A stretch of 64,000 nucleotides of DNA from an uncultured Clostridia bacterium (GTDB taxonomy: Bacteria; Bacillota; Clostridia; Oscillospirales; Oscillospiraceae): NCBI GenBank assembly GCA_946061515.1, contig CAMGRL010000004.1, forward strand, positions 16,505 to 80,504, read 5' to 3'. Of the stretch, positions 1 to 64,000 are shown in pieces. Below the pieces are notes generated by a model that saw only the letters and a program-made list of their open reading frames with translations, ran no database searches and was not told the DNA's origin. The translations under genes and the position numbers were made by a program. Within the stretch, counting starts at the first letter, position 1. Each line of letters begins with the position of its first letter.

Positions 1-336
1 GTGAGCCAGGCGGTCAAAATGGTGGGCATATCCAGAAGTACCTATTACAAATACAAGGATTTCATCCTGGAGCCCTCGGAGATGACGGTAGGGCACAAGG
101 CAGTGCTGTCCATGATGCTGACCCATGAACCGGGGATCCTCAGCACCGTGCTGAAGCAGCTGTCTGAGGCCGGCGGCAGCGTCCTGACCATCACCCAGAG
201 CCTGCCCATCCACGGCAGGGCCAGCGTTACGCTGAGCCTGGATGTAAGCTCCATGGGCATACGGCTGCCCGAGCTGCTGGAAAAACTGGAAAAGACCCCG
301 GGCGTGGAAAAGCCCAAACTGCTGGCTGTGGAATAG
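1..336 (+). CDS. ACT domain-containing protein (UPF0735/PheB-like), 5'-truncated by the window
   Basis: SRSTYYKYKDF helix followed by ACT domain; expected N-terminal segment is missing, so the true start is probably upstream. Confidence 0.75.
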   Translation: MSQAVKMVGISRSTYYKYKDFILEPSEMTVGHKAVLSMMLTHEPGILSTVLKQLSEAGGSVLTITQSLPIHGRASVTLSLDVSSMGIRLPELLEKLEKTPGVEKPKLLAVE

Positions 337-350
337 AATAGAGGAGAAAA

Positions 351-1832
351 ATGATGAACTATCAGAGCACACGAGGAAAAATTGTTGTAAGCGACACCCG
401 GGCGGTCCTTCAGGGCATGGCCCCTGACGGCGGGCTGTTTATCGACCCGGAGCTTAAAAATATTGACTTTGACTGGGAAAAGTGCCTGACGCTGGACTCT
501 TTGGGCATGGCCCGGATGATCCTGTCGGCGCTGCTGCCCGGCTATAAAAATATGGACGAGCTTGTTCGGAAGGCCTATACGGGGAAATTCCAGACGGACG
601 ATTTAACTCCCCTGGTGCCAGTAGGGGAGGACTATGTGCTGGAGCTTTTCCGTGGCCCCACCTCCGCCTTTAAGGACGTGGCCCTGTCCATGCTGCCCCA
701 GCTGATGACCGCGGCCAGAGCGCAGGAGGGCATCAAGGACGAGACGGTGATCCTCACCGCCACCTCCGGCGATACAGGCAAGGCCGCGCTGGAGGGCTTC
801 CACGATGTTGAAGGCACCAGGATCATTGTGTTTTACCCTCACAACGGCGTTTCCGCCGTGCAGAAAGCCCAGATGGTGACCCAGACCGGGGCCAATGTGA
901 AGGTCTGCGCTGTCCGGGGAAATTTTGACGACTGCCAGCAGGGCGTGAAAAAAGCCTTCGGGGAGATCAACGCCAAGGGGTTGCTCTCCGGCAGTGGCAT
1001 GAGCCTGTCCTCTGCAAACTCCATCAATATCGGCCGGCTTGCGCCCCAGGTGGTGTATTATTTCATCGCCTATGCCAAGCTTCTGGGCCTTGGCAGAATC
1101 AAAAAAGGCGATTTGGTGGACTATGTGGTGCCCACCGGCAACTTTGGCGACATTCTGGCGGGCTATTTTGCCAAGCTCATGGGTCTGCCTGTGGGCCGCC
1201 TGGTCTGCGCCTCCAATGCCAATAAGGTGCTGACAGATTTCCTCAATACCGGCGTGTACGACCGGCGGCGGGATTTTGTCCGCACCAGCTCGCCCTCCAT
1301 GGATATTTTGGTGTCCTCCAATCTGGAACGGCTGCTGTATCTGGCGGCGGAGGGAGATACGGCGTATGTCTCCACCTGCATGGAGGCCCTGGCCAAAGAC
1401 GGGGTATATCAGGTCAGCGACAAGGTGCTTCAGAATATCCGCCGGGACTTCAGCGCGGGCTGCTGTGATGAAGCGGAGACGGAGAAAACCATAGGCCGCG
1501 TCTGGAGAGACTGCGCCTACCTCTGCGACCCCCACACCGCTGTGGCCTTTGCCGTGGCGGAGGAGTATAAAAAACAGCGGCAGGGCGGCGCGCCGGTGGT
1601 GGTGCTGTCCACGGCCTCGCCCTATAAATTCCCGGCGGCGGTGCTCAAAGCCATCGGCGGCGGCACAGAGGGGGACGAATTTGCACAGATGGAGACCCTG
1701 AGCCGAATCACCGGCACCCCCATTCCCCAAAACCTCTCCGGTCTGCGCAGCAGGGAAGTGCTGCATAAGGACCTGATCGACAAGGATGACATGCTCAGCT
1801 ACATCCTTGATACTCTCAACGTAAGGAAGTAA
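351..1832 (+). CDS. thrC: threonine synthase
   Basis: PLP-enzyme motifs (PTSAFKDVALSMLPQ, TATSGDTGKAALEGF, SANSINIGRLAPQ); followed by thrB. Confidence 0.95.
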   Translation: MMNYQSTRGKIVVSDTRAVLQGMAPDGGLFIDPELKNIDFDWEKCLTLDSLGMARMILSALLPGYKNMDELVRKAYTGKFQTDDLTPLVPVGEDYVLELFRGPTSAFKDVALSMLPQLMTAARAQEGIKDETVILTATSGDTGKAALEGFHDVEGTRIIVFYPHNGVSAVQKAQMVTQTGANVKVCAVRGNFDDCQQGVKKAFGEINAKGLLSGSGMSLSSANSINIGRLAPQVVYYFIAYAKLLGLGRIKKGDLVDYVVPTGNFGDILAGYFAKLMGLPVGRLVCASNANKVLTDFLNTGVYDRRRDFVRTSSPSMDILVSSNLERLLYLAAEGDTAYVSTCMEALAKDGVYQVSDKVLQNIRRDFSAGCCDEAETEKTIGRVWRDCAYLCDPHTAVAFAVAEEYKKQRQGGAPVVVLSTASPYKFPAAVLKAIGGGTEGDEFAQMETLSRITGTPIPQNLSGLRSREVLHKDLIDKDDMLSYILDTLNVRK

Positions 1833-1838
1833 AGAAAA

Positions 1839-2714
1839 ATGAAATTCAGAATACCGGCAAGCTCCGCCAATTTAGGGCCGGGCTTTGACTGCTTCGGCAT
1901 AGCCTGGCAGTGCTATAATGAGATCGAGTTTATCCCCCGGGAAGAAGGCCTTTTGATCTCCGGCTGTGAGGAAAAATACTGTAATGAAGACAATCTGGCC
2001 TATAAGGCATACCGCGCCGTCATGGCCTGGGCTGGACAGCCGGAATCCGGGCTGGAGATCCGCTTCGGCAGGACCGATATCCCTGTGTCAAGAGGAATGG
2101 GCTCCTCCGCCGCGCTGATCGTAGGCGGCGTGGTGGCGGCAAACGCGATCCACGGTCTGGAGCTCTCCGGCAGCGAGCTGCTGGCCATTGCCACCTCTGT
2201 GGAGGGGCACCCGGACAATATCGCCCCGGCGCTGTTCGGCGGCTTCACGGTCTCTGCCATGGACGGCATTGCCGCCGTCACTACCCATTTTCCCATCAGT
2301 GAAAAGCTATTTTTCACCCTGCTCATCCCCGACTTTGAGCTGTCCACTGAGCTGGCCCGGGGCGTACTGCCTGTAAACGTGTCAAGACAGGATGCCATCT
2401 TCAACATCTCCCGCTCCGCGCTGCTCATCAAGGCGCTGGAAAGGGGAGACAGGCAGCTTATGCGCATTGCCCTTGAGGATAAGCTGCACCAGCCCTACCG
2501 GACAAAATTGATAAACGGATACGACAGTGCGGAGGCCGCGGCGAAAAAGCTCGACGCCATGGGCATCTGCATCTCCGGCGCAGGCTCCACGCTGCTCTGC
2601 ATCGCCGACCGGCCGGAATTTTCCGCCGAAATGGAAAAAGAACTGAAGGAAAGCCTCCCCGGCTGGAAGGTCTTAGGGGTAAAGCCTGATCTGCAAGGCG
2701 TGAAGATGATATAG
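1839..2714 (+). CDS. thrB: homoserine kinase
   Basis: GHMP kinase motifs (PASSANLGPGFDCFGIA, PVSRGMGSSAALIVGG, GHPDNIAPALFGGF). Confidence 0.95.
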   Translation: MKFRIPASSANLGPGFDCFGIAWQCYNEIEFIPREEGLLISGCEEKYCNEDNLAYKAYRAVMAWAGQPESGLEIRFGRTDIPVSRGMGSSAALIVGGVVAANAIHGLELSGSELLAIATSVEGHPDNIAPALFGGFTVSAMDGIAAVTTHFPISEKLFFTLLIPDFELSTELARGVLPVNVSRQDAIFNISRSALLIKALERGDRQLMRIALEDKLHQPYRTKLINGYDSAEAAAKKLDAMGICISGAGSTLLCIADRPEFSAEMEKELKESLPGWKVLGVKPDLQGVKMI

Positions 2715-2822
2715 AATCTGATCCGAAAAAGCGGGAAATGCTGATATTTGCTTGAAAGTCGGGAAAGACTGTAATATAATAGCAAAGTCTTTTCAGGTAA
2801 AACTTCATCAAGGAGAAATAAC

Positions 2823-3047
2823 ATGGATCTGGATAATCTCATCGAACTGGGCGACTGCCCCATCTGCCGCGGACCGGGAATCATGAGCCACGAGGGCGGC
2901 TGGAATGTGCAGGTGGAGTGCGCCGATTGCAGCGCACACACGGTATATGTGGAATACAACACCGAGGAGGAGAAGCGGGAAGCCGAACGGCAGGTGGCCC
3001 ATCTCTGGAACATCGGTAAAGTCATAAAGAGCGAAATTGGCGAATAA
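2823..3047 (+). CDS. small zinc-ribbon protein, Lar-like restriction alleviation family
   Basis: CPIC...CADC cysteine pairs and a C-terminal W-rich helix; SD AAGGAG upstream. Confidence 0.55.
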   Translation: MDLDNLIELGDCPICRGPGIMSHEGGWNVQVECADCSAHTVYVEYNTEEEKREAERQVAHLWNIGKVIKSEIGE

Positions 3048-3064
3048 ACCGTCCTGAAAAAAGC

Positions 3065-3103
3065 AAAAGGGTATGCGTCTTTCCCGGCGCATACCCTTTC
3101 ATT
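3065..3103 (+). terminator. rho-independent terminator
   Basis: AAAGGGTATGCG...CGCATACCCTTT inverted repeat. Confidence 0.6.
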
Positions 3104-3216
3104 CTGCCCGTTTTCGCTTTGCCGTTGACATTTTTTCTGTTTCAGGGTATAAACATATTGAAATAGTATGTTTATAACGCTGTCCGTAACTTTGCAGGAA
3201 GGGAGTGAAAGCAAGT

Positions 3217-3663
3217 ATGGAACAGCAGTCAGCCGTGATCAAAGCGGTGTGCATCAGCGAAAAAAAGGGAGAGCAAAAGCATCCCGTGGAGAAGATACAG
3301 CTGCGGCCCCATCTGGGGATCGTGGGAGACGCCCATGCCGGCGACTGGCACCGGCAGGTCAGCCTGCTCAGTCAGGAGAGTGTGGACCGGCTGCAGGAGA
3401 AGATCAGCATCCGGCTTTTTCCCGGCGCTTTCGCGGAAAATATTCTCTGTGAGGGGCTCTGCCTCTATGCCCTCCCCGTGGGGACCCGGCTGAAAATCGG
3501 CAGCGCCCTGTGCCAGGTCACGCAGATCGGAAAAGAATGTCACGCGGACTGCGCTATCCGGCGGCAGGCCGGGGACTGTGTTATGCCCCGGGAAGGGATT
3601 TTTGCCATAGTGCTGGAGGAGGGGACTGCCCGCCCCGGCGATCTGGTTTCCGTCATTTCCTGA
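3217..3663 (+). CDS. MOSC domain-containing protein
   Basis: AENILCEGL, GTRLKIGSALCQVTQIGKECH motifs; ATG 3217 preferred over the ORF-track start. Confidence 0.85.
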   Translation: MEQQSAVIKAVCISEKKGEQKHPVEKIQLRPHLGIVGDAHAGDWHRQVSLLSQESVDRLQEKISIRLFPGAFAENILCEGLCLYALPVGTRLKIGSALCQVTQIGKECHADCAIRRQAGDCVMPREGIFAIVLEEGTARPGDLVSVIS

Positions 3664-3768
3664 GCGGCAGAGCCTGCATGCAAGATGTCGAACTTTGTCG
3701 ACGCCATGAGCCCAGTTGTCTGGGCTCTGTTTTTATGTCTGGGGCCGGATTTTGGGTGAAAAAGAGTT

Positions 3769-4545
3769 CTATTTCGGACACTGTCTTCCGGTGTGGTCAA
3801 TGGTGTATTCACCGGTGAGCAGCAGCTGGGAGATGGGGACAATGGTGTAGCCGTCGGCCAGAAGGGATTCGATGATCCCGGGCAGCGCCTCCGGCGTATT
3901 TTCCGCCGCGTTGTGAAACAGGACGATGCTGCCGGGCTGCACATTTTTCAGCACCCGGCTCTGGATGTCCTTGGCGGACAGGCCCTTCCAGTCCAGACTG
4001 TCCACATCCCACTGTATGGCGGTGGTGCCGGTACTGCTGACGGCCTTGATCACATGGTCGTCATACTCCCCGTAAGGGCAGCGAAATAGGGTGGGTGTCA
4101 CCCCGGTGACAGCGGCGATTTTCTGGTTGCAGGCGGTCACATCGGCCACGATCTCATCCTCGCTGAGCTTGGAGAAATGAGCGTGATTGGACGAGTGATT
4201 CATCACCTCGTTGCCCGCGTCCGCAAGGGCTTTTACGGATTCGGGGTATTTATCCACCCAGTCGCCCACCACGAAAAATGTGGCGTGGATGCCGTACTTG
4301 TTCAGAATGTCGATCAGCTGCTGTGTGTCCTCGTTTCCCCAGGCGGCGTCGAAGGAGAGGGAGACCACTTTATCCTCCCGCTGCACGCAGTAGATGGGCA
4401 GCTGCCGCTGGGTGGCCGAAGCGCCCACAATGGCCGGGTTGTTCACTGTCCAGAAAATCAGTACCACTGCCAGTACAAGCCCCAGGCCGGAGAGGACTTT
4501 TTTGTATTTCGTCAGGAATTTTCTCAGGTCGATCAAGCACATCAC
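3769..4545 (-). CDS. polysaccharide deacetylase (NodB domain), membrane anchored
   Basis: SFDAAWGNEDT, NHSSNHAHFS, FRCPYGEY NodB motifs; N-terminal TM segment. Confidence 0.9.
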   Translation of the reverse strand: MMCLIDLRKFLTKYKKVLSGLGLVLAVVLIFWTVNNPAIVGASATQRQLPIYCVQREDKVVSLSFDAAWGNEDTQQLIDILNKYGIHATFFVVGDWVDKYPESVKALADAGNEVMNHSSNHAHFSKLSEDEIVADVTACNQKIAAVTGVTPTLFRCPYGEYDDHVIKAVSSTGTTAIQWDVDSLDWKGLSAKDIQSRVLKNVQPGSIVLFHNAAENTPEALPGIIESLLADGYTIVPISQLLLTGEYTIDHTGRQCPK

Positions 4546-4700
4546 TCCTTTTGGTACATCCTATGACAAGCAGGCCGCCGATATTATTCCGGTTTGGGTT
4601 GACAAAGTTTAGATAATTCGGATTTGCGGTTGTGAAGCGGCGGCAAGTCATGTTACAATATCAACATATGTTAACGGAAAATTCGGAAAAGGAGGCGCAC

Positions 4701-5972
4701 ATGGAAAGAAACAGCGAAAAATACAGTACCTATCTCCAGATCCTCCGCAAGGAGCTGATCCCGGCTATGGGCTGTACGGAGCCCATTGCGGTGGCTTACT
4801 GCGCGGCCATTGCCGGAAAGACCCTGGGCTGTCTGCCGGAGCGGGTGGAGATCGAGGCCAGCGGCAACATCATCAAGAACGTAAAAAGCGTGATCGTGCC
4901 CAATACGGACGGCCGCAGGGGCGTTGAGGCCGCTGCCGCCGTGGGTATCATCGCCGGGGACGACAGCGCGGGACTGGAGGTCATCTCCCATGTGTCCGAG
5001 GAGGACAAGCGCAGGCTGGGGGAGTATCTGGAAACAACGCCCATCAAGGTCAGTCCCGCTAAGTCGGAGCTGGTGCTGGATGTGACGGTCAGCGTATTTT
5101 CAGGCGAAAGCAGCGCAAAGGTGCGTATCATCAACCACCACACAGGGCTGGCGCTGGTGGAAAAAGACGGCCAGGTGCTTTTTGAAGACGAGCCAGTGAA
5201 CCCGGCGGCGGAGAGCGGGCTGGACTATGGGCTGCTCTCGGTGGAAGATATCTATGATTTTGCCCAATCCCTTGACGTGGAGGACGTGCGGGAGCTGTTC
5301 GACAGGCAGATCGAATATAACTGCGCCATCGCCGGGGAGGGGCTGAACGGGGATTACGGAGCCAACATCGGAAAGGTCCTTTTAAACCAGGGAGACGATG
5401 TGCACACCCTGGCCCGGGCCAAGGCTGCCGCGGCCTCTGACGCCAGAATGGGCGGCTGCGAACTGCCGGTCATCATTAATTCCGGCAGCGGAAACCAGGG
5501 CATCACCGTCTGCGTACCGGTGGTGGAATACGCCCTGGAGCTGGGCAGCAGCAGGGAAAAGCTGTACCGGGCTCTGGCCATCTCCAATTTGACGGCCATC
5601 CACCTGAAGGAGGGGATCGGCCGCCTCTCCGCCTACTGCGGCGCGGTCAGCGCCGGGGCCAGCGCGGGCGCTGCCGTATCGTATTTGCGGGGCGGAGACC
5701 TGGACAGCATCTCCCACGCCCTGGTAAACGCCCTGGCCATCTCTTCGGGCATGGTCTGCGACGGGGCAAAGCCCAGCTGTGCGGCCAAGATCGCCGTGGC
5801 GGTGGATTCGGGACTGCTGGCCATGGAGATGTATGACGCGGGACAGCAGTTTTACGGCGGGGACGGCATCATCCTGAAGGGCGTGGAAAACACCATCAGG
5901 AACGTGGGTGTTCTGGGCCGGCACGGCATGAAGGAGACGGACAGGACCATCATTGAGCTGATGACAAAATAA
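4701..5972 (+). CDS. UPF0597 / L-serine-cysteine desulfidase-like family protein
   Basis: MGCTEPIAVAYCAAIAGK and GSGNQGITVCVPV motifs; SD AGGAGG before ATG 4701. Confidence 0.85.
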   Translation: MERNSEKYSTYLQILRKELIPAMGCTEPIAVAYCAAIAGKTLGCLPERVEIEASGNIIKNVKSVIVPNTDGRRGVEAAAAVGIIAGDDSAGLEVISHVSEEDKRRLGEYLETTPIKVSPAKSELVLDVTVSVFSGESSAKVRIINHHTGLALVEKDGQVLFEDEPVNPAAESGLDYGLLSVEDIYDFAQSLDVEDVRELFDRQIEYNCAIAGEGLNGDYGANIGKVLLNQGDDVHTLARAKAAAASDARMGGCELPVIINSGSGNQGITVCVPVVEYALELGSSREKLYRALAISNLTAIHLKEGIGRLSAYCGAVSAGASAGAAVSYLRGGDLDSISHALVNALAISSGMVCDGAKPSCAAKIAVAVDSGLLAMEMYDAGQQFYGGDGIILKGVENTIRNVGVLGRHGMKETDRTIIELMTK

Positions 5973-5991
5973 AGTGGATAAGCGCACAGAC

Positions 5992-6037
5992 ACAGCTGTC
6001 AGAGCAAGAAAGCACTGCTCTGACAGCTGTTTTTCTT
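5992..6037 (+). terminator. rho-independent terminator
   Basis: ACAGCTGTCAGAGCA...TGCTCTGACAGCTGT followed by TTTTCTT. Confidence 0.85.
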
Positions 6038-6065
6038 GTTAAATAAAAAAACTAAACTAAATTAC

Positions 6066-6094
6066 TTGCAAAAAATGAAGTACCGAATTATAAT
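6066..6094 (+). promoter_or_regulatory. sigma-A type promoter of modA
   Basis: TTGCAA-N17-TATAAT. Confidence 0.65.
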
Positions 6095-6147
6095 AGAATA
6101 CAAGTTGTAAACAAAAAATATTCGCTTAATCGTAAGGAGGAAATGAA

Positions 6148-7041
6148 ATGAAAGGAAAATTTCTTGCGCTCATACTCTGTATGCTGATGCTGCTGGCCGT
6201 TCTGACCGGCTGCGGCGCCAAGGACGAGCCTGTGAGCACTCCCCCTGCCGAGAGTGAAGAAGTAGCCGCTCCTGAAAGCGAAGCGCCCGCCCTTAAGGCT
6301 GAACCGGTGGAGCTGATCGTATTCGCGGCCGCTTCCATGACGGAGACCCTGACCGAACTGGGCGATGCCTACATGGCAGATCACCCTGAAGTCACCATTG
6401 TGTTCAACTTTGACTCTTCCGGCACCCTGAAGACCCAGATCCAGGAAGGCGCTGACTGCGATATCTTCATCTCCGCAGGTCAGAAGCAGATGAACCAGCT
6501 GGACATCACGGCCGATTCTTCCGTGAACACCGAAGGTCTGGACTTCGTTCTGGAAGGCAGCCGCTTTGACATTCTGGAGAACAAGGTCGCTCTGGCTGTT
6601 CCCGATGGCAACCCTGCCGGCATCAATTCCTATGACGACCTGAAGGCCGGACTGGAAGCTGGCAGCATCATGCTGGCCATGGGAAACGCCGACGTTCCTG
6701 TGGGCCAGTACACCCAGAAGATCCTGGCTTTCTTTGGCCTGGATGAGGAGCAGCTTGCCCAGGCAGGCTCCATCACCTACGGCTCCAACGTGAAGGAAGT
6801 AACCACCCAGGTATCTGAGGCTACTGTGGACTGCGGCATCATCTACGCCACCGACGCGGCCTCCGCCGGCCTGACGGTTGTGGACACCGCCACCGCTGAG
6901 ATGTGCGGACAGGTCATCTATCCCGCCGCCGTACTGAATGTTTCCAAGAACCCCGACGCAGCCCAGGTCTTCCTTGACTTCCTCAAGAGCGATGCTGCTG
7001 ATGCTGTGTTTGAAGCAGTTGGATTTACTCCCGTTGCCTAA
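6148..7041 (+). CDS. modA: molybdate ABC transporter substrate-binding lipoprotein
   Basis: Lipobox LAVLTGCG; VFAAASMTETLTELG and FDSSGTLKTQIQEGADCDIFISA motifs; followed by modB and modC. Confidence 0.93.
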   Translation: MKGKFLALILCMLMLLAVLTGCGAKDEPVSTPPAESEEVAAPESEAPALKAEPVELIVFAAASMTETLTELGDAYMADHPEVTIVFNFDSSGTLKTQIQEGADCDIFISAGQKQMNQLDITADSSVNTEGLDFVLEGSRFDILENKVALAVPDGNPAGINSYDDLKAGLEAGSIMLAMGNADVPVGQYTQKILAFFGLDEEQLAQAGSITYGSNVKEVTTQVSEATVDCGIIYATDAASAGLTVVDTATAEMCGQVIYPAAVLNVSKNPDAAQVFLDFLKSDAADAVFEAVGFTPVA

Positions 7042-7054
7042 GGAAAAATAATCG

Positions 7055-7085
7055 AACAGGCGGGCTTTCGCCCGCCTGTTTTATA
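7055..7085 (+). terminator. terminator-like hairpin between modA and modB
   Basis: AACAGGCGGGCTTTCGCCCGCCTGTTTTA. Confidence 0.7.
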
Positions 7086-7102
7086 AAAGGATGAGATGAT
7101 TT

Positions 7103-7789
7103 ATGGATTGGTTTCCGCTGCTAAACTCCCTGCGGATCGCAGGCATCAGCACGGTCATTATCTTTTTTCTGGGCATATTTGCCGCCTACTATATTGCCAA
7201 GGCCCCAAGGATGATCAAGGGCTTACTTGATGTTATTCTCACGCTGCCGCTGGTGCTGCCGCCCACTGTGGTGGGCTACCTGCTGCTGCGGGTGCTGGGA
7301 CCAAAGCGCATTATCGGCGCCTGGTTTCTCTCCGCTTTCGGCATCAAGCTCACCATGACCTGGTGGTCTGCCATCTTTGCCACCACCGTGGTGATCTTCC
7401 CCCTGATGTACAGGACGGCCCGGGGCGCTTTTGAATCCTTTGACGAGACCCTGGCCTGGTCGGCAAAGTCCATCGGACTTTCCAATACTTATATTTTCTG
7501 GCGCATCAGAATGCCCTACTGCCGTCAGGGGATCCTGGCGGGTACGGTCCTCGCCTTCGCAAGAGCCCTGGGCGAGTATGGCGCCACCAGCATGATCGCC
7601 GGCTATACGCCCGGAAAGACCGCCACCATATCCACCACCGTGTACCAGCTCTGGCGGACCAATGACGACGCGCTGGCCTTCAAATGGGTGATGGTGAACC
7701 TGGCCATCTCCTTTGTGGTGCTGCTGGCGGTAAATATGCTGGAGAAAAAGTCGGGAAGAGGCTTGCGAAAAGGGAAAGCCGGGGTGTAA
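7103..7789 (+). CDS. modB: molybdate ABC transporter permease
   Basis: LPLVLPPTVVGYLLL and ARALGEYGATSMIAG (EAA loop) motifs. Confidence 0.93.
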   Translation: MDWFPLLNSLRIAGISTVIIFFLGIFAAYYIAKAPRMIKGLLDVILTLPLVLPPTVVGYLLLRVLGPKRIIGAWFLSAFGIKLTMTWWSAIFATTVVIFPLMYRTARGAFESFDETLAWSAKSIGLSNTYIFWRIRMPYCRQGILAGTVLAFARALGEYGATSMIAGYTPGKTATISTTVYQLWRTNDDALAFKWVMVNLAISFVVLLAVNMLEKKSGRGLRKGKAGV

Positions 7790-7790
7790 T

Positions 7791-8837
7791 ATGTCACTGT
7801 ATGCAGATATAGAAAAAAACCTTGGCTCATTCAAGCTCAAGGTAAAGATCGAGGTGGAGAACGAGACGCTGGCCCTGCTGGGCGCGTCCGGCTGCGGGAA
7901 AAGTCTCTCCCTCAAGTGCATTGCGGGGATCGAGCGCCCGGACAGGGGAAAAATCGTCGTGGATGGCCGTACTCTATTCGATTCGGAAAAGGGGATAGAC
8001 CTGACGCCCCAAAAGCGCCGGACCGGACTGATGTTTCAAAACTACGCCCTGTTTCCCAACATGACCGTCCTGCAGAATATCCAGGCCGGTGCAAAGCGGG
8101 AGAAGGACCCGGAAAAGCGCAAAAGCTGCATTTCCGCCGTTATGGACAGCTTCGGTCTGTCGGAACTGTCAAACCATCTGCCTTACCAGCTCTCCGGCGG
8201 TCAGCAGCAGAGAGTGGCCCTGGCGCGCATTCTGGTCTCTGAGCCGGATATCCTCCTGCTGGACGAGCCTTTTTCCGCCCTGGACAGCCATCTGCGTTTC
8301 CGGTTGGAGCGGGAGCTGCACCAGGTCATTCAGGACTTCGGAAAGACCGTCGTACTTGTCTCCCACGACCGGGACGAGGTGTTCCGCCTGTCGGACAAGA
8401 TCGCCATTATCAAAGACGGCCAGGTGGACCGGTTCGGCCTGAAGGATGAGGTGTTCCGTCAGCCCGGCACGGTGAACGGAGCGATCCTCACCGGCTGTAA
8501 AAACATCAGCCGCATAGAAAAAATCGACGACCGGCGGATCAGGGCGCTGGACTGGGGAATAGACCTGGAGACGGACCAGGACCCGAAAGAGGCCCGCAGC
8601 GTGGGCATACGGATGCACGATATCCGCCTTGGCGACGGCGGGCGCAACAGCTTTGTCTGCCGTGTGGCTGACGTGATCGAAAATCCTTTCTCCTACACGG
8701 CTATGCTCCTGCCGGAGCAGGCGGAAGCTGCGTCGCTCATCGGCTGGGAGTTGGAAAAGGAACTGTGGCACAGCGTGGAAGGGGAAAAGGTCAGCGTTAC
8801 TCTGCCGCCTGAAAGCCTGCTGCTGTTAACAGAATAA
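7791..8837 (+). CDS. modC: molybdate ABC transporter ATP-binding protein
   Basis: Walker A GASGCGKSLSLKCIAG, LSGGQQQRVALARIL, Walker B. Confidence 0.92.
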   Translation: MSLYADIEKNLGSFKLKVKIEVENETLALLGASGCGKSLSLKCIAGIERPDRGKIVVDGRTLFDSEKGIDLTPQKRRTGLMFQNYALFPNMTVLQNIQAGAKREKDPEKRKSCISAVMDSFGLSELSNHLPYQLSGGQQQRVALARILVSEPDILLLDEPFSALDSHLRFRLERELHQVIQDFGKTVVLVSHDRDEVFRLSDKIAIIKDGQVDRFGLKDEVFRQPGTVNGAILTGCKNISRIEKIDDRRIRALDWGIDLETDQDPKEARSVGIRMHDIRLGDGGRNSFVCRVADVIENPFSYTAMLLPEQAEAASLIGWELEKELWHSVEGEKVSVTLPPESLLLLTE

Positions 8838-8861
8838 AAATATCCGAAAGGACATAAAAAT

Positions 8862-9878
8862 ATGAAAAAGGTTAAAGTGGAAGACGCTGTCGGCATGACC
8901 CTCTGTCACGATATCACGGAGATGCGCGACGGCTTCAAGGGCGCCGCGTTCAAGCGGGGCCATGTGATCCGGGAGGAGGATATTCCCAAGCTTCTGGATC
9001 TGGGCAAACGCACGGTGTTTATCTGGCAGGCTGACGCGGGGGAGATCCACGAGGAGGACGCTGCCCGCCGCATGGCCGCTATGGCCCCAGTAGAGGGCGC
9101 ACACTATACCGAGCCTTCCGAGGGCAAGGTGCTGCTCATGGCGGATCAGCGGGGCATGTTCCGCGTGGACACGGAGCTTTTGCGCCAGGTCAACTCCATC
9201 GGTGATTTGACCATTTCCACCCTGCCCGATCACCACCCGGTAGAAGCGGGGGCGCGGCTGGCCTCCATGCGCATTGTGCCGCTGGTGACCCAGGAGGAAC
9301 AGATCATCCGGGCCGAGGAGCTGTGCAAGGGCCGCCGTCTGCTGGACCTGCGTCCCTATAAATTTATGAAAGTGGGCGTTATCATCACCGGGTCCGAGAT
9401 CTATACCGGCAGGATCAAGGACAAATTTGAGCCGGTGGTCCGGGCCAAGCTGCAGAAGTACCCCAGCGAGATTTTGGGCGTCACCATCTGCGATGACGAT
9501 CTGGACATGATCGTCGCCGCGGCAAAGGGCTACCTGGACGCGGGAGCGGACTTTTTGATCTTCACCGGCGGCATGTCTGTGGACCCGGACGACCTGACCC
9601 CCACCGCCATCCGGAAGCTGGGCGCGGACATCGTGAGCCACGGTGTGCCCTCTCAGCCGGGCAACATGACGCTGGTGGCCTATCTGGGGGATGTGGCCAT
9701 TCTGGGCGTCCCCGGCGCGGCGGTCAGTCTGCCTACCACCATATTCGATGTGCTGCTGCCTCAGATCTTCGCCGGAGATAAGCTCACCAAGGAGGATCTT
9801 GTCCGCCTGGGCGACGGCGGCCTGTGCCAGCTCTGCAAGAGCTGTCATTTCCCCAACTGCACTTTCGGACGTTATTAA
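8862..9878 (+). CDS. molybdopterin-binding protein (MoeA/MogA-fold)
   Basis: GSEIYTGRIKDKF, FTGGMSVDPDDLTPTAIRKLGA; next to modABC. Confidence 0.85.
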   Translation: MKKVKVEDAVGMTLCHDITEMRDGFKGAAFKRGHVIREEDIPKLLDLGKRTVFIWQADAGEIHEEDAARRMAAMAPVEGAHYTEPSEGKVLLMADQRGMFRVDTELLRQVNSIGDLTISTLPDHHPVEAGARLASMRIVPLVTQEEQIIRAEELCKGRRLLDLRPYKFMKVGVIITGSEIYTGRIKDKFEPVVRAKLQKYPSEILGVTICDDDLDMIVAAAKGYLDAGADFLIFTGGMSVDPDDLTPTAIRKLGADIVSHGVPSQPGNMTLVAYLGDVAILGVPGAAVSLPTTIFDVLLPQIFAGDKLTKEDLVRLGDGGLCQLCKSCHFPNCTFGRY

Positions 9879-9893
9879 TCATACCGAACGATA

Positions 9894-9928
9894 AAATCTC
9901 CCTCCGGACGTCCGAAGGGAGATTTTCT
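9894..9928. terminator. bidirectional terminator between convergent units
   Basis: AAATCTCCCTCCGGACGTCCGAAGGGAGATTTT. Confidence 0.8.
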
Positions 9929-9931
9929 TGT

Positions 9932-11134
9932 TCAAAATATTTTCCTTTTTCCCAAAACCATGGGCCTGTCGTCCTTTGACGCGGGCCCCATTTTTATTTT
10001 CACCTTTTTCCCCGGCATGGCCCGCAGGGCGGCATCTTCAAGGGCCTCCACGCTGCCGTCCAGACAAAGGGCCTCAATGCAGAGTGTATCCCCGGACAGC
10101 TCCGCCCGGTAGTCCACCACGAAGGGCAGATCAAAAATCTCCTCGTCAAGGTTGAGAATATCGGAGCTGACGCCTTTTCTCCGCAGGGTGTCCAGCCGGA
10201 TGGCCGCACTGCCGCAGGGGCAGGGCTCCGGGAAAATCCGGGTATAGTCCCCAGTGCGGTAGCGGATGAGGGGCATGGCCTCCATGCCGATGGTGGTGAT
10301 TACCAGCTCGCCGTACTGGCCATGGGGCAGGGGACGGCCCACCTCGTCGATGATCTCTGCGATGACATGGTTTTCCCGCAGGTGCATCCCCTCATGGGCA
10401 GGGCAGGTGACAGCGCCCCCAAGGCCCATCTCCCTGGACCCGTAGTGGGGAAACAGCCGGGTGCCCAAAAGCTCCTCGGCCCGCCGGGTGACGGAGAGGG
10501 GACAGGCGTCGCCGCTGATCAGCGCCCGGCGCAGACTGCCCTTGCCGCAAAAGCGGAGCAGGGAGAGAAGCTGTACCGGCATCCCCACAAAGGTATCCGG
10601 CTTTTCCCGGTCCATAACTTCGCTCAGTTCGCCGTAGTTCAGGCTCACGCCCAGCTTCAGGGGCTTTGCGCCCAGACGGGTGACCGCCTCGGCAATCAGT
10701 TCCCCCAGACCGTAAGGCCCGGAGAAGGGCATACAGATCATGGTGCAGCTTCCGGGAAAAATCAGCTCGCTGAGCCCGGCCATGAAAAGGCGGACGGTGT
10801 TTTCACAGTCTCCAAGGGTGTAAAAGACCCGCTTCGCCGTCCCGGTGGTGCCGCTGGTGGCGTCGGACAGCACCCGCTGGATCTCCGCCTGGGAGGTGAG
10901 CAGCAGGGAAGGGGCGTTCATAGCCAGATCTTCGTCGGTGGTAAAGGGCAGGGTCCTTAATTCCTCCAGGCTATCCAGCTTTGAGGGCAGCGCCCCATAA
11001 AAACCCTGCCGCTGCTGTTCGCGGGAAAGGAGATCATTCAGTTTTTGCAGTTGAACCGCCTCAATGTCAGCCCGGCTCAGGCTGTTCAGGCCCTCTTGTT
11101 CCATGATGAGGGCGTCAAGCTTGCTTCTGTTCAT
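9932..11134 (-). CDS. AMP-dependent CoA ligase-like protein (DVU_1553-like, phenylacetate-CoA ligase superfamily)
   Basis: SDATSGTTGTAKRVFYT adenylation motif, YGSREMGLGG, RYRTGDYTRIF; overlaps the radical SAM stop. Confidence 0.82.
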   Translation of the reverse strand: MNRSKLDALIMEQEGLNSLSRADIEAVQLQKLNDLLSREQQRQGFYGALPSKLDSLEELRTLPFTTDEDLAMNAPSLLLTSQAEIQRVLSDATSGTTGTAKRVFYTLGDCENTVRLFMAGLSELIFPGSCTMICMPFSGPYGLGELIAEAVTRLGAKPLKLGVSLNYGELSEVMDREKPDTFVGMPVQLLSLLRFCGKGSLRRALISGDACPLSVTRRAEELLGTRLFPHYGSREMGLGGAVTCPAHEGMHLRENHVIAEIIDEVGRPLPHGQYGELVITTIGMEAMPLIRYRTGDYTRIFPEPCPCGSAAIRLDTLRRKGVSSDILNLDEEIFDLPFVVDYRAELSGDTLCIEALCLDGSVEALEDAALRAMPGKKVKIKMGPASKDDRPMVLGKRKIF

Positions 11135-12462
11135 CTTCTGTATAAGGACCTTCCCTCCGTGTCAGTCAGATTGTACGCGCAGAAGGGCACCAGGCCGTAA
11201 CGGCTGTCCACCTCGCAGATGTAGCATCGCTTCAGCCGCTCCAGATCCAGATTATAGGCGTCCTGAAACACCATGCCGGACACGGCAAAGGTGTTCAGCC
11301 TGGCCTGTTCCAGAAATTCGTCCAGGGCGGAGGTCTCCGTCATCTCGCCGTCGGCGGCAAATTCCGCTTTGCTGCCGCTGCCGCTCCACTGATTTGCCAC
11401 AAACTCCCGGGAGTCGTCAGAGCCGGTACAGCAGCAACAGGAGCCGGACTTTTTGGGCAGCAGCTTCAGACTGCCGTCCTTTCGCTTCATGTAGCTTGCG
11501 TGGAAGGAGCAGTAGGGGTTCTCGGCTCCGCCGCCGCTGAAATCCGCCGCCTTCATCACTCCGCCGGTCTGCTCCTCAATCAGGCGCAGCATACGGGGAA
11601 TGGTGATGGGTCTTCCCGGCCGGTCAAGGCCGCAGCGGCCGAAATAGCTGATGGGCTGAAAATGGATCCCCCGGACAGAGGGCATGTGTTCAAGGGCAAA
11701 GCGCAGAAGATCTCCGACCTGCATGTCGTTCACCCCCGGCACCATCACCGGCACCAGCACGATGCCAAGCCCGGCTTTTGCGCAGTTTTCCATGGCCCGC
11801 AGCTTTTCCGCCAGCAGGGCTTTTCCACGAAGTGTTATGTAAACCGAATCGTCCAGGCCGTCAAACTGGAGAAAGACCGTGTCAAGCCCGGCGGCTTTCA
11901 GCTTTTCTGCGTAATCCTCTTCCTCCGCAAGGCGGATGCCGTTGGTGTTCAGCTGAAAGAAGCTGAAGCCTTTTTCCCGGCCCAGACGGATGATCTCCGG
12001 CAGATCGTCCCGGACGGTGGGTTCGCCCCCGGAGAGCTGGATGTTGAAGGGGCCGCCGTGGGCCATGAGAAAATCGTACTGCTTTTCGATCTCTTCCATG
12101 CTCAGGTCGGCGGGCGCCTGCTCCCCGGCGGAGGCAAAGCAGACCGGGCAGCGCAGATTGCAGCGGTTGGTAAGCTCCAAAAGCATACAGCAGCCCTTGC
12201 GCAGATGCTCTGCGCACAGGCCGCAGTCATAAGGGCAGCCCTTGTCTGTCATTTTTGGCAAAACGGGGGCCTCATTTTTGGTATTTTCGCTGGACCATTG
12301 CAGATAACTGCGCAGGTCTCCCTCCCAGATCAGGGAAGTGAACTTCCCGTGCTCCGGGCAGGTTTTCGTCATATATATACAGCCGTCGTCCCCGCTGTGC
12401 TTCTCCGCGTCCAGCAGGCGGAGACACTGGGGACACACGCTCTGGGTTTTCCCGATGAGCAT
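11131..12462 (-). CDS. radical SAM protein (TrsS-like, DVU_1554 position)
   Basis: CNLRCPVC radical SAM CxxxCxxC motif, N-terminal Zn-ribbon-like CPQC and C-terminal CCCC cluster. Confidence 0.82.
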   Translation of the reverse strand: MLIGKTQSVCPQCLRLLDAEKHSGDDGCIYMTKTCPEHGKFTSLIWEGDLRSYLQWSSENTKNEAPVLPKMTDKGCPYDCGLCAEHLRKGCCMLLELTNRCNLRCPVCFASAGEQAPADLSMEEIEKQYDFLMAHGGPFNIQLSGGEPTVRDDLPEIIRLGREKGFSFFQLNTNGIRLAEEEDYAEKLKAAGLDTVFLQFDGLDDSVYITLRGKALLAEKLRAMENCAKAGLGIVLVPVMVPGVNDMQVGDLLRFALEHMPSVRGIHFQPISYFGRCGLDRPGRPITIPRMLRLIEEQTGGVMKAADFSGGGAENPYCSFHASYMKRKDGSLKLLPKKSGSCCCCTGSDDSREFVANQWSGSGSKAEFAADGEMTETSALDEFLEQARLNTFAVSGMVFQDAYNLDLERLKRCYICEVDSRYGLVPFCAYNLTDTEGRSLYRR

Positions 12463-12888
12463 TCAGATCAGACCCTTTTCACTGAGAATTTCCATACATT
12501 TTTCATAGGTGGCCGCAATGATCTGGGGGCAGTATTCCACCCGCTTGGCGGGGTTTCCCCGGGTAATCTCATTGCAGTCGGTGCCGCCATACTGGATCAG
12601 CATCTCCTCGTTGAACCAGCGGGTGAACTCGCCCATGGCGCTTTTGTGCTCCGGGGCGTCCATGCCGGTGTCCTCACCCTTGCCGGTGAAATAGGAGATG
12701 ACGCAGGCGCCGCCGGTCATGCAGCCGCAGCAGCCGCCGGAAAAGCCCACGCCGCCGTTGAGCCCGCCCATGGCGCGCACCAGACCGGGGTTTTCCTCTC
12801 CGGTGGTCTCAAGCATCAGGATGGCCAGGATCTGGGAACAAAAATAGCCGTATCGGGACAGCTCCATGATTCTGTCAAAAAGGTCCAT
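12463..12888 (-). CDS. C_GCAxxG_C_C family redox protein (DVU_1555-like)
   Basis: GGLNGGVGFSGGCCGCMTGGACVISYF motif. Confidence 0.85.
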   Translation of the reverse strand: MDLFDRIMELSRYGYFCSQILAILMLETTGEENPGLVRAMGGLNGGVGFSGGCCGCMTGGACVISYFTGKGEDTGMDAPEHKSAMGEFTRWFNEEMLIQYGGTDCNEITRGNPAKRVEYCPQIIAATYEKCMEILSEKGLI

Positions 12889-12891
12889 GGT

Positions 12892-13410
12892 TTACTCCTT
12901 TCTGCAAATCAGCAGTTGATAAGTACACTTTTTGCCGCAGGGGACACAGTCCGCCGTGCCTGCCCACAGGGCTTCGATATAGTATTCGCGCCAGAGGGCG
13001 GTCAGATCCTCCTGATGAAGGACAGCAAAGCCCCAGCGCTCCGCAAGCTGCCGCAGCTCCTCGCCGGTTATAAAGCACACGTCGGAAAGGAGCAGCAGTC
13101 CGCCCGGTTTCAATATTCTGTGGCTCTCCCGCAGGGCGGCGGGGATGTCGCCGCTGACAAAAAAAGCGCATTGGGACAAGACGGCGTCAAAGGAGCCGTC
13201 GGCGTAGCCGGAATGTAGAAAATCGCCCTGCCTGACGGCGTCAGACCCGGGCTCCAGGTCGATCCCCTGGGCCGCAAAGCCCAGGCTTTGCAAAAGCAGC
13301 ACCGTCTCTCCGTTTCCTGCGCCCATATCCAGAATTTTCGCGCCCTTTTCCAGCCCGCTCAGCTCCAGCATCCGCAGGCTGTGGGCCACTCCGCCCGGAT
13401 GGCCCTTCAT
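12892..13410 (-). CDS. class I SAM-dependent methyltransferase (DVU_1556-like)
   Basis: ILDMGAGNGETVLLLQ, GSFDAVLSQCAFF, RILKPGGLLLLSD; start set to MKGHPGG, overlapping the upstream gene stop. Confidence 0.85.
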   Translation of the reverse strand: MKGHPGGVAHSLRMLELSGLEKGAKILDMGAGNGETVLLLQSLGFAAQGIDLEPGSDAVRQGDFLHSGYADGSFDAVLSQCAFFVSGDIPAALRESHRILKPGGLLLLSDVCFITGEELRQLAERWGFAVLHQEDLTALWREYYIEALWAGTADCVPCGKKCTYQLLICRKE

Positions 13411-13625
13411 TTGTCCTCCAGCGCCTTTTCCACGGACAGCACCTTGCCCAGGGCCAGCTCCTCCGGCACATAGACAAAGCCGCACTGGGGGCAGACGGGC
13501 AGCTCCACGGGAAAGCCATTGTCCAGATACATGAATTTGGCCTTGCCTTTTTCCAGAGCCACGCCGCATTTCATGCACTTCAGCTTGCCCTCCGGGTCGA
13601 TGGTATAGTAATTTTTATCCTGCAT
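13407..13625 (-). CDS. small redox/zinc-ribbon protein (DVU_1557-like)
   Basis: 72 aa with CMKC...CPQC pairs, inside the cassette. Confidence 0.75.
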   Translation of the reverse strand: MQDKNYYTIDPEGKLKCMKCGVALEKGKAKFMYLDNGFPVELPVCPQCGFVYVPEELALGKVLSVEKALEDK

Positions 13626-13629
13626 GTGT

Positions 13630-15921
13630 TCACTTCCTCAGCACGATGTTCATTCTGTGGCTGTACGCCCGGTGGACAAGGTAGCCGCCGTCCTCCGTCT
13701 CGGTGTATTTGACCCAGAAGGTCACGTTGCCGATACGCCGTCTGGCGATGAGCAGCCCGGTCTCGGCGTCAAAAATGGCCTCTCCCGTCTGCCGCAGCTC
13801 ATCCATCACGCCGATCACATCGGACTTCAAAATCATCCGGTCGTCCATGATTTTCAGGGCTTCCCCGGTAAATTCCAGCTTGTAATCCGGTTCCATGTTT
13901 GACGCCTCCTCGCCCCAGATATTGAAAAGCAGATCATTTTTCAGTGTGAGCCGGTTATAGCGTTTCTGACTGATATCCGGCGGAGCGCCGGCGTCGGTGC
14001 CGTATACCAGCTCCAGAATGTGCCGGGACTCCCGGCCCTCCCGGGCAAAGCGGTCGCGGCAGGCCATGCAGTAGCTGATATAGGGCGCGTCGCTGCGATC
14101 AAGGCACTTCTCCGTCATCTCCTTGGCCAACTCCCGGTTGGCATAGGCGGTAAGCCCGCCGTAGCCGCAGCAGGGGGAACGGTCGCCGGAATAGGGCGTC
14201 TCCACAAGCCGGCAGCCCAGCAGACCGGCAATGCGCCGTATGGCCTTCTGGGTCTCCTGATCGCCCCGGGCGCCGCAGGAGTCGTGCAGCGCGGCGGGCC
14301 GGTCAAGGCCCTGTGCGCCCTCCGGAAGCCCGATCTCGCACAGCACATCCCAAATCCCCTTGATTTTTAAGCCCTCGTGGGCGGACAGCTGCTTTTTGCA
14401 GCTGGGGCATCCGGCAATAACAATGGGGTTTCCCAAAGCCGCCAGCTGCCGGTCAATAAATTCTGTCACCGTGTCCAGCATCTCAACACGCCCGGCCCAG
14501 TCGCATATGGCGCCGCAGCAGCCCAGCATAAGGGCAACGCCCCCGTCCAGACGGCTGCATAGGTCCAGATAGGCGGCTTTCACCGTCTCCGGCGCGATGG
14601 CCGCGGCCTGACAGCCGGGGAAAAACACATAGCGGCATTGTTCAAAGCCCGGCTGGGGGCGGCAGAGAAAGGCCTCGTCATTGGAAAAGAGCATATCCAG
14701 CAGGGCAAACTCATGGGGGGCCAGGGGCATCTTGTCCGTGGAGACCATGTTCTGCCGGGCCAGATGGCAGACCTCTGCCATGTCAAAGCCGTTGGGGCAG
14801 GTGACCTTACACTGCCCGCAGAGGGAGCAGGAGTTCATGGGCTTGTTCAGCTGATGGTCGCCCATGATGATCTGGGTGTTGTTGAAGATCTCCCGGCCCA
14901 GCAGGGCGGGGTATTTTTTATAGTGTTCCAGATAGGCACAGCCCTTTTTGCACTCGTCACAGTGGCACTGTATGCACCTCCGGGCCTCTTCCACGGCCTG
15001 TTCCCGGGTGTAGCCCTCACGGCCGGAGGGGACGCGCACAGAGTCCTGAACCTCTTCAAGGCTGGTATAGAGCCGGGTCTCCGTCGCTCCTTCCTCGCCC
15101 CGGGAGTTGCCCGGGTCCAGCTTCTGGGCCAGCCGGTCCACAGAGAGGGCGGCTCTTTTGGCGGCAAAGGCGCAGTCCAGCACACGGCCTTCAAGCCCCA
15201 TGACCAGCTTCTCTTCCGGATAGACCATCAGCGCCTCATCGCAGACCGCCTCCGGGAAGAACCGCAGTGCCGCGGCCTTTGAGGCACAGACCACATCAAA
15301 GCCGGGACGCTTTTCCAGGAAAAACTCCCTGTCCAGTTTGCTCCCAAAGGAAAATTGAATATCCATACCCTTCAGGCGGCTCAGCTCCGCGGCAAAGGCC
15401 TCCGGACTTAAAAAGCCGGTTTCAGCGGCCAGGAAGGACTCCAGATCCGCTTCCTCGCAGAAAACCGTGATGGGATAGGCTTTTCTCTCCAGCTCGCCGG
15501 CGAGAAACAGGCAGAACAGCCCAGAGCCGAACAGGGCCACGGTCTTTTTCTTTTTCATGCGAAAAACGCCGCCGCTTTTACTGCGGACGCCGTATTGCGC
15601 CACGGCCTTTTCGATGTCCTTTATGGCAACGCCCTCTCCACGCTCACAGAGCTTGCATTTTGCCTCGCAGGGCGCATCGCAGCCGGAGGACAGAATGTGG
15701 ACAAAGGGGCTGGCCTTTTCGTACAGCGAAAGGGCCTTTTTATAATCGCCCTCCGCCACGGCCTTCAGCATGGCTTTGGTATCCAGCTTCAGCGGACAGG
15801 CGGCGTTGCAGTAGGCCGGCTGCTCGTAGATACAGCGGCTGATCATCTCGTCCATCATGTCCTTGGACAGGCGGTTGACGTGGTATACATGGGTGGAGCC
15901 CCGTTCATTGATTTGTGCCAT
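13630..15921 (-). CDS. pyridine nucleotide-disulfide oxidoreductase/dicluster-binding protein with HdrB-like CCG domains (DVU_1558-like)
   Basis: CNAACPLKLDTKAML, SLCGQCKVTCPNG, FFPGCQAAAIAPETV, LGCCGAICDWAG, DSCGARGD, SPCCGYGG. Confidence 0.8.
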   Translation of the reverse strand: MAQINERGSTHVYHVNRLSKDMMDEMISRCIYEQPAYCNAACPLKLDTKAMLKAVAEGDYKKALSLYEKASPFVHILSSGCDAPCEAKCKLCERGEGVAIKDIEKAVAQYGVRSKSGGVFRMKKKKTVALFGSGLFCLFLAGELERKAYPITVFCEEADLESFLAAETGFLSPEAFAAELSRLKGMDIQFSFGSKLDREFFLEKRPGFDVVCASKAAALRFFPEAVCDEALMVYPEEKLVMGLEGRVLDCAFAAKRAALSVDRLAQKLDPGNSRGEEGATETRLYTSLEEVQDSVRVPSGREGYTREQAVEEARRCIQCHCDECKKGCAYLEHYKKYPALLGREIFNNTQIIMGDHQLNKPMNSCSLCGQCKVTCPNGFDMAEVCHLARQNMVSTDKMPLAPHEFALLDMLFSNDEAFLCRPQPGFEQCRYVFFPGCQAAAIAPETVKAAYLDLCSRLDGGVALMLGCCGAICDWAGRVEMLDTVTEFIDRQLAALGNPIVIAGCPSCKKQLSAHEGLKIKGIWDVLCEIGLPEGAQGLDRPAALHDSCGARGDQETQKAIRRIAGLLGCRLVETPYSGDRSPCCGYGGLTAYANRELAKEMTEKCLDRSDAPYISYCMACRDRFAREGRESRHILELVYGTDAGAPPDISQKRYNRLTLKNDLLFNIWGEEASNMEPDYKLEFTGEALKIMDDRMILKSDVIGVMDELRQTGEAIFDAETGLLIARRRIGNVTFWVKYTETEDGGYLVHRAYSHRMNIVLRK

Positions 15922-15950
15922 TTTTATACCTCCTCTGAGGCAAATAGTTC

Positions 15951-15980
15951 AATAGAGAGGCTTAAGTAAGCCTCTCTATT
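15951..15980. terminator. palindromic hairpin between Mop and the oxidoreductase
   Basis: AATAGAGAGGCTTAAGTAAGCCTCTCTATT near-perfect palindrome. Confidence 0.7.
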
Positions 15981-16006
15981 GTATCATGGAATCAAAGGTC
16001 TGTAAA

Positions 16007-18769
16007 TTACTTCTCCAGTTCCTTCAGGGCGGCCAGCACCTTGTCGGGACGGGCGGGGATGCGGGTGATGCGTGCGCCGGTGGCATTGTAGATGGCGTTC
16101 AGGATGGCCGGGTGAGGCGCATCCAGCGGGGCCTCGCCGCAGCCGGCAGCACCGTAGGGGCCGTTGGGACGGTAGGTCTCGTTGAAGTGCAGCTCGATGT
16201 CATCGGGAGCATCGTTGGGGTAGGGGATGCCGCACTTGAGCAGGCTGGTGTGCTTGCTCAGGTCCTCAAAGTCCTCGCTGAGGGCCAGGCCGATGCCCTG
16301 GACAAGGCCGCCGTAGAAGTTGCCTTCCACCAGAAGCCTGTTCATAATGGTGCCCACGTCGGCAACACAGGTGAACTTCTCCACCTTGACCTTGCCGGTC
16401 TGGGTGTCCACACGGACCTCGGGCAGGAAGATGGTGTACATGTAGGTGGCAAAGGGATCGCCCTGGGCGGTATCCTGGTCAATGGGATGATCCGCGCAGA
16501 AGGTGGTTACCCAGTTGCCCTCGTACTTGGTTTCAAGGCCCTCGGCCTTCATTTCGTCGTAAGTCCGGTAAGTGCCGTCCTCTTTCTTCATGGCTGCCAC
16601 CAGGTTCTCAGCGGCCAGACGGCAGGCGTTGCCGGTCATGACCTGAGAGCGGGAGCCGCCGGCGGGACCTGCGTTGGGGGTGTACTTGGTGTCGTTCATC
16701 ACAAGGCGGATCTGGTCGGGACGGATGCCGGCCTGACGCAGAGTCTCGTGGGCGGAGACCACAACACCCATATCGGCGCCCTGGCCGTGATCCTCCCAGG
16801 CAGCGTACATGGTGACGGTGCCGTCGGGGTTCAGCTCAGCAATGGCGGTAGAGGCGTCAACGCCGTCCAGGCCGCAGCCGTATACGCCCAGAGAAACGCC
16901 GATGCCGTACTTATATCTGCCGTCGGAGGCGGCGTTCTTTTCGGCCACTCTCTTCTTGCCGGCCTCGTACAGAGGACGGGCCTTGTCAAACAGGGCTTCC
17001 TCGCAGTAGACCTCGGGGGGATAGCCGGTGGGGATGGTGGTGCCCTCAGCCTCCTTGTAGCAGTTCATGGCGCGCATCTCGAAGGGATCAATGCCCATCT
17101 TGGCGGCCAGACAGTCAATGGCGATCTCAGAGCCCATGAAGGACTGGGGAGAGCCGTATGCACGGAAGGCGGAGCCCCAGGCGTGGTTGGTGAACACGGT
17201 CTGGCTCTTGTTGCGGATGGAGTTGATGCCGTAGCCTGCGCCGGTGAACTGGCTCAGACGCATGGTCAGCAGGTCGCCGAACTCGGAGTAGGGGCCGTGG
17301 TCAACGTAGTTATCGCCCCACAGTGCAAGGAGCTTGCCCTTCTCGTCCGCTGCCAGCTTGATGTGCATGAAGGCGGGGGAGCGCTTGCCGGTGTAGGTGA
17401 TGTTCTGGAACTGGTTGAACACCAGGGAGACGGGACGCTGGCAGATAATTGCAGCAGCGCCGATCAGGGCCTCGTTGGTGGGGGAGAACTTGTAGCCGAA
17501 GGTGCCGCCGGCGTGGTTCTGGACAATGCGCAGCTTCTCCATGGGAACGCCGATACCGCCTGCGATCATGGGCATGTGCAGATGGATACCGATGGACTTG
17601 GAGTGGACGGTCACCATGCCGTCCTCGTCGATGTAGCCATAGCCGCAGTCGGGCTCCAGATGCAGATGGGGCTGACGGGAGCAGTAGCTCTCGATCTCCA
17701 CCTGCTGGGAATCGGGAATGCTGTCCCAATCGAAGTCAGGTCCCTTGATGCAGTTGGTCTCGAAGAAGACGTTGGGGGTGCCGGGATGGATCTCAATGGC
17801 GTCCTCAGCCATGGCGTCCGGGGCACTCATGTAGGCGGGCAGCTCTTCGATCTCTACCTTCACCGCGTCGGCAGCGGCGCGGGCGTGCTCTTCGGTGTCG
17901 GCGGCCACAATGGCGATGGCGTCGCCGAACTGGAAGATCTTATCGCTGCACAGCACCGGGCGCTCAAAGCCGTCGGTCTTGTTGTGCTTGGGCAGCATGA
18001 CCAGACCGTTGATCTTGTTGGTGCCGCCAACGGCCAGAATGTCCTTATAGGTGATGACTTTGAATACGCCGGGCATCTTCTCGGCCTCGGCGGTGTCGAT
18101 GCTCTTGATGTTGGCGTGGGAGACCTTGGCCTGGGTCAGGGCCAGACGCAGGGTGTCCTCGGGCATCTTCAGCGCGTCGTCAGCGCCGAAGTCCCAGGTA
18201 CCGGTGACCTTCTGGGCAGCGGAGGGACGGATGTACTTGGTGCCCTTGATGCTGTCGCCGGTGGGCTGGAAGACCAGGTCCTCCTTGGTCTTCTCGCCGC
18301 GCAGAACCGCGGCGGCGTCCATAACGGCGTCGACCAGGGGCTTATAGCCGGTGCAGCGGCACAGGTTGCGGGTCTTGTTGAACCAGTCGCGCACTTCCTC
18401 GCGGGTGGGGTTGGGGTTCTGCTCCAGCAGCACCTTTGCGCTGATGATGAAGCCGGGGGTGCAGAAGCCGCACTGGGCGCAGCCGTGAGCCATCCAGGCC
18501 ACCTGCAGGGGGTGCATGTCGCCGATGGTGCCAATGCCCTCGATGGTGGTGATCTCGGCATTGTCTCTGACTCTGCTCATCTTGGTGATGCAGGCCTTGG
18601 TCACCTTGCCGTCCATAATGACGTTGCATGCGCCGCAGTGGCCTTCGCCGCAGCCGATCTTGCAGCCGGTGAGCAGCAGGCGATCGCGCAGCACCTGGGC
18701 CAGGGTTTCGGTGCCCTCCAATACCAGATTGCGCTTCACGCCGTTGATGACAAGTGTTTTCTTTATCAT
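16007..18769 (-). CDS. molybdopterin-dependent aldehyde oxidoreductase (Mop/xanthine oxidase family; 2Fe-2S plus catalytic domains, no FAD domain)
   Basis: [12 protein letters not shown] and [11 protein letters not shown]...CRCTGY 2Fe-2S motifs, [15 protein letters not shown]-terminal [21 protein letters not shown] active-site Glu. Confidence 0.93.
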
Positions 18770-18812
18770 ACCTTACCTCCTGAAACTAATGTTTTTCTCA
18801 GTACCTTCCAAC

Positions 18813-19064
18813 TTACTTGTGGCTGCCGCAGCCGTCGTGGTTCGGTCCCAGCCCGGTCAGATCCTTGAGCCGTTCAAGGCCCCTGCCGGTATAAAAAACC
18901 AGCTCGGACATCCCGCCGCTGAGATTTTCGCCCCGCAGCCTGAGGCAGTTCGCGTTTTCGTAGTAGTCAATGGGAAGCTCCCGGCGGAAGACCTGGCCGG
19001 TCTTTTTGTCGGTGATCTCCACGGTTACCACGTCCGCAGTGATTTCAAATAATTCTTCGTCCAT
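18813..19064 (-). CDS. small hypothetical protein of the Mop cassette ending in CGSHK
   Basis: 83-aa ORF with SD, directly upstream of the Mop gene. Confidence 0.7.
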   Translation of the reverse strand: MDEELFEITADVVTVEITDKKTGQVFRRELPIDYYENANCLRLRGENLSGGMSELVFYTGRGLERLKDLTGLGPNHDGCGSHK

Positions 19065-19201
19065 TTGACCTCCTTTAAAAACAGCTGATTTGTCAATTCC
19101 ATTCTACCGCCCGCCGGATTTTTTGGTCAACTTGTATACAAAAGTAAGTCGCAGAAATCAATATTCATTTTTTGGCGTTTATGCATAAAATCAGCTTTTT
19201 A

Positions 19202-19222
19202 ACGTTGTTACAATAACAATGT
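19202..19222. promoter_or_regulatory. candidate operator (ModE-like?) in the divergent promoter region
   Basis: ACGTTGTTA-CAA-TAACAATGT near-perfect palindrome. Confidence 0.4.
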
Positions 19223-19289
19223 TTTTGTGGTGATTTACAAAAACGGAGAAATCAGTTATACTATATAAAAAATTTGGAGGAGCTTGAAC

Positions 19290-20213
19290 ATGAATATCGG
19301 AGCTGTGATCGTTGCGGCGGGGATGTCCTCGCGAATGGGCGACTTCAAGCCCATGCTGAATATCGGTTCGATCTCTATTGCCCAGCGGATCATCGCCACT
19401 TTTCATCAGGCGGATGTGACGAAAATCGTCATGGTGACGGGGTACAATGCCCTGACGTTGGAGCGCCATCTGGCCAACAACGGCGTGATCTTTCTGCGCA
19501 ATGAAAACTATGAGACCACCCAGATGTTCGACTCGGCGAAGATCGGCCTGGAATATATGCGGGACAAGTGCGATAAGGTCCTTTTTACGCCGGTGGATAT
19601 TCCTTTGTTTACGGCAAACACGGTGACTACGCTCTTAAATTCCGGCGCGGAGCTGGCCTGCCCGGTCTGTGACGGAAAGACAGGGCACCCTATTCTGATC
19701 TCCTCCGCCATTATCGAAAAGATCCTTGCCGACTCCGGCGAGCGGGGCCTGCAGGGGGCCATATCCCGCTGCGGTGTGGAGATGACCCAGGTCGAAGTAT
19801 CGGACCAGGGCGTGCTTCACGACGCGGACACGCCGGACGATTATAAAGCCCTGCTCCAGTACCACAACAAACAGTTGATCCGGCCGGTGGTAAACGTCTC
19901 TCTGGCAAAGGAAATGCCCTTTTTTGACAGTAAGATCGCCATGCTGCTGACCCTTGTGGATGAAACCGCCTCTGTCCGAACCGCCTGCCAGCGCATGCAG
20001 ATCTCCTATTCCAGCGGCTGGAACATTATCCGCACCTTGGAATCCCAGCTGGGCTGCTCTCTTGTGGAGCGCAGTCAGGGGGGAGCCGGGGGAGGGCAGA
20101 GCCGCCTGACGGAGAAAGGACACCGGCTTCTGACCCGTTTTGAAGCCTTTCAGGAGGAGGTCCGCGGCAGCGCAAACGTTTTGTACGAAAAATATTTCAG
20201 CGGTGAATTTTGA
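19290..20213 (+). CDS. MobA-like NTP transferase fused to ModE-type winged-helix domain (DVU_1551-like)
   Basis: VIVAAGMSSRMGDFKPML nucleotidyltransferase signature; C-terminal SYSSGWNIIRTLESQLGCSLVERSQGGAGGGQSRLTEKG ModE HTH. Confidence 0.85.
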   Translation: MNIGAVIVAAGMSSRMGDFKPMLNIGSISIAQRIIATFHQADVTKIVMVTGYNALTLERHLANNGVIFLRNENYETTQMFDSAKIGLEYMRDKCDKVLFTPVDIPLFTANTVTTLLNSGAELACPVCDGKTGHPILISSAIIEKILADSGERGLQGAISRCGVEMTQVEVSDQGVLHDADTPDDYKALLQYHNKQLIRPVVNVSLAKEMPFFDSKIAMLLTLVDETASVRTACQRMQISYSSGWNIIRTLESQLGCSLVERSQGGAGGGQSRLTEKGHRLLTRFEAFQEEVRGSANVLYEKYFSGEF

Positions 20214-21271
20214 TGAGAAGGATATTTCTTGTCCGCCACGGTAAGCCGGACATTCCCCAGGGTGAACGCCGGTATATCGGCCGGACGGATGTAAAGCTCA
20301 GTACCCTGGGAAAGCTCCAGGCGGTGCTGCTGGGCACCGTTCCTGAGATAAAAAACGCCAGTGCTGTTTTTTGCAGCCCCTTGTCCCGGAGCCGGGAGAC
20401 GGCGCAATTTCTTTGCCCGGAGCCGGTAGTTGTGGAAGGACTTGCGGAAATGAGCGCGGGGGACTGGGACGGCCTGCGCTTTGACGAGGTAAAAGAGCGC
20501 TGGCCGGAGCTGTATGCCGCCCGTGGGCTTGACCCCAATATCCCCATACCCGGGGCGGAGGATGTTTTTGAGGGGCAGAAGCGCTTTGAAGGGGCTGTCC
20601 GAACCTGTCTGGATCGGAGCGAAGGGGATATCGTTATCGTGGCGCACATCACGGTCAATCAGTCTCTTCTCTGTCTGGCCAAGGGGATCCCGGCGGACCG
20701 CTGCCGGGGGATAAAGCTGCCCTGCGGCTCTTATTCGGTGCTGGACTTTGACGGAAACTTCCATGTTATTCAGGAGGGCGTCCTGCCCCACCCGGCGCTG
20801 GATGACGCGCTGTGTGAGAAGCTGCTGGACGCGGCCGGGGCCGACGACAGGCTGAAGGCCCACTGCTTTGCGGTGGCGGATCAGGCTGTGTGGCTGTGCG
20901 AAGAACTGAACCGGGCCGGCTGCGGCTTCAACGGCAGTCTTGTGCGCTCGGCAGCACTGCTGCATGATATTGCCCGGGCCTGCCCCGACCATCCGGGGAC
21001 GGGGGCCGCCTGGCTCAGTGAGCTGGGCTATGAAGAGGCGGCCAATGTGATCCGGCAGCATCACGACCCGGATTCCACGGAGATCAACGAGGCCGCGCTG
21101 GTCTATATGGCGGACAAGCTGGTGCAGGGCAGCCAAACCGTCACTCTGGAGGAGCGTTTTTCCGCCAGTCTGGCAAAATGCCGGAATGAGGAAGCAATCA
21201 AGGCTAACAGACGGCGATATGATACAGCCAAAACCATAAAAAACGGGATAAATAGCTTATGTAAACGATGA
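20210..21271 (+). CDS. histidine phosphatase fused to HD domain
   Basis: FLVRHGKPDIPQGERRYIGRTDVKLS RHG motif; C-terminal VRSAALLHDIAR...IRQHHD HD motif. Confidence 0.85.
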   Translation: MMRRIFLVRHGKPDIPQGERRYIGRTDVKLSTLGKLQAVLLGTVPEIKNASAVFCSPLSRSRETAQFLCPEPVVVEGLAEMSAGDWDGLRFDEVKERWPELYAARGLDPNIPIPGAEDVFEGQKRFEGAVRTCLDRSEGDIVIVAHITVNQSLLCLAKGIPADRCRGIKLPCGSYSVLDFDGNFHVIQEGVLPHPALDDALCEKLLDAAGADDRLKAHCFAVADQAVWLCEELNRAGCGFNGSLVRSAALLHDIARACPDHPGTGAAWLSELGYEEAANVIRQHHDPDSTEINEAALVYMADKLVQGSQTVTLEERFSASLAKCRNEEAIKANRRRYDTAKTIKNGINSLCKR

Positions 21272-21297
21272 TTAAATCGGCAAGAACGGATCGCGAG

Positions 21298-21385
21298 AAA
21301 ATTTGTGTTCTGATGAAGGCACTTTTTTGCAGGAATACTTTGTGTATTGCAAGAAAAAGTGACAAAATCAGGGCGCAAATTTGCC
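21298..21385. repeat. imperfect palindromic dispersed repeat, copy A
   Basis: CACTTTTTTGCAGGAATAC TTTGT GTATTGCAAGAAAAAGTG core flanked by AAATTTGTGTTCTGAT / ATCAGGGCGCAAATTT; related to copies at 42900 and 55175. Confidence 0.6.
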
Positions 21386-21442
21386 GCGAGACGCCGTAGG
21401 CGATTTATTCAGCGTTTACTTATGCGGAAAGGAACTGATCGT

Positions 21443-22468
21443 ATGAGAAACATGTTCAGAATTATGGCGGAAAAGCTCAAAGCGGGGGAGGACCTGGTGC
21501 TGGTCACGGTGATCGCCTCCTCCGGCGCGACGCCCAGAGGCGCGGGAGCCAGAATGCTTGTGGGCGCTCAGGGGCGCATCTGCGGGACCATCGGCGGCGG
21601 CGCGGTGGAGTACCGCTCGGAACACATCGCGGCCCAGGTGCTGAAGGATAAGTCCTCCGGACTCCACGATTTCAGCCTGACCCGGGACGATGTGCAGAAT
21701 CTGGGAATGATCTGCGGCGGCGCGGTGAAGGTGTTCTTCTGCTTCCTGCCCGGCGGGGACGAGGGCCTGATCGCTCTTGCGGAAAAAGCGGAGGAGCTGT
21801 TTGCCAAAGGGGAGGATATGTGGCTCATCTCCCATATCTCCAACGGCGGCAAGCTGGGCGTGTACACCCGGACAGAGGGCTTTTACGGCCTTGACGCGCC
21901 GGCCTGGCTGGAGGACAGTCTGGGCCACCACCCGGCCCACATGGAAAAAGACGGTGAGGAATACTATGCCGAACAGATCTGCTCGGCCTCCCGGGTCTAT
22001 GTTTTCGGCTGCGGCCATGTGGCCCAGGAGCTGGTGCCGGTGCTGAGCCATGTGGGCTTTCGCTGTGTGGCCATGGACGACAGGCCGGAGTTTGCTTCCA
22101 AGGACCTGTTTCCCACGGCGGATGAGGTAAAGCTCATCGACTTTGAACATGTGGACCGGTATATTACCGTGACGGACCAGGACTACGTCTGCATCATGAC
22201 CCGGGGCCACGCCTTTGACGCCGTGATCCAGGCCCAGATCCTCCGTACCCCTGCCTGCTATATCGGCGTGATCGGCAGCGCCCACAAAAAAGCGGGCGTT
22301 TATCAGAAGCTGAGAGAGGAGTACGGCTTTGCGGACGAGGACTTTGCCCGGATCACCTCGCCCATCGGCCTGGACATCAAGGCGGAGACGCCGGAGGAGA
22401 TCGCCATCTCCATCGCCGGACAACTCATCGAGCTGAGGGCCAGACTGAATAAGAACATAGGAAAATAA
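21443..22468 (+). CDS. xdhC: XdhC family protein (molybdenum hydroxylase maturation)
   Basis: VTVIASSGATPRGAGARMLV, GTIGGGAVE, YVFGCGHVAQELVPVLSHVGF, YIGVIGSAHKK. Confidence 0.88.
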   Translation: MRNMFRIMAEKLKAGEDLVLVTVIASSGATPRGAGARMLVGAQGRICGTIGGGAVEYRSEHIAAQVLKDKSSGLHDFSLTRDDVQNLGMICGGAVKVFFCFLPGGDEGLIALAEKAEELFAKGEDMWLISHISNGGKLGVYTRTEGFYGLDAPAWLEDSLGHHPAHMEKDGEEYYAEQICSASRVYVFGCGHVAQELVPVLSHVGFRCVAMDDRPEFASKDLFPTADEVKLIDFEHVDRYITVTDQDYVCIMTRGHAFDAVIQAQILRTPACYIGVIGSAHKKAGVYQKLREEYGFADEDFARITSPIGLDIKAETPEEIAISIAGQLIELRARLNKNIGK

Positions 22469-22476
22469 TTGTTCGC

Positions 22477-22514
22477 GTTTTACACAATTTTTTGCTTGCA
22501 AAATTGTGCAAAAC
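22477..22514 (+). terminator. hairpin after xdhC
   Basis: GTTTTACACAATTTT...AAAATTGTGCAAAAC. Confidence 0.5.
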
Positions 22515-22603
22515 AATGAAAGTCAAAAAGCGTGAGACGTTTCACCCCTTTTCGGCGTCTTTATAGATAGAGAGACAAAAGACAGAAAAGAATGAGGGGT
22601 TTT

Positions 22604-22747
22604 ATGATCAAGCTTGACGATATTCTGGCCATCTGCATTGCGGCGCTGCTGACGCTGTCCATCTTGTTCTGCACAAAATTCATGGCCGTCCCGGAACCCG
22701 GCGGCGTGTATTATCCCGCCGAGCAGACGATCCAGGCGGACAGCTGA
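22604..22747 (+). CDS. small single-span membrane protein (47 aa)
   Basis: MIKLDDILAICIAALLTLSILFCTKFMAVPEPGGVYYPAEQTIQADS; GAGGGG SD-like upstream. Confidence 0.45.
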   Translation: MIKLDDILAICIAALLTLSILFCTKFMAVPEPGGVYYPAEQTIQADS

Positions 22748-22821
22748 AAATGAATTAACCGGAGGCGTACACGCGTCTTAGTGTTGGTAATCTGTTAACC
22801 TGTCTAATAACCAATTTTCCC

Positions 22822-22870
22822 CATGTGAAGAGGCTGCCGCAGAATTTTTTCTGCGACAGCCTCTTCCATG
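22822..22870. terminator. terminator hairpin
   Basis: AAGAGGCTGCCGCAGAA TTTT TTCTGCGACAGCCTCTT. Confidence 0.75.
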
Positions 22871-23178
22871 TTGGCTGATGACTGTACTTTTTTGAATAAT
22901 CGTGATACAATTAAAGAGCTTTTTATGTAAGTTTGCACCTATTTTTGCAGTCTCTCCCTATGTACCTGGCTTCCAATTTATTAGTCCAATGTATTTATCA
23001 ATGGGATTAATACCCTTTTTGGATTATTGAACAGAAGTCAGTCACCCATCCTTCGGTCTGCAAATAACACACTATAGGACCTGTATCCGCATGAAAAATA
23101 ACGTTTGGGGCAGTGACATTCGCAAAAATGAAGAAAAACTTTAAAGTAAGTTATTTTCTGAAAACGGGGGAAACAAAA

Positions 23179-24621
23179 GTGCTTTTTAACTCCTATGAAT
23201 TTATTTTGGCGTTTCTGCCGATTACATTAGTGATTTACTTCCTGGCCTGCAGAGTCAGGAAAGGGCGCTTGGGAATTGCCGTATTGGCAGCTGCGTCCAT
23301 TCTTTTTGTAGCCGTTTCCAACATACAGAGCGCAGCAATTTTGCTCCTCAGCGTTGCGGCAAACTATTGGCTTGGCCATCAAATATCCCACAAACAAAGA
23401 GAGGTCCAAAAAGTATGGCTGATTGTTGGACTTATCTTCGATATCGGAATTCTGGGATATTTCAAATACGCCAATTTCCTGGTTGATGGTATCAATGGTT
23501 TTTTCGGAGCTGATATACCGCTGGTTCGTGCTTTCCTGCCCGTTGGGTTGAGCTTCTATACGTTCCAACAGATTGCATATTTGGCAGATATTTATAAAGG
23601 TGAAGCTATGCCCTGCGGTTTCGGGGAGTATCTGCTCTATGTAGCTTTCTTCCCCAAACTGGTTCAGGGACCGATTGCACAGCAAAAGGAATTGATCCCG
23701 CAGTTTTCTGATTTGGGCAGGAAAGTGTTGAATTGGGATAACGTCGCAAAAGGGCTTTCTTTGTTTGCAATCGGTCTGGCAAAAAAAGTTTTGGTGGCGG
23801 ACAACTTTGGCAAAATTGTGGACTATGGTTTCGGCCACATTTCTTCATTGAACTCGTTTGAAGCCATGCTGGCTGTTCTGGGCTACACATTCCAGATTTA
23901 CTTTGACTTTTCTGGCTATTGTGATATGGCCGTGGGCATCGGCCTGATGTTCAATATTGAGCTTCCGCAAAATTTCAACTCTCCCTATAAAGCTCTGAGT
24001 ATTTCTGATTTCTGGAAACGATGGCATATCACACTGACAAACTTTCTCACCAGGTATATCTACATTCCACTGGGCGGCAGCCGCAAGGGAAAGATCAGAG
24101 GATATCTGAATATTCTGATTGTGTTTTTGGTTAGTGGATTATGGCACGGCGCAGGTTATACGTTCATACTGTGGGGACTGATGCATGGTATCGCAATGGC
24201 GCTTGAGCGGATTACGAAAAGCGGGTATGAAAAGCTTCCCAAGGTGATTCGCTGGATCTTAACCTTTGCTTTTATCAACATAACCTGGGTGTTTTTCCGT
24301 GCGGGAAGTGTTACCGATGCTATGGCGATGCTAAAGCAGGTCTTTGTGGGTGGATGGAGTTTTGCCATCAATGCCGAGTTAACGGAAACGCTGTTACAAC
24401 CGACCTTGATTAGCATTGCAAACAGAATATTAGGGTTGCCAGTCGTATCTGTTTTTGCCTGTGCTGGGGCGTTGCTTACGGTCCTATTGGTGAAAAACAG
24501 CACCGAGTGGCTGAAAACCTTCAAGCCTTGTGCAGGAGTGTGGGTTCAGACATATTTCCTGCTTATACTGAGTATCCTTTCTGTTTCCGGCGTGAGCACC
24601 TTTCTGTATTCTAATTTCTAA
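23179..24621 (+). CDS. MBOAT family O-acyltransferase (AlgI-like)
   Basis: LFNSYEFILAFLPITLVIYF, FPKLVQGPIAQ, DFSGYCDMAVGIGLMFN, SFWKRWHITLT-like block, LVSGLWHGAGYTFILWG. Confidence 0.9.
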   Translation: MLFNSYEFILAFLPITLVIYFLACRVRKGRLGIAVLAAASILFVAVSNIQSAAILLLSVAANYWLGHQISHKQREVQKVWLIVGLIFDIGILGYFKYANFLVDGINGFFGADIPLVRAFLPVGLSFYTFQQIAYLADIYKGEAMPCGFGEYLLYVAFFPKLVQGPIAQQKELIPQFSDLGRKVLNWDNVAKGLSLFAIGLAKKVLVADNFGKIVDYGFGHISSLNSFEAMLAVLGYTFQIYFDFSGYCDMAVGIGLMFNIELPQNFNSPYKALSISDFWKRWHITLTNFLTRYIYIPLGGSRKGKIRGYLNILIVFLVSGLWHGAGYTFILWGLMHGIAMALERITKSGYEKLPKVIRWILTFAFINITWVFFRAGSVTDAMAMLKQVFVGGWSFAINAELTETLLQPTLISIANRILGLPVVSVFACAGALLTVLLVKNSTEWLKTFKPCAGVWVQTYFLLILSILSVSGVSTFLYSNF

Positions 24622-24633
24622 GGGAGAAACGTG

Positions 24634-25683
24634 ATGAAATCAAAGAAATGGACAATCACAATGCTATTGGTAATCGTTTTGTCACTGACTGTATTTGCCG
24701 GAATCATGTACTGGATGGATCCCTTACTCCATTACGGCACAGAAAACGATACTTTTACATACTATGAATACGGCGAAATGTATTCAAATCCGGGAATTGC
24801 AATGCACTATACTTATGATGCTGTCATGGTCGGCACATCCATGATAGAAAATACTGATGTAGATCTATGCGATGAATTATTCGGATGCAAGATGGTCCGC
24901 CTTCCTTACTCCGGCGGAACGACCTATAACATGAAAACCATTCTGGATGTCTGTTTTGCCAGTGGCAATGAAATTAAGACGGTTTTCTGGGAGCTGGATG
25001 AGTTCCAGATATTTGGTAGCGCAACAGAACCACGATATCCACTGCCAGATTATCTTTATCGCATGGACCACAGGGAAGACTTATCTTATTTGCTGAACCT
25101 GGATATATTTTATCACTATGGAATGAATAATATTCTGGGGACGCTTCGGGGTGAGATGCGATCAGCTGAAAGGCGTGGTGAAACGCTGACCGGAACCTTC
25201 GGCGCGGAAGCGACTCTGGCTGGCTATTCTCGTCCAGAAAAATCAGCAAGTATTTGCGGCTTTTATAATTCTGCCCTACCAGAAAAAGTTGATGCAAACC
25301 TCTGCAATATAGAGATATTGATTCAGACACACCCGGAAACGCAATTTGTGTTCTTCATGCCTCCGTTCAGTGTACTTTATTGGGATGCAGAAATCCGCAA
25401 TGGAACATTTGAATCCACAATGGATGGTGTAAAATATGCCCTGAAACACCTGCTTGAATATGAGAATGTGCAGATATTCTTTTTTCAAGGTGAAAAAGAA
25501 ATTATTACTAATCTGAATAACTATAAAGATTATTCGCACTACGGACCCTGGATAAATAATCTCACAACGCAATATATCTCAGAAGGACGCAACCAAGTTA
25601 CAAAAGACAACGTTGAACAATTAATTTGTGACATGAAGGATACCATTTATAGCTTTGATTTTGAACTGTTGCTTAAGTCTTAA
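24634..25683 (+). CDS. SGNH-hydrolase/AlgX-DltD-like protein paired with MBOAT
   Basis: N-terminal TM, AVMVGTSMIENTD (SGNH-like block I), follows the MBOAT gene directly. Confidence 0.6.
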   Translation: MKSKKWTITMLLVIVLSLTVFAGIMYWMDPLLHYGTENDTFTYYEYGEMYSNPGIAMHYTYDAVMVGTSMIENTDVDLCDELFGCKMVRLPYSGGTTYNMKTILDVCFASGNEIKTVFWELDEFQIFGSATEPRYPLPDYLYRMDHREDLSYLLNLDIFYHYGMNNILGTLRGEMRSAERRGETLTGTFGAEATLAGYSRPEKSASICGFYNSALPEKVDANLCNIEILIQTHPETQFVFFMPPFSVLYWDAEIRNGTFESTMDGVKYALKHLLEYENVQIFFFQGEKEIITNLNNYKDYSHYGPWINNLTTQYISEGRNQVTKDNVEQLICDMKDTIYSFDFELLLKS

Positions 25684-25936
25684 CCAGGGGTAAGCATATA
25701 TAGTTTTTGATAAAGATGATCAGAGATACTATGGACACTAAGAGTATTAAATACATCCTTCGTCCACAGGAACTTCATATTATTAGTCTGATGAAAGAAC
25801 TCAATAGTGTCAAATGTCATCCGGACTCACCAGACTCAGTGTATAAAGAGATACAGAATATGTTCGGTGCATTTGCCTGTAGTAGTATAAAAAAGAGAAA
25901 GGTTTTCGATTAACCGGCAATAGACATAAATAAAAA

Positions 25937-25981
25937 ATAGCCGCAAGCCATTGTTTGATGACTTGCGGCTATGGTTTTTAT
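25937..25981. terminator. terminator between hypA and the upstream unit
   Basis: ATAGCCGCAAG...CTTGCGGCTAT with T/A tracts. Confidence 0.75.
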
Positions 25982-26334
25982 TGCTGATTTTCTTCCGGCA
26001 GGTGGATCTCCTTGATGGTGAAATCCTTGCCGGACAGGATCGTCTTGTCAAAGCTGCCGCAGTTGGGACAGTAGCCCTCATGCTCCACCACATTGAAGAT
26101 CTCGTCACAGTCGTCGCACTCGGCCAGACCGGGAACGGTCTCCATGATGAGCTTTGTATCGCTGAGCATGGTGCCCTCTGTGACCAGAGGGTACACATCC
26201 TCAACATACTTGGGGATGATCAGGGACAATTCCCCGATCTCCACAACGATCTCGCTGATGCTTTGAATATTGTTTTCGGCGGCAAAGTCCATGACGGTCT
26301 TGCACATCTGCCGTACTACGCCAATCTCATGCAT
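25978..26334 (-). CDS. hypA: hydrogenase maturation nickel metallochaperone HypA-like
   Basis: MHEIGVVRQM N-terminus; CDDCDEIF...CPNCGS zinc site. Confidence 0.88.
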   Translation of the reverse strand: MHEIGVVRQMCKTVMDFAAENNIQSISEIVVEIGELSLIIPKYVEDVYPLVTEGTMLSDTKLIMETVPGLAECDDCDEIFNVVEHEGYCPNCGSFDKTILSGKDFTIKEIHLPEENQQ

Positions 26335-26344
26335 GGGCGCTCAC

Positions 26345-29032
26345 TTACTTTCCGAAGCCGATCTTCTTTGCGGCGACGGTGCCCAGACGTACGGGCACGT
26401 TGCCGGCGATACGGGCAAGGGTCTGGAAATAGGGGGTGCCCACATTGTCGCTGATCTTCTCCAGGTGGATGGCGTCAAACTTGCACTTGGTGGTGCAGAT
26501 GCCGCAGCCTACGCACATGTATTCATCCACAATTACCGCGCCGCAGCCAAGGCAGCGCTCGGTCTCTTTCTTCAGCTGCTCCTCGGTGAATACGCCGCGC
26601 AGATCCTTGAAGGTCTTTTTCGCCTCAGCGGCAGCGCCGCCGGCGGCCTTCTGCCGGGGAGCAGTGTCGAAGGATTCGATGGAGACGGCGGCGGTGGAGA
26701 CGTCCAGGGCCTTGTAATCCCGGCGGTCGCGGCCGAAGTCCAGACGCTGGCCCGGATGGACAAAGCGGTGGATGGAGATGGCGCCCTCCTTACCGGCGGC
26801 AATGGCGTCGATGGCAAACTTGGGTCCGGTCACCACGTCGCCGCCCGCGAAGATGTCAGGCTCGCCGGTCTGGTAGCTGAGAGAATCCACATACACGGTG
26901 CCCTTGCGGCTAAACTGCATATTGGTCCCCTCGTCGATGCCGCCCATATCCACAAGCTGGCCGATGGCGGAAATCACGCTGCTGACGGGAACGGTCTGGA
27001 ACTTGCCGGTGCCCACGGGCTTGCGGCGGCCCTTTGCGTCGGCCTCGCCCAGCTCCATAAGCTCCACCTTCAGCTCCTGGGCCTTGCCCTTGCCGCAGAT
27101 CTCCACGGGGGAGGCCAGGAACATGAACTTGACGCCCTCTTCCTCCGCCTCGGCGATCTCATCGTCGGCTGCGGGCATTTCGTCACGGCCCCGGCGGTAG
27201 ACGATGGTCACGTTCTCCGCGCCCAGACGGACAGCGGTGCGGGCCACGTCGATGGCCACATTGCCGCCGCCGATGACGGCCACATCATTGCCGATCCCGG
27301 GCTTCTCGCCCAGGTTCACGGCCTTCAAAAAGTCGATGCCGGTAAACACGCCGGGCAGATCGTCGCCCTTGCAGCCCACGGCCATACCCTTGGATGCGCC
27401 GATGCCCAGGTAAAAGGCCTTGAAGCCCTCCTGACGGAGCTGTTGAATGGTGACGTCCTTGCCCACCTGAACGCCGGTTTTGAACTCGACGCCCAGCTCG
27501 CGGAGAATGTCGATCTCGGCATTGACCACATCACGGTCCAAACGGAAGCTGGGGATGCCCAGGGTCATCATACCGCCCAGCAGCTTTTCCTTTTCAAAAA
27601 CGGTCACGGGATAGCCCTTGACGGCCAGATAGTAGGCGCAGCTCAGACCCGCTGGGCCGGCGCCGATGACGGCGATCTTTTCGGGATAGGGCTTGCCGGT
27701 CTGGTTGAGCATTTTGGGCACATAGCGGGTGCCGGCCTCCAGATCCTTTTCGGCGATGAACTTCTTGATGTCGTCGATAGCGATGGGGGAGTCGATGCTG
27801 CCGCGGGTGCAGGCGTCCTCGCAGGCCTTGTTGCAGATACGGCCGCAGACGGCGGGGAAGGGGTTCTCCTTCTTGATCAGCTCCAGAGCTTCGGTGTACC
27901 GGCCCTGGGAGGCCAGCTTGATATAGCCCTGAACAGGAATGTGGGCGGGGCACTGGGACTTGCAGGGGGCGGTGCCGGTGGAAACCACGTCGGTGCGGTT
28001 GGTGCGGTAGTCCACGTTGTAGTCGGACTTTTTCCACATGCTGTTCCGGTACTCGACGGTGCTCACATCGCCCACAACAGGCTCGGTGGAGCAGAGCTTC
28101 TGACCCAGCTTCAGGGCGTTCATCTGGCAGTTTTCCACGCACTGGCCGCAGGCCACGCAGTTTTGCTTATCGACTCTGGCAACATAGTTTGAACGCAGGC
28201 TGTCGGGCTTGCGGAAGTACTCGCCGATGCGCAGGGCAAAGCAGGAGCAGCCGCAGCAGTTGCAGATGGCGCTGGCGTCCTCAAAGCCGGGGGCCTGGTT
28301 GATCTCATGGACAAGGCCGTTGTCCTCGGCCCGCTTGAGGATCTGATAAGCCTCCTCCTTGCTGACCTCACGGTGTGCGCCGGTCTTTATGTAAGTGCGG
28401 GCGTTTTCGTTGAGGTACATGCACATATCCTCTTCCAGGTGGCCGCAGCCCTCACCCATCAGGCGGCGGGCACGGCGGCAGGAGCAGGGGCCTACAGAGA
28501 CGATCTCCGCTTTGTCAATCAGCGTGGAGATCTCATCGTAGGAAGCTGTGCGGGAGTTATTCTCGATGGCGCTCATGACGGGCATGACCCGCATGAAGGA
28601 CATGCCGGGGGCCATGACGGGAGCCAGAACGCTTATACGGCGGCGGGTGTACTCTTCAAAGCAGCGGCCCAGATCGGGGTATTTGTCGCACTGCTCACGG
28701 TTGGTCAGAATACCTTCCATGATACCGGGGACCCAGATGGGGTAATAGTAGCCCGGCGCGCCGTCCACAGGTCTTGTGCGGATCACACCGCAGGTAACGA
28801 GCTTGTCAAGCTGCGTTTGGGTGAAATCCACGCTCTTTTTCGCGCGCCTTGCGATATCCTCCACCGTTCTGGGGGTCTCCAGACGCATGTGCATCATTAC
28901 CTCGCACATGTCGTCGCTGACGATGGGTTCAAGGATCCTGTACTCCGGGTCATTGTAGGTGATGCCGGTATAGGTCAGGCTTTCAAGGCTTATCTTGCTA
29001 GCAAGTTTAAGAATATTTGGTCTTTTTGCCAT
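26345..29032 (-). CDS. FAD-dependent/NAD(P)-binding oxidoreductase with multiple Fe-S domains (GltD-like)
   Basis: VIGAGPAGLSCAYYL, VIGGGNVAIDVARTAVRLGA, CVACGQCVENCQMNALK and CVGCGICTTKCKFDAIH ferredoxin motifs. Confidence 0.88.
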   Translation of the reverse strand: MAKRPNILKLASKISLESLTYTGITYNDPEYRILEPIVSDDMCEVMMHMRLETPRTVEDIARRAKKSVDFTQTQLDKLVTCGVIRTRPVDGAPGYYYPIWVPGIMEGILTNREQCDKYPDLGRCFEEYTRRRISVLAPVMAPGMSFMRVMPVMSAIENNSRTASYDEISTLIDKAEIVSVGPCSCRRARRLMGEGCGHLEEDMCMYLNENARTYIKTGAHREVSKEEAYQILKRAEDNGLVHEINQAPGFEDASAICNCCGCSCFALRIGEYFRKPDSLRSNYVARVDKQNCVACGQCVENCQMNALKLGQKLCSTEPVVGDVSTVEYRNSMWKKSDYNVDYRTNRTDVVSTGTAPCKSQCPAHIPVQGYIKLASQGRYTEALELIKKENPFPAVCGRICNKACEDACTRGSIDSPIAIDDIKKFIAEKDLEAGTRYVPKMLNQTGKPYPEKIAVIGAGPAGLSCAYYLAVKGYPVTVFEKEKLLGGMMTLGIPSFRLDRDVVNAEIDILRELGVEFKTGVQVGKDVTIQQLRQEGFKAFYLGIGASKGMAVGCKGDDLPGVFTGIDFLKAVNLGEKPGIGNDVAVIGGGNVAIDVARTAVRLGAENVTIVYRRGRDEMPAADDEIAEAEEEGVKFMFLASPVEICGKGKAQELKVELMELGEADAKGRRKPVGTGKFQTVPVSSVISAIGQLVDMGGIDEGTNMQFSRKGTVYVDSLSYQTGEPDIFAGGDVVTGPKFAIDAIAAGKEGAISIHRFVHPGQRLDFGRDRRDYKALDVSTAAVSIESFDTAPRQKAAGGAAAEAKKTFKDLRGVFTEEQLKKETERCLGCGAVIVDEYMCVGCGICTTKCKFDAIHLEKISDNVGTPYFQTLARIAGNVPVRLGTVAAKKIGFGK

Positions 29033-29194
29033 TTCACTCCACCTCGTTAAAATTTTTGGTGTGTTAAACTATTCTCATTATACCATCGAAATGCGTTTAC
29101 CGCAATTATATATTTGTTGAAAAGTGTATAAAACCAGCTGTGCGCGCCTTGATTTATTCATATCTTTAGGCTATACTTTCAAGCGGTGATCGAA

Positions 29195-29698
29195 ATGAAA
29201 GACAGCATTTACGAGATAGAACGGAAATATCTGATCCGGTACCCGGACATGGATCTGCTGAACAGCCGGGCCGAAAAAACAGAGATCACCCAGACCTATC
29301 TCAAAACCCGGGACGGTCATACGGCAAGGGTGAGAAAGCGGGGCCTGGACGGGGCTTACGTCTATACGCACACGCAGAAAACCCGGCTCAGCGACGTGAA
29401 AAGAATAGAGCTGGAGCGGGAGATCAGCGAGGAGGAGTATACGCGCCTTCTGGAGGACGCAGACCCGGCCCGCGGCGTTATCCATAAGGACAGATACTGC
29501 CTGACGTACAGGGAACAAATGTTCGAGATCGACGTCTATCCCTTTTGGAACGATAGGGCCATCATGGAGATCGAGCTGGACAACGAAGGGCAGGAGATCA
29601 TTTTCCCGCCGGAAATTCAGATCATCCGTGAAGTGACTGCGGATAAACGCTATACCAATTCTTCCCTTGCAAAGCAAGTACCCTATGACAGCATATGA
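29195..29698 (+). CDS. CYTH domain-containing protein
   Basis: EIERKYLIRYPD, TQTYLKTRDGHTARVRKRG, RIELEREIS. Confidence 0.85.
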   Translation: MKDSIYEIERKYLIRYPDMDLLNSRAEKTEITQTYLKTRDGHTARVRKRGLDGAYVYTHTQKTRLSDVKRIELEREISEEEYTRLLEDADPARGVIHKDRYCLTYREQMFEIDVYPFWNDRAIMEIELDNEGQEIIFPPEIQIIREVTADKRYTNSSLAKQVPYDSI

Positions 29699-29711
29699 AA
29701 GGATACAGACA

Positions 29712-30998
29712 ATGAAAAAGATAATGGCATTGATCCTTGTTCTGGCTCTTGCGGCCACCATGTGCGCCTGCGACGGGCTGGAAAAGCTGGAGCAGGTGGA
29801 GCTTCCGCCTCTGCCCACTGTGGAGCCCAGCCAGGAGCCGGAGACCACACCCGAACCGGAGGAGAGCCCTGAACCCAGCCCGGAACCGGTGGAGCTGGGA
29901 AACCGGGTGATCGTAAGCATAAAGAATCATACGGAAATCCACAACGCCCCGGATAACGAGGAACAGCGCATCCTGACCTTCTCCTATGATACGCCCCAAG
30001 TCCATATTGAGGGCAATGACGCCGCGGCGGCGGTCATCAACGACCACATCGCCCTGCTGGATGAGCTGTATTATACCGGCACCGGTGAAGGCGATGGCCT
30101 TAACGCCATGCTGGAAATGGCTCTGGACAATTACAGCTATTCCGTGGACACCGGGGCCGAGATCGGTCTTGAATTTTCCAGCGACAGAACGGTCAAAATT
30201 TCCCGCGCAGACAGCAGCGCAGTTAGTCTGGTGTTCACCACCATGACCTATACCGGCGGCGCACACGGCAATTACTTTGACGCAGGCTATGTGTACGACG
30301 CCCAGACCGGCGAACTGCTGACGCTGGATAAGCTCACTTCCGACGTTGACGCGTTTTCTGATTTTGTTCTGGAATACATGCTTACCCTGGCCAAGGAAGA
30401 CGAGACCTATGCAAGTCTTGACCTGATCGAGGATCTGCCCTCCGCCCTGGCCATGCTGATCCGTGAAGGCTCATGGTACTTTGACGAAAACGGCCTTGTG
30501 CTGTTCTCCGATGTCTATGAACTGGCTTCTTACGCGGAGGGGATCATCCGTTTCACCGTTCCCTATGAAGAGCTGGAGAACTATATCGACGCCAAGTGGC
30601 TGCCCACGGAGCGCTTGAGCGGGGACGGCAGCTTTGAAGCATCCCTGCAGAGCGATGTGCCCTCCGGCAGCGTGGAGATCATTGACAAGGTGACAGCGGA
30701 CAGCGAGGGGCTGGAGCTCTGCCTCAAAGCCGTGGGCACGGTGTACGATGTCAGTATCAGCTCTGTTGAGTACGCTGATTACAGCCACAAGTTCTTTGAG
30801 ACGGCAAGCCACTGGGCCTGCAGCTATATGAACGACTGCGCCATCCAGCTGGTCACCCTCATCTCCGAGGGAATGCCCGATCTGATGATCAGCTACACCA
30901 CGGCAGACGGTACACGACAGCACATTCTGATCTCCCAGAGCGGGGAGGACGGCAGTATTATCCTGATCGACGCGGAGAGCGTGGAGGCAGTCGGATGA
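29712..30998 (+). CDS. lipoprotein with DUF3298/DUF4163-like domain
   Basis: Signal peptide and lipobox ATMCAC; TYTGGAHGNYFDAGYVYDAQTGELLTLDKLT. Confidence 0.75.
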   Translation: MKKIMALILVLALAATMCACDGLEKLEQVELPPLPTVEPSQEPETTPEPEESPEPSPEPVELGNRVIVSIKNHTEIHNAPDNEEQRILTFSYDTPQVHIEGNDAAAAVINDHIALLDELYYTGTGEGDGLNAMLEMALDNYSYSVDTGAEIGLEFSSDRTVKISRADSSAVSLVFTTMTYTGGAHGNYFDAGYVYDAQTGELLTLDKLTSDVDAFSDFVLEYMLTLAKEDETYASLDLIEDLPSALAMLIREGSWYFDENGLVLFSDVYELASYAEGIIRFTVPYEELENYIDAKWLPTERLSGDGSFEASLQSDVPSGSVEIIDKVTADSEGLELCLKAVGTVYDVSISSVEYADYSHKFFETASHWACSYMNDCAIQLVTLISEGMPDLMISYTTADGTRQHILISQSGEDGSIILIDAESVEAVG

Positions 30999-31771
30999 CG
31001 CTCCGGGAAGAACAAAAGGATTTCCGGATGGAAAGAAAATATTACTTCTATACGGATAAAGAGGGAAAGATCAGAAAAGAATGCAGGATGTTTTGCCCAT
31101 CTGAACATTCCGCTTATGTTTGTTTCAGTTCAACCGCGGGGAACGAGCTTATCGGCATGTTTCCGGAAATCAGGGTTATCGTGTTGGAAGAGGATTTGTC
31201 GATTGGAGAAATATCTGATTTATCGCAAAGATACAGCGTCCCATATATCCTTGATTTTCATGGGAAGAATCCTTGCGTGGAGTTCAATGCGCAGATAGCT
31301 GCCTTGGAACGTGTGGATGAAATTACCGTATGGTATGGGGATAATCCGTCAGAGTATTGCGGTATGCTGTATGCGTTATCTGCGATGTCTCAGATTAAGC
31401 CGGAGGCGGAAATAAAGCTATTGAATGTAGGGGTCGGCGGTTTTTTGTCTGCGGAAGAAGCCCTGTTTGCGCTTCCAGCTGAGACGCTCATGAAATTTGA
31501 ATACGCTGCGTCCCGTGACGAAATCCTGAGTTATGTAAAAAAATGGGAAAGGCTTGAACGGCAGAACAAATTGCTCAGAGTGTGGGAAGGGAATGAAATC
31601 GTATCAGTAAATGAAGATTATTTTGATAATGCGCTTAAAACATACCTTGATGAGTCGGAAAAGAAGGACATGGAAGCGGCAACCAAGCTTTCGGCCGAGC
31701 TTGAATTCAGCAAAGGTTGGTCCATTAACATCATGTTCCTTATCGACAGAGTAAAAAAACAAAAGCAATGA
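30995..31771 (+). CDS. hypothetical protein, possibly DUF1835-related
   Basis: Overlaps the upstream stop (ATGA); alternative ATG at 31028. Confidence 0.6.
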   Translation: MTLREEQKDFRMERKYYFYTDKEGKIRKECRMFCPSEHSAYVCFSSTAGNELIGMFPEIRVIVLEEDLSIGEISDLSQRYSVPYILDFHGKNPCVEFNAQIAALERVDEITVWYGDNPSEYCGMLYALSAMSQIKPEAEIKLLNVGVGGFLSAEEALFALPAETLMKFEYAASRDEILSYVKKWERLERQNKLLRVWEGNEIVSVNEDYFDNALKTYLDESEKKDMEAATKLSAELEFSKGWSINIMFLIDRVKKQKQ

Positions 31772-31781
31772 AGGAGAAAAA

Positions 31782-33164
31782 ATGAAGAAGCTGATTATGG
31801 CGGTATTGGCAATAGGGATACTTGTTGCGGCCTTCTTTTTGATCAGTCCGCCGCTGAATCGAAACGGGCAGTCCGACCTTCCGGACCCGACTGAGAACAG
31901 CACGGAAATGCCGCCGGAAGAGACGCCGGAACCGGTGTTTTACGACGGCGTTCAGGTGGACGAAAACACAAAATCCATAGCGCTGAATCCCGAAAGCAGC
32001 GTGGAGGAACTTGCCGCCTTGGCAGAGAATCTCACCGGTCTGGAGCTTATCGACTTCGGCGCAAGGGAACCCGGCGAGGAAGAACTGTCCCTGCTCAATG
32101 AAGCCTTTCCCGAAGTTGCCCTTCAATACAGCGTGGCGGTAAACGGGCAGACCTATGACTGCGGCGTTACCGAGCTTGACTTCTCAGCCATGAGCCCTGC
32201 CGATGTGGACCTGGCGGCGGAACAGATCAAAAAGCTTCCGGCGCTGAGCTATGTGTATCTGGGCGGGGAGTCGGAAAACGCGGGGGCTCTCGGTTTTACG
32301 GAGGTGGGAAAATTCCAGAGCGCAAGGCCGGACGTCAGCTATGATTTCAGCTTTACCATTTACGACAAGACCTTCTCCACCGCCGACGAGATCATCGACC
32401 TGAACCACACCTGGCTGGGAGACGCCGGAGAAGCGGTGAAGGCGGTGCTGCCCTACATGAATAAATGCACCTATCTGGACATGGACACCTGCGGCCTCTC
32501 CAACGAGCAGATGGAAGAGATCCGGAACGCATTCCCCAACATCAAGGTGGTATGGCGGATCAATTTCGGTTCCCAGTACAGCGTGAGAACGGATGTGGAG
32601 AAGATCCTGGCCTCCGTCAAGGGCGAGTGGCTCACGGCGGAAAACGTGGCTCCTCTGAAGTACTGCACCGATGTGAAATACCTGGATCTTGGACATAATA
32701 TCATCGGCGACATCTCCTTTGTGGCCTCTATGCCGGACCTGGAAGTGGCTGTGCTGGCCATCAATTACTGGAGCGATGCCACGCCCCTGGCCTCCTGCAA
32801 GAAGCTGGAGTATCTGGAGGTGTTCAATACCTTCCTGTCTGACCTGTCGCCCCTGGCGGAGCTGACCAACCTGAAGCATCTGAACATCTGCTGGCTGGAG
32901 AATGTGACGGATATTACGCCGCTGTATGGCCTGACCAATCTGGAGCGCCTGTGGATCGGCAGCATGACGCCTATCCCCCAGGACCAGATCGATACCATCC
33001 GGGAAAAACTGCCCAACTGCGTCATCAACACCACCACCGAGAACCCCACTGAGGAGGGCTGGCGCGATGACGAGCGCTACGAGCTTCTCAAGGAGCAGTT
33101 CGGCTATGACGAGGGCGCCTATTCCTTCTACTATCTGGACCCCAAATATTATCCCCAGAGCTGA
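31782..33164 (+). CDS. membrane-anchored leucine-rich repeat protein
   Basis: N-terminal signal/anchor; VKYLDLGHNIIGDISFVASMPDLEVAVL..KLEYLEVFNTFLSDLSPLAELTNLKHLNI repeats. Confidence 0.8.
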   Translation: MKKLIMAVLAIGILVAAFFLISPPLNRNGQSDLPDPTENSTEMPPEETPEPVFYDGVQVDENTKSIALNPESSVEELAALAENLTGLELIDFGAREPGEEELSLLNEAFPEVALQYSVAVNGQTYDCGVTELDFSAMSPADVDLAAEQIKKLPALSYVYLGGESENAGALGFTEVGKFQSARPDVSYDFSFTIYDKTFSTADEIIDLNHTWLGDAGEAVKAVLPYMNKCTYLDMDTCGLSNEQMEEIRNAFPNIKVVWRINFGSQYSVRTDVEKILASVKGEWLTAENVAPLKYCTDVKYLDLGHNIIGDISFVASMPDLEVAVLAINYWSDATPLASCKKLEYLEVFNTFLSDLSPLAELTNLKHLNICWLENVTDITPLYGLTNLERLWIGSMTPIPQDQIDTIREKLPNCVINTTTENPTEEGWRDDERYELLKEQFGYDEGAYSFYYLDPKYYPQS

Positions 33165-33171
33165 GAAGGAA

Positions 33172-34131
33172 ATGAAAAAGAAGCTGATACGCTCTTTCTG
33201 CCTGGATATTCTGCTGGTGGGCATAGGGCTGAATGTCTTTGCTCTGTTTCACCATGTGCTCGATTTCTCTCCCAAGACTGAGCCGGTGGAGCTTGTGGCC
33301 CCTGCGGCGCCTGAGCCGTCTGCGCCGGTCACCGGCGAGGACGCCGGGCCTGTGCCTGAAGAGCCGGAGCGCCCGCTGACATGGCGGGAGAAGTTCGCGG
33401 ATAAGTTTACCGACGGCGATGTGGTCCAAACGGAAAACGCGTATATGAGCGAGAATATCAATGTCACCTTTTCCAGAATTGAAGAGGACGGCATCATATA
33501 TCACGTCGCCGATATATACATCACCGATATCCGGTATCTGAGAGGCGGTTTTTCCCACGGTGTGTACTCCGCGCGCAGTGCGCCGATAAGTGAGACAGCT
33601 TCTCTCTATAATGCTGTTGTGGCCCTTTCCGGCGACCACTACGGCGGGAGATACGAGGGCATCGTCGTTCGAAACGGCGTGCTCTACAGAGAGTCGCGCT
33701 TTGCTGATGTCTGCGTTCTCTACACCGACGGCGTGATGGCGACCTTTGCCGACGAGGACTTTGACCTTGAGGCCGAAAGCGAAAAGGGCCTATGGCAGGT
33801 GTGGAGCTTTGGCCCCATGCTTCTTGATAACGGTCAGGCCATGACCGAATTCAAGAGCGACGTTCAGCGTCCAAATCCCCGTTCGGCTATCGGTTATTTT
33901 GAGCCCGGACATTACTGCTTTGTTCAGGTGGACGGGCGCATTGAATCGTCGAGGGGAATGACGCTTGAAGAGCTCTCTCAGCTTTTTGCCGATCTGGGCT
34001 GCACGGCGGCGTACAACCTTGACGGCGGCCAGTCATCCGGTTTTGTGTGGCAGGGGCAGCTGCAGAGCTATCCCTATAAAAGACCTGTTTACGACATCAT
34101 CTATGTGTCGGAGACCATCGGGGAGGATTGA
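33172..34131 (+). CDS. phosphodiester glycosidase family protein (NAGPA/DUF2233-like)
   Basis: LFADLGCTAAYNLDGGQSSGFVWQG signature, SFGPMLLDNG, N-terminal TM. Confidence 0.85.
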   Translation: MKKKLIRSFCLDILLVGIGLNVFALFHHVLDFSPKTEPVELVAPAAPEPSAPVTGEDAGPVPEEPERPLTWREKFADKFTDGDVVQTENAYMSENINVTFSRIEEDGIIYHVADIYITDIRYLRGGFSHGVYSARSAPISETASLYNAVVALSGDHYGGRYEGIVVRNGVLYRESRFADVCVLYTDGVMATFADEDFDLEAESEKGLWQVWSFGPMLLDNGQAMTEFKSDVQRPNPRSAIGYFEPGHYCFVQVDGRIESSRGMTLEELSQLFADLGCTAAYNLDGGQSSGFVWQGQLQSYPYKRPVYDIIYVSETIGED

Positions 34132-34132
34132 T

Positions 34133-34357
34133 ATGATAAAGCGTGTATTGGCGCACAGCTGCATTGTGCTTTCCCTCATCTTCATGGTGCTTTGGGTGCT
34201 GGACAGAGTGAATGCGGCAATGCACTTTCTGAGCAGAGATGTATTCAAGATCCCGTTTTTGATTTTCCTTATTCTCGTTTTGATCCTTGCGGTTATCCTT
34301 GTGGTGGAGGACGCCCGGCAAAGCTGCGGCGACGCGCAGGAAACAAAGAGAAAATAG
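34133..34357 (+). CDS. small membrane protein
   Basis: 74 aa with two hydrophobic segments; starts just after the upstream stop. Confidence 0.6.
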   Translation: MIKRVLAHSCIVLSLIFMVLWVLDRVNAAMHFLSRDVFKIPFLIFLILVLILAVILVVEDARQSCGDAQETKRK

Positions 34358-34378
34358 CATGAAAATGCGCAAAAACGC

Positions 34379-34407
34379 TTGACAAGCCGTGCTTGTCGTG
34401 GTATCCT
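34379..34407 (+). promoter_or_regulatory. sigma-A promoter of rplU operon
   Basis: TTGACA-N17-TATCCT. Confidence 0.7.
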
Positions 34408-34489
34408 ATCAAGGCCGCATTGAAGGGGTTTACAAGAGAGAACTGTCTCCGCCCCAAGAGCGAGACCTGTAAAGAGGGAGGAAAAATCA
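34408..34489 (+). ncRNA. ribosomal protein L21 leader
   Basis: Structured leader directly before rplU (AAGAGAGAACTGTCTCCGCCCCAAGAGCGAGACCTGTAAAGAGG). Confidence 0.55.
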
Positions 34490-34804
34490 ATGAAGCATGC
34501 TATCATCGTGACCGGCGGCAAGCAGTACCGCGTTGCCGAGGGCGACGTTATCTTTGTGGAAAAGCTTGACGTTGCAGCAGGTGAGTCCGTCAAGTTCGAC
34601 CAGGTTCTGGCCGTGATCGACGGCGAGACCGCAAAGTTCGGCGCACCTGTGATCGAAGGCGCATCCGTCTCCGCCAATGTGGTGAAGAACGGCAAGGGCG
34701 CAAAGGTCCGCGTCTACAAGATGAAGCCCAAAAAGGGCTACCGCAGGACTCAGGGCCACAGACAGCCCTACACCAAGGTCCAGATCGAGACCATCAACGC
34801 ATAA
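34490..34804 (+). CDS. rplU: 50S ribosomal protein L21
   Basis: [43 protein letters not shown]. Confidence 0.97.
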
Positions 34805-34843
34805 TTTCCGCAACTGATATTGACTTATGGAGGTGTAACCTAA

Positions 34844-35107
34844 ATGGCACATAAAAAAGGTATGGGTTCTACCAAGAACGGCCGCGACAGCGAGTCTAAG
34901 CGTCTTGGTGCCAAGAGAGCCGACGGACAGTTTGTTCTGGCCGGCAACATCCTTGTCAGACAGCGCGGAACCAAGATCCACCCGGGTACCAATGTTGGTA
35001 AGGGTAAGGACGACACTCTGTTCGCCCTCGTGGACGGCACCGTGAAGTTCGAGCGCATGGGCAAGGACCGCAAGAAGGTCTCTGTTTACGAAGAAATCGC
35101 TCAGTAA
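34844..35107 (+). CDS. rpmA: 50S ribosomal protein L27
   Basis: [48 protein letters not shown]. Confidence 0.97.
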
Positions 35108-35116
35108 ATGTTGACA

Positions 35117-35148
35117 AAAGGCCGGACATAATTGTCCGGCTTTTTTCT
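35117..35148 (+). terminator. terminator after rpmA
   Basis: AAAAGGCCGGACATAATTGTCCGGCTTTTTT. Confidence 0.8.
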
Positions 35149-35174
35149 ATCCATGGAAGGAAGGGGAGGCAGAA

Positions 35175-36458
35175 ATGGCATCTTCTTTTGTAGATAAGGC
35201 GCGGATCACCATCAAGGCCGGCAACGGCGGCGACGGTGCGGTAGCCTTCCACAGAGAAAAATATGTGGCGGCAGGCGGCCCCGACGGGGGCGACGGCGGC
35301 CGCGGCGGAAACATTGTTTTCGTTGTTGACGACAATATGTCCACGCTGATGGACTTTCGATACAAGCGCAAATATGTGGCGGGCAACGGTATGCCCGGCC
35401 AGGGCAAGCGCTGCTACGGCAAGGACGGTGAGTCCCTGTATATTAAAGTCCCCAGAGGCACCATCATCCGGGATACGGAGACCGGGGCCATCATGCACGA
35501 TATGTCCACCGGGGAAAACTGGGTGGCGGCAAAAGGCGGCCGGGGCGGCTGGGGCAATATGCACTTTGCCACGCCTACCCGTCAGGTGCCCCGCTTTGCC
35601 AAGCCCGGCCTGCCCGGGGAGAGCCACGACATCACCCTGGAGCTGAAGCTTCTGGCAGACGTGGGTCTGGTGGGCTTTCCCAACGTGGGCAAATCTACCT
35701 TGCTCTCCGTGGTCAGCAAGGCCCATCCCAAAATCGCCAATTACCACTTCACCACCCTGTTTCCCAACCTGGGTGTGGTGTATGTGGATGAAGGCGTCTC
35801 CTTCGTCATGGCGGATATCCCCGGCATTATCGAGGGCGCGTCTGAAGGCGCTGGCCTGGGACATGATTTTCTCCGCCATATTGACCGCTGCCGCCTGCTG
35901 ATCCATCTGGTGGACGTGTCCGGCAGCGAGGGCCGTGACCCGGTGGAGGATTTTGACGCCATCAACGCGGAGCTGCACGAGTATGACCCGGCTCTGGCCG
36001 AGAGGCCCCAGATCGTTGCGGCCAACAAGTGCGACCTGCTGGGCGATGACCGGGAGAACATCCAGCGCCTGAAAGAGCATGTGGAGGCGCTGGGCTACAG
36101 CTTCTTCGAGATGAGCGCCGTCACCCACGAGGGAACCAGAGATCTGGTCAAGGAGTGCGCCCGCCGCCTGGCGGAGCTTCCGCCGGTGGCCAGCTATGAG
36201 GCGGACTATGTGCCGCCCGAACCGGTGATCGACACCTCCGAGGCTCTGGACATCCGCCAGTTCGACGACATGTGGGTGGTGGAAGGCCCCTGGCTCCAGC
36301 GCCTCGTGGCCACCATCAACTTTTCCGATTATGAGAGCCGCATGTATTTCGACCGGGTCCTCCGGGAATCCGGCGTGTTCCAGCGCATGGAGGAAATGGG
36401 CGTCAAGGACGGCGACACCGTCAGCATGTACGACCTGATGTTTGAATATAAGGATTAA
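35175..36458 (+). CDS. obgE: Obg family GTPase
   Basis: FVDKARITIKAGNGGDGAVAFHREKYVAAGGPDGGDGGRGG; GFPNVGKSTLLSVVS; C-terminal OCT domain. Confidence 0.96.
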   Translation: MASSFVDKARITIKAGNGGDGAVAFHREKYVAAGGPDGGDGGRGGNIVFVVDDNMSTLMDFRYKRKYVAGNGMPGQGKRCYGKDGESLYIKVPRGTIIRDTETGAIMHDMSTGENWVAAKGGRGGWGNMHFATPTRQVPRFAKPGLPGESHDITLELKLLADVGLVGFPNVGKSTLLSVVSKAHPKIANYHFTTLFPNLGVVYVDEGVSFVMADIPGIIEGASEGAGLGHDFLRHIDRCRLLIHLVDVSGSEGRDPVEDFDAINAELHEYDPALAERPQIVAANKCDLLGDDRENIQRLKEHVEALGYSFFEMSAVTHEGTRDLVKECARRLAELPPVASYEADYVPPEPVIDTSEALDIRQFDDMWVVEGPWLQRLVATINFSDYESRMYFDRVLRESGVFQRMEEMGVKDGDTVSMYDLMFEYKD

Positions 36459-36474
36459 ATCCGCATTTTTAATA

Positions 36475-36527
36475 AAGCACTGCGTCCGGCAGACCGGTAA
36501 GGGGTCTGCCGGACGCGGTGCTTTTGA
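36475..36527 (+). terminator. terminator after obgE
   Basis: GCGTCCGGCAGACC...GGTCTGCCGGACGC followed by GGTGCTTTT. Confidence 0.8.
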
Positions 36528-36616
36528 CCTTTCTCAACGATTGTTGAAGTTCAGTTGAGATTAAGTTGCAATTTTGAATTTATACTTTGCCCATAAAATG
36601 AGAGAGGTACTGAGCG

Positions 36617-37192
36617 ATGAAGCAGATAACGAGAAAACAGATCTTTACCATCCCAAATTTTCTGTCCTTTTTGCGGCTGTGCATGATCCCGCTGATCATC
36701 TGGCTGTACTGTGCGCAGAAAAACTACGTCCTTACCGCCGTAGTGCTGGTGCTGTCCGGCCTGACGGACACGATCGACGGCTTTATTGCCCGCCGCTTCA
36801 ACATGGTTACGGATCTGGGAAAAGCCCTTGACCCTATCGCGGACAAGCTGACCCAGGCGTCGGTGATGTTTTGTCTGCTGACCCGCTTTCAGATGATGCT
36901 TGTTCCGCTGCTGCTTCTCATCTTCAAGGAAGTGTGCAACGGCATTATGAGCCTTTTCGTCATCAAAAAGACCGGCAAGGTCTGCGGCGCGGACTGGCAC
37001 GGCAAGGTCTGTACCTGGCTTCTCTACGCCATGATGTTTCTGCACATCGTCTGGTTTGATATTTCCCGCCAATGGTCAACGGCGCTTATCAGTATCTGTG
37101 TGATCATGATGACCGTTTCCTTCGCGCTGTACATGGTCCGAAATTACAAGATGCTGACAAAAGAGGTTACGAACAATGATAACGCTGCTTAA
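36617..37192 (+). CDS. CDP-alcohol phosphatidyltransferase family protein
   Basis: LSGLTDTIDGFIARRFNMVTDLGKALDPIADKLTQ CDP-OH-P motif. Confidence 0.9.
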   Translation: MKQITRKQIFTIPNFLSFLRLCMIPLIIWLYCAQKNYVLTAVVLVLSGLTDTIDGFIARRFNMVTDLGKALDPIADKLTQASVMFCLLTRFQMMLVPLLLLIFKEVCNGIMSLFVIKKTGKVCGADWHGKVCTWLLYAMMFLHIVWFDISRQWSTALISICVIMMTVSFALYMVRNYKMLTKEVTNNDNAA

Positions 37193-38957
37193 AAAAATGC
37201 GGCGGAGAGAGAAGCTCATGGCTCTGCTGTGTGTTCTTCTGGTACTGGGTCAGGTGTATTTTGACCTGGCCATGCCGGATTACATGAGCGATCTCACCGT
37301 CATGATACAGACACCCGGCTCCGTGCAGTCCGAGATCTGGAGCGTGGGCGGAAAAATGCTGGGCTGCGCTCTCGCCAGTATGGCCCTTGCGGTGATCGCG
37401 GGCTATTTCGCGGCCCAGACCGCCGCCGGCTTCAGCTATACCGTGAGAGAAGAGATCTTCGACAAGGTCTCTTCCTTCGGCAAGCAGGAGATGAACGGCT
37501 TTTCCGTGCCCAGCCTGATCGTGAGGACAACCAATGACGTGACCCAGATCCAGATGCTCATCGCCATGGGATTGCAGATCCTGATCAAGGCCCCGGTGAT
37601 GGCGGTCTGGGCCGTCATCAAGATCATCAACAAGAGCTGGGAGCTTTCCGCCCTTACGGCCTGCTTTGTGGTCTTTCTGCTGTCGGTGATGATCGTTACG
37701 CTGATCGTCCTGCTGCCCAGATTCAGGAAGGTGCAGCGGCAGACCGACGACATCAACCGCATCGCCCGGGAGGAATTAAACGGCATCAGCGTGATACACG
37801 CCTTCAACGCCGAGGAATACCAGAACAAAAAATTCAGCCAGGCAAACGACGCGCTGACCAATACCCAGCTTTTCAACCAGCGGACCTTCGCGGCCCTCAT
37901 GCCGCTGATGAGTCTGGGTATGAGCGCCCTGTCCCTGGGCATCTACTGGCTGGGCGCCTCACTCATCGAAAATATCCCTGTCACGGACCTTATGGCCCGC
38001 ATTGCCCTGTCGGGTGATGTGGTGGTGTTCAGTACCTACGCCACCTTTGTGGTCATGTCGCTGATGATGATCGTGATGATCTTTATGATGCTCCCGGCGG
38101 CCCAGGTCTCCGCGGTGAGGATCAATGAGATATTAAAGACCGAACCCGCTGTCAAAGAAGGCAAAAGGGGAGAGGGGACAGAGCGGGGCACCCTGGAATT
38201 TCGCAATGTGTCCTTCCAATACCCGGACAGCAGCCACCCCGTGCTGAAGAATATCAGCTTTCAGGCAAAACGGGGAGAGACCGTGGCCTTTATCGGCGCC
38301 ACCGGCAGCGGCAAGACCACGCTGGTCAGCCTGGCCGCCCGCTTCTTTGACGCAACGGCTGGACAGGTGCTCTTGGACGGCGAGGATATCCGGGAATACA
38401 GCTTCAAGGCGCTTTATGATAAGCTGGGCTATGTGACACAGAAGGCCGTGCTGTTCTCCGGCTCCGTGGAGGAAAACGTGAATTTCGGCGAGAGCGACGC
38501 CGCCGTGTCCGAGGAGAACACATGGGAGGCCCTGAACGTCTCCCAGGCCGCTGAATTTGTGGAGCGTATGCCGGAAAAGCTGGGCGAAAAGATCGAGATC
38601 GGCGGAGGCAATCTGTCCGGCGGTCAGAAGCAGAGAATATCCATCGCACGGGCTCTGGCCAGAAAACCGGAGATCCTGATTTTTGACGACTCCTTCTCCG
38701 CCCTGGACTATAAAACAGACGCTAAGCTGAGACGGGCCCTGGAGGATGAATTTCACGACACCACAAAGCTCATTGTGGCCCAGCGCATCGGCACCATAAA
38801 GAACGCGGATAAAATCGTGGTTCTGGACCACGGCCGGGCCGTGGGCCTTGGCCGCCATGAGGAGCTGATGGAAAACTGCCCGGTCTACCGGGAGATCGCG
38901 CTCTCCCAGCTCTCCGCCCGGGAGCTTGGGGACAAGGAGGAAAACCATGCATCCTAA
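37176..38957 (+). CDS. ABC transporter ATP-binding/permease (heterodimeric exporter subunit)
   Basis: TM domain plus Walker A GATGSGKTTLVSL, LSGGQKQRISIARAL. Confidence 0.92.
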   Translation: MITLLKKMRRREKLMALLCVLLVLGQVYFDLAMPDYMSDLTVMIQTPGSVQSEIWSVGGKMLGCALASMALAVIAGYFAAQTAAGFSYTVREEIFDKVSSFGKQEMNGFSVPSLIVRTTNDVTQIQMLIAMGLQILIKAPVMAVWAVIKIINKSWELSALTACFVVFLLSVMIVTLIVLLPRFRKVQRQTDDINRIAREELNGISVIHAFNAEEYQNKKFSQANDALTNTQLFNQRTFAALMPLMSLGMSALSLGIYWLGASLIENIPVTDLMARIALSGDVVVFSTYATFVVMSLMMIVMIFMMLPAAQVSAVRINEILKTEPAVKEGKRGEGTERGTLEFRNVSFQYPDSSHPVLKNISFQAKRGETVAFIGATGSGKTTLVSLAARFFDATAGQVLLDGEDIREYSFKALYDKLGYVTQKAVLFSGSVEENVNFGESDAAVSEENTWEALNVSQAAEFVERMPEKLGEKIEIGGGNLSGGQKQRISIARALARKPEILIFDDSFSALDYKTDAKLRRALEDEFHDTTKLIVAQRIGTIKNADKIVVLDHGRAVGLGRHEELMENCPVYREIALSQLSARELGDKEENHAS

Positions 38958-40737
38958 AAGACATGTTGTTTATACCGGCGAAAAAGTGGATATGGGCGGC
39001 CAGCTTTCCCGCCTGATCGGCCATGCAAAGGATATCGTTCTTCCTTTTATTGTGGCCATCCTTTTTGCCTGCGGCGGCGTGGTGCTGACCATCATCGGCC
39101 CAAACCAGCTTTCAAAAATCACACAGTATATTATCGACGGCATTGCTACGGGCATCGACATGGAGGCCATCGCCAGAACGGCCCTTTTCCTGTTGGGCTT
39201 GTATGTTCTCAGCGCCATATTCAGCTTCATCCAGCATTTTATTCTGGCAACAGTGACCCTTCGCCTGTCAAACCGGCTGCGTGCGGACATATTTGACAAG
39301 GTGAACCGGGCGCCCATGAAGCTCTTCGGGCGGATCCCCTACGGCGATATCCTCAGCCGCATGACCAACGATGTGAACACCCTGGTCCAGAGCCTTTCCA
39401 ACAGCCTGCCCTCCATGGTCTCCGCCGCGGCCCAGTTTATCGGCTGCCTGGTGATGATGTTCATCACTGAGTGGCACATGAGCCTTGCCGCCATCGGGGC
39501 CACGCTGCTGGGCTTTGCCCTGATGGGGCTGATCATGTCCCGGTCACAGAAATACTTCCTGGACAGACAGACCTCCCTGGGCCAGCTCAACGGATACGTG
39601 GAGGAGATGTACACCGGACACGACGTGGTCCGCATCTCCCGGGCGGAAAAGAAGATGAAATCGGAGTTTGACCGGCTCAACAAAGAGGTCTATCAGGCCA
39701 ACAGAAAGTCACAGTTCATTTCCGGCATCATGCAGCCGCTGATGGGCTTTGTGGGGAATCTCGGCTATGTGGCGGTGTGCATTTACGGCTCCAAGCTGGC
39801 CATGGACGGCGTTATCGACTTTGGCGTTATTGTGGCCTTCATCATGTATGTGCGTCTCTTCACCTCCCCGCTGAGTACGCTTGCCCAGGGCATGACCCAG
39901 ATGCAGGCCGCGGCGGCGGCAGGAAAACGGGTGTTCGATTTCCTTGAAGAGGAGGAACTGGAGGACGAGAGCGAAAAGGAGAGCTATACCGCGCCCGTCA
40001 AAGGCCAGGTTGAATTTAAAAACCTGCGCTTTGGCTACAGCGAGGATCAGAAAAACGCCGTAATCAAGGATTTCTCCGCCAGCGTAAAGCCGGGACAGAA
40101 GATCGCCATCGTCGGCCCCACCGGCGCGGGAAAGACCACCATTGTCAACCTGCTCATGCGCTTTTATGAGCTTTGGGACGGCAGCATCCTGATCGACGGG
40201 GTGCCCACATCCCAAATGAAGCGGGAGGATGTACACAGCATGTTCTCCATGGTACTCCAAGACACCTGGATGTTCCAGGGCACAGTCAGGGAAAATCTGG
40301 TGTTCAACTGCCAACAGGTCCCCGATGAAACGATCGAAAAGGCCTGCCGGGCCTGCGGCATCTGGGACTTTGTGGAGTCACTGCCGGAAGGGCTTGACAC
40401 AGTGCTCACGGAAAACACCAGCATCTCCGCCGGACAAAAGCAGCTGTTCACCATTGCCCGGGCCATGATCCAGAACCGGCCCATGCTGATTCTGGACGAG
40501 GCCACCTCCTCTGTGGATACCCGCACAGAGCTGATGACTCAGAAAGCGATGGATGAGCTGATGAAGGACCGCACCAGCTTTGTGATCGCCCATAGGCTGT
40601 CCACCATTAAAAACGCCGATTTGATCCTTGTTCTGAAGGACGGCAACATTATCGAACAGGGCGACCACGAGACGCTGCTCAAACAGGGCGGCTTCTACGC
40701 GGAGCTGTACAACAGTCAATTTGACAAGACCGCATAA
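38947..40737 (+). CDS. ABC transporter ATP-binding/permease (second subunit)
   Basis: GPTGAGKTTIVNLLMRFYE, degenerate signature ISAGQKQLFTIARAM; overlaps the upstream gene by 11 bp. Confidence 0.92.
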   Translation: MHPKRHVVYTGEKVDMGGQLSRLIGHAKDIVLPFIVAILFACGGVVLTIIGPNQLSKITQYIIDGIATGIDMEAIARTALFLLGLYVLSAIFSFIQHFILATVTLRLSNRLRADIFDKVNRAPMKLFGRIPYGDILSRMTNDVNTLVQSLSNSLPSMVSAAAQFIGCLVMMFITEWHMSLAAIGATLLGFALMGLIMSRSQKYFLDRQTSLGQLNGYVEEMYTGHDVVRISRAEKKMKSEFDRLNKEVYQANRKSQFISGIMQPLMGFVGNLGYVAVCIYGSKLAMDGVIDFGVIVAFIMYVRLFTSPLSTLAQGMTQMQAAAAAGKRVFDFLEEEELEDESEKESYTAPVKGQVEFKNLRFGYSEDQKNAVIKDFSASVKPGQKIAIVGPTGAGKTTIVNLLMRFYELWDGSILIDGVPTSQMKREDVHSMFSMVLQDTWMFQGTVRENLVFNCQQVPDETIEKACRACGIWDFVESLPEGLDTVLTENTSISAGQKQLFTIARAMIQNRPMLILDEATSSVDTRTELMTQKAMDELMKDRTSFVIAHRLSTIKNADLILVLKDGNIIEQGDHETLLKQGGFYAELYNSQFDKTA

Positions 40738-40762
40738 AAGCAGAGAAAGAGAGGAAAATAAC

Positions 40763-40960
40763 ATGAACAAATTTTTAAAAGCCATGCTCAGGCATACGAC
40801 TACGGTCAGCATCATCTCTGCAATCCTGCTCCTGCTCAGTGCGGCCGCGCTGATCTTCAAGCCGGAGATCATTCTGCTGATCCTCCGGTATGGGTTTGCT
40901 GTACTGAATGTTATTTTGGCTGTGTGGCTGATCGTTTCTCTGATTCGGAGTAAAATATAA
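40763..40960 (+). CDS. small membrane protein
   Basis: 65 aa, two TM segments, between the ABC exporter and ftsH. Confidence 0.6.
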   Translation: MNKFLKAMLRHTTTVSIISAILLLLSAAALIFKPEIILLILRYGFAVLNVILAVWLIVSLIRSKI

Positions 40961-40983
40961 AACATATTAAGAGGTGTAAAAAC

Positions 40984-42798
40984 ATGCAGGAAGTAAAAAA
41001 ACCGCGTAAACCGCTAATCTTTTATTATACCATTGCCCTTGTGATACTGCTGCTGTTCAACCTTCTGGCCATGCCTTATATCAATGCCTACCAAGTCAAA
41101 GAGGTTGACTACGGCACCTTTATGTCCATGACGGAGGAACAGAATATCGGCAAGGTGGAAGTCATGGACAACCAGATCGTCTTCACCGATAAGGCGGAGG
41201 AGAACATCTACAAGACCGGCCGTATGGATGATCCCCAGATGGTTGACCGTCTGTATAACTCCGGCGCTGAATTTGCCAGTGAGATCGTGGAGGAGACCTC
41301 CCCGCTGCTGACCATTTTGCTCTACTGGGTTTTGCCCCTGGTGCTGTTTATCGCTCTCGGCCAATTCATGTATAAAAAGCTGATGGACAAGGCCAGCGGC
41401 GGCGCCAACTCCATGATGTTCAACATGGGAAAGAGCAACGCCAAGGTGTATGTGAAGTCCTCCGACGGCATCCGTTTTTCTGATGTGGCCGGTGTGGACG
41501 AGGCCAAGGAGAACCTGGCTGAGATCGTGGATTACCTGCACAATCCGGACAAATACCGGCAGATCGGCGCATCCATGCCCAAGGGCGTGCTGCTGGTGGG
41601 CCCTCCGGGCACCGGTAAGACCATGCTGGCCAAGGCTGTAGCCGGCGAGGCCAATGTGCCCTTCTTCTCCATGTCCGGCTCGGAATTTGTGGAGATGTTC
41701 GTGGGCATGGGCGCATCCAAGGTCCGCGACCTGTTCAAGCAGGCCAAGGAGAAGGCCCCCTGCATCGTGTTTATCGATGAGATCGACGCTATCGGCAAAA
41801 AACGGGACGGTCAGCTGGGCAGCAACGACGAGCGGGAGCAGACATTGAACCAGCTGCTTACCGAGATGGACGGCTTTGAGGGCAACAGCGGCGTAATTAT
41901 CCTTGCCGCCACCAACCGCCCTGAATCTCTGGACCCGGCCCTGACCCGACCAGGCCGCTTTGACCGGCGGGTGCCCGTGGAGCTGCCCGACCTGAAGGGC
42001 AGGGAAGAGATCTTGAAGGTACACGCCAGAAAGGTGAAGATTGCCGACGATGTAAACTTCGGCAAGGTAGCCCGCATGGCCTCCGGCGCTTCCGGCGCGG
42101 AGCTTGCCAATATTGTCAATGAGGCGGCCCTCCGGGCTGTGCGCGACGGCAGAGGCTTCGCCACCCAGGCGGACCTGGAGGAGAGCATTGAGGTGGTCAT
42201 TGCCGGATACCAGAAGAAAAACGCCATCCTGACGGACAGGGAGAAGCGCATTGTGGCATACCATGAGATCGGACACGCCCTCGTGGCTGCAAAGCAGACC
42301 AATTCTGCCCCTGTGCAGAAGATCACCATCGTTCCCCGCACCTCCGGCGCTCTGGGCTACACCATGCAGGTGGAAGAGGGCGACCACTACCTGATGAGCA
42401 AGGAAGAGATCGAGAACAAGATCGCCACCTACACCGGCGGCCGGGCCGCTGAGGAAGTGGTATTCGGTTCTGTGACCACCGGCGCTTCCAATGACATTGA
42501 GCAGGCCACCAAGCTGGCCCGGGCCATGATCTCCCGCTACGGCATGAGCGAAGATTTCGACATGGTGGCCATGGAGACCGTCACCAACCAGTATCTGGGC
42601 GGCGACACGTCTCTGGCCTGCTCCGCCGAGACCCAGAGCAAGATCGACCAGCAGGTGATCGCTCTGGTGAAAAAGCAGCATGAAAAAGCCCTGGAGATCC
42701 TGCGCGAAAACCGGGAAAAGCTGGACGAGCTGGCAAAGTTTCTTTACGAAAAGGAGACCATCACCGGCGAGGAGTTCATGCACATTCTCAACGCCTGA
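40984..42798 (+). CDS. ftsH: ATP-dependent zinc metalloprotease FtsH
   Basis: [28 protein letters not shown] zinc-binding motif. Confidence 0.96.
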
Positions 42799-42899
42799 AT
42801 TGAATTGTTCACAGTCCTGCACTTGACAGAAGTGCCCGCATGCGGTAATTTATACAGGGTCGTGAATGAAAGCCTGCGGGCTGCGCAAGCTATTATCTG

Positions 42900-43060
42900 A
42901 TACCAATTCTTGATAAAAATCTTTAATATCAGCTTGGTCTATTGGCACAATACTGCGTTATCGTCACTTGCCATACACAAAGTATGGCGGCGCTCCTCTG
43001 CCTTGTCTTGCACCAATATCCCTTCGCTGCTGATTCAATCTTTCTATCAAGAATTAGTAT
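42900..43060. repeat. dispersed MITE-like palindromic repeat, copy B (161 bp)
   Basis: Terminal inverted repeats ATACCAATTCTTGATAAAAATCTT / RC ATACTAATTCTTGATAGAAAGATT; internal similarity to copies A and C. Confidence 0.7.
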
Positions 43061-43102
43061 GACAGATGAAAATGGCACTATATGATACAAAGGAGATATA
43101 AA

Positions 43103-43414
43103 ATGGCAGAAATCGTTATTACCGAGCAGAATTTTGAGCAGGAAGTGTTAAAGGCCGACAAGCCCGTGCTGGTGGACTTCTGGGCTTCCTGGTGCGGCCC
43201 CTGCCGTATGCTGGCTCCCACCATCGGGCAGCTGGCGGAGGAAATGGAGGGCGTAGCCAAGGTGGGCAAGGTCAATGTGGACGAGCAGCCCGGCCTGGCC
43301 GCAAGATTCGGCATTTCCAGCATCCCCACCCTCATCGTTTTTGAGGACGGCAAGGTCAAAAATACCTCCGTCGGCGTGGTTCCCAAGTCCATGATTGAGG
43401 ACATGCTCCGATAA
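43103..43414 (+). CDS. trxA: thioredoxin
   Basis: [16 protein letters not shown] active site; cis-Pro SSIPTLI. Confidence 0.95.
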
Positions 43415-43421
43415 AGCTTTT

Positions 43422-43450
43422 CACCCGGTCAAATGGCCGGGTGATTTGTT
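43422..43450 (+). terminator. terminator after trxA
   Basis: CACCCGGTCAAATGGCCGGGTG followed by ATTTGTTT. Confidence 0.6.
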
Positions 43451-43523
43451 TATAAGCTTTTTACAAAAAGCTTGGGATTTTGGTGTATAATCAGCTTAAC
43501 AACGGATACGGAAGGAAAAAACC

Positions 43524-44255
43524 ATGAAAGAAAGTGAAATACAGGATAATGCCGAGCTGGAGCGCATGATGCTGGAAAAGCTGGCCCAGGACGAGGTCAG
43601 AAACAAGATACAGGATTTTGCCCTTTCCTACCGGGAGCTGATGGCCTATTACCGCTGTGCCATGATGGAGGTCTCCACCAAATTCCAAGTGCTGAACGAG
43701 GAGCTGTCCCTCCAGTATGACAGAAACCCCATTGAATCCATCAAGACCCGGCTGAAATCCCCGGAGAGTACGCTGGAAAAGCTGCAGAGGAAAAAGCTCC
43801 CCATCAGCATGGTCAGCATTGAGGAGAACATCAACGATATCGCCGGGGTTAGGGTCATCTGTGCCTTCCCTTCGGATATCTACATGCTGGCCGAAGCTTT
43901 CCTGCGCCAGGACGATATCGTCCTCCTTGAGCGGAAGGACTACATCAAAAACCCCAAGCCCAACGGGTACAGGAGTCTGCATCTGGTGGTAAAGACGCCC
44001 ATTTTCCTGCATAACACCAAGCGCATGATGAAAGTGGAAGTGCAGTTTCGCACCATTTCCATGGACTGGTGGGCCAGTCTTGAACATAAGATCCGGTATA
44101 AAAAAGACGTGCAGATCTCTGAGGAGATCGACAACGAGCTGTATCTATGCGCCGAGATCAGCGCCGGTCTTGACCGCCGCATGGAGGAAATTCAGCAGAA
44201 AGTGGAACTCTGCGCCGCCATGGAAGAACAGGCGGAGCAGATGAGTGATCCGTGA
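43524..44255 (+). CDS. small alarmone synthetase-like GTP pyrophosphokinase (RelA/SpoT domain)
   Basis: VEFIKTRLKSPES-like block (ESIKTRLKSPEST), DIAGVRVICAFPSDIY, KPNGYRSLHLVV. Confidence 0.92.
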   Translation: MKESEIQDNAELERMMLEKLAQDEVRNKIQDFALSYRELMAYYRCAMMEVSTKFQVLNEELSLQYDRNPIESIKTRLKSPESTLEKLQRKKLPISMVSIEENINDIAGVRVICAFPSDIYMLAEAFLRQDDIVLLERKDYIKNPKPNGYRSLHLVVKTPIFLHNTKRMMKVEVQFRTISMDWWASLEHKIRYKKDVQISEEIDNELYLCAEISAGLDRRMEEIQQKVELCAAMEEQAEQMSDP

Positions 44256-44361
44256 CACGCTGTGGAATGAACTCCCTGCGTGCTACGATGAGCTTAGTAT
44301 TTCCGCTTACCGTCAGCGGATCTATGAGTATGTGTATACCCGTTATAAGGATGTTGCGTAA
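44245..44361 (+). pseudogene. remnant of type I restriction enzyme HsdR C-terminus
   Basis: In-frame IRDTLWNELPACYDELSISAYRQRIYEYVYTRYKDVA* resembles HsdR C-terminal tails; no upstream hsdR body. Confidence 0.5.
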
Positions 44362-44387
44362 ATCCGGGAGAAAAAAGTAAGGAAAAG

Positions 44388-44418
44388 CTGAGTGCCGTTT
44401 GACACTCAGCTTTTCTTA
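44388..44418 (+). terminator. terminator hairpin
   Basis: AAGCTGAGTGCCGTTTGACACTCAGCTTTTCTT. Confidence 0.7.
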
Positions 44419-45189
44419 TCACTCAGCCTCTGGCAGGCAGTGCATATGGATTTTTCCCAGTACGCGGAAGCCCTCGGCGTGGCTTTTCAGGCAGCGCAGA
44501 CCCATGTCCGCGGAACGGAGCTTCAGATAAAGGGCCAGGGTCTTTGCGGCGGGGGAACCGGCGGGAAACTGGGAGCTATGGCAGTCGAAAAGGGCGGAGA
44601 GCTGCTTTTCCACAAATCCCTTTGTGCCCACATAACGGTTGGGCTTTGCGGTCATGTAATAGGCCAGGGCTTTCACATCCGCGGGCGCGGCGCCGTAGGC
44701 CTCCATGATCTCCTTAAAGGGGGCGAAACAGGCCACGCGGCGCGCCGCGTTCCCCACGTTCAGATGATCGGCGTGACATTCGCTGCTGACGCAGGGGTCC
44801 GGCGCGAAGATAACATCGGGGCCAAAATCGCCTACCACAGCGGCAATCGCCCGGAAAAGCACCTTTTCCTCGTATAATCCGCCGTCGCTCAGACCCAGAA
44901 AGCGCAAATCGTCCACGCCCAATACACGGGCGGAGCGCCTGGCCTCCTCCATACGCAGTAAAGCCAGTTCATCGGGTCTGGTCCCCGCCGGGGCGTTTTC
45001 CAGACCAAAGCGCCCGTCAAGACAGACGAGAAAGCAGACTTTTTTTCCCGCCGCTGCAAGCTTGGCCGCGGTAGCTCCCGCGCCTACCTCAATATCGTCG
45101 GGGTGCGGGCCGATGAACAGATAGCGGTCAAAGGCTTCCAGATCCGGCAGGGGAGCGGCAAGTTTGATGGCAAGGGAGGTGAGACTCAT
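44419..45189 (-). CDS. PIG-L family deacetylase
   Basis: FIGPHPDDIEVGAGATAAKL; FAPDPCVSSECHADHLNVG. Confidence 0.9.
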   Translation of the reverse strand: MSLTSLAIKLAAPLPDLEAFDRYLFIGPHPDDIEVGAGATAAKLAAAGKKVCFLVCLDGRFGLENAPAGTRPDELALLRMEEARRSARVLGVDDLRFLGLSDGGLYEEKVLFRAIAAVVGDFGPDVIFAPDPCVSSECHADHLNVGNAARRVACFAPFKEIMEAYGAAPADVKALAYYMTAKPNRYVGTKGFVEKQLSALFDCHSSQFPAGSPAAKTLALYLKLRSADMGLRCLKSHAEGFRVLGKIHMHCLPEAE

Positions 45190-46670
45190 GCTTGAACACC
45201 CTCGGCCCGTTTGGCAAGCTCGCCGCAGATGCGGGAGTATTCGTCCTCGTCCAGCTTATAGTGCTTTTTATACAGCAGGTGGGAGATGAGCATCAGGGCG
45301 CAGGGCAGAACGGTGATAAACAGCAGCAGGCCCAGGGTCTGGCCGTGCTGTACGCCGCTGAGAACGGCGGTGATGGAGCTGAGCTTCTCCGCCTCGCTGA
45401 TGGCGCCGGTGGAGGCCGCAGTCTCCAGGGAGGAGATCTGGTTGGTATAATCCGTCACCCGGAAGATCATGTAGCTTGCGGAGGCGATCACCACCGTCAG
45501 TGCGGAGGCCAGCTTGGTCAGAAAGGGGCGGAGGGAGGCGATAATGGCCTCGTCTCTCGTGTTGTGGAGATATTCGTTATATTCCACCGTGTTGATAATG
45601 GAGATCATCATAATCAGATAGAAGCAATACTGCCCGAAGTTTGCGGCCATGTAGCCGATAACGATGATCCAGAATTTGAGCATGGTTGAGCCCATGGTCA
45701 GCCCGGGAATGAGCATCAGCGCGTAGCCCACGGCGGAAATCAACATCATGACATTCATCAGCTTTTTCCGGGTGATGCGGCGGGAGATGGCCGGATAGAA
45801 GATCATCAAAAAAGCGGTGGCGGACATGCCCACGGTGGTGAAAATGGAGAACAGGCCGCCCTGATAGCCAAAGGAAAAGTAGATGTAGGTGCATCCGATG
45901 CCGGAAAAGACGATGCCGTTGCCGATCTGCTGAATAAGGAAAATCAGGGAGATCCACAAAAGCTGGTCGTTGCCGGTGATGGTGCCGATGATCTTTTTAA
46001 AGCTGATGGGAGGGGCGCTCTCCTTGCTGTAATTTCTCTGCTCGCGGACGCCGAAAATGGTAAAGCACAAAAAGAGCGGGGCCAGCAGGCAGACCACAAG
46101 AGCGATGCGCCCATAGGCAATATTTGCGCTTCCGCCGATGGTCATGCTGCCGGTGGTGAACATGGGGATCAGCACGCTGGCCGCGGTGCCGCCGATGCCG
46201 GCGAAAAGGGTCGCACGGGCGGTAAACTGATTTCGTGCGTCAGCGTCGGAGCTCAGGGCCGGCACCATGCCCCAATAGGAGATGTCGTGCATGGTGTAGG
46301 TAATGCTGAACAGAAAATAGGCAACGCCGAAAAACCAGATAAAGCTCCAGCCCTGGAGCTTCGTGTTGAACAGCGCGTAGATCACAACGGAGGTAGACAG
46401 TATGCCGATGACCAGCCAGGGCTTGAATTTGCCCCATTTGGTGCGGGTGCGCTCAATGATGTTGCCCATGATCGGGTCGTTCAGCGCGTCAAATACCCGG
46501 GCGCCCACCATAATAGCCGTGACAGCGGTGAGCTGGGCGGCATTCAGCCCACGGGTAAAGAGAATGAATGACAGCAGAAAGTTTGTGATCAGGGAATAGA
46601 CCATATCCCGGCCCACTGTGCCCAGGGGAAACATGATGAGATTTTTCTTTCGTAATTTCAAGTCTTCCAT
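45186..46670 (-). CDS. MFS/GPH (glycoside-pentoside-hexuronide) family transporter
   Basis: 12-TM protein; FDALNDPIMGNIIERTRTKWGKFKPWL GPH signature; start set to MEDLKLRK. Confidence 0.9.
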   Translation of the reverse strand: MEDLKLRKKNLIMFPLGTVGRDMVYSLITNFLLSFILFTRGLNAAQLTAVTAIMVGARVFDALNDPIMGNIIERTRTKWGKFKPWLVIGILSTSVVIYALFNTKLQGWSFIWFFGVAYFLFSITYTMHDISYWGMVPALSSDADARNQFTARATLFAGIGGTAASVLIPMFTTGSMTIGGSANIAYGRIALVVCLLAPLFLCFTIFGVREQRNYSKESAPPISFKKIIGTITGNDQLLWISLIFLIQQIGNGIVFSGIGCTYIYFSFGYQGGLFSIFTTVGMSATAFLMIFYPAISRRITRKKLMNVMMLISAVGYALMLIPGLTMGSTMLKFWIIVIGYMAANFGQYCFYLIMMISIINTVEYNEYLHNTRDEAIIASLRPFLTKLASALTVVIASASYMIFRVTDYTNQISSLETAASTGAISEAEKLSSITAVLSGVQHGQTLGLLLFITVLPCALMLISHLLYKKHYKLDEDEYSRICGELAKRAEGVQA

Positions 46671-46695
46671 TTCAACATCTCCGTTATCAAAATTT

Positions 46696-47649
46696 TCAAA
46701 GGAACTTGGTGTTTTCCGGCGGGACATATTCGTATTCCGGGAAAAGAACATGCAGAGGCTTGCGGCTGTCCTCCTCAATGGAGTCGTGGACAAAGTTCAG
46801 AAACTCATTGATGAGAGGGGAGGGGAGCAGCTCTTTACTGTGCACAAGCACATATTCCACCTGACGCTCGCTGTTGGTGATGACCTTGGTTGCTAAAAGG
46901 GCGTTGGGCGTGTAGGTGGTCTGGGGGAAGATGCTGATGCCCACGCCACGCTCGCTCAGGGCCACGGCGTCAAGATAGTTGGACATTTCGCAGATGATAT
47001 TCGGCTCCGCGCCGACTTCCCGAAACCATTTATGTATGGCGTCCACCCTGGATTTGCGGCTGGGGACGATCAGCGGCTCACCCACCAGGGAGGAAAGACT
47101 GACCTGTTTTCCCTCGGCCTTGGCCAGGGGATGGCTTGCGGGAATGATGGCGACCCAGGGTTCCCGGCCCACCTGAAAGCCCTCCAGATGCTCCGTGTCG
47201 TAAGGCGCGGCAATGACAGCGATATCCACCAGACCCCGGTAAAGCCGGTCCAGCACGTCGTCGCTGCTGCCGTTCCACAGGCTGAATTGGATCCGGGGAA
47301 ACTCCTCCCGGAAACCGGCGATCCAGCGGGAGACCAAAAAAGGCGCCCGACCTTCCACCATGCCGATGCTGATGGTCCCGGACAGACCGTCCTTCATATC
47401 GGCCAGCTCCTGTTTGGTCTTGTCCGCCAGCTCCAGAATCTGTGTGGCCCGGCGGAGAAGCAGATTGCCCGCTTCGGTGAGCTGAAGGTGCCGTTTGCCC
47501 CGAATCAGCAGGGTGACGCCCAGCTCCTCCTCCAGCGCCTTCAGCTGGTTACTCAGCGGCGGCTGGCTCATGTTCAGTTTTTCGGCGGCCCGGGTAATAT
47601 TCAGCTCCTGGGCCACCACGGTAAAGTACCTTAAACTCCGCAAATCCAT
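46696..47649 (-). CDS. LysR family transcriptional regulator
   Basis: MDLRSLRYFTVVAQELNITRAAEKLNMSQPPLSNQLKALEEELG HTH. Confidence 0.93.
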   Translation of the reverse strand: MDLRSLRYFTVVAQELNITRAAEKLNMSQPPLSNQLKALEEELGVTLLIRGKRHLQLTEAGNLLLRRATQILELADKTKQELADMKDGLSGTISIGMVEGRAPFLVSRWIAGFREEFPRIQFSLWNGSSDDVLDRLYRGLVDIAVIAAPYDTEHLEGFQVGREPWVAIIPASHPLAKAEGKQVSLSSLVGEPLIVPSRKSRVDAIHKWFREVGAEPNIICEMSNYLDAVALSERGVGISIFPQTTYTPNALLATKVITNSERQVEYVLVHSKELLPSPLINEFLNFVHDSIEEDSRKPLHVLFPEYEYVPPENTKFL

Positions 47650-47706
47650 ATATGAAAACCTCAACTTCATATCCAAACGATATGATAGAACTAATGTATT
47701 AAGTAT

Positions 47707-47735
47707 TTAACAATTTCAGAAAAGGGTGCTACACT
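47707..47735 (+). promoter_or_regulatory. sigma-A promoter of the micropeptide operon
   Basis: TTAACA-N17-TACACT, divergent from the LysR gene. Confidence 0.6.
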
Positions 47736-47779
47736 ACAATCGTCCTGAGGGACAAGAAAAAACGAAAGGATGAACAAAA

Positions 47780-47836
47780 ATGAAAAAAGTAGAAAGATTC
47801 TTTGAAGACCTGTACGAGAGCTACCTGCACCGCTGA
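47780..47836 (+). CDS. micropeptide 1 (18 aa, MKKVERFFEDLYESYLHR)
   Basis: GAAAGGA SD-like site; near-identical to the next micro-ORF. Confidence 0.65.
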   Translation: MKKVERFFEDLYESYLHR

Positions 47837-47886
47837 TAAGCAGCCGGGCCGGTTTAGAATGTTAATGAAAGAAAGGATGAAAGATC

Positions 47887-47943
47887 ATGAAAAAAATAGA
47901 GCTTTTCTTTGAAGACCTGTACGAGAGCTATCTGCACCGCTGA
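47887..47943 (+). CDS. micropeptide 2 (18 aa, MKKIELFFEDLYESYLHR)
   Basis: GAAAGGATGAAAGATC upstream; a synonymous Tyr codon change relative to micropeptide 1. Confidence 0.65.
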   Translation: MKKIELFFEDLYESYLHR

Positions 47944-47988
47944 AACTGAGCGGAAAATGAAATCTGAGGAAAGGGGATCTGGACGAAA

Positions 47989-48042
47989 ATGAAGAGAGTT
48001 TCACGTCTTCTCAGAGAATATTATGCAACATTCTCCAGATAA
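47989..48042 (+). CDS. micropeptide 3 (17 aa, MKRVSRLLREYYATFSR)
   Basis: GAGGAAAGGGG SD-like site; aligns without gaps to micropeptides 1 and 2. Confidence 0.55.
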   Translation: MKRVSRLLREYYATFSR

Positions 48043-48068
48043 AATCAATATGAAAGACAATAATTAGA

Positions 48069-48113
48069 GGCACGACCGTCAGATGATATTCTGAATGAGT
48101 CGTGCCTTTTATT
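48069..48113 (+). terminator. terminator of the micropeptide operon
   Basis: GGCACGAC...GTCGTGCC followed by TTTTATT. Confidence 0.75.
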
Positions 48114-48121
48114 GTTTCGTA

Positions 48122-48895
48122 TCAGTTGCCGCACTCTATGCTGATCTGGTTGAAGAGATGGAGAATGTCGTCCACCACCAGGGCCTGTTTTTCTTCGCCC
48201 TCTTTGTCCAGGACGATGTGGCCCTTATCCATCATCAGAAGCCGGCTGCCGTATTCCACGGCGTAGCGGAGATTGTGGGTCACCATAATGGCGGTCAGGT
48301 TCTTCTCCTTGACCACCTTGTCGGTGAGTTCCATGATGATCTCCGCGGTTTTGGGGTCGAGAGCCGCGGTGTGCTCGTCAAGGATCAGAAAATCAATAGG
48401 GGTGAGGGTGGCCATAACCAGGGCCACAGCCTGGCGCTGTCCGCCGGAGAGGGAACCCAGCTTCACGTCCATTTTGTTTTCCAGACCCAGGCCCAGGGCG
48501 GCCAGCTGCTCCCGGTAATAGTCTTTACGCTTGTAGTTGGTACCCCGGCTGAGACCGAAGCGCTTGCCCTTGTTGTCGGCCAGAGAGAGGTTTTCCAGCA
48601 TGGTCATGTTGGGGCAGGTGCCCAAAGCGGGATTCTGATACACGCGGCCAATGCGGCGGTAGCGCTTGAACTCCTCAAGGGAGTTGATCCTCTGCCCGTT
48701 TACGGTGATCTCGCCTTTGTCCACGGGGATGCTGCCGCAGATGATGTTCAGCAGGGAAGTTTTGCCGCTGCCGTTGCTGCCAACGATGGAGACAAATTCC
48801 TTGTCCTTTACCGACAGGCTGAAATCATCGAATATGCACATCTCGGTGACAAGGCCGGGATTATAGACTTTTCTGATGTGGTTCAGTTCAAGCAT
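48122..48895 (-). CDS. ABC transporter ATP-binding protein (TrpZ-like)
   Basis: GSNGSGKTSLLNIICG; LSGGQRQAVALVMATLTPIDFLILDEHTAALDPKTA. Confidence 0.9.
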   Translation of the reverse strand: MLELNHIRKVYNPGLVTEMCIFDDFSLSVKDKEFVSIVGSNGSGKTSLLNIICGSIPVDKGEITVNGQRINSLEEFKRYRRIGRVYQNPALGTCPNMTMLENLSLADNKGKRFGLSRGTNYKRKDYYREQLAALGLGLENKMDVKLGSLSGGQRQAVALVMATLTPIDFLILDEHTAALDPKTAEIIMELTDKVVKEKNLTAIMVTHNLRYAVEYGSRLLMMDKGHIVLDKEGEEKQALVVDDILHLFNQISIECGN

Positions 48896-49784
48896 TGCGC
48901 TTCACCTTACCTTCCCCCACGTTGCCGATGACAAGGATCACAAGGAACAGCACCGCCGTGATCAGCTTCAAAAGGTTTGCGGGCAGACCCAGGCTGATGG
49001 CAAGCTGGATGCAGCACTTATACACAACGCTGCCCACCAGCACAGCCGTAGTGCCCTTCACACCGGGGAATTTTTTGAAAATGGTGGTGCCGATGATGAC
49101 GGCCGCCAGGCCGAAGACCATCTGGCCTGTACCCATGGTGCTGGAAAAGCTGCGCTGCTCGTGGCAGACCACGGAGCCGGCCAGGGCCACCAGGGCGTTG
49201 GCGATGACCAAGCCGAGAATCTTCATTTTTCCCTTGTCCTGGGCCAGCGTGGTGACCAGAGTGGCATTGTCGCCGGTGGCCCGGAGCAGCATGCCGTTTT
49301 TGGTCTTGAAATAGAGATCAAGAATCAGCTTGAAAAGAAGGACAAGAACGAGGGAGACAATAAATTTCCTGTGGATCAGGGACAGTCCCCCTAACAGAGA
49401 GCCCACGGGAGCGGCCACAAAGATGGTGTCCACATCACGGCCGATATTCAGGTTTGACCCGGCAATCTGCAGGTTGATGGAAAACAGGGCGGTCATGGTG
49501 ATGATGCCCGCCAGCAGGTCACGGACCTTCAGCTTCACATGGATCAGGCCCGTGGCAAGCCCGGCCAGAGCGCCGGCGCCCATGGCGATCACAAGAGTGA
49601 GGAAAGGATTTACGCCCCTGATGAGAAGCGCGGCCGTGACGGCAGCTCCCAGAGGGAAGCTGCCGTCCACGGAAAGGTCGGGGAAATCCAGCAGTTTATA
49701 GGTGATGTAAATACCGTAGGTCAGAAGCGCGTAGATAAAGCCCTGGGTTATGGTGCTTTCCGCAAGCTCTAAAAATACATTCAT
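48888..49784 (-). CDS. ABC transporter permease (TrpY-like)
   Basis: Multi-TM permease; DFPDLSVDGSFPLGAAVTAALLI block; overlaps the ATPase gene. Confidence 0.88.
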   Translation of the reverse strand: MNVFLELAESTITQGFIYALLTYGIYITYKLLDFPDLSVDGSFPLGAAVTAALLIRGVNPFLTLVIAMGAGALAGLATGLIHVKLKVRDLLAGIITMTALFSINLQIAGSNLNIGRDVDTIFVAAPVGSLLGGLSLIHRKFIVSLVLVLLFKLILDLYFKTKNGMLLRATGDNATLVTTLAQDKGKMKILGLVIANALVALAGSVVCHEQRSFSSTMGTGQMVFGLAAVIIGTTIFKKFPGVKGTTAVLVGSVVYKCCIQLAISLGLPANLLKLITAVLFLVILVIGNVGEGKVKRNA

Positions 49785-49806
49785 GTCAATTTACAGTCCA
49801 ATCCAA

Positions 49807-50775
49807 TTATTCTGCGTTTGCCTCAATGGCTTTGTCGGCGATGTCAGCAGGAAGCTCAATGCTCATGGCGGCCAGAGCCTCAGAGTTGATGTAGATGCCG
49901 TACTCGGTGACGGTCTCATAGGGCAGCTCCTCGCAGGTGGCTTCACCCTTGAGAACCTTTGCGGCAAGCCGTCCGGCCTGTTTGCCCAGCTCGATGTAGT
50001 CGATACCGGCGGAGGCCACGCAGCCAATCTTGACCTGCTCGATCTCACTGCCGTATACAGGGATGCCTGCCTCGTTGGTCTTATCCAGAATGGAGGCCAG
50101 CACGCCCACCACGTTGTTGTCGGTCAGGTTGGAGATGCAGTCAACCTTCTTGCTGATGAGGGTATCGGCGGCCTGGGTGACCTCAGACTGGGCGGTGACG
50201 CCAATCTCAACGATCTCAAAGCCGTAGTCAGGGGCTTTTTCCTTGTACTCGCGGATAGCGGAGACGGAGTTGGGCTCGCTGGTGGTGTAGATGATGCCGA
50301 TGGTCTTGGCCTCGGGCTGGAGGGTGCGGATCAGGTCCAGCTGGGCTTCCACCGGGAGCTTGTCGGACACGCCGGTCACGTTGCCGCTGTCAAGCTTGGC
50401 TTCCACAGGGTCGGTAATGGCATTGAAAACAACGGGGATATTCTTATCCTCAGCCGCGGCGAAGCAGGCAGTGGCGGAGGGGGTGGCGATGCCGACCATC
50501 AGGTCAACATTGTTCGCGGAGAAGTTCTGGCCGATCTGGATGGCGATGTTGTCGTCAAAGCCGGCGTTCTGGTAATCCACGGTGAAGTCCTCGCCCTCTT
50601 TCAGGCCGGCCTCTTCCAGACCAAGCAGGAAGCCTTCGCGGCAGTTGTCAAGTGAGGGGTGTTCGCCGTACTGGGAGATGCCGATGGAGTAAACGTCCTT
50701 GGAACCGGAGCTGCCGCAGGCGGCCAGAGAAACGAGCATAAGAACAGCAATTACAAAAGTGAATATTTTTTTCAT
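49807..50775 (-). CDS. trpX: ABC transporter substrate-binding lipoprotein (TrpX-like)
   Basis: Lipobox LVSLAACG; IGISQYGEHPSLDNCREGFLLGLEEAG; preceded by a Trp-type T-box. Confidence 0.88.
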   Translation of the reverse strand: MKKIFTFVIAVLMLVSLAACGSSGSKDVYSIGISQYGEHPSLDNCREGFLLGLEEAGLKEGEDFTVDYQNAGFDDNIAIQIGQNFSANNVDLMVGIATPSATACFAAAEDKNIPVVFNAITDPVEAKLDSGNVTGVSDKLPVEAQLDLIRTLQPEAKTIGIIYTTSEPNSVSAIREYKEKAPDYGFEIVEIGVTAQSEVTQAADTLISKKVDCISNLTDNNVVGVLASILDKTNEAGIPVYGSEIEQVKIGCVASAGIDYIELGKQAGRLAAKVLKGEATCEELPYETVTEYGIYINSEALAAMSIELPADIADKAIEANAE

Positions 50776-50896
50776 GATAATTTTCCTCCTGAATTATGAT
50801 ATGTGGATGTGATGGCATGGCGTCTGTGTTTTTTGTTTACCGTACACCATCGTTTTGTCAGAAGAAACATAAGATCACCTCGTATAAAAAACAAAA

Positions 50897-51170
50897 ATCC
50901 TGTCCCTTGATTTTCAAGGGACAGGAGAAAAAACAATTCCTGCGGTGCCACCCAAGTTGATACTTAAACGTATCCGCCTCTGTCTTGTACCATCATACAA
51001 GTCTGCCCTGATAACGGGAGCAGATCACCCGTTGACTGCTACTCACCAAACGGCTTTCGGTCACCCTCAGAAGTCCATTCACAAACTACCCGAATATCGC
51101 CTTTCAGCAAACGGCGACTCTCTGCAAGACGAATAGAAAGCTACTTACTCTTCATCATCGGTTTTGATTT
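50897..51170 (-). ncRNA. T-box leader (inferred Trp specifier) upstream of trpX
   Basis: GGGTGGCACCGCAGG T-box sequence, CCTGTCCCTTGAAAATCAAGGGACAGG terminator; GAATGGAC specifier region (UGG; + strand 51075-51077). Confidence 0.85.
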
Positions 51171-51444
51171 ATTGTCTGCATCATAAACCACCCTCAACCG
51201 TTTGTCAAGCACTTTTTTGCGTTAAATCAAAAAACTTGCTCCCCCGGAAGGGTGGTTCAGTTCAAAAATACCACTGTGGCCGCCCCAACGCAACAAAAAA
51301 TTTGCATGTAGTGAAAATTTTGTCTGATTGACCATTTGAAAAATTCATTAACACTTTAATTTAGTAAAATATGCGGAATTGACATTTTTCGATCACGGCA
51401 GTAAAATCAGCACATATTTTTTGAAGGGGACTTCAAATTCATAT

Positions 51445-51720
51445 CGTGAAATGCTATGATGAAGACAAGTACCTTGGAAATCCTGTCACAGCGAGCCGGG
51501 GAGGGTGTAAGCCCGGTACAAAGGGGCTGAGGGAATAACACTTCGGAGCAGTGAACCGAAAGGGCCAGCCGAATAGGGGAGACGCGGTGTGCAGCGTTAA
51601 AGTACACGGGTTTGATGGAACTCGAAAAGTGACTGTATTATATATGCAGTAAGTTAGGTGGCACCGCGGATCAGCAGCAATTCGTCCTAAAAGTTTTTAG
51701 GCAATGCTGCAAGTAAATTC
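51445..51720 (+). ncRNA. T-box leader (inferred Asn specifier) upstream of asnB
   Basis: AGGTGGCACCGCGGATCA T-box sequence; GAATAACACTTC specifier region (AAC at 51537-51539). Confidence 0.85.
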
Positions 51721-51734
51721 GGAGGTGCTTTTTT

Positions 51735-53315
51735 ATGTGTTCAATTATGGGTTTTCTTTCACCGAGGCTTGACGCGGAGACGGTCAGAGAGTATTTTGAC
51801 CGGACAGTCTCCCGGGGACCGGACCAGAGCCGGATCGAGCCTGCGGGCAGCGGTTTCTTGTGCTTCCACCGGCTGGCCATTATGGGCCTGAACGAGAGCG
51901 GCATGCAGCCCTTCCATCTGGACGGCGACATGGTGGTCTGCAACGGCGAGCTGTACGGCTTCCGTCCGGTAAAGGAAAAGCTGGCGGAAAAATACGATTT
52001 CGTCAGCGAGTCCGACTGTGAGATCATTCTCCCCATGTACAGGGAATACGGACTGGAGATGTTCTCCATGCTGGACGCGGAATTTGCCATGATCATCTAC
52101 GATGCCAAGGCCGACAGACTGATCGCGGCCCGGGACCCCATCGGCATCCGCCCGCTGTACTACGGCTATCTGGACGACGGCCAGCCCGTTTTCGCCAGCG
52201 AGGCGAAAAACCTTGTTGGCCTGTGCGACAGGATCATGCCCTTCCCGCCGGGACACTACTATGCCGACGGCCAGTTTGTCCGTTATGCGGACCTGACCAC
52301 CGTGGAGGAGTATTCCAAAGACGCCCTGGAAGCTGTGTGCCCCAAGATCAGGGAAAAGCTCATTGCCGCCGTGGAAAAGCGGCTGGACGCGGACGCGCCT
52401 CTGGGCTTCCTGCTCTCCGGCGGGCTGGATTCCAGCCTTGTCTGCGCCATATCCGCAAAGCTGCTGGGCCGGAAGATCCGCACCTTTGCCATCGGCATGG
52501 ATCTGGACGCCATCGACCTGAAGTACGCCCGGCAGGTGGCAGACTTCATCGGCGCGGAGCACACCGAGGTCATTATGACCCGGGAAGAGGTGCTGGACAC
52601 GCTGGAACGCCTTATCGCCCTGCTTGGTACATATGATATTACCACCATCCGGGCCAGCATGGGCATGTATCTCTGCTGCAAGGCCATCCACGAGATCAGC
52701 GATGTGCGCGTTTTGATGACCGGCGAGATCTCCGACGAGCTTTTCGGCTATAAATACACCGACTTTGCCCCCTCTCCCGAGGAGTTTCAGAAGGAGGCCA
52801 AGAAGCGGGTGGATGAGCTGCACATGTACGATGTGCTTCGCGCTGACCGCTGCATCTCCGTAAACTCCATTGAGGCGAGAGTGCCCTTCGGCGATCTGGA
52901 CTTTGTGCGCTATGTGATGAGCATTGACCCCAAGCTGAAAATGAACAACTACAACATGGGCAAATATCTGCTCCGCAAGGCCTTTGCCGATGACCATATC
53001 CTGCCCGAGAACATTTTGTGGAGACAGAAGGCGGCCTTCTCCGACGCGGTGGGCCACTCCATGGTGGACGATCTGAAGGAATACGCCGAGACGGTGTACA
53101 GCGACGAGGAATTTGCCGCCGGCTGCGCAAAATATGATTTTGCAAGGCCCTTTACCAAGGAGAGCCTGCTGTACCGTGACATTTTTGAAAAATATTATCC
53201 CGGCCAAGCCGAGATGGTCAAGGACTTCTGGATGCCCAACCGCTCCTGGGAGGGCTGCGATGTGGACGATCCCTCTGCCCGCGTGCTGGCAAACTACGGC
53301 GCAAGCGGATTCTGA
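51735..53315 (+). CDS. asnB: asparagine synthase (glutamine-hydrolysing), class II
   Basis: MCSIMGF with N-terminal Cys2 nucleophile; LLSGGLDSSLVCAI PP-loop; Asn T-box upstream. Confidence 0.93.
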   Translation: MCSIMGFLSPRLDAETVREYFDRTVSRGPDQSRIEPAGSGFLCFHRLAIMGLNESGMQPFHLDGDMVVCNGELYGFRPVKEKLAEKYDFVSESDCEIILPMYREYGLEMFSMLDAEFAMIIYDAKADRLIAARDPIGIRPLYYGYLDDGQPVFASEAKNLVGLCDRIMPFPPGHYYADGQFVRYADLTTVEEYSKDALEAVCPKIREKLIAAVEKRLDADAPLGFLLSGGLDSSLVCAISAKLLGRKIRTFAIGMDLDAIDLKYARQVADFIGAEHTEVIMTREEVLDTLERLIALLGTYDITTIRASMGMYLCCKAIHEISDVRVLMTGEISDELFGYKYTDFAPSPEEFQKEAKKRVDELHMYDVLRADRCISVNSIEARVPFGDLDFVRYVMSIDPKLKMNNYNMGKYLLRKAFADDHILPENILWRQKAAFSDAVGHSMVDDLKEYAETVYSDEEFAAGCAKYDFARPFTKESLLYRDIFEKYYPGQAEMVKDFWMPNRSWEGCDVDDPSARVLANYGASGF

Positions 53316-53332
53316 TTTGATGGGAGAGCTTT

Positions 53333-53887
53333 ATGAAGTACTCGCCTAACCTGAAATACAACATACTGGTTTCGGAGAGCTGCGGCCTTGCCCAGTCCCT
53401 GCCCTACCGGCTGCCCTGCGGCTTCCCGGCCCAGATCAAAAGCGCCGGGGCAGGGGAGCTCCGCGCCCTTGCGATGGAGCGTCCGGTGGACGGCTTGATT
53501 TTGAGCAGCGATGAGCTGAACATCGCCCTTGAGGCGGCAGAACACAGCTATACGGCGGTGCTGGTTGTGGCAAAAGGCGACGCTTCTGCCCTCAATGAAC
53601 CCTGCGCCCGAGCCGGCGTCATGGTCTGCACAATGGAGAGCCTCTCCACCGTGCTGCCCTGCTTTCTGGCCTGCTGCGCAAGACTGCGCGCTCTGTGTAC
53701 GGAGACGGTGAGTCTGAAACGAAAGCTGGACGACACGCGGATCGTCACCCGGGCAAAGCTGCTTTTGATGTCAAGGCTGAAGATGAGCGAGGCCGAGGCC
53801 CACCGCTATATTGAAAAGACCGCCATGGACACCGGCTCCAAACGCCGTGAGGTGGCGGAGAGCATTATCAGGACCTACGAGGAATAA
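53333..53887 (+). CDS. ANTAR domain protein with divergent receiver-like N-terminus
   Basis: C-terminal AKLLLMSRLKMSEAEAHRYIEKTAMDTGSKRREVAESII ANTAR signature. Confidence 0.88.
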   Translation: MKYSPNLKYNILVSESCGLAQSLPYRLPCGFPAQIKSAGAGELRALAMERPVDGLILSSDELNIALEAAEHSYTAVLVVAKGDASALNEPCARAGVMVCTMESLSTVLPCFLACCARLRALCTETVSLKRKLDDTRIVTRAKLLLMSRLKMSEAEAHRYIEKTAMDTGSKRREVAESIIRTYEE

Positions 53888-53898
53888 ACAGTTGATCC

Positions 53899-53930
53899 GA
53901 CCTGTGGCTGCAATCACAGGTCGGATTTTC
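53899..53930 (+). terminator. terminator after the ANTAR gene
   Basis: CGACCTGTGGCTGCAATCACAGGTCGGATTTTC. Confidence 0.7.
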
Positions 53931-53960
53931 ATGTTATGTGTTGGGGTTGTCTACAGCCCA

Positions 53961-54008
53961 AGGCTCCCTCTGATGAGGGAGCTGTCAGCGAAGCTGACTG
54001 AGGGAGAG
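53961..54008. repeat. inverted repeat, left end of the DUF559 unit
   Basis: AGGCTCCCTCTGATGAGGGAGCTGTC...; partner at 54359-54410. Confidence 0.7.
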
Positions 54009-54353
54009 ACGCCTGACAGTCAGATCAATGTATTCGCATACACCACGAAAATTTCGGTCAATATCCAGATTGCAAACTCTCACTACCGTTAGATTCATGG
54101 ACTCCAGGTCTTTTGTGCGCAGTGCATCTTTTTCGGCCTGCTCTGCTGTATAATGTCCGCCGCCGTCAAGTTCGATGACTAGCCTTGCTCTTGCGCAATA
54201 GAAATCCGCAATGTAATTACCAATTGCTTTTTGCCTTTGAAAGCGCACTGGGTAGGTTCTCAAAAAATCATACCACAGCTTCCGTTCCCATGGGGTCATA
54301 TTCTTTCGGAGTGCCTTTGCAAGAGGGATATTCTCTTTATTATAGTCTTTCAT
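53985..54353 (-). CDS. DUF559 (Vsr-like) endonuclease domain protein
   Basis: ALRKNMTPWERKLWYDFLRTYPVRFQRQKAIGNYIADFYCARARLVIELDGGGHY. Confidence 0.9.
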   Translation of the reverse strand: MKDYNKENIPLAKALRKNMTPWERKLWYDFLRTYPVRFQRQKAIGNYIADFYCARARLVIELDGGGHYTAEQAEKDALRTKDLESMNLTVVRVCNLDIDRNFRGVCEYIDLTVRRLSLSQLR

Positions 54354-54358
54354 TTTCT

Positions 54359-54410
54359 CTCCCTCCGTCAAAAATCAAAGATTTTTGACACCTCCCTCAT
54401 CAGAGGGAGG
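54359..54410. repeat. inverted repeat, right end of the DUF559 unit
   Basis: RC GCCTCCCTCTGATGAGGGAGGTGTC matches the left repeat; contains nested TCAAAAATCAAAGATTTTTGA palindrome. Confidence 0.7.
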
Positions 54411-54498
54411 CATTGGTGCAGTGCGAAATCACACATTATGCCCCCTATCGAACGGCGTACAAAAGTGCGCTCTTATCTGTTCGACTAATCGGAATTTG

Positions 54499-55017
54499 TC
54501 AGCCTTTTTTAAAACGCAAATAAAAACTATTTTGACTACGATTTTGGCAGGCAAGTACAAGCCCGGCTTTCAAGCACAAGTTCGTGATGCTTAGGGTGTT
54601 TTGTGTATCTTTTTTTACTACGCCGTATGTAGTAGAAATATGTTCATTTGGCAAGCTAACCGTAACGTCTACGCAGAACGGTTCAGGATATGCAGATGGA
54701 ATATTGCAATCCCAAATATGAAGCTCTCCACCATTTACCAGTACTCTTGCTGCTTCTGAAATTGCATTTTTTTGATCTTCAGCACTCATAAACATCAGCG
54801 AATAAAATGATGTTACATGATCAAAAGAATTATCGCTAAATTTCAGATGTGTTGCATCCATCAGGATCTTTTCAAATCCCGGTGGCGCTTCATCTAATTC
54901 ATCTTGTCGAATATCTATAGCAACGACCTGGTTTGTATATAGGCGCCCAATTACACCTTCTCCGCCACCTCCAATATCCAGAATTTTGCCATTAAATTCC
55001 TTGTTTAGCGTAATCAT
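54499..55017 (-). CDS. class I SAM-dependent methyltransferase
   Basis: ILDIGGGGEGVIGRLY; NSFDHVTSFYSLMFM; ARVLVNGGELHIWD. Confidence 0.85.
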   Translation of the reverse strand: MITLNKEFNGKILDIGGGGEGVIGRLYTNQVVAIDIRQDELDEAPPGFEKILMDATHLKFSDNSFDHVTSFYSLMFMSAEDQKNAISEAARVLVNGGELHIWDCNIPSAYPEPFCVDVTVSLPNEHISTTYGVVKKDTQNTLSITNLCLKAGLVLACQNRSQNSFYLRFKKG

Positions 55018-55174
55018 CTTGATTCACCATCTTCGTCAAATTCCGCTTCGCAGGTCTGTTTGATTTCATGCTATCATATAACAGAAAAGAATGCAGGAAC
55101 AGCCACAGCAGAGCAAACTGCTGTGGCTGTAACTTCCTTATGAACACCCGCTCTTCACGGGCTTTTTATTTTTA

Positions 55175-55337
55175 ATACTAATCCCGGATAAAAAGCTTTA
55201 TTGGATTTCCGAGCAAAATTTGTGTCAGGCAAGGCGGCTTTCGCAGAGCATAATGGAGATATATGGTCAAGAAAGCCAACGCAGCATGGCGCAAATTTTG
55301 CTGGAAAGCGTTGAATGTTTTTATCAGGGATTAGTAT
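55175..55337. repeat. dispersed MITE-like palindromic repeat, copy C (163 bp)
   Basis: ATACTAATCCCGGATAAAAAGC / RC ATACTAATCCCTGATAAAAAC termini; internal similarity to copies A and B; overlaps the nadE 3' end. Confidence 0.7.
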
Positions 55338-57264
55338 AAATTTCGATTTCTTCCAGCTCTTTCATCCATAAAGCGGAACAGGCGTCGGAGGGCATGCGCC
55401 AGTCGCCACGGGGGGAGAGGGTGACGGTGCCCACCTTGGGCCCGTCGGGCAGGCAGGAGCGCTTGAACTGCTGAGCGAAGAACCGGCGGGTAAAGACCCT
55501 CAGCCAGTGGAGGATGGTCTCATCGGAATAGCTGCCCTGGAAGGCGTAGCGGGCCAGGGCGTAGATACGCCTGGGGGAGGAGCCGTTTCGGAGCATGTGG
55601 TACAGGAAAAAGTCGTGCAGCTCATAGGGACCCACAATGTCCTCCGTCTTCTGGGAAATCTTTCCCTCGCTGTCCGCGGGCAGCAGCTCCGGGGACACGG
55701 GGGTATCCAGAATGTCGTCCAGAATGGCCTTGACCTGCGCGTCACAGTGCTTTGACTCATAGGCGATAATATAGCGCACAAGGGTCTTGGGCACGGAGGC
55801 GTTGACTGCGTACATGGACATATGGTCGCCGTTATAGGTGGCCCAGCCCAAGGCCAGCTCCGACAGGTCGCCGGTGCCTACCACAATGCCGTTTTCCCGG
55901 TTGGCGATATCCATCAGTACCTGGGTCCGCTCCCGGGCCTGGCAGTTTTCAAAGGTCACGTCGGTCTTTTCCGGGTCCTGGCCGATATCCGCAAAGTGCT
56001 GCCTGACGGCGGCGGTGATATCCACCTGGCGGAAGCTGACGCCCAGCTCCTCACAGAGCGCCTGGGCGTTGCTGCGGGTCCGCTCCGTGGTGCCGAAGCA
56101 GGGCATGGTGACGGCGAGAATATCTGTCCTTGGCCGCATTAACATATCCATGGCCCGGACCATCACCAGCAGCGCCAGGGTGCTGTCCAGCCCGCCGGAG
56201 ATACCGATGACCGCCTTGGGGCAGTGAATATGCTCCAGGCGCTTTTTTAAGCCGTGGGACTGGATGCTGAGGATGGCCTCCGCCCGCTCGGACAGAACCT
56301 CGCTGTCAGCGGGGACAAAGGGGTGTCTGGGAATCAGTCTGGTGAGCTCCACATCGTGCAGCGGATGGGAGAAAGGAACGCGGCGGCAGCTTTTTCCGCT
56401 TCTGCCGGAAAAGCTGGTGTTGCGGTGGCGCTCGTTTCTCAGCCGGAACAGGTCCGCTTCAGTGGAGATAAAATCGGTCTCCGCTGCAAAGGGCTTTTTC
56501 TCCGCCAGCTTCATGCCGTTTTCAAATATGAAGCTGTGCCCGGAGAACACCATGTCCTGGGTGGACTCGCCGATGCCGGCGTTGGCATAGGCATAGGCGC
56601 AGATGAGCCGGGAGGAGGCGGAGGAGACAAGCAGGCGGCGGTAATCGTCCTTGCCGATCAGCTCGTTGGAGGCGGACAGGTTGGCAATGACGGTGGCCCC
56701 GGAGAGGCAGAGATCGGTGGCCGGGGTCACAGGCGCCCACAGGTCCTCGCAGATCTCAATGCCGATGACCAGCTCTTCCATCTCCTTACAGCAGAAAAGC
56801 AGGTCTGTGCCGAAGGGGACAGTCTTTCCACAGAGGCTGATCTCATTGGGGCCGGAATACTCATTTCCGGAGCTGAACTGCCGCTTTTCGTAAAATTCGC
56901 CGTAGTTGGGAAGGATGCTCTTGGGGACAAGGCCCAGTATTGCTCCATCCTGTACCACGGCGGCACAGTTATAGAGCTTGCCTCCGAGCCGCAGGGGCAG
57001 GCCCAGGGCAGTTACACAGTGCTTGCCCCGGCTGTATTCCCGAAAGGCGTCCAGCGTCTCTCGGGCGGCGGAGAGCAGCAGATCGGAATAGAACAGATCG
57101 CCGCAGGTATAAGCGGTCAGATGCAGCTCCGGCAGCACCAGCAGCGCACTGCCCATGGCCTCCGCCCGGTCAAGGGCGGCCTTTGCCGTAGTGAGATTAA
57201 ATTCCACATCGCCCACCTTCACCTGGGGACAGGCGGCGGCCAGCTTAACAAAACCAAGCTCCAT
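55324..57264 (-). CDS. nadE: NAD(+) synthase, glutamine-hydrolysing
   Basis: Nitrilase domain ([24 protein letters not shown]) plus [17 protein letters not shown] synthase domain. Confidence 0.95.
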
Positions 57265-57375
57265 AAACGCACCTCCAAGGGATATTCTTTACTTAATGGA
57301 CCAGATTTTAAACCTGCCCATGGGCCCTGTCAACGAATTTTTTGCGATTTAGCGTAGAAAAATGGAAAAACCCTC

Positions 57376-57404
57376 TTGACAAGTGGGGAAGATGGAATTA
57401 TAAT
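57376..57404 (+). promoter_or_regulatory. perfect-consensus sigma-A promoter of the Met leader/metNIQ
   Basis: TTGACA-N17-TATAAT. Confidence 0.85.
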
Positions 57405-57434
57405 CACCACAACCTTTGAAAGGAGCGAACCGAT

Positions 57435-57548
57435 ATGCGTAAGTCCTTTGGTCTTAACAGCATGATGATGGGGATGATGTGCATGTTCCGCATGTGCATG
57501 ATGTGCCGCGCGCAAAATTCCGGTTCGCCATGTTTCATATCGGCCTGA
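57435..57548 (+). CDS. 37-aa Met/Cys-rich leader peptide
   Basis: MRKSFGLNSMMMGMMCMFRMCMMCRAQNSGSPCFISA; AAAGGAG SD; between consensus promoter and terminator, directly upstream of metN. Confidence 0.75.
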   Translation: MRKSFGLNSMMMGMMCMFRMCMMCRAQNSGSPCFISA

Positions 57549-57573
57549 ATTTCAGTTTAGCCTGAATCATTAC

Positions 57574-57610
57574 AGCCGGGAAGCATGCGAGCTTCCCGGC
57601 TTTTCATTTT
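57574..57610 (+). terminator. intrinsic terminator/attenuator before metN
   Basis: AGCCGGGAAGC ATGCGA GCTTCCCGGCT (perfect 11 bp stem) followed by TTTCATTTT. Confidence 0.85.
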
Positions 57611-57622
57611 GGAGTTGATTGA

Positions 57623-58612
57623 ATGATCGAACTAAAGCACCTGTCCAAAACCTACCGCACCCAGGAAAAAGAGATCGTGGCCCTGGAGGATATCAACCTG
57701 ACCATAAACGACGGGGAGATCTTCGGCATCATTGGTCTGTCCGGCGCGGGGAAAAGCACCCTTGTCCGGTGTATCAACCTGCTTGAGGAGCCAACGGACG
57801 GCCAGGTCATCATCGACGGGAAAAGCGTGACTGAGCTTTCCCGCAAGGAACTTTTGAAGCTGCGGCAGTCCATCGGCATGATCTTTCAGGGCTTTAACCT
57901 GCTGGCCCAGAGAAGCGTGCTGAACAACGTCTGCTACCCCTTGGAGATCGCCGGGGTAGGCCGGAAAGAGGCCAAAGCGCGGGCTATGGAGCTGCTGCAC
58001 ATGGTGGGTCTTGCCGACAGGGCCAATTCCTACCCGTCCCAGCTCTCCGGCGGCCAGAAGCAGCGCGTGGCCATCGCCAGAGCGCTGGCGACAAGCCCCA
58101 AGTATCTGCTCTGCGACGAGGCCACCAGCGCCCTTGACCCCAATACCACCCGCTCCATTCTGGAGCTGCTGCGGGAGATCAACAATAGTCTGGGCGTCAC
58201 CATCGTGGTCATCACCCATGAGATGAAGGTCATCGATCAGATCTGTGACAGGGTGGCGGTCATCGACCACAGCCGGATCGCTGAGGAAGGGAAGGTGAGC
58301 GAGGTGTTCACTAACCCCCGATCCCAGATCGCCCGGGATCTGATCATCCCCAGGGAACGGACCGTGCTGGACACCACCGGCGGCCGCCGGCTCCGGCTGA
58401 CCTTTGAGGGGGATTATTCCAATGCTCCGGTGATCTCGGAGATGGTGCTGGAGTGCCAGGCCCCGGTGAACATCCTCTTTGCGGACACCAAGGAGTTTGA
58501 AGGCGTTATCCACGGGCAGATGATCATTGAGCTGCCCAAGGACCAGCATCAGGCGGATAAAATCATCGTCTGGCTGAGAAACAGCCAGGTAAAATGGCGG
58601 GAGGAGGATTAA
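57623..58612 (+). CDS. metN: methionine ABC transporter ATP-binding protein (NIL domain)
   Basis: MIELKHLSKTYRTQEKEIVALEDINLTI; GLSGAGKSTLVRCINLLEEPT; C-terminal NIL domain. Confidence 0.94.
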   Translation: MIELKHLSKTYRTQEKEIVALEDINLTINDGEIFGIIGLSGAGKSTLVRCINLLEEPTDGQVIIDGKSVTELSRKELLKLRQSIGMIFQGFNLLAQRSVLNNVCYPLEIAGVGRKEAKARAMELLHMVGLADRANSYPSQLSGGQKQRVAIARALATSPKYLLCDEATSALDPNTTRSILELLREINNSLGVTIVVITHEMKVIDQICDRVAVIDHSRIAEEGKVSEVFTNPRSQIARDLIIPRERTVLDTTGGRRLRLTFEGDYSNAPVISEMVLECQAPVNILFADTKEFEGVIHGQMIIELPKDQHQADKIIVWLRNSQVKWREED

Positions 58613-58615
58613 GCC

Positions 58616-59296
58616 ATGCTCTCAGAAATGTTTTATAAGCTGTGGGACAACGGCCTTATCCAGCTGGGTATATGGGAGACCATATACATGACCCTGATCT
58701 CCTCGGCCATCGCCTATGTGATCGGCCTGCCCCTGGGCGTCATTCTTAATGTGACGGACGACGGCGGTATCCACCCGGTAAAATGGCTGAACCGGATTCT
58801 GGGCTTCATCGTCAACTTCTTCAGAAGCATCCCCTTTATCATCCTGATGGTGGCCATGCTCCCTGTGGCCCGGCTGATCGTGGGGACGGCCCTGGGAAAC
58901 AAAGCTGTTATTGTGATGCTCATCATTGCCGCTGCTCCCTATGTGGGGCGCATGGTGGAGTCCTCTCTGAAGGAAGTGGACGCGGGCGTCATTGAGGCCG
59001 CCCAGTCCATGGGCTCCAACAATTTTCAAATCGTATTCAAGGTGCTTCTGCCGGAGGCCAAGCCCTCGCTGATCACCGGCGCGGTGATCTCCATGGTGAC
59101 GATCCTCAGCTACTCCGCCATGGCGGCCACCATCGGCGGCACCGGCCTTGGACAGATCGCCATTATCTACGGCCACCAGCGCAGCAACGACGATATCACC
59201 TGGATCTGCGTGCTGCTCATGGTGGTGATCGTTCAGGTGATCCAGGAAGTGGGCACCAGAATCGCCCATAAGACCGATAAGAGGATAAGACTATGA
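58616..59296 (+). CDS. metI: methionine ABC transporter permease
   Basis: WETIYMTLISSAIAYVIGLPLGVIL; SVPFIILM-like block (SIPFIILMVAMLP). Confidence 0.94.
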   Translation: MLSEMFYKLWDNGLIQLGIWETIYMTLISSAIAYVIGLPLGVILNVTDDGGIHPVKWLNRILGFIVNFFRSIPFIILMVAMLPVARLIVGTALGNKAVIVMLIIAAAPYVGRMVESSLKEVDAGVIEAAQSMGSNNFQIVFKVLLPEAKPSLITGAVISMVTILSYSAMAATIGGTGLGQIAIIYGHQRSNDDITWICVLLMVVIVQVIQEVGTRIAHKTDKRIRL

Positions 59297-59370
59297 ACGA
59301 TTTACTCTTTTTTCTGACTCATGCCAACTGGCACCGTGTTCGAATGTGGCGCGGCGTCAATGAAAAGTAA
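59293..59370 (+). CDS. 25-aa micro-ORF coupled to metI (MNDLLFFLTHANWHRVRMWRGVNEK)
   Basis: ATG overlaps the metI stop (ATGA); lies in the metI-metQ gap. Confidence 0.45.
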   Translation: MNDLLFFLTHANWHRVRMWRGVNEK

Positions 59371-59412
59371 GATTACAACATCACATTCAAAAAATGATAA
59401 GGAGAACATAAA

Positions 59413-60303
59413 ATGAAAAAGACATTTGCACTCATTCTCGCTCTTGCGCTGGTAGTTTTCACTCTCGCCGCCTGCGGCAGCAGCAACAGCGCTCCCGCAG
59501 CATCCGAAGCGCCCGCCGCCTCTGAGACCCCCGCAGAATCCGAAGCCCCCGCCGCCGCTGAACTTGAGCCTATCGTTGTGGGCGCAAGCGCAACCCCCCA
59601 CGCAGAGATCCTGGAGCAGGTCAAGGACGCCCTGGCTGCCGAAGGCTATGACCTTCAGATCGTGATCTTTGACGACTATGTCCTGCCCAACACCGCTCTG
59701 GACGACGGCACCCTGGACGCAAACTACTTCCAGCACACCCCCTACCTGAACAGCTTCAACGCTTCCAACGGCACCAATCTTTCTGTGGCTGCCCTGATCC
59801 ACTATGAGCCCTTCGGCGTATACGGCAACGGCATTTCCGATCTGGCTGACCTGGCCGATGGCGCTACCATCATCATCCCCGCTGACGACAGCAACGAGAC
59901 CCGCGCTCTGCTCCTGCTCCAGCAGGAGGGCCTGATCACCCTGCCCGAGGATGCCAGCGCAGAAGCCGGCGTCACCACCCTTGACATCGTCGACAACGGC
60001 GGCTACAACATTCAGGCTGTCCAGGCCGACACCGTTCCCGCCCAGCTCAGTAACAGCAACGAGGGCACCATCGCTGTAATTAACGGCAACTATGCTCTCC
60101 AGGCCGGTCTCCACGCCTCCGACGCTCTGGCCCTTGAGGACGCCTCCGGCGACGCCGCCCAGACCTACGCCAACATCATCGCCTGCCGCACCGGCGAGGA
60201 GAACAGCGAGAAGGTCCAGGCTCTGGTCAAGGCCCTGCAGACCGATGAAGTCAAGAACTTTATTGCCGACACCTACAACGGCGCTGTCGTGGCTATCTTC
60301 TAA
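59413..60303 (+). CDS. metQ: methionine ABC transporter substrate-binding lipoprotein (MetQ/NlpA)
   Basis: Lipobox FTLAACG; IVVGASATPHAEILEQVKDALA; ANYFQHTPYLNSFN. Confidence 0.94.
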   Translation: MKKTFALILALALVVFTLAACGSSNSAPAASEAPAASETPAESEAPAAAELEPIVVGASATPHAEILEQVKDALAAEGYDLQIVIFDDYVLPNTALDDGTLDANYFQHTPYLNSFNASNGTNLSVAALIHYEPFGVYGNGISDLADLADGATIIIPADDSNETRALLLLQQEGLITLPEDASAEAGVTTLDIVDNGGYNIQAVQADTVPAQLSNSNEGTIAVINGNYALQAGLHASDALALEDASGDAAQTYANIIACRTGEENSEKVQALVKALQTDEVKNFIADTYNGAVVAIF

Positions 60304-60321
60304 ATTAAAGGGAAATGAAAA

Positions 60322-60357
60322 AAGATCCGCGGGATGTTCTCCCGTGGATCTTTTTTC
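60322..60357. terminator. terminator between convergent metQ and the MATE gene
   Basis: GATCCGCGGGATGTTCTCCCGTGGATCTTTTTTC. Confidence 0.8.
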
Positions 60358-61708
60358 ATGCTTTGAGACTTCGCATCCAGCGCTTCCTTTTGAACACCGC
60401 AAGGGAAATGCCGAAGCGGACGCACTCTTCCAAAGACAGAATGAAATACACCCAGGGGATGGAGAGCCTGAAGAGAAAGGCGGAGAGCAGCCCCAGGGGA
60501 ACACCGAAGAGCCATGTGCCGATCAGGTCGATGGCCATCACAAACTCCGTTCTTCCGCCGCTGCGGATCACGCCGCCGCCAAGGATCATGTTTTCCACCT
60601 TGAAGGGTGCGATCAGGGCGTAGGCCAGCAAAATCTGCGTGGTGAGGTGCCGGACGGTTTCGTCCACCCGGTAGATTTTCACATAGAAGGGGCTTGCCAG
60701 TACGATTAGTACGGAGAGAAAAACCGAGCCGGCAAAGCCGTAAAGCAGAAGTTTTTTCCCCGCTTTGTATGCGCTGTCGTACTCGCCGTTTCCCAACAGC
60801 TTGCCGATAAGGATGCCCGCGCCCTGAGAAAGACCGCAGAGCGCGCCGATCATCAGGCCCTGCACAGGGTTGATGAGGGTCATGGCCGCCATGGCGTCTG
60901 TGCCGATATGCCCATAGATCACGGCGTACACATTTTCCCCCAGGCTCCACATAAACTCGCAGACCAGCAGCGGCAGCAGCATGGCGGCGTACTGCTTCCA
61001 GTTGAAGCCGGAAAAACCGGCCTTTTCTTTCAGCGCCGGGGCGAAAAGCCTCCACTGTTTAAACATCAAAAGGAGCATAACCGCGAAGTTTACAGCCTGG
61101 GAGACTACTGTGGCCAAGGCCGCGCCCTCGGCCCCCAAGGCGGGGAGGCCAAGTTTGCCGAAGATGAGGAGATAATTCAAGGCCGTGTTGGTCACCGCCG
61201 CCCCGATGCTGGCATACAGGGGCAGGGCGGCTTTCTCCATGCAGCGAAACAGGGTGGAGAGCATGGTCGCCCCGGCCAGGGGGAGGAAGGTGGCCGAGAT
61301 GATGGAGAGATAGGCGGCGGCAGACAGAACGGTTTCCCGGTCCTTGGAATACAGGCCCATGATCTGAACGGGAAACAGGGCGCAGAGCAGCGTAAAGACG
61401 CAGGCCAGAGCGGCCATGAACAGGAGATTTACCGTAAAGCTGCGCTTGACCTCGCGCCGGTTTTCCTGCCCCATGTACTGGGAGATCATGATCCCCGCCA
61501 CCGTGCCCAGGGCGGAGACGATCACGGAATACACGGAGGAAAATTTCCCCGCCAGGCCCACGCCGGCAATGCTCACGCTGCCCAGCTGGCCGATCATGAT
61601 CTGATCCACGATGCTGAAGGAAGCCTGAAGCATGGACTGGAGCGCCACAGGGATGGCCAGGGCGCACACGGTTTGAAAAAAGCTTTTCTTTTCTGCTGTT
61701 TCTATCAT
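60356..61708 (-). CDS. MATE family efflux transporter
   Basis: MATE topology; LPLAGATMLSTLFRCMEKAALPLYASIGAAVTNTALNYLLIFG. Confidence 0.92.
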   Translation of the reverse strand: MIETAEKKSFFQTVCALAIPVALQSMLQASFSIVDQIMIGQLGSVSIAGVGLAGKFSSVYSVIVSALGTVAGIMISQYMGQENRREVKRSFTVNLLFMAALACVFTLLCALFPVQIMGLYSKDRETVLSAAAYLSIISATFLPLAGATMLSTLFRCMEKAALPLYASIGAAVTNTALNYLLIFGKLGLPALGAEGAALATVVSQAVNFAVMLLLMFKQWRLFAPALKEKAGFSGFNWKQYAAMLLPLLVCEFMWSLGENVYAVIYGHIGTDAMAAMTLINPVQGLMIGALCGLSQGAGILIGKLLGNGEYDSAYKAGKKLLLYGFAGSVFLSVLIVLASPFYVKIYRVDETVRHLTTQILLAYALIAPFKVENMILGGGVIRSGGRTEFVMAIDLIGTWLFGVPLGLLSAFLFRLSIPWVYFILSLEECVRFGISLAVFKRKRWMRSLKA

Positions 61709-61836
61709 ATTGGGCCTCCAATACATCGAACTGCCCTTATTGTATGTGCCCTGCAGGGAAATTTCAAAGGTTAAACGCGTAACCCACAACAAAAAATCAA
61801 CGCGGGATTTGTGCATATTTGCTTATCCCGCGTGTA

Positions 61837-62859
61837 TTATTCTGTTTTGGCCTTTCCGGTGCTGGCGCGCTCGACCAGCGTAACCGGCAAAATGATCTCT
61901 GTGGGGACTTCTTTTCCCTCTTTCAGCTCCCGCAGCTTTTGGATGGCGGTTTGGGCTTTCAGCGAGAGATTCTGACTGACGGTGGTCAGGGCAGGGGAGA
62001 TGAGGGTGGAAATGGGCGCGTCATCAAAACCGGCCACAGAAATCTCCCCGGGAACAGAGACCTGGTTATCCCGGAGAAACTGGATCAGCTCCGCCGCGTA
62101 ATAATCGGAGACGGCAAAAACGGCGGAATAGCTTCTGAGCTCCGGAAGCTTTTCCCGGTAAAAAGCCAGACGCTGCTCCTTCCGGTTGGGGATGAGCATA
62201 AAGGCGGAGCCAGTCTCACCAAAACCGGCCCGAAAGCCCTCAAAGCGCTCCTTGTCCATACATTCGCAGTTGTCGGCGATGCACAAGGCCCGCCGGTGGC
62301 CCAGACCTTGAAAACAGGCCCCCACCTGATAGCCGCCGCCGTAGTTATCAATGCTGATATTGCAGATGCGTTTTGTGTCCTGACAGTAGCCGTCGTACAC
62401 CACAAAGGGGATCCGCATCCGGTCTCTCAGGGTGGCATAGTCCTGCTCGCAAAAGCCCATGATGACCAGCCCGTCCATGTTCCACATGGAGGAGAACTTG
62501 ATGATCTCTTCCACGTCCCGCGTCTTTTTGATCATCATAAACTGCCCGCTCTTTTCGATCTCGGCGGAGAGGTAGTTGAGAGAGGAGGCGATATAGCTGT
62601 CTTCCAGGGCGCGGCCTTCGTATTTCTCGTGGTCGTTGATCATGATTCCGATGATGCGGGAACTGTTTTGGGCCAGGAGGATTCCGGCCATACTGGGGAT
62701 GTACTGACGCTCCTCCAGCAGGGCCTGCACTCTTTTCACGGTCTCGTCGGAGATCTTTTTGGTCTTTCCGTGCAGCACATTGGAAACCGTGGCCGTGCTC
62801 AGGCCCAGCTCCCCGGCAATGTCCGATATTCTTACCCGCTTGTCATCCAAAGCCATCAC
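61837..62859 (-). CDS. LacI family transcriptional regulator
   Basis: VRISDIAGELGLSTATVSNVLHGKTKKISDETVKRV HTH; periplasmic-binding-like effector domain. Confidence 0.94.
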   Translation of the reverse strand: MMALDDKRVRISDIAGELGLSTATVSNVLHGKTKKISDETVKRVQALLEERQYIPSMAGILLAQNSSRIIGIMINDHEKYEGRALEDSYIASSLNYLSAEIEKSGQFMMIKKTRDVEEIIKFSSMWNMDGLVIMGFCEQDYATLRDRMRIPFVVYDGYCQDTKRICNISIDNYGGGYQVGACFQGLGHRRALCIADNCECMDKERFEGFRAGFGETGSAFMLIPNRKEQRLAFYREKLPELRSYSAVFAVSDYYAAELIQFLRDNQVSVPGEISVAGFDDAPISTLISPALTTVSQNLSLKAQTAIQKLRELKEGKEVPTEIILPVTLVERASTGKAKTE

Positions 62860-62967
62860 CCCTGCTTATGATAAATAATATTATAACGCCCCATGCAAGA
62901 GAGGACAAGAATTTCCCCCGGATATCGACAAATTTTTGGTTATAGTGTAAAACTTACAAAATGGGTA

Positions 62968-62996
62968 TTGACAATTTGGCAATACCGTCCTATAAT
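62968..62996 (+). promoter_or_regulatory. perfect-consensus sigma-A promoter of the type III glutamine synthetase gene
   Basis: TTGACA-N17-TATAAT. Confidence 0.85.
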
Positions 62997-63011
62997 CCAC
63001 CCATATTGAAA

Positions 63012-63064
63012 CGGCAAAGGCGTCGTGCAGTATAGTGCATGGCCTCTTTGCCGCTATTTATTTT
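63012..63064 (+). terminator. leader hairpin/attenuator before glutamine synthetase
   Basis: CGGCAAAGGC...GCCTCTTTGCCG followed by CTATTTATTTT. Confidence 0.65.
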
Positions 63065-63102
63065 CAATAGATATTTTAGAAATGAAGAAACGAGGTAAGC
63101 TT

Positions 63103-64000
63103 ATGAACACAGTCACAGATGTATTCGGCTCAATGGTTTTCAATGATTCGGTAATGAGGGCGCGTCTGCCCAAGGACGTGTTCAAGCAAGTCCAGCGTTC
63201 CATAAATGAAGGCAAGCGGCTTGACAGCGCGGCGGCCACGGTTGTGGCCAACGCCATGAAGGACTGGGCCATCGAAAAGGGCGCAACCCATTTCACCCAC
63301 TGGTTCCAGCCCATGACCGGCATCACCGCCGAGAAACACGACAGCTTCATCTCTCCCGTGGACGGCGGCAAGGTCATTATGGAGTTTTCCGGCAAGGAAC
63401 TGATCCAGGGCGAGCCTGACGCTTCCAGCTTCCCCTCCGGCGGCCTGCGCGCCACCTTTGAGGCCAGAGGCTACACCGCCTGGGACCCCACCTCCTACGC
63501 CTTTATCAAAGACGGCGTGCTCTGCATCCCCACCGCTTTCTGCTCCTACGGCGGCGAAGCGCTGGACAAAAAGACCCCGCTGCTCCGCTCCATGGAAGCC
63601 ATCAACAAGCAGGGCATGAGAGTGATCCGGCTTTTCGGCAACACTGACGTGACCTCCATCAAGACCACCGTCGGTCCCGAGCAGGAGTACTTTCTTATTG
63701 ATAAAAGCGTATTTGAAAAACGCAAAGACCTGATGTACACCGGCCGCACCCTGTTCGGCGCAAAGCCTCCCAAGGGCCAGGAGCTGGAGGATCACTACTT
63801 CGGCACCATCAAGCCCAGAGTGGCCGCCTTTATGAAGGAGCTGAACGAGGAGCTGTGGAAGCTGGGCGTTCTGGCCAAGACCGAGCACAACGAGGTCGCT
63901 CCCGCACAGCACGAGCTGGCTCCCATCTTCACCACCACCAACATTGCCACCGACCACAACCAGCTGACCATGGAGATCATGCAGAAGGTGGCAAAGAAGC
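63103..64000 (+). CDS. glnN: type III glutamine synthetase, 3'-truncated by the window (not in ORF track)
   Basis: [63 protein letters not shown]; open to the window end. Confidence 0.93.

Follow-up and report, generated by a model that had tools for sequence, protein, structure and literature searches.

A cassette of three tandem micropeptides is encoded in the window (the whole stretch of DNA analysed here, 64,000 nucleotides). Comparison of its sequence among related genomes reveals a peptide family, selection on the peptide itself, linkage to the gene of a LysR-type regulator and a common promoter. The family is undescribed until now and confined to two genera of gut bacteria among those sampled, and its status as a selected peptide family belonging to a LysR-controlled nitrogen regulon is highly probable. 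Its conserved context is glutamine and ammonium metabolism, which was absent from the original prediction made for this DNA.

Organization of the cassette

Three micro-ORFs lie on the plus strand between the divergent LysR gene and an intrinsic terminator, each preceded by a Shine-Dalgarno sequence: micro-ORF 1 at 47780-47836 (MKKVERFFEDLYESYLHR), micro-ORF 2 at 47887-47943 (MKKIELFFEDLYESYLHR) and micro-ORF 3 at 47989-48042 (MKRVSRLLREYYATFSR), with peptide lengths of 17-18 residues. The terminator (48068-48112, plus strand, AGGCACGAC...GTCGTGCCT with a T tail) consists of a hairpin at 48068-48107, paired in the RNA fold, and the T tail that follows; a simple terminator scan misses the hairpin because its loop is too long for the scan. 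An ABC-transporter ATPase gene converges on the cassette 3' of the terminator, and on the far side of the LysR gene follow a GPH-type transporter (MFS_2) and then PIG-L. The three Shine-Dalgarno-preceded micro-ORFs, the terminator, the divergent LysR gene and the convergent next gene were thus all present as originally read, and in the window the cassette forms a transcription unit of its own. Among the 26 ATG-initiated, Shine-Dalgarno-preceded ORFs of 12-25 aa in the window, the cassette is the sole cluster of similar ones. The window genome is an incomplete assembly (81%).

Copies 1 and 2 are identical at 16 of 18 residues. Copy 3 is like copy 1 at just 5 of 17 positions and is recognised by the family profile at 34-35 bits. 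The expected contrast in charge was found, with net charges of 0 and −1 for copies 1 and 2 and +4 for copy 3. An amphipathic helix had been predicted for all three; it is clear in copy 3 and moderate in copy 1, but not significant in copy 2. Since amphipathicity is likewise significant in some members of the family and not in others, the peptides may plausibly form such a helix. The amphipathic helical pattern of several members and the basic copies could also suit membrane-active or toxin-like peptides, either of a type I toxin-antitoxin system or antimicrobial. However, mean hydrophobicity is close to zero or negative and charges run from −1 to +4, neither an antisense RNA nor an antitoxin gene was noticed, and LysR/nitrogen regulation and tandem copies are retained, so that we consider such an activity highly improbable.

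Distribution of the peptide family and selection on the peptides

Members of the family are mostly 15-24 aa long and are arranged in cassettes of one to four ORFs; the N-termini are variable, and a core of roughly E-[YFL]-Y-x-[ST]-[FY] is mostly preserved. With profile A2 the family was detected in 27 of the 102 genomes of the window's genus. A clear gap separated true matches (E up to 3e-4) from noise, and the matches mostly came in groups of two or three at distances of about 100-130 bp; three weak matches with E-values of 0.001-0.012 (G092, G111, G061) fell in genomes already in the count. An improved profile added 14 genomes, out of 64, from a second genus in the same taxonomic family and found no family member in the other sampled genera of the order (396 genomes, 169 genera). 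At the DNA level, a search of the 102 genomes returned five relatives with the same reading frames; a first DNA search of 60 relatives gave just short chance matches beyond the window's own genome and G012. A strict leader pattern, searched across the taxonomic family, matched the window alone and was too strict to show absence. Scanning of GTDB contigs with a pattern yielded 23 contigs; most are records of Oscillospiraceae, Ruminococcaceae or Clostridiales, and many come from ruminant gut. Four representative peptides had no match in Pfam or NCBIfam, the best profile match in the PDB had E = 1.6 and is therefore no relative, and no mention was found in the literature searched for the peptide sequences. 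A phage origin was considered and discarded, there being no phage match.

All three ORFs are kept in G081 and G012, and G119 has four. In G075, three cassettes of two ORFs each lie within 3 kb, away from LysR; these cassettes (L032, C19:192-195 kb) are nearly identical, and two small unrelated genes separate the third from the second. The start is six codons later in one lineage, giving the shortest members, the 15-aa MLKEFYESFSHREGK. Several loci deviate from the common layout. In L175 (G067 C68), beside LysR, a divergent 41-aa ORF (MKKSGISFSEYYRTYSIALGKVESKSGSSKALSEYYKTFQH) that was missed by the profile carries two motif copies (SEYYRTY...SEYYKTF) and is preceded by an unrelated cysteine-bearing micro-ORF (MKKIVLTTVDCKPLLFND). 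In L109/L112 (G162) and L108 (G460), the promoter is the same, and the first cassette ORF encodes another micropeptide, one that contains cysteine (MEQNVLRHVVGAGHGNCQTSQYAR in G162). Promoterless cassette copies in L034 (G063 C33) and L098 (G083 C179) are joined to other coding sequence upstream, with the leader or Shine-Dalgarno sequence read as the C-terminus of the upstream ORF; this arrangement probably reflects recombination or an assembly artefact.

Differences between ORFs pile up at third codon positions, and pN/pS is 0.06-0.28 across seven ORF groups. In a comparison of G000 with G012, identity is 88-94% for the ORFs and 50-67% for the spacers. Judged by these substitution patterns, the peptides are under purifying selection. 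Together with the profile matches in two genera, the pN/pS values bear out the original prediction of a paralogous, selected family; homologous micro-ORFs in related genomes, which had been set beforehand as a test, were found, and the micro-ORFs also passed the second such test, on frameshifting variation.

Promoter, operator and RNA elements

Promoters activated by LysR-type regulators typically have an interrupted palindrome (T-N11-A type) about 50-75 bp upstream of the start and a second site nearer to the −35 region. In one described case, for instance, the lys box spans −74 to −53 (PMC3382589). The cassette promoters have a common LysR-type palindrome, TATCATAY-N7-RTATGRTA. When it was searched freely, up to 75 bp upstream of a GTATTT box in 48 cassette promoters, sites with up to three mismatches were found in 41 of the 48, as opposed to 0.4% of shuffled windows. 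The distance from the palindrome centre to the end of the −10 element is exactly 59 bp in 44 of the 48 and 58 bp in three, and the GTATTT box stands at fixed spacing between the two. In the window, the predicted operator is located at 47665-47687 (CTTCATAT-CCAAACG-ATATGATA), centred at about −66 from the predicted start, the GTATTT box at 47703-47708, a fixed 26 bp from the operator centre, and an extended −10 element (TG-C-TACACT) at 47730-47735, all on the plus strand. By analogy with LysR-type promoters, the GTATTT box is presumed to be the second LysR contact, i.e. the activation site. A palindrome at about −66, a presumed promoter-near second site and an extended −10 without a −35 element make up the geometry of a LysR-activated promoter, from which we infer activation. 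The −35 element TTAACA of the original prediction is not conserved; what is conserved are the operator, the GTATTT box and the extended −10.

A 5′ leader hairpin (GTCC-TGAG-GGAC, 47742-47753, plus strand) is located at the predicted transcript start. In the window's genus its stems change yet still pair, whereas it is weak or absent in the second genus, and a structural role for the cassette RNA is therefore possible, though not general. A conserved 3′ UTR element (ATAATTAG, 48060-48067, plus strand) just before the terminator is also found in the cassettes of G012, G081, G119, G063, G066 and G075. No riboswitch, the glutamine riboswitch included, was detected in the leader with Rfam. Two matches of the leader to viral contigs arose by chance and are without micro-ORFs. 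The conserved leader, with its pairing maintained within the window's genus, and the conserved 3′ element raise the question of whether the transcript, with its 5′ hairpin, repeated Shine-Dalgarno sequences and terminator, is a small RNA or dual-function regulator whose ORFs mainly stabilise it. We consider this quite unlikely given the strong codon-position bias and low pN/pS, the diverged spacers, the lack of an Rfam match and the persistence of the peptide motif in the second genus despite its weak hairpin.

The LysR-type regulator and gene neighbourhoods

The regulator gene (46696-47649, minus strand) encodes 317 aa, is divergent from the cassette and is its proposed activator. Its product has the two domains of LysR-type regulators, PF00126 (HTH_1, 81.5 bits) and PF03466 (LysR_substrate, 137.4 bits). 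GltC (NF053705) was among the best NCBIfam matches; with 153.1 bits against a cut-off of 350, the protein is ruled out as a GltC equivalog. At a threshold of E up to 1e-80, a LysR ortholog is present in 26 of the 27 cassette-bearing genomes and in 19 of the 75 without a cassette (Fisher p = 4e-11, with kinship ignored, and relatedness inflates this statistic). In G000, G081, G012 and G119 the regulator gene is divergent and either adjoins the cassette or lies no more than 5 kb from it; in G004 it is likewise next to the cassette or within that distance, in G061 and G121 it lies downstream on the same strand, and in G032, G033, G069, G085 and G102 it follows asnB near the cassette. In the second genus LysR adjoins the cassette or lies within 5 kb in 10 of 12 new loci, and also in G162, G460 and G429. 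The proposed tie to the LysR gene thereby extends to both genera, and LysR appears, from co-occurrence and promoter layout, to activate the cassette. The GPH transporter and PIG-L deacetylase, also thought to be linked, are conserved neighbours in the closest relatives only, and the suggested transporter-modulating role is not supported.

Cassettes are often found among glnA, amtB, gltB, asnB, glmS and pyrG, with gene identities named for representatives from Pfam and NCBIfam matches. The order is glnA-nadE-amtB, cassette, asnB, LysR, pyrG in G032; glnA, cassette, LysR, pyrG, guaA in G061; and guaA, cassette, glnA, glmS in G004. In G002, gltB-amtB is on the opposite strand and asnB downstream of the cassette. 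An ammonium transporter that carries a P-II domain fused at its C-terminus is divergent from the cassette in G032 (L082:5045-6772) and also in G002. Of 40 cassettes, 21 have LysR or a glutamine gene within 5 kb, and about half are far from any nitrogen gene; these orphan cassettes prove nothing on the target.

Operator sites with up to one mismatch also occur outside cassettes: G075 has them upstream of asnB and glnA-III, G015 between guaA and glnA-III, G012 and G000 upstream of Liv-type ABC substrate-binding genes, and G012 in addition upstream of a further LysR gene. A position matrix trained solely on cassette promoters matched at asnB (G096, G013, G015, G075), glnA-III (G113, G068, G083), guaA (G015) and pyrG (G113, G068), with the same architecture as in cassettes; the scan covered loci flanking LysR, cassettes, operator sites or glnA matches and is a consistency check, not an unbiased genome scan. 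Since operator and promoter geometry common to the cassettes also serve asnB, glnA-III, guaA and pyrG in relatives, a glutamine/nitrogen-status regulator is the best reading of the window LysR. The glnA type III gene of the window genome begins near the window end (about 63104-64000, plus strand) and has no LysR operator upstream, so that the regulon may be narrower there, comprising the cassette, LysR and the Liv-type transporter. T-box leaders in the window precede an ABC substrate-binding protein gene (50914-51167, minus strand) and asnB (51447-51692, plus strand).

In seven genomes (G002, G032, G033, G069, G085, G092, G102) the cassette is immediately upstream of asnB. This would be compatible with nutrient-sensing leader ORFs, whose peptides, rich in aromatic residues (YY..F), would signal charging or stalling of the nascent chain for attenuator-like downstream control. 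In an attenuator, the gene under control follows directly on one and the same transcript; in the window, however, the cassette ends in a terminator followed by a convergent gene, which supports the earlier view of the peptides as the product, and asnB is about 4 kb away with a T-box of its own. As cassettes moreover hold one to four ORFs at varied spacing and synonymous codons are free to vary, we regard a leader function as very unlikely.

Tandem near-identical copies, short basic-hydrophobic N-termini and a variable N-terminus before a conserved C-terminal core would fit exported quorum peptides, of which the conserved C-terminal part is released and sensed outside in a nitrogen-linked group behaviour. 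Yet no signal sequence and no linked exporter or peptide receptor turned up, which also speaks against the secretion or signalling suggested originally. The shortest members (MLKEFYESFSHREGK) are without a basic N-terminus, and the conserved partners are a LysR with a LysR_substrate domain and nitrogen genes. Export thus appears unlikely.

Discussion

We propose that the adjacent LysR-type regulator activates the cassette, which would yield three translated micropeptides of one family. Because the LysR operator and promoter geometry also serve asnB, glnA-III, guaA and pyrG, one to four small soluble peptides would be produced alongside nitrogen-assimilation genes. The peptides would act in trans as short, probably helical modulators binding a nitrogen-assimilation protein. 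By analogy with the archaeal small proteins sP26 and sP36 or the cyanobacterial factor IF7, such modulation is reasonably probable. Candidate partners are GS-III, the AmtB-PII fusion, AsnB and LysR itself, each adjacent somewhere; any one of them is a doubtful choice at best. Targets such as glnA and asnB would suggest that LysR activates under nitrogen limitation. If it does, sP26-like help or glutamine sparing would be a more logical sign of action than inactivation of glutamine synthetase. It is possible, although on balance not probable, that tandem 15-24-residue peptides, LysR-activated together with glutamine genes, directly gate GS-III, the AmtB-PII fusion or a glutamine amidotransferase, with copy number and paralog mixing tuning the response.

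Standard gene callers usually miss peptides of less than 25 aa, and to our knowledge a regulon is known for few bacterial peptide families in this size range. The present family, without database match, arrives with a regulator, an operator, a promoter geometry and a metabolic context, so that its role can be tested directly. In rumen and gut Clostridia, the control of GS-III and of glutamine flux bears on how the microbiota captures ammonia; this control had little coverage in the literature searched.

The regulator resembles the GltC-type LysR proteins of glutamate synthesis in family and in nitrogen targets. In contrast to GltC, the window LysR scores below the cut-off, and its proposed targets include asnB, glnA-III, guaA, pyrG and micropeptides. 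For the peptides, the closest experimental analogue is sP26 of Methanosarcina mazei, which has 23 aa and is reported to interact with the glutamine synthetase GlnA1, with small effects only on the enzyme (PMC11957540). Both are micropeptides of about the same length tied to nitrogen metabolism and glutamine synthetase; sP26, likened here without sequence comparison, differs in being archaeal, not shown to be LysR-controlled and not encoded in tandem cassettes, and binding to glutamine synthetase is proposed there. The 61-aa sP36 of M. mazei binds AmtB1 and GlnK1 (PMC10714827). It is likewise a small protein in nitrogen control, and amtB is divergent beside several cassettes; however, sP36 is archaeal and three times longer, and AmtB binding is a feature of sP36, as against gene adjacency here. 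IF7 and IF17, the glutamine synthetase inactivating factors of cyanobacteria with 65 and 149 aa, are produced when nitrogen is in excess and stand under repression by NtcA, and gifB carries a glutamine riboswitch (PMC7760959). As small proteins under nitrogen control, the amount of which determines enzyme activity, they offer a functional model, but they are longer and controlled by NtcA and a riboswitch, whereas the cassettes have predicted LysR-type control and no Rfam riboswitch. sP26 and IF7 suggest that peptide control of glutamine synthetase is recurring, and a third, unrelated case from Firmicutes would support this recurrence.
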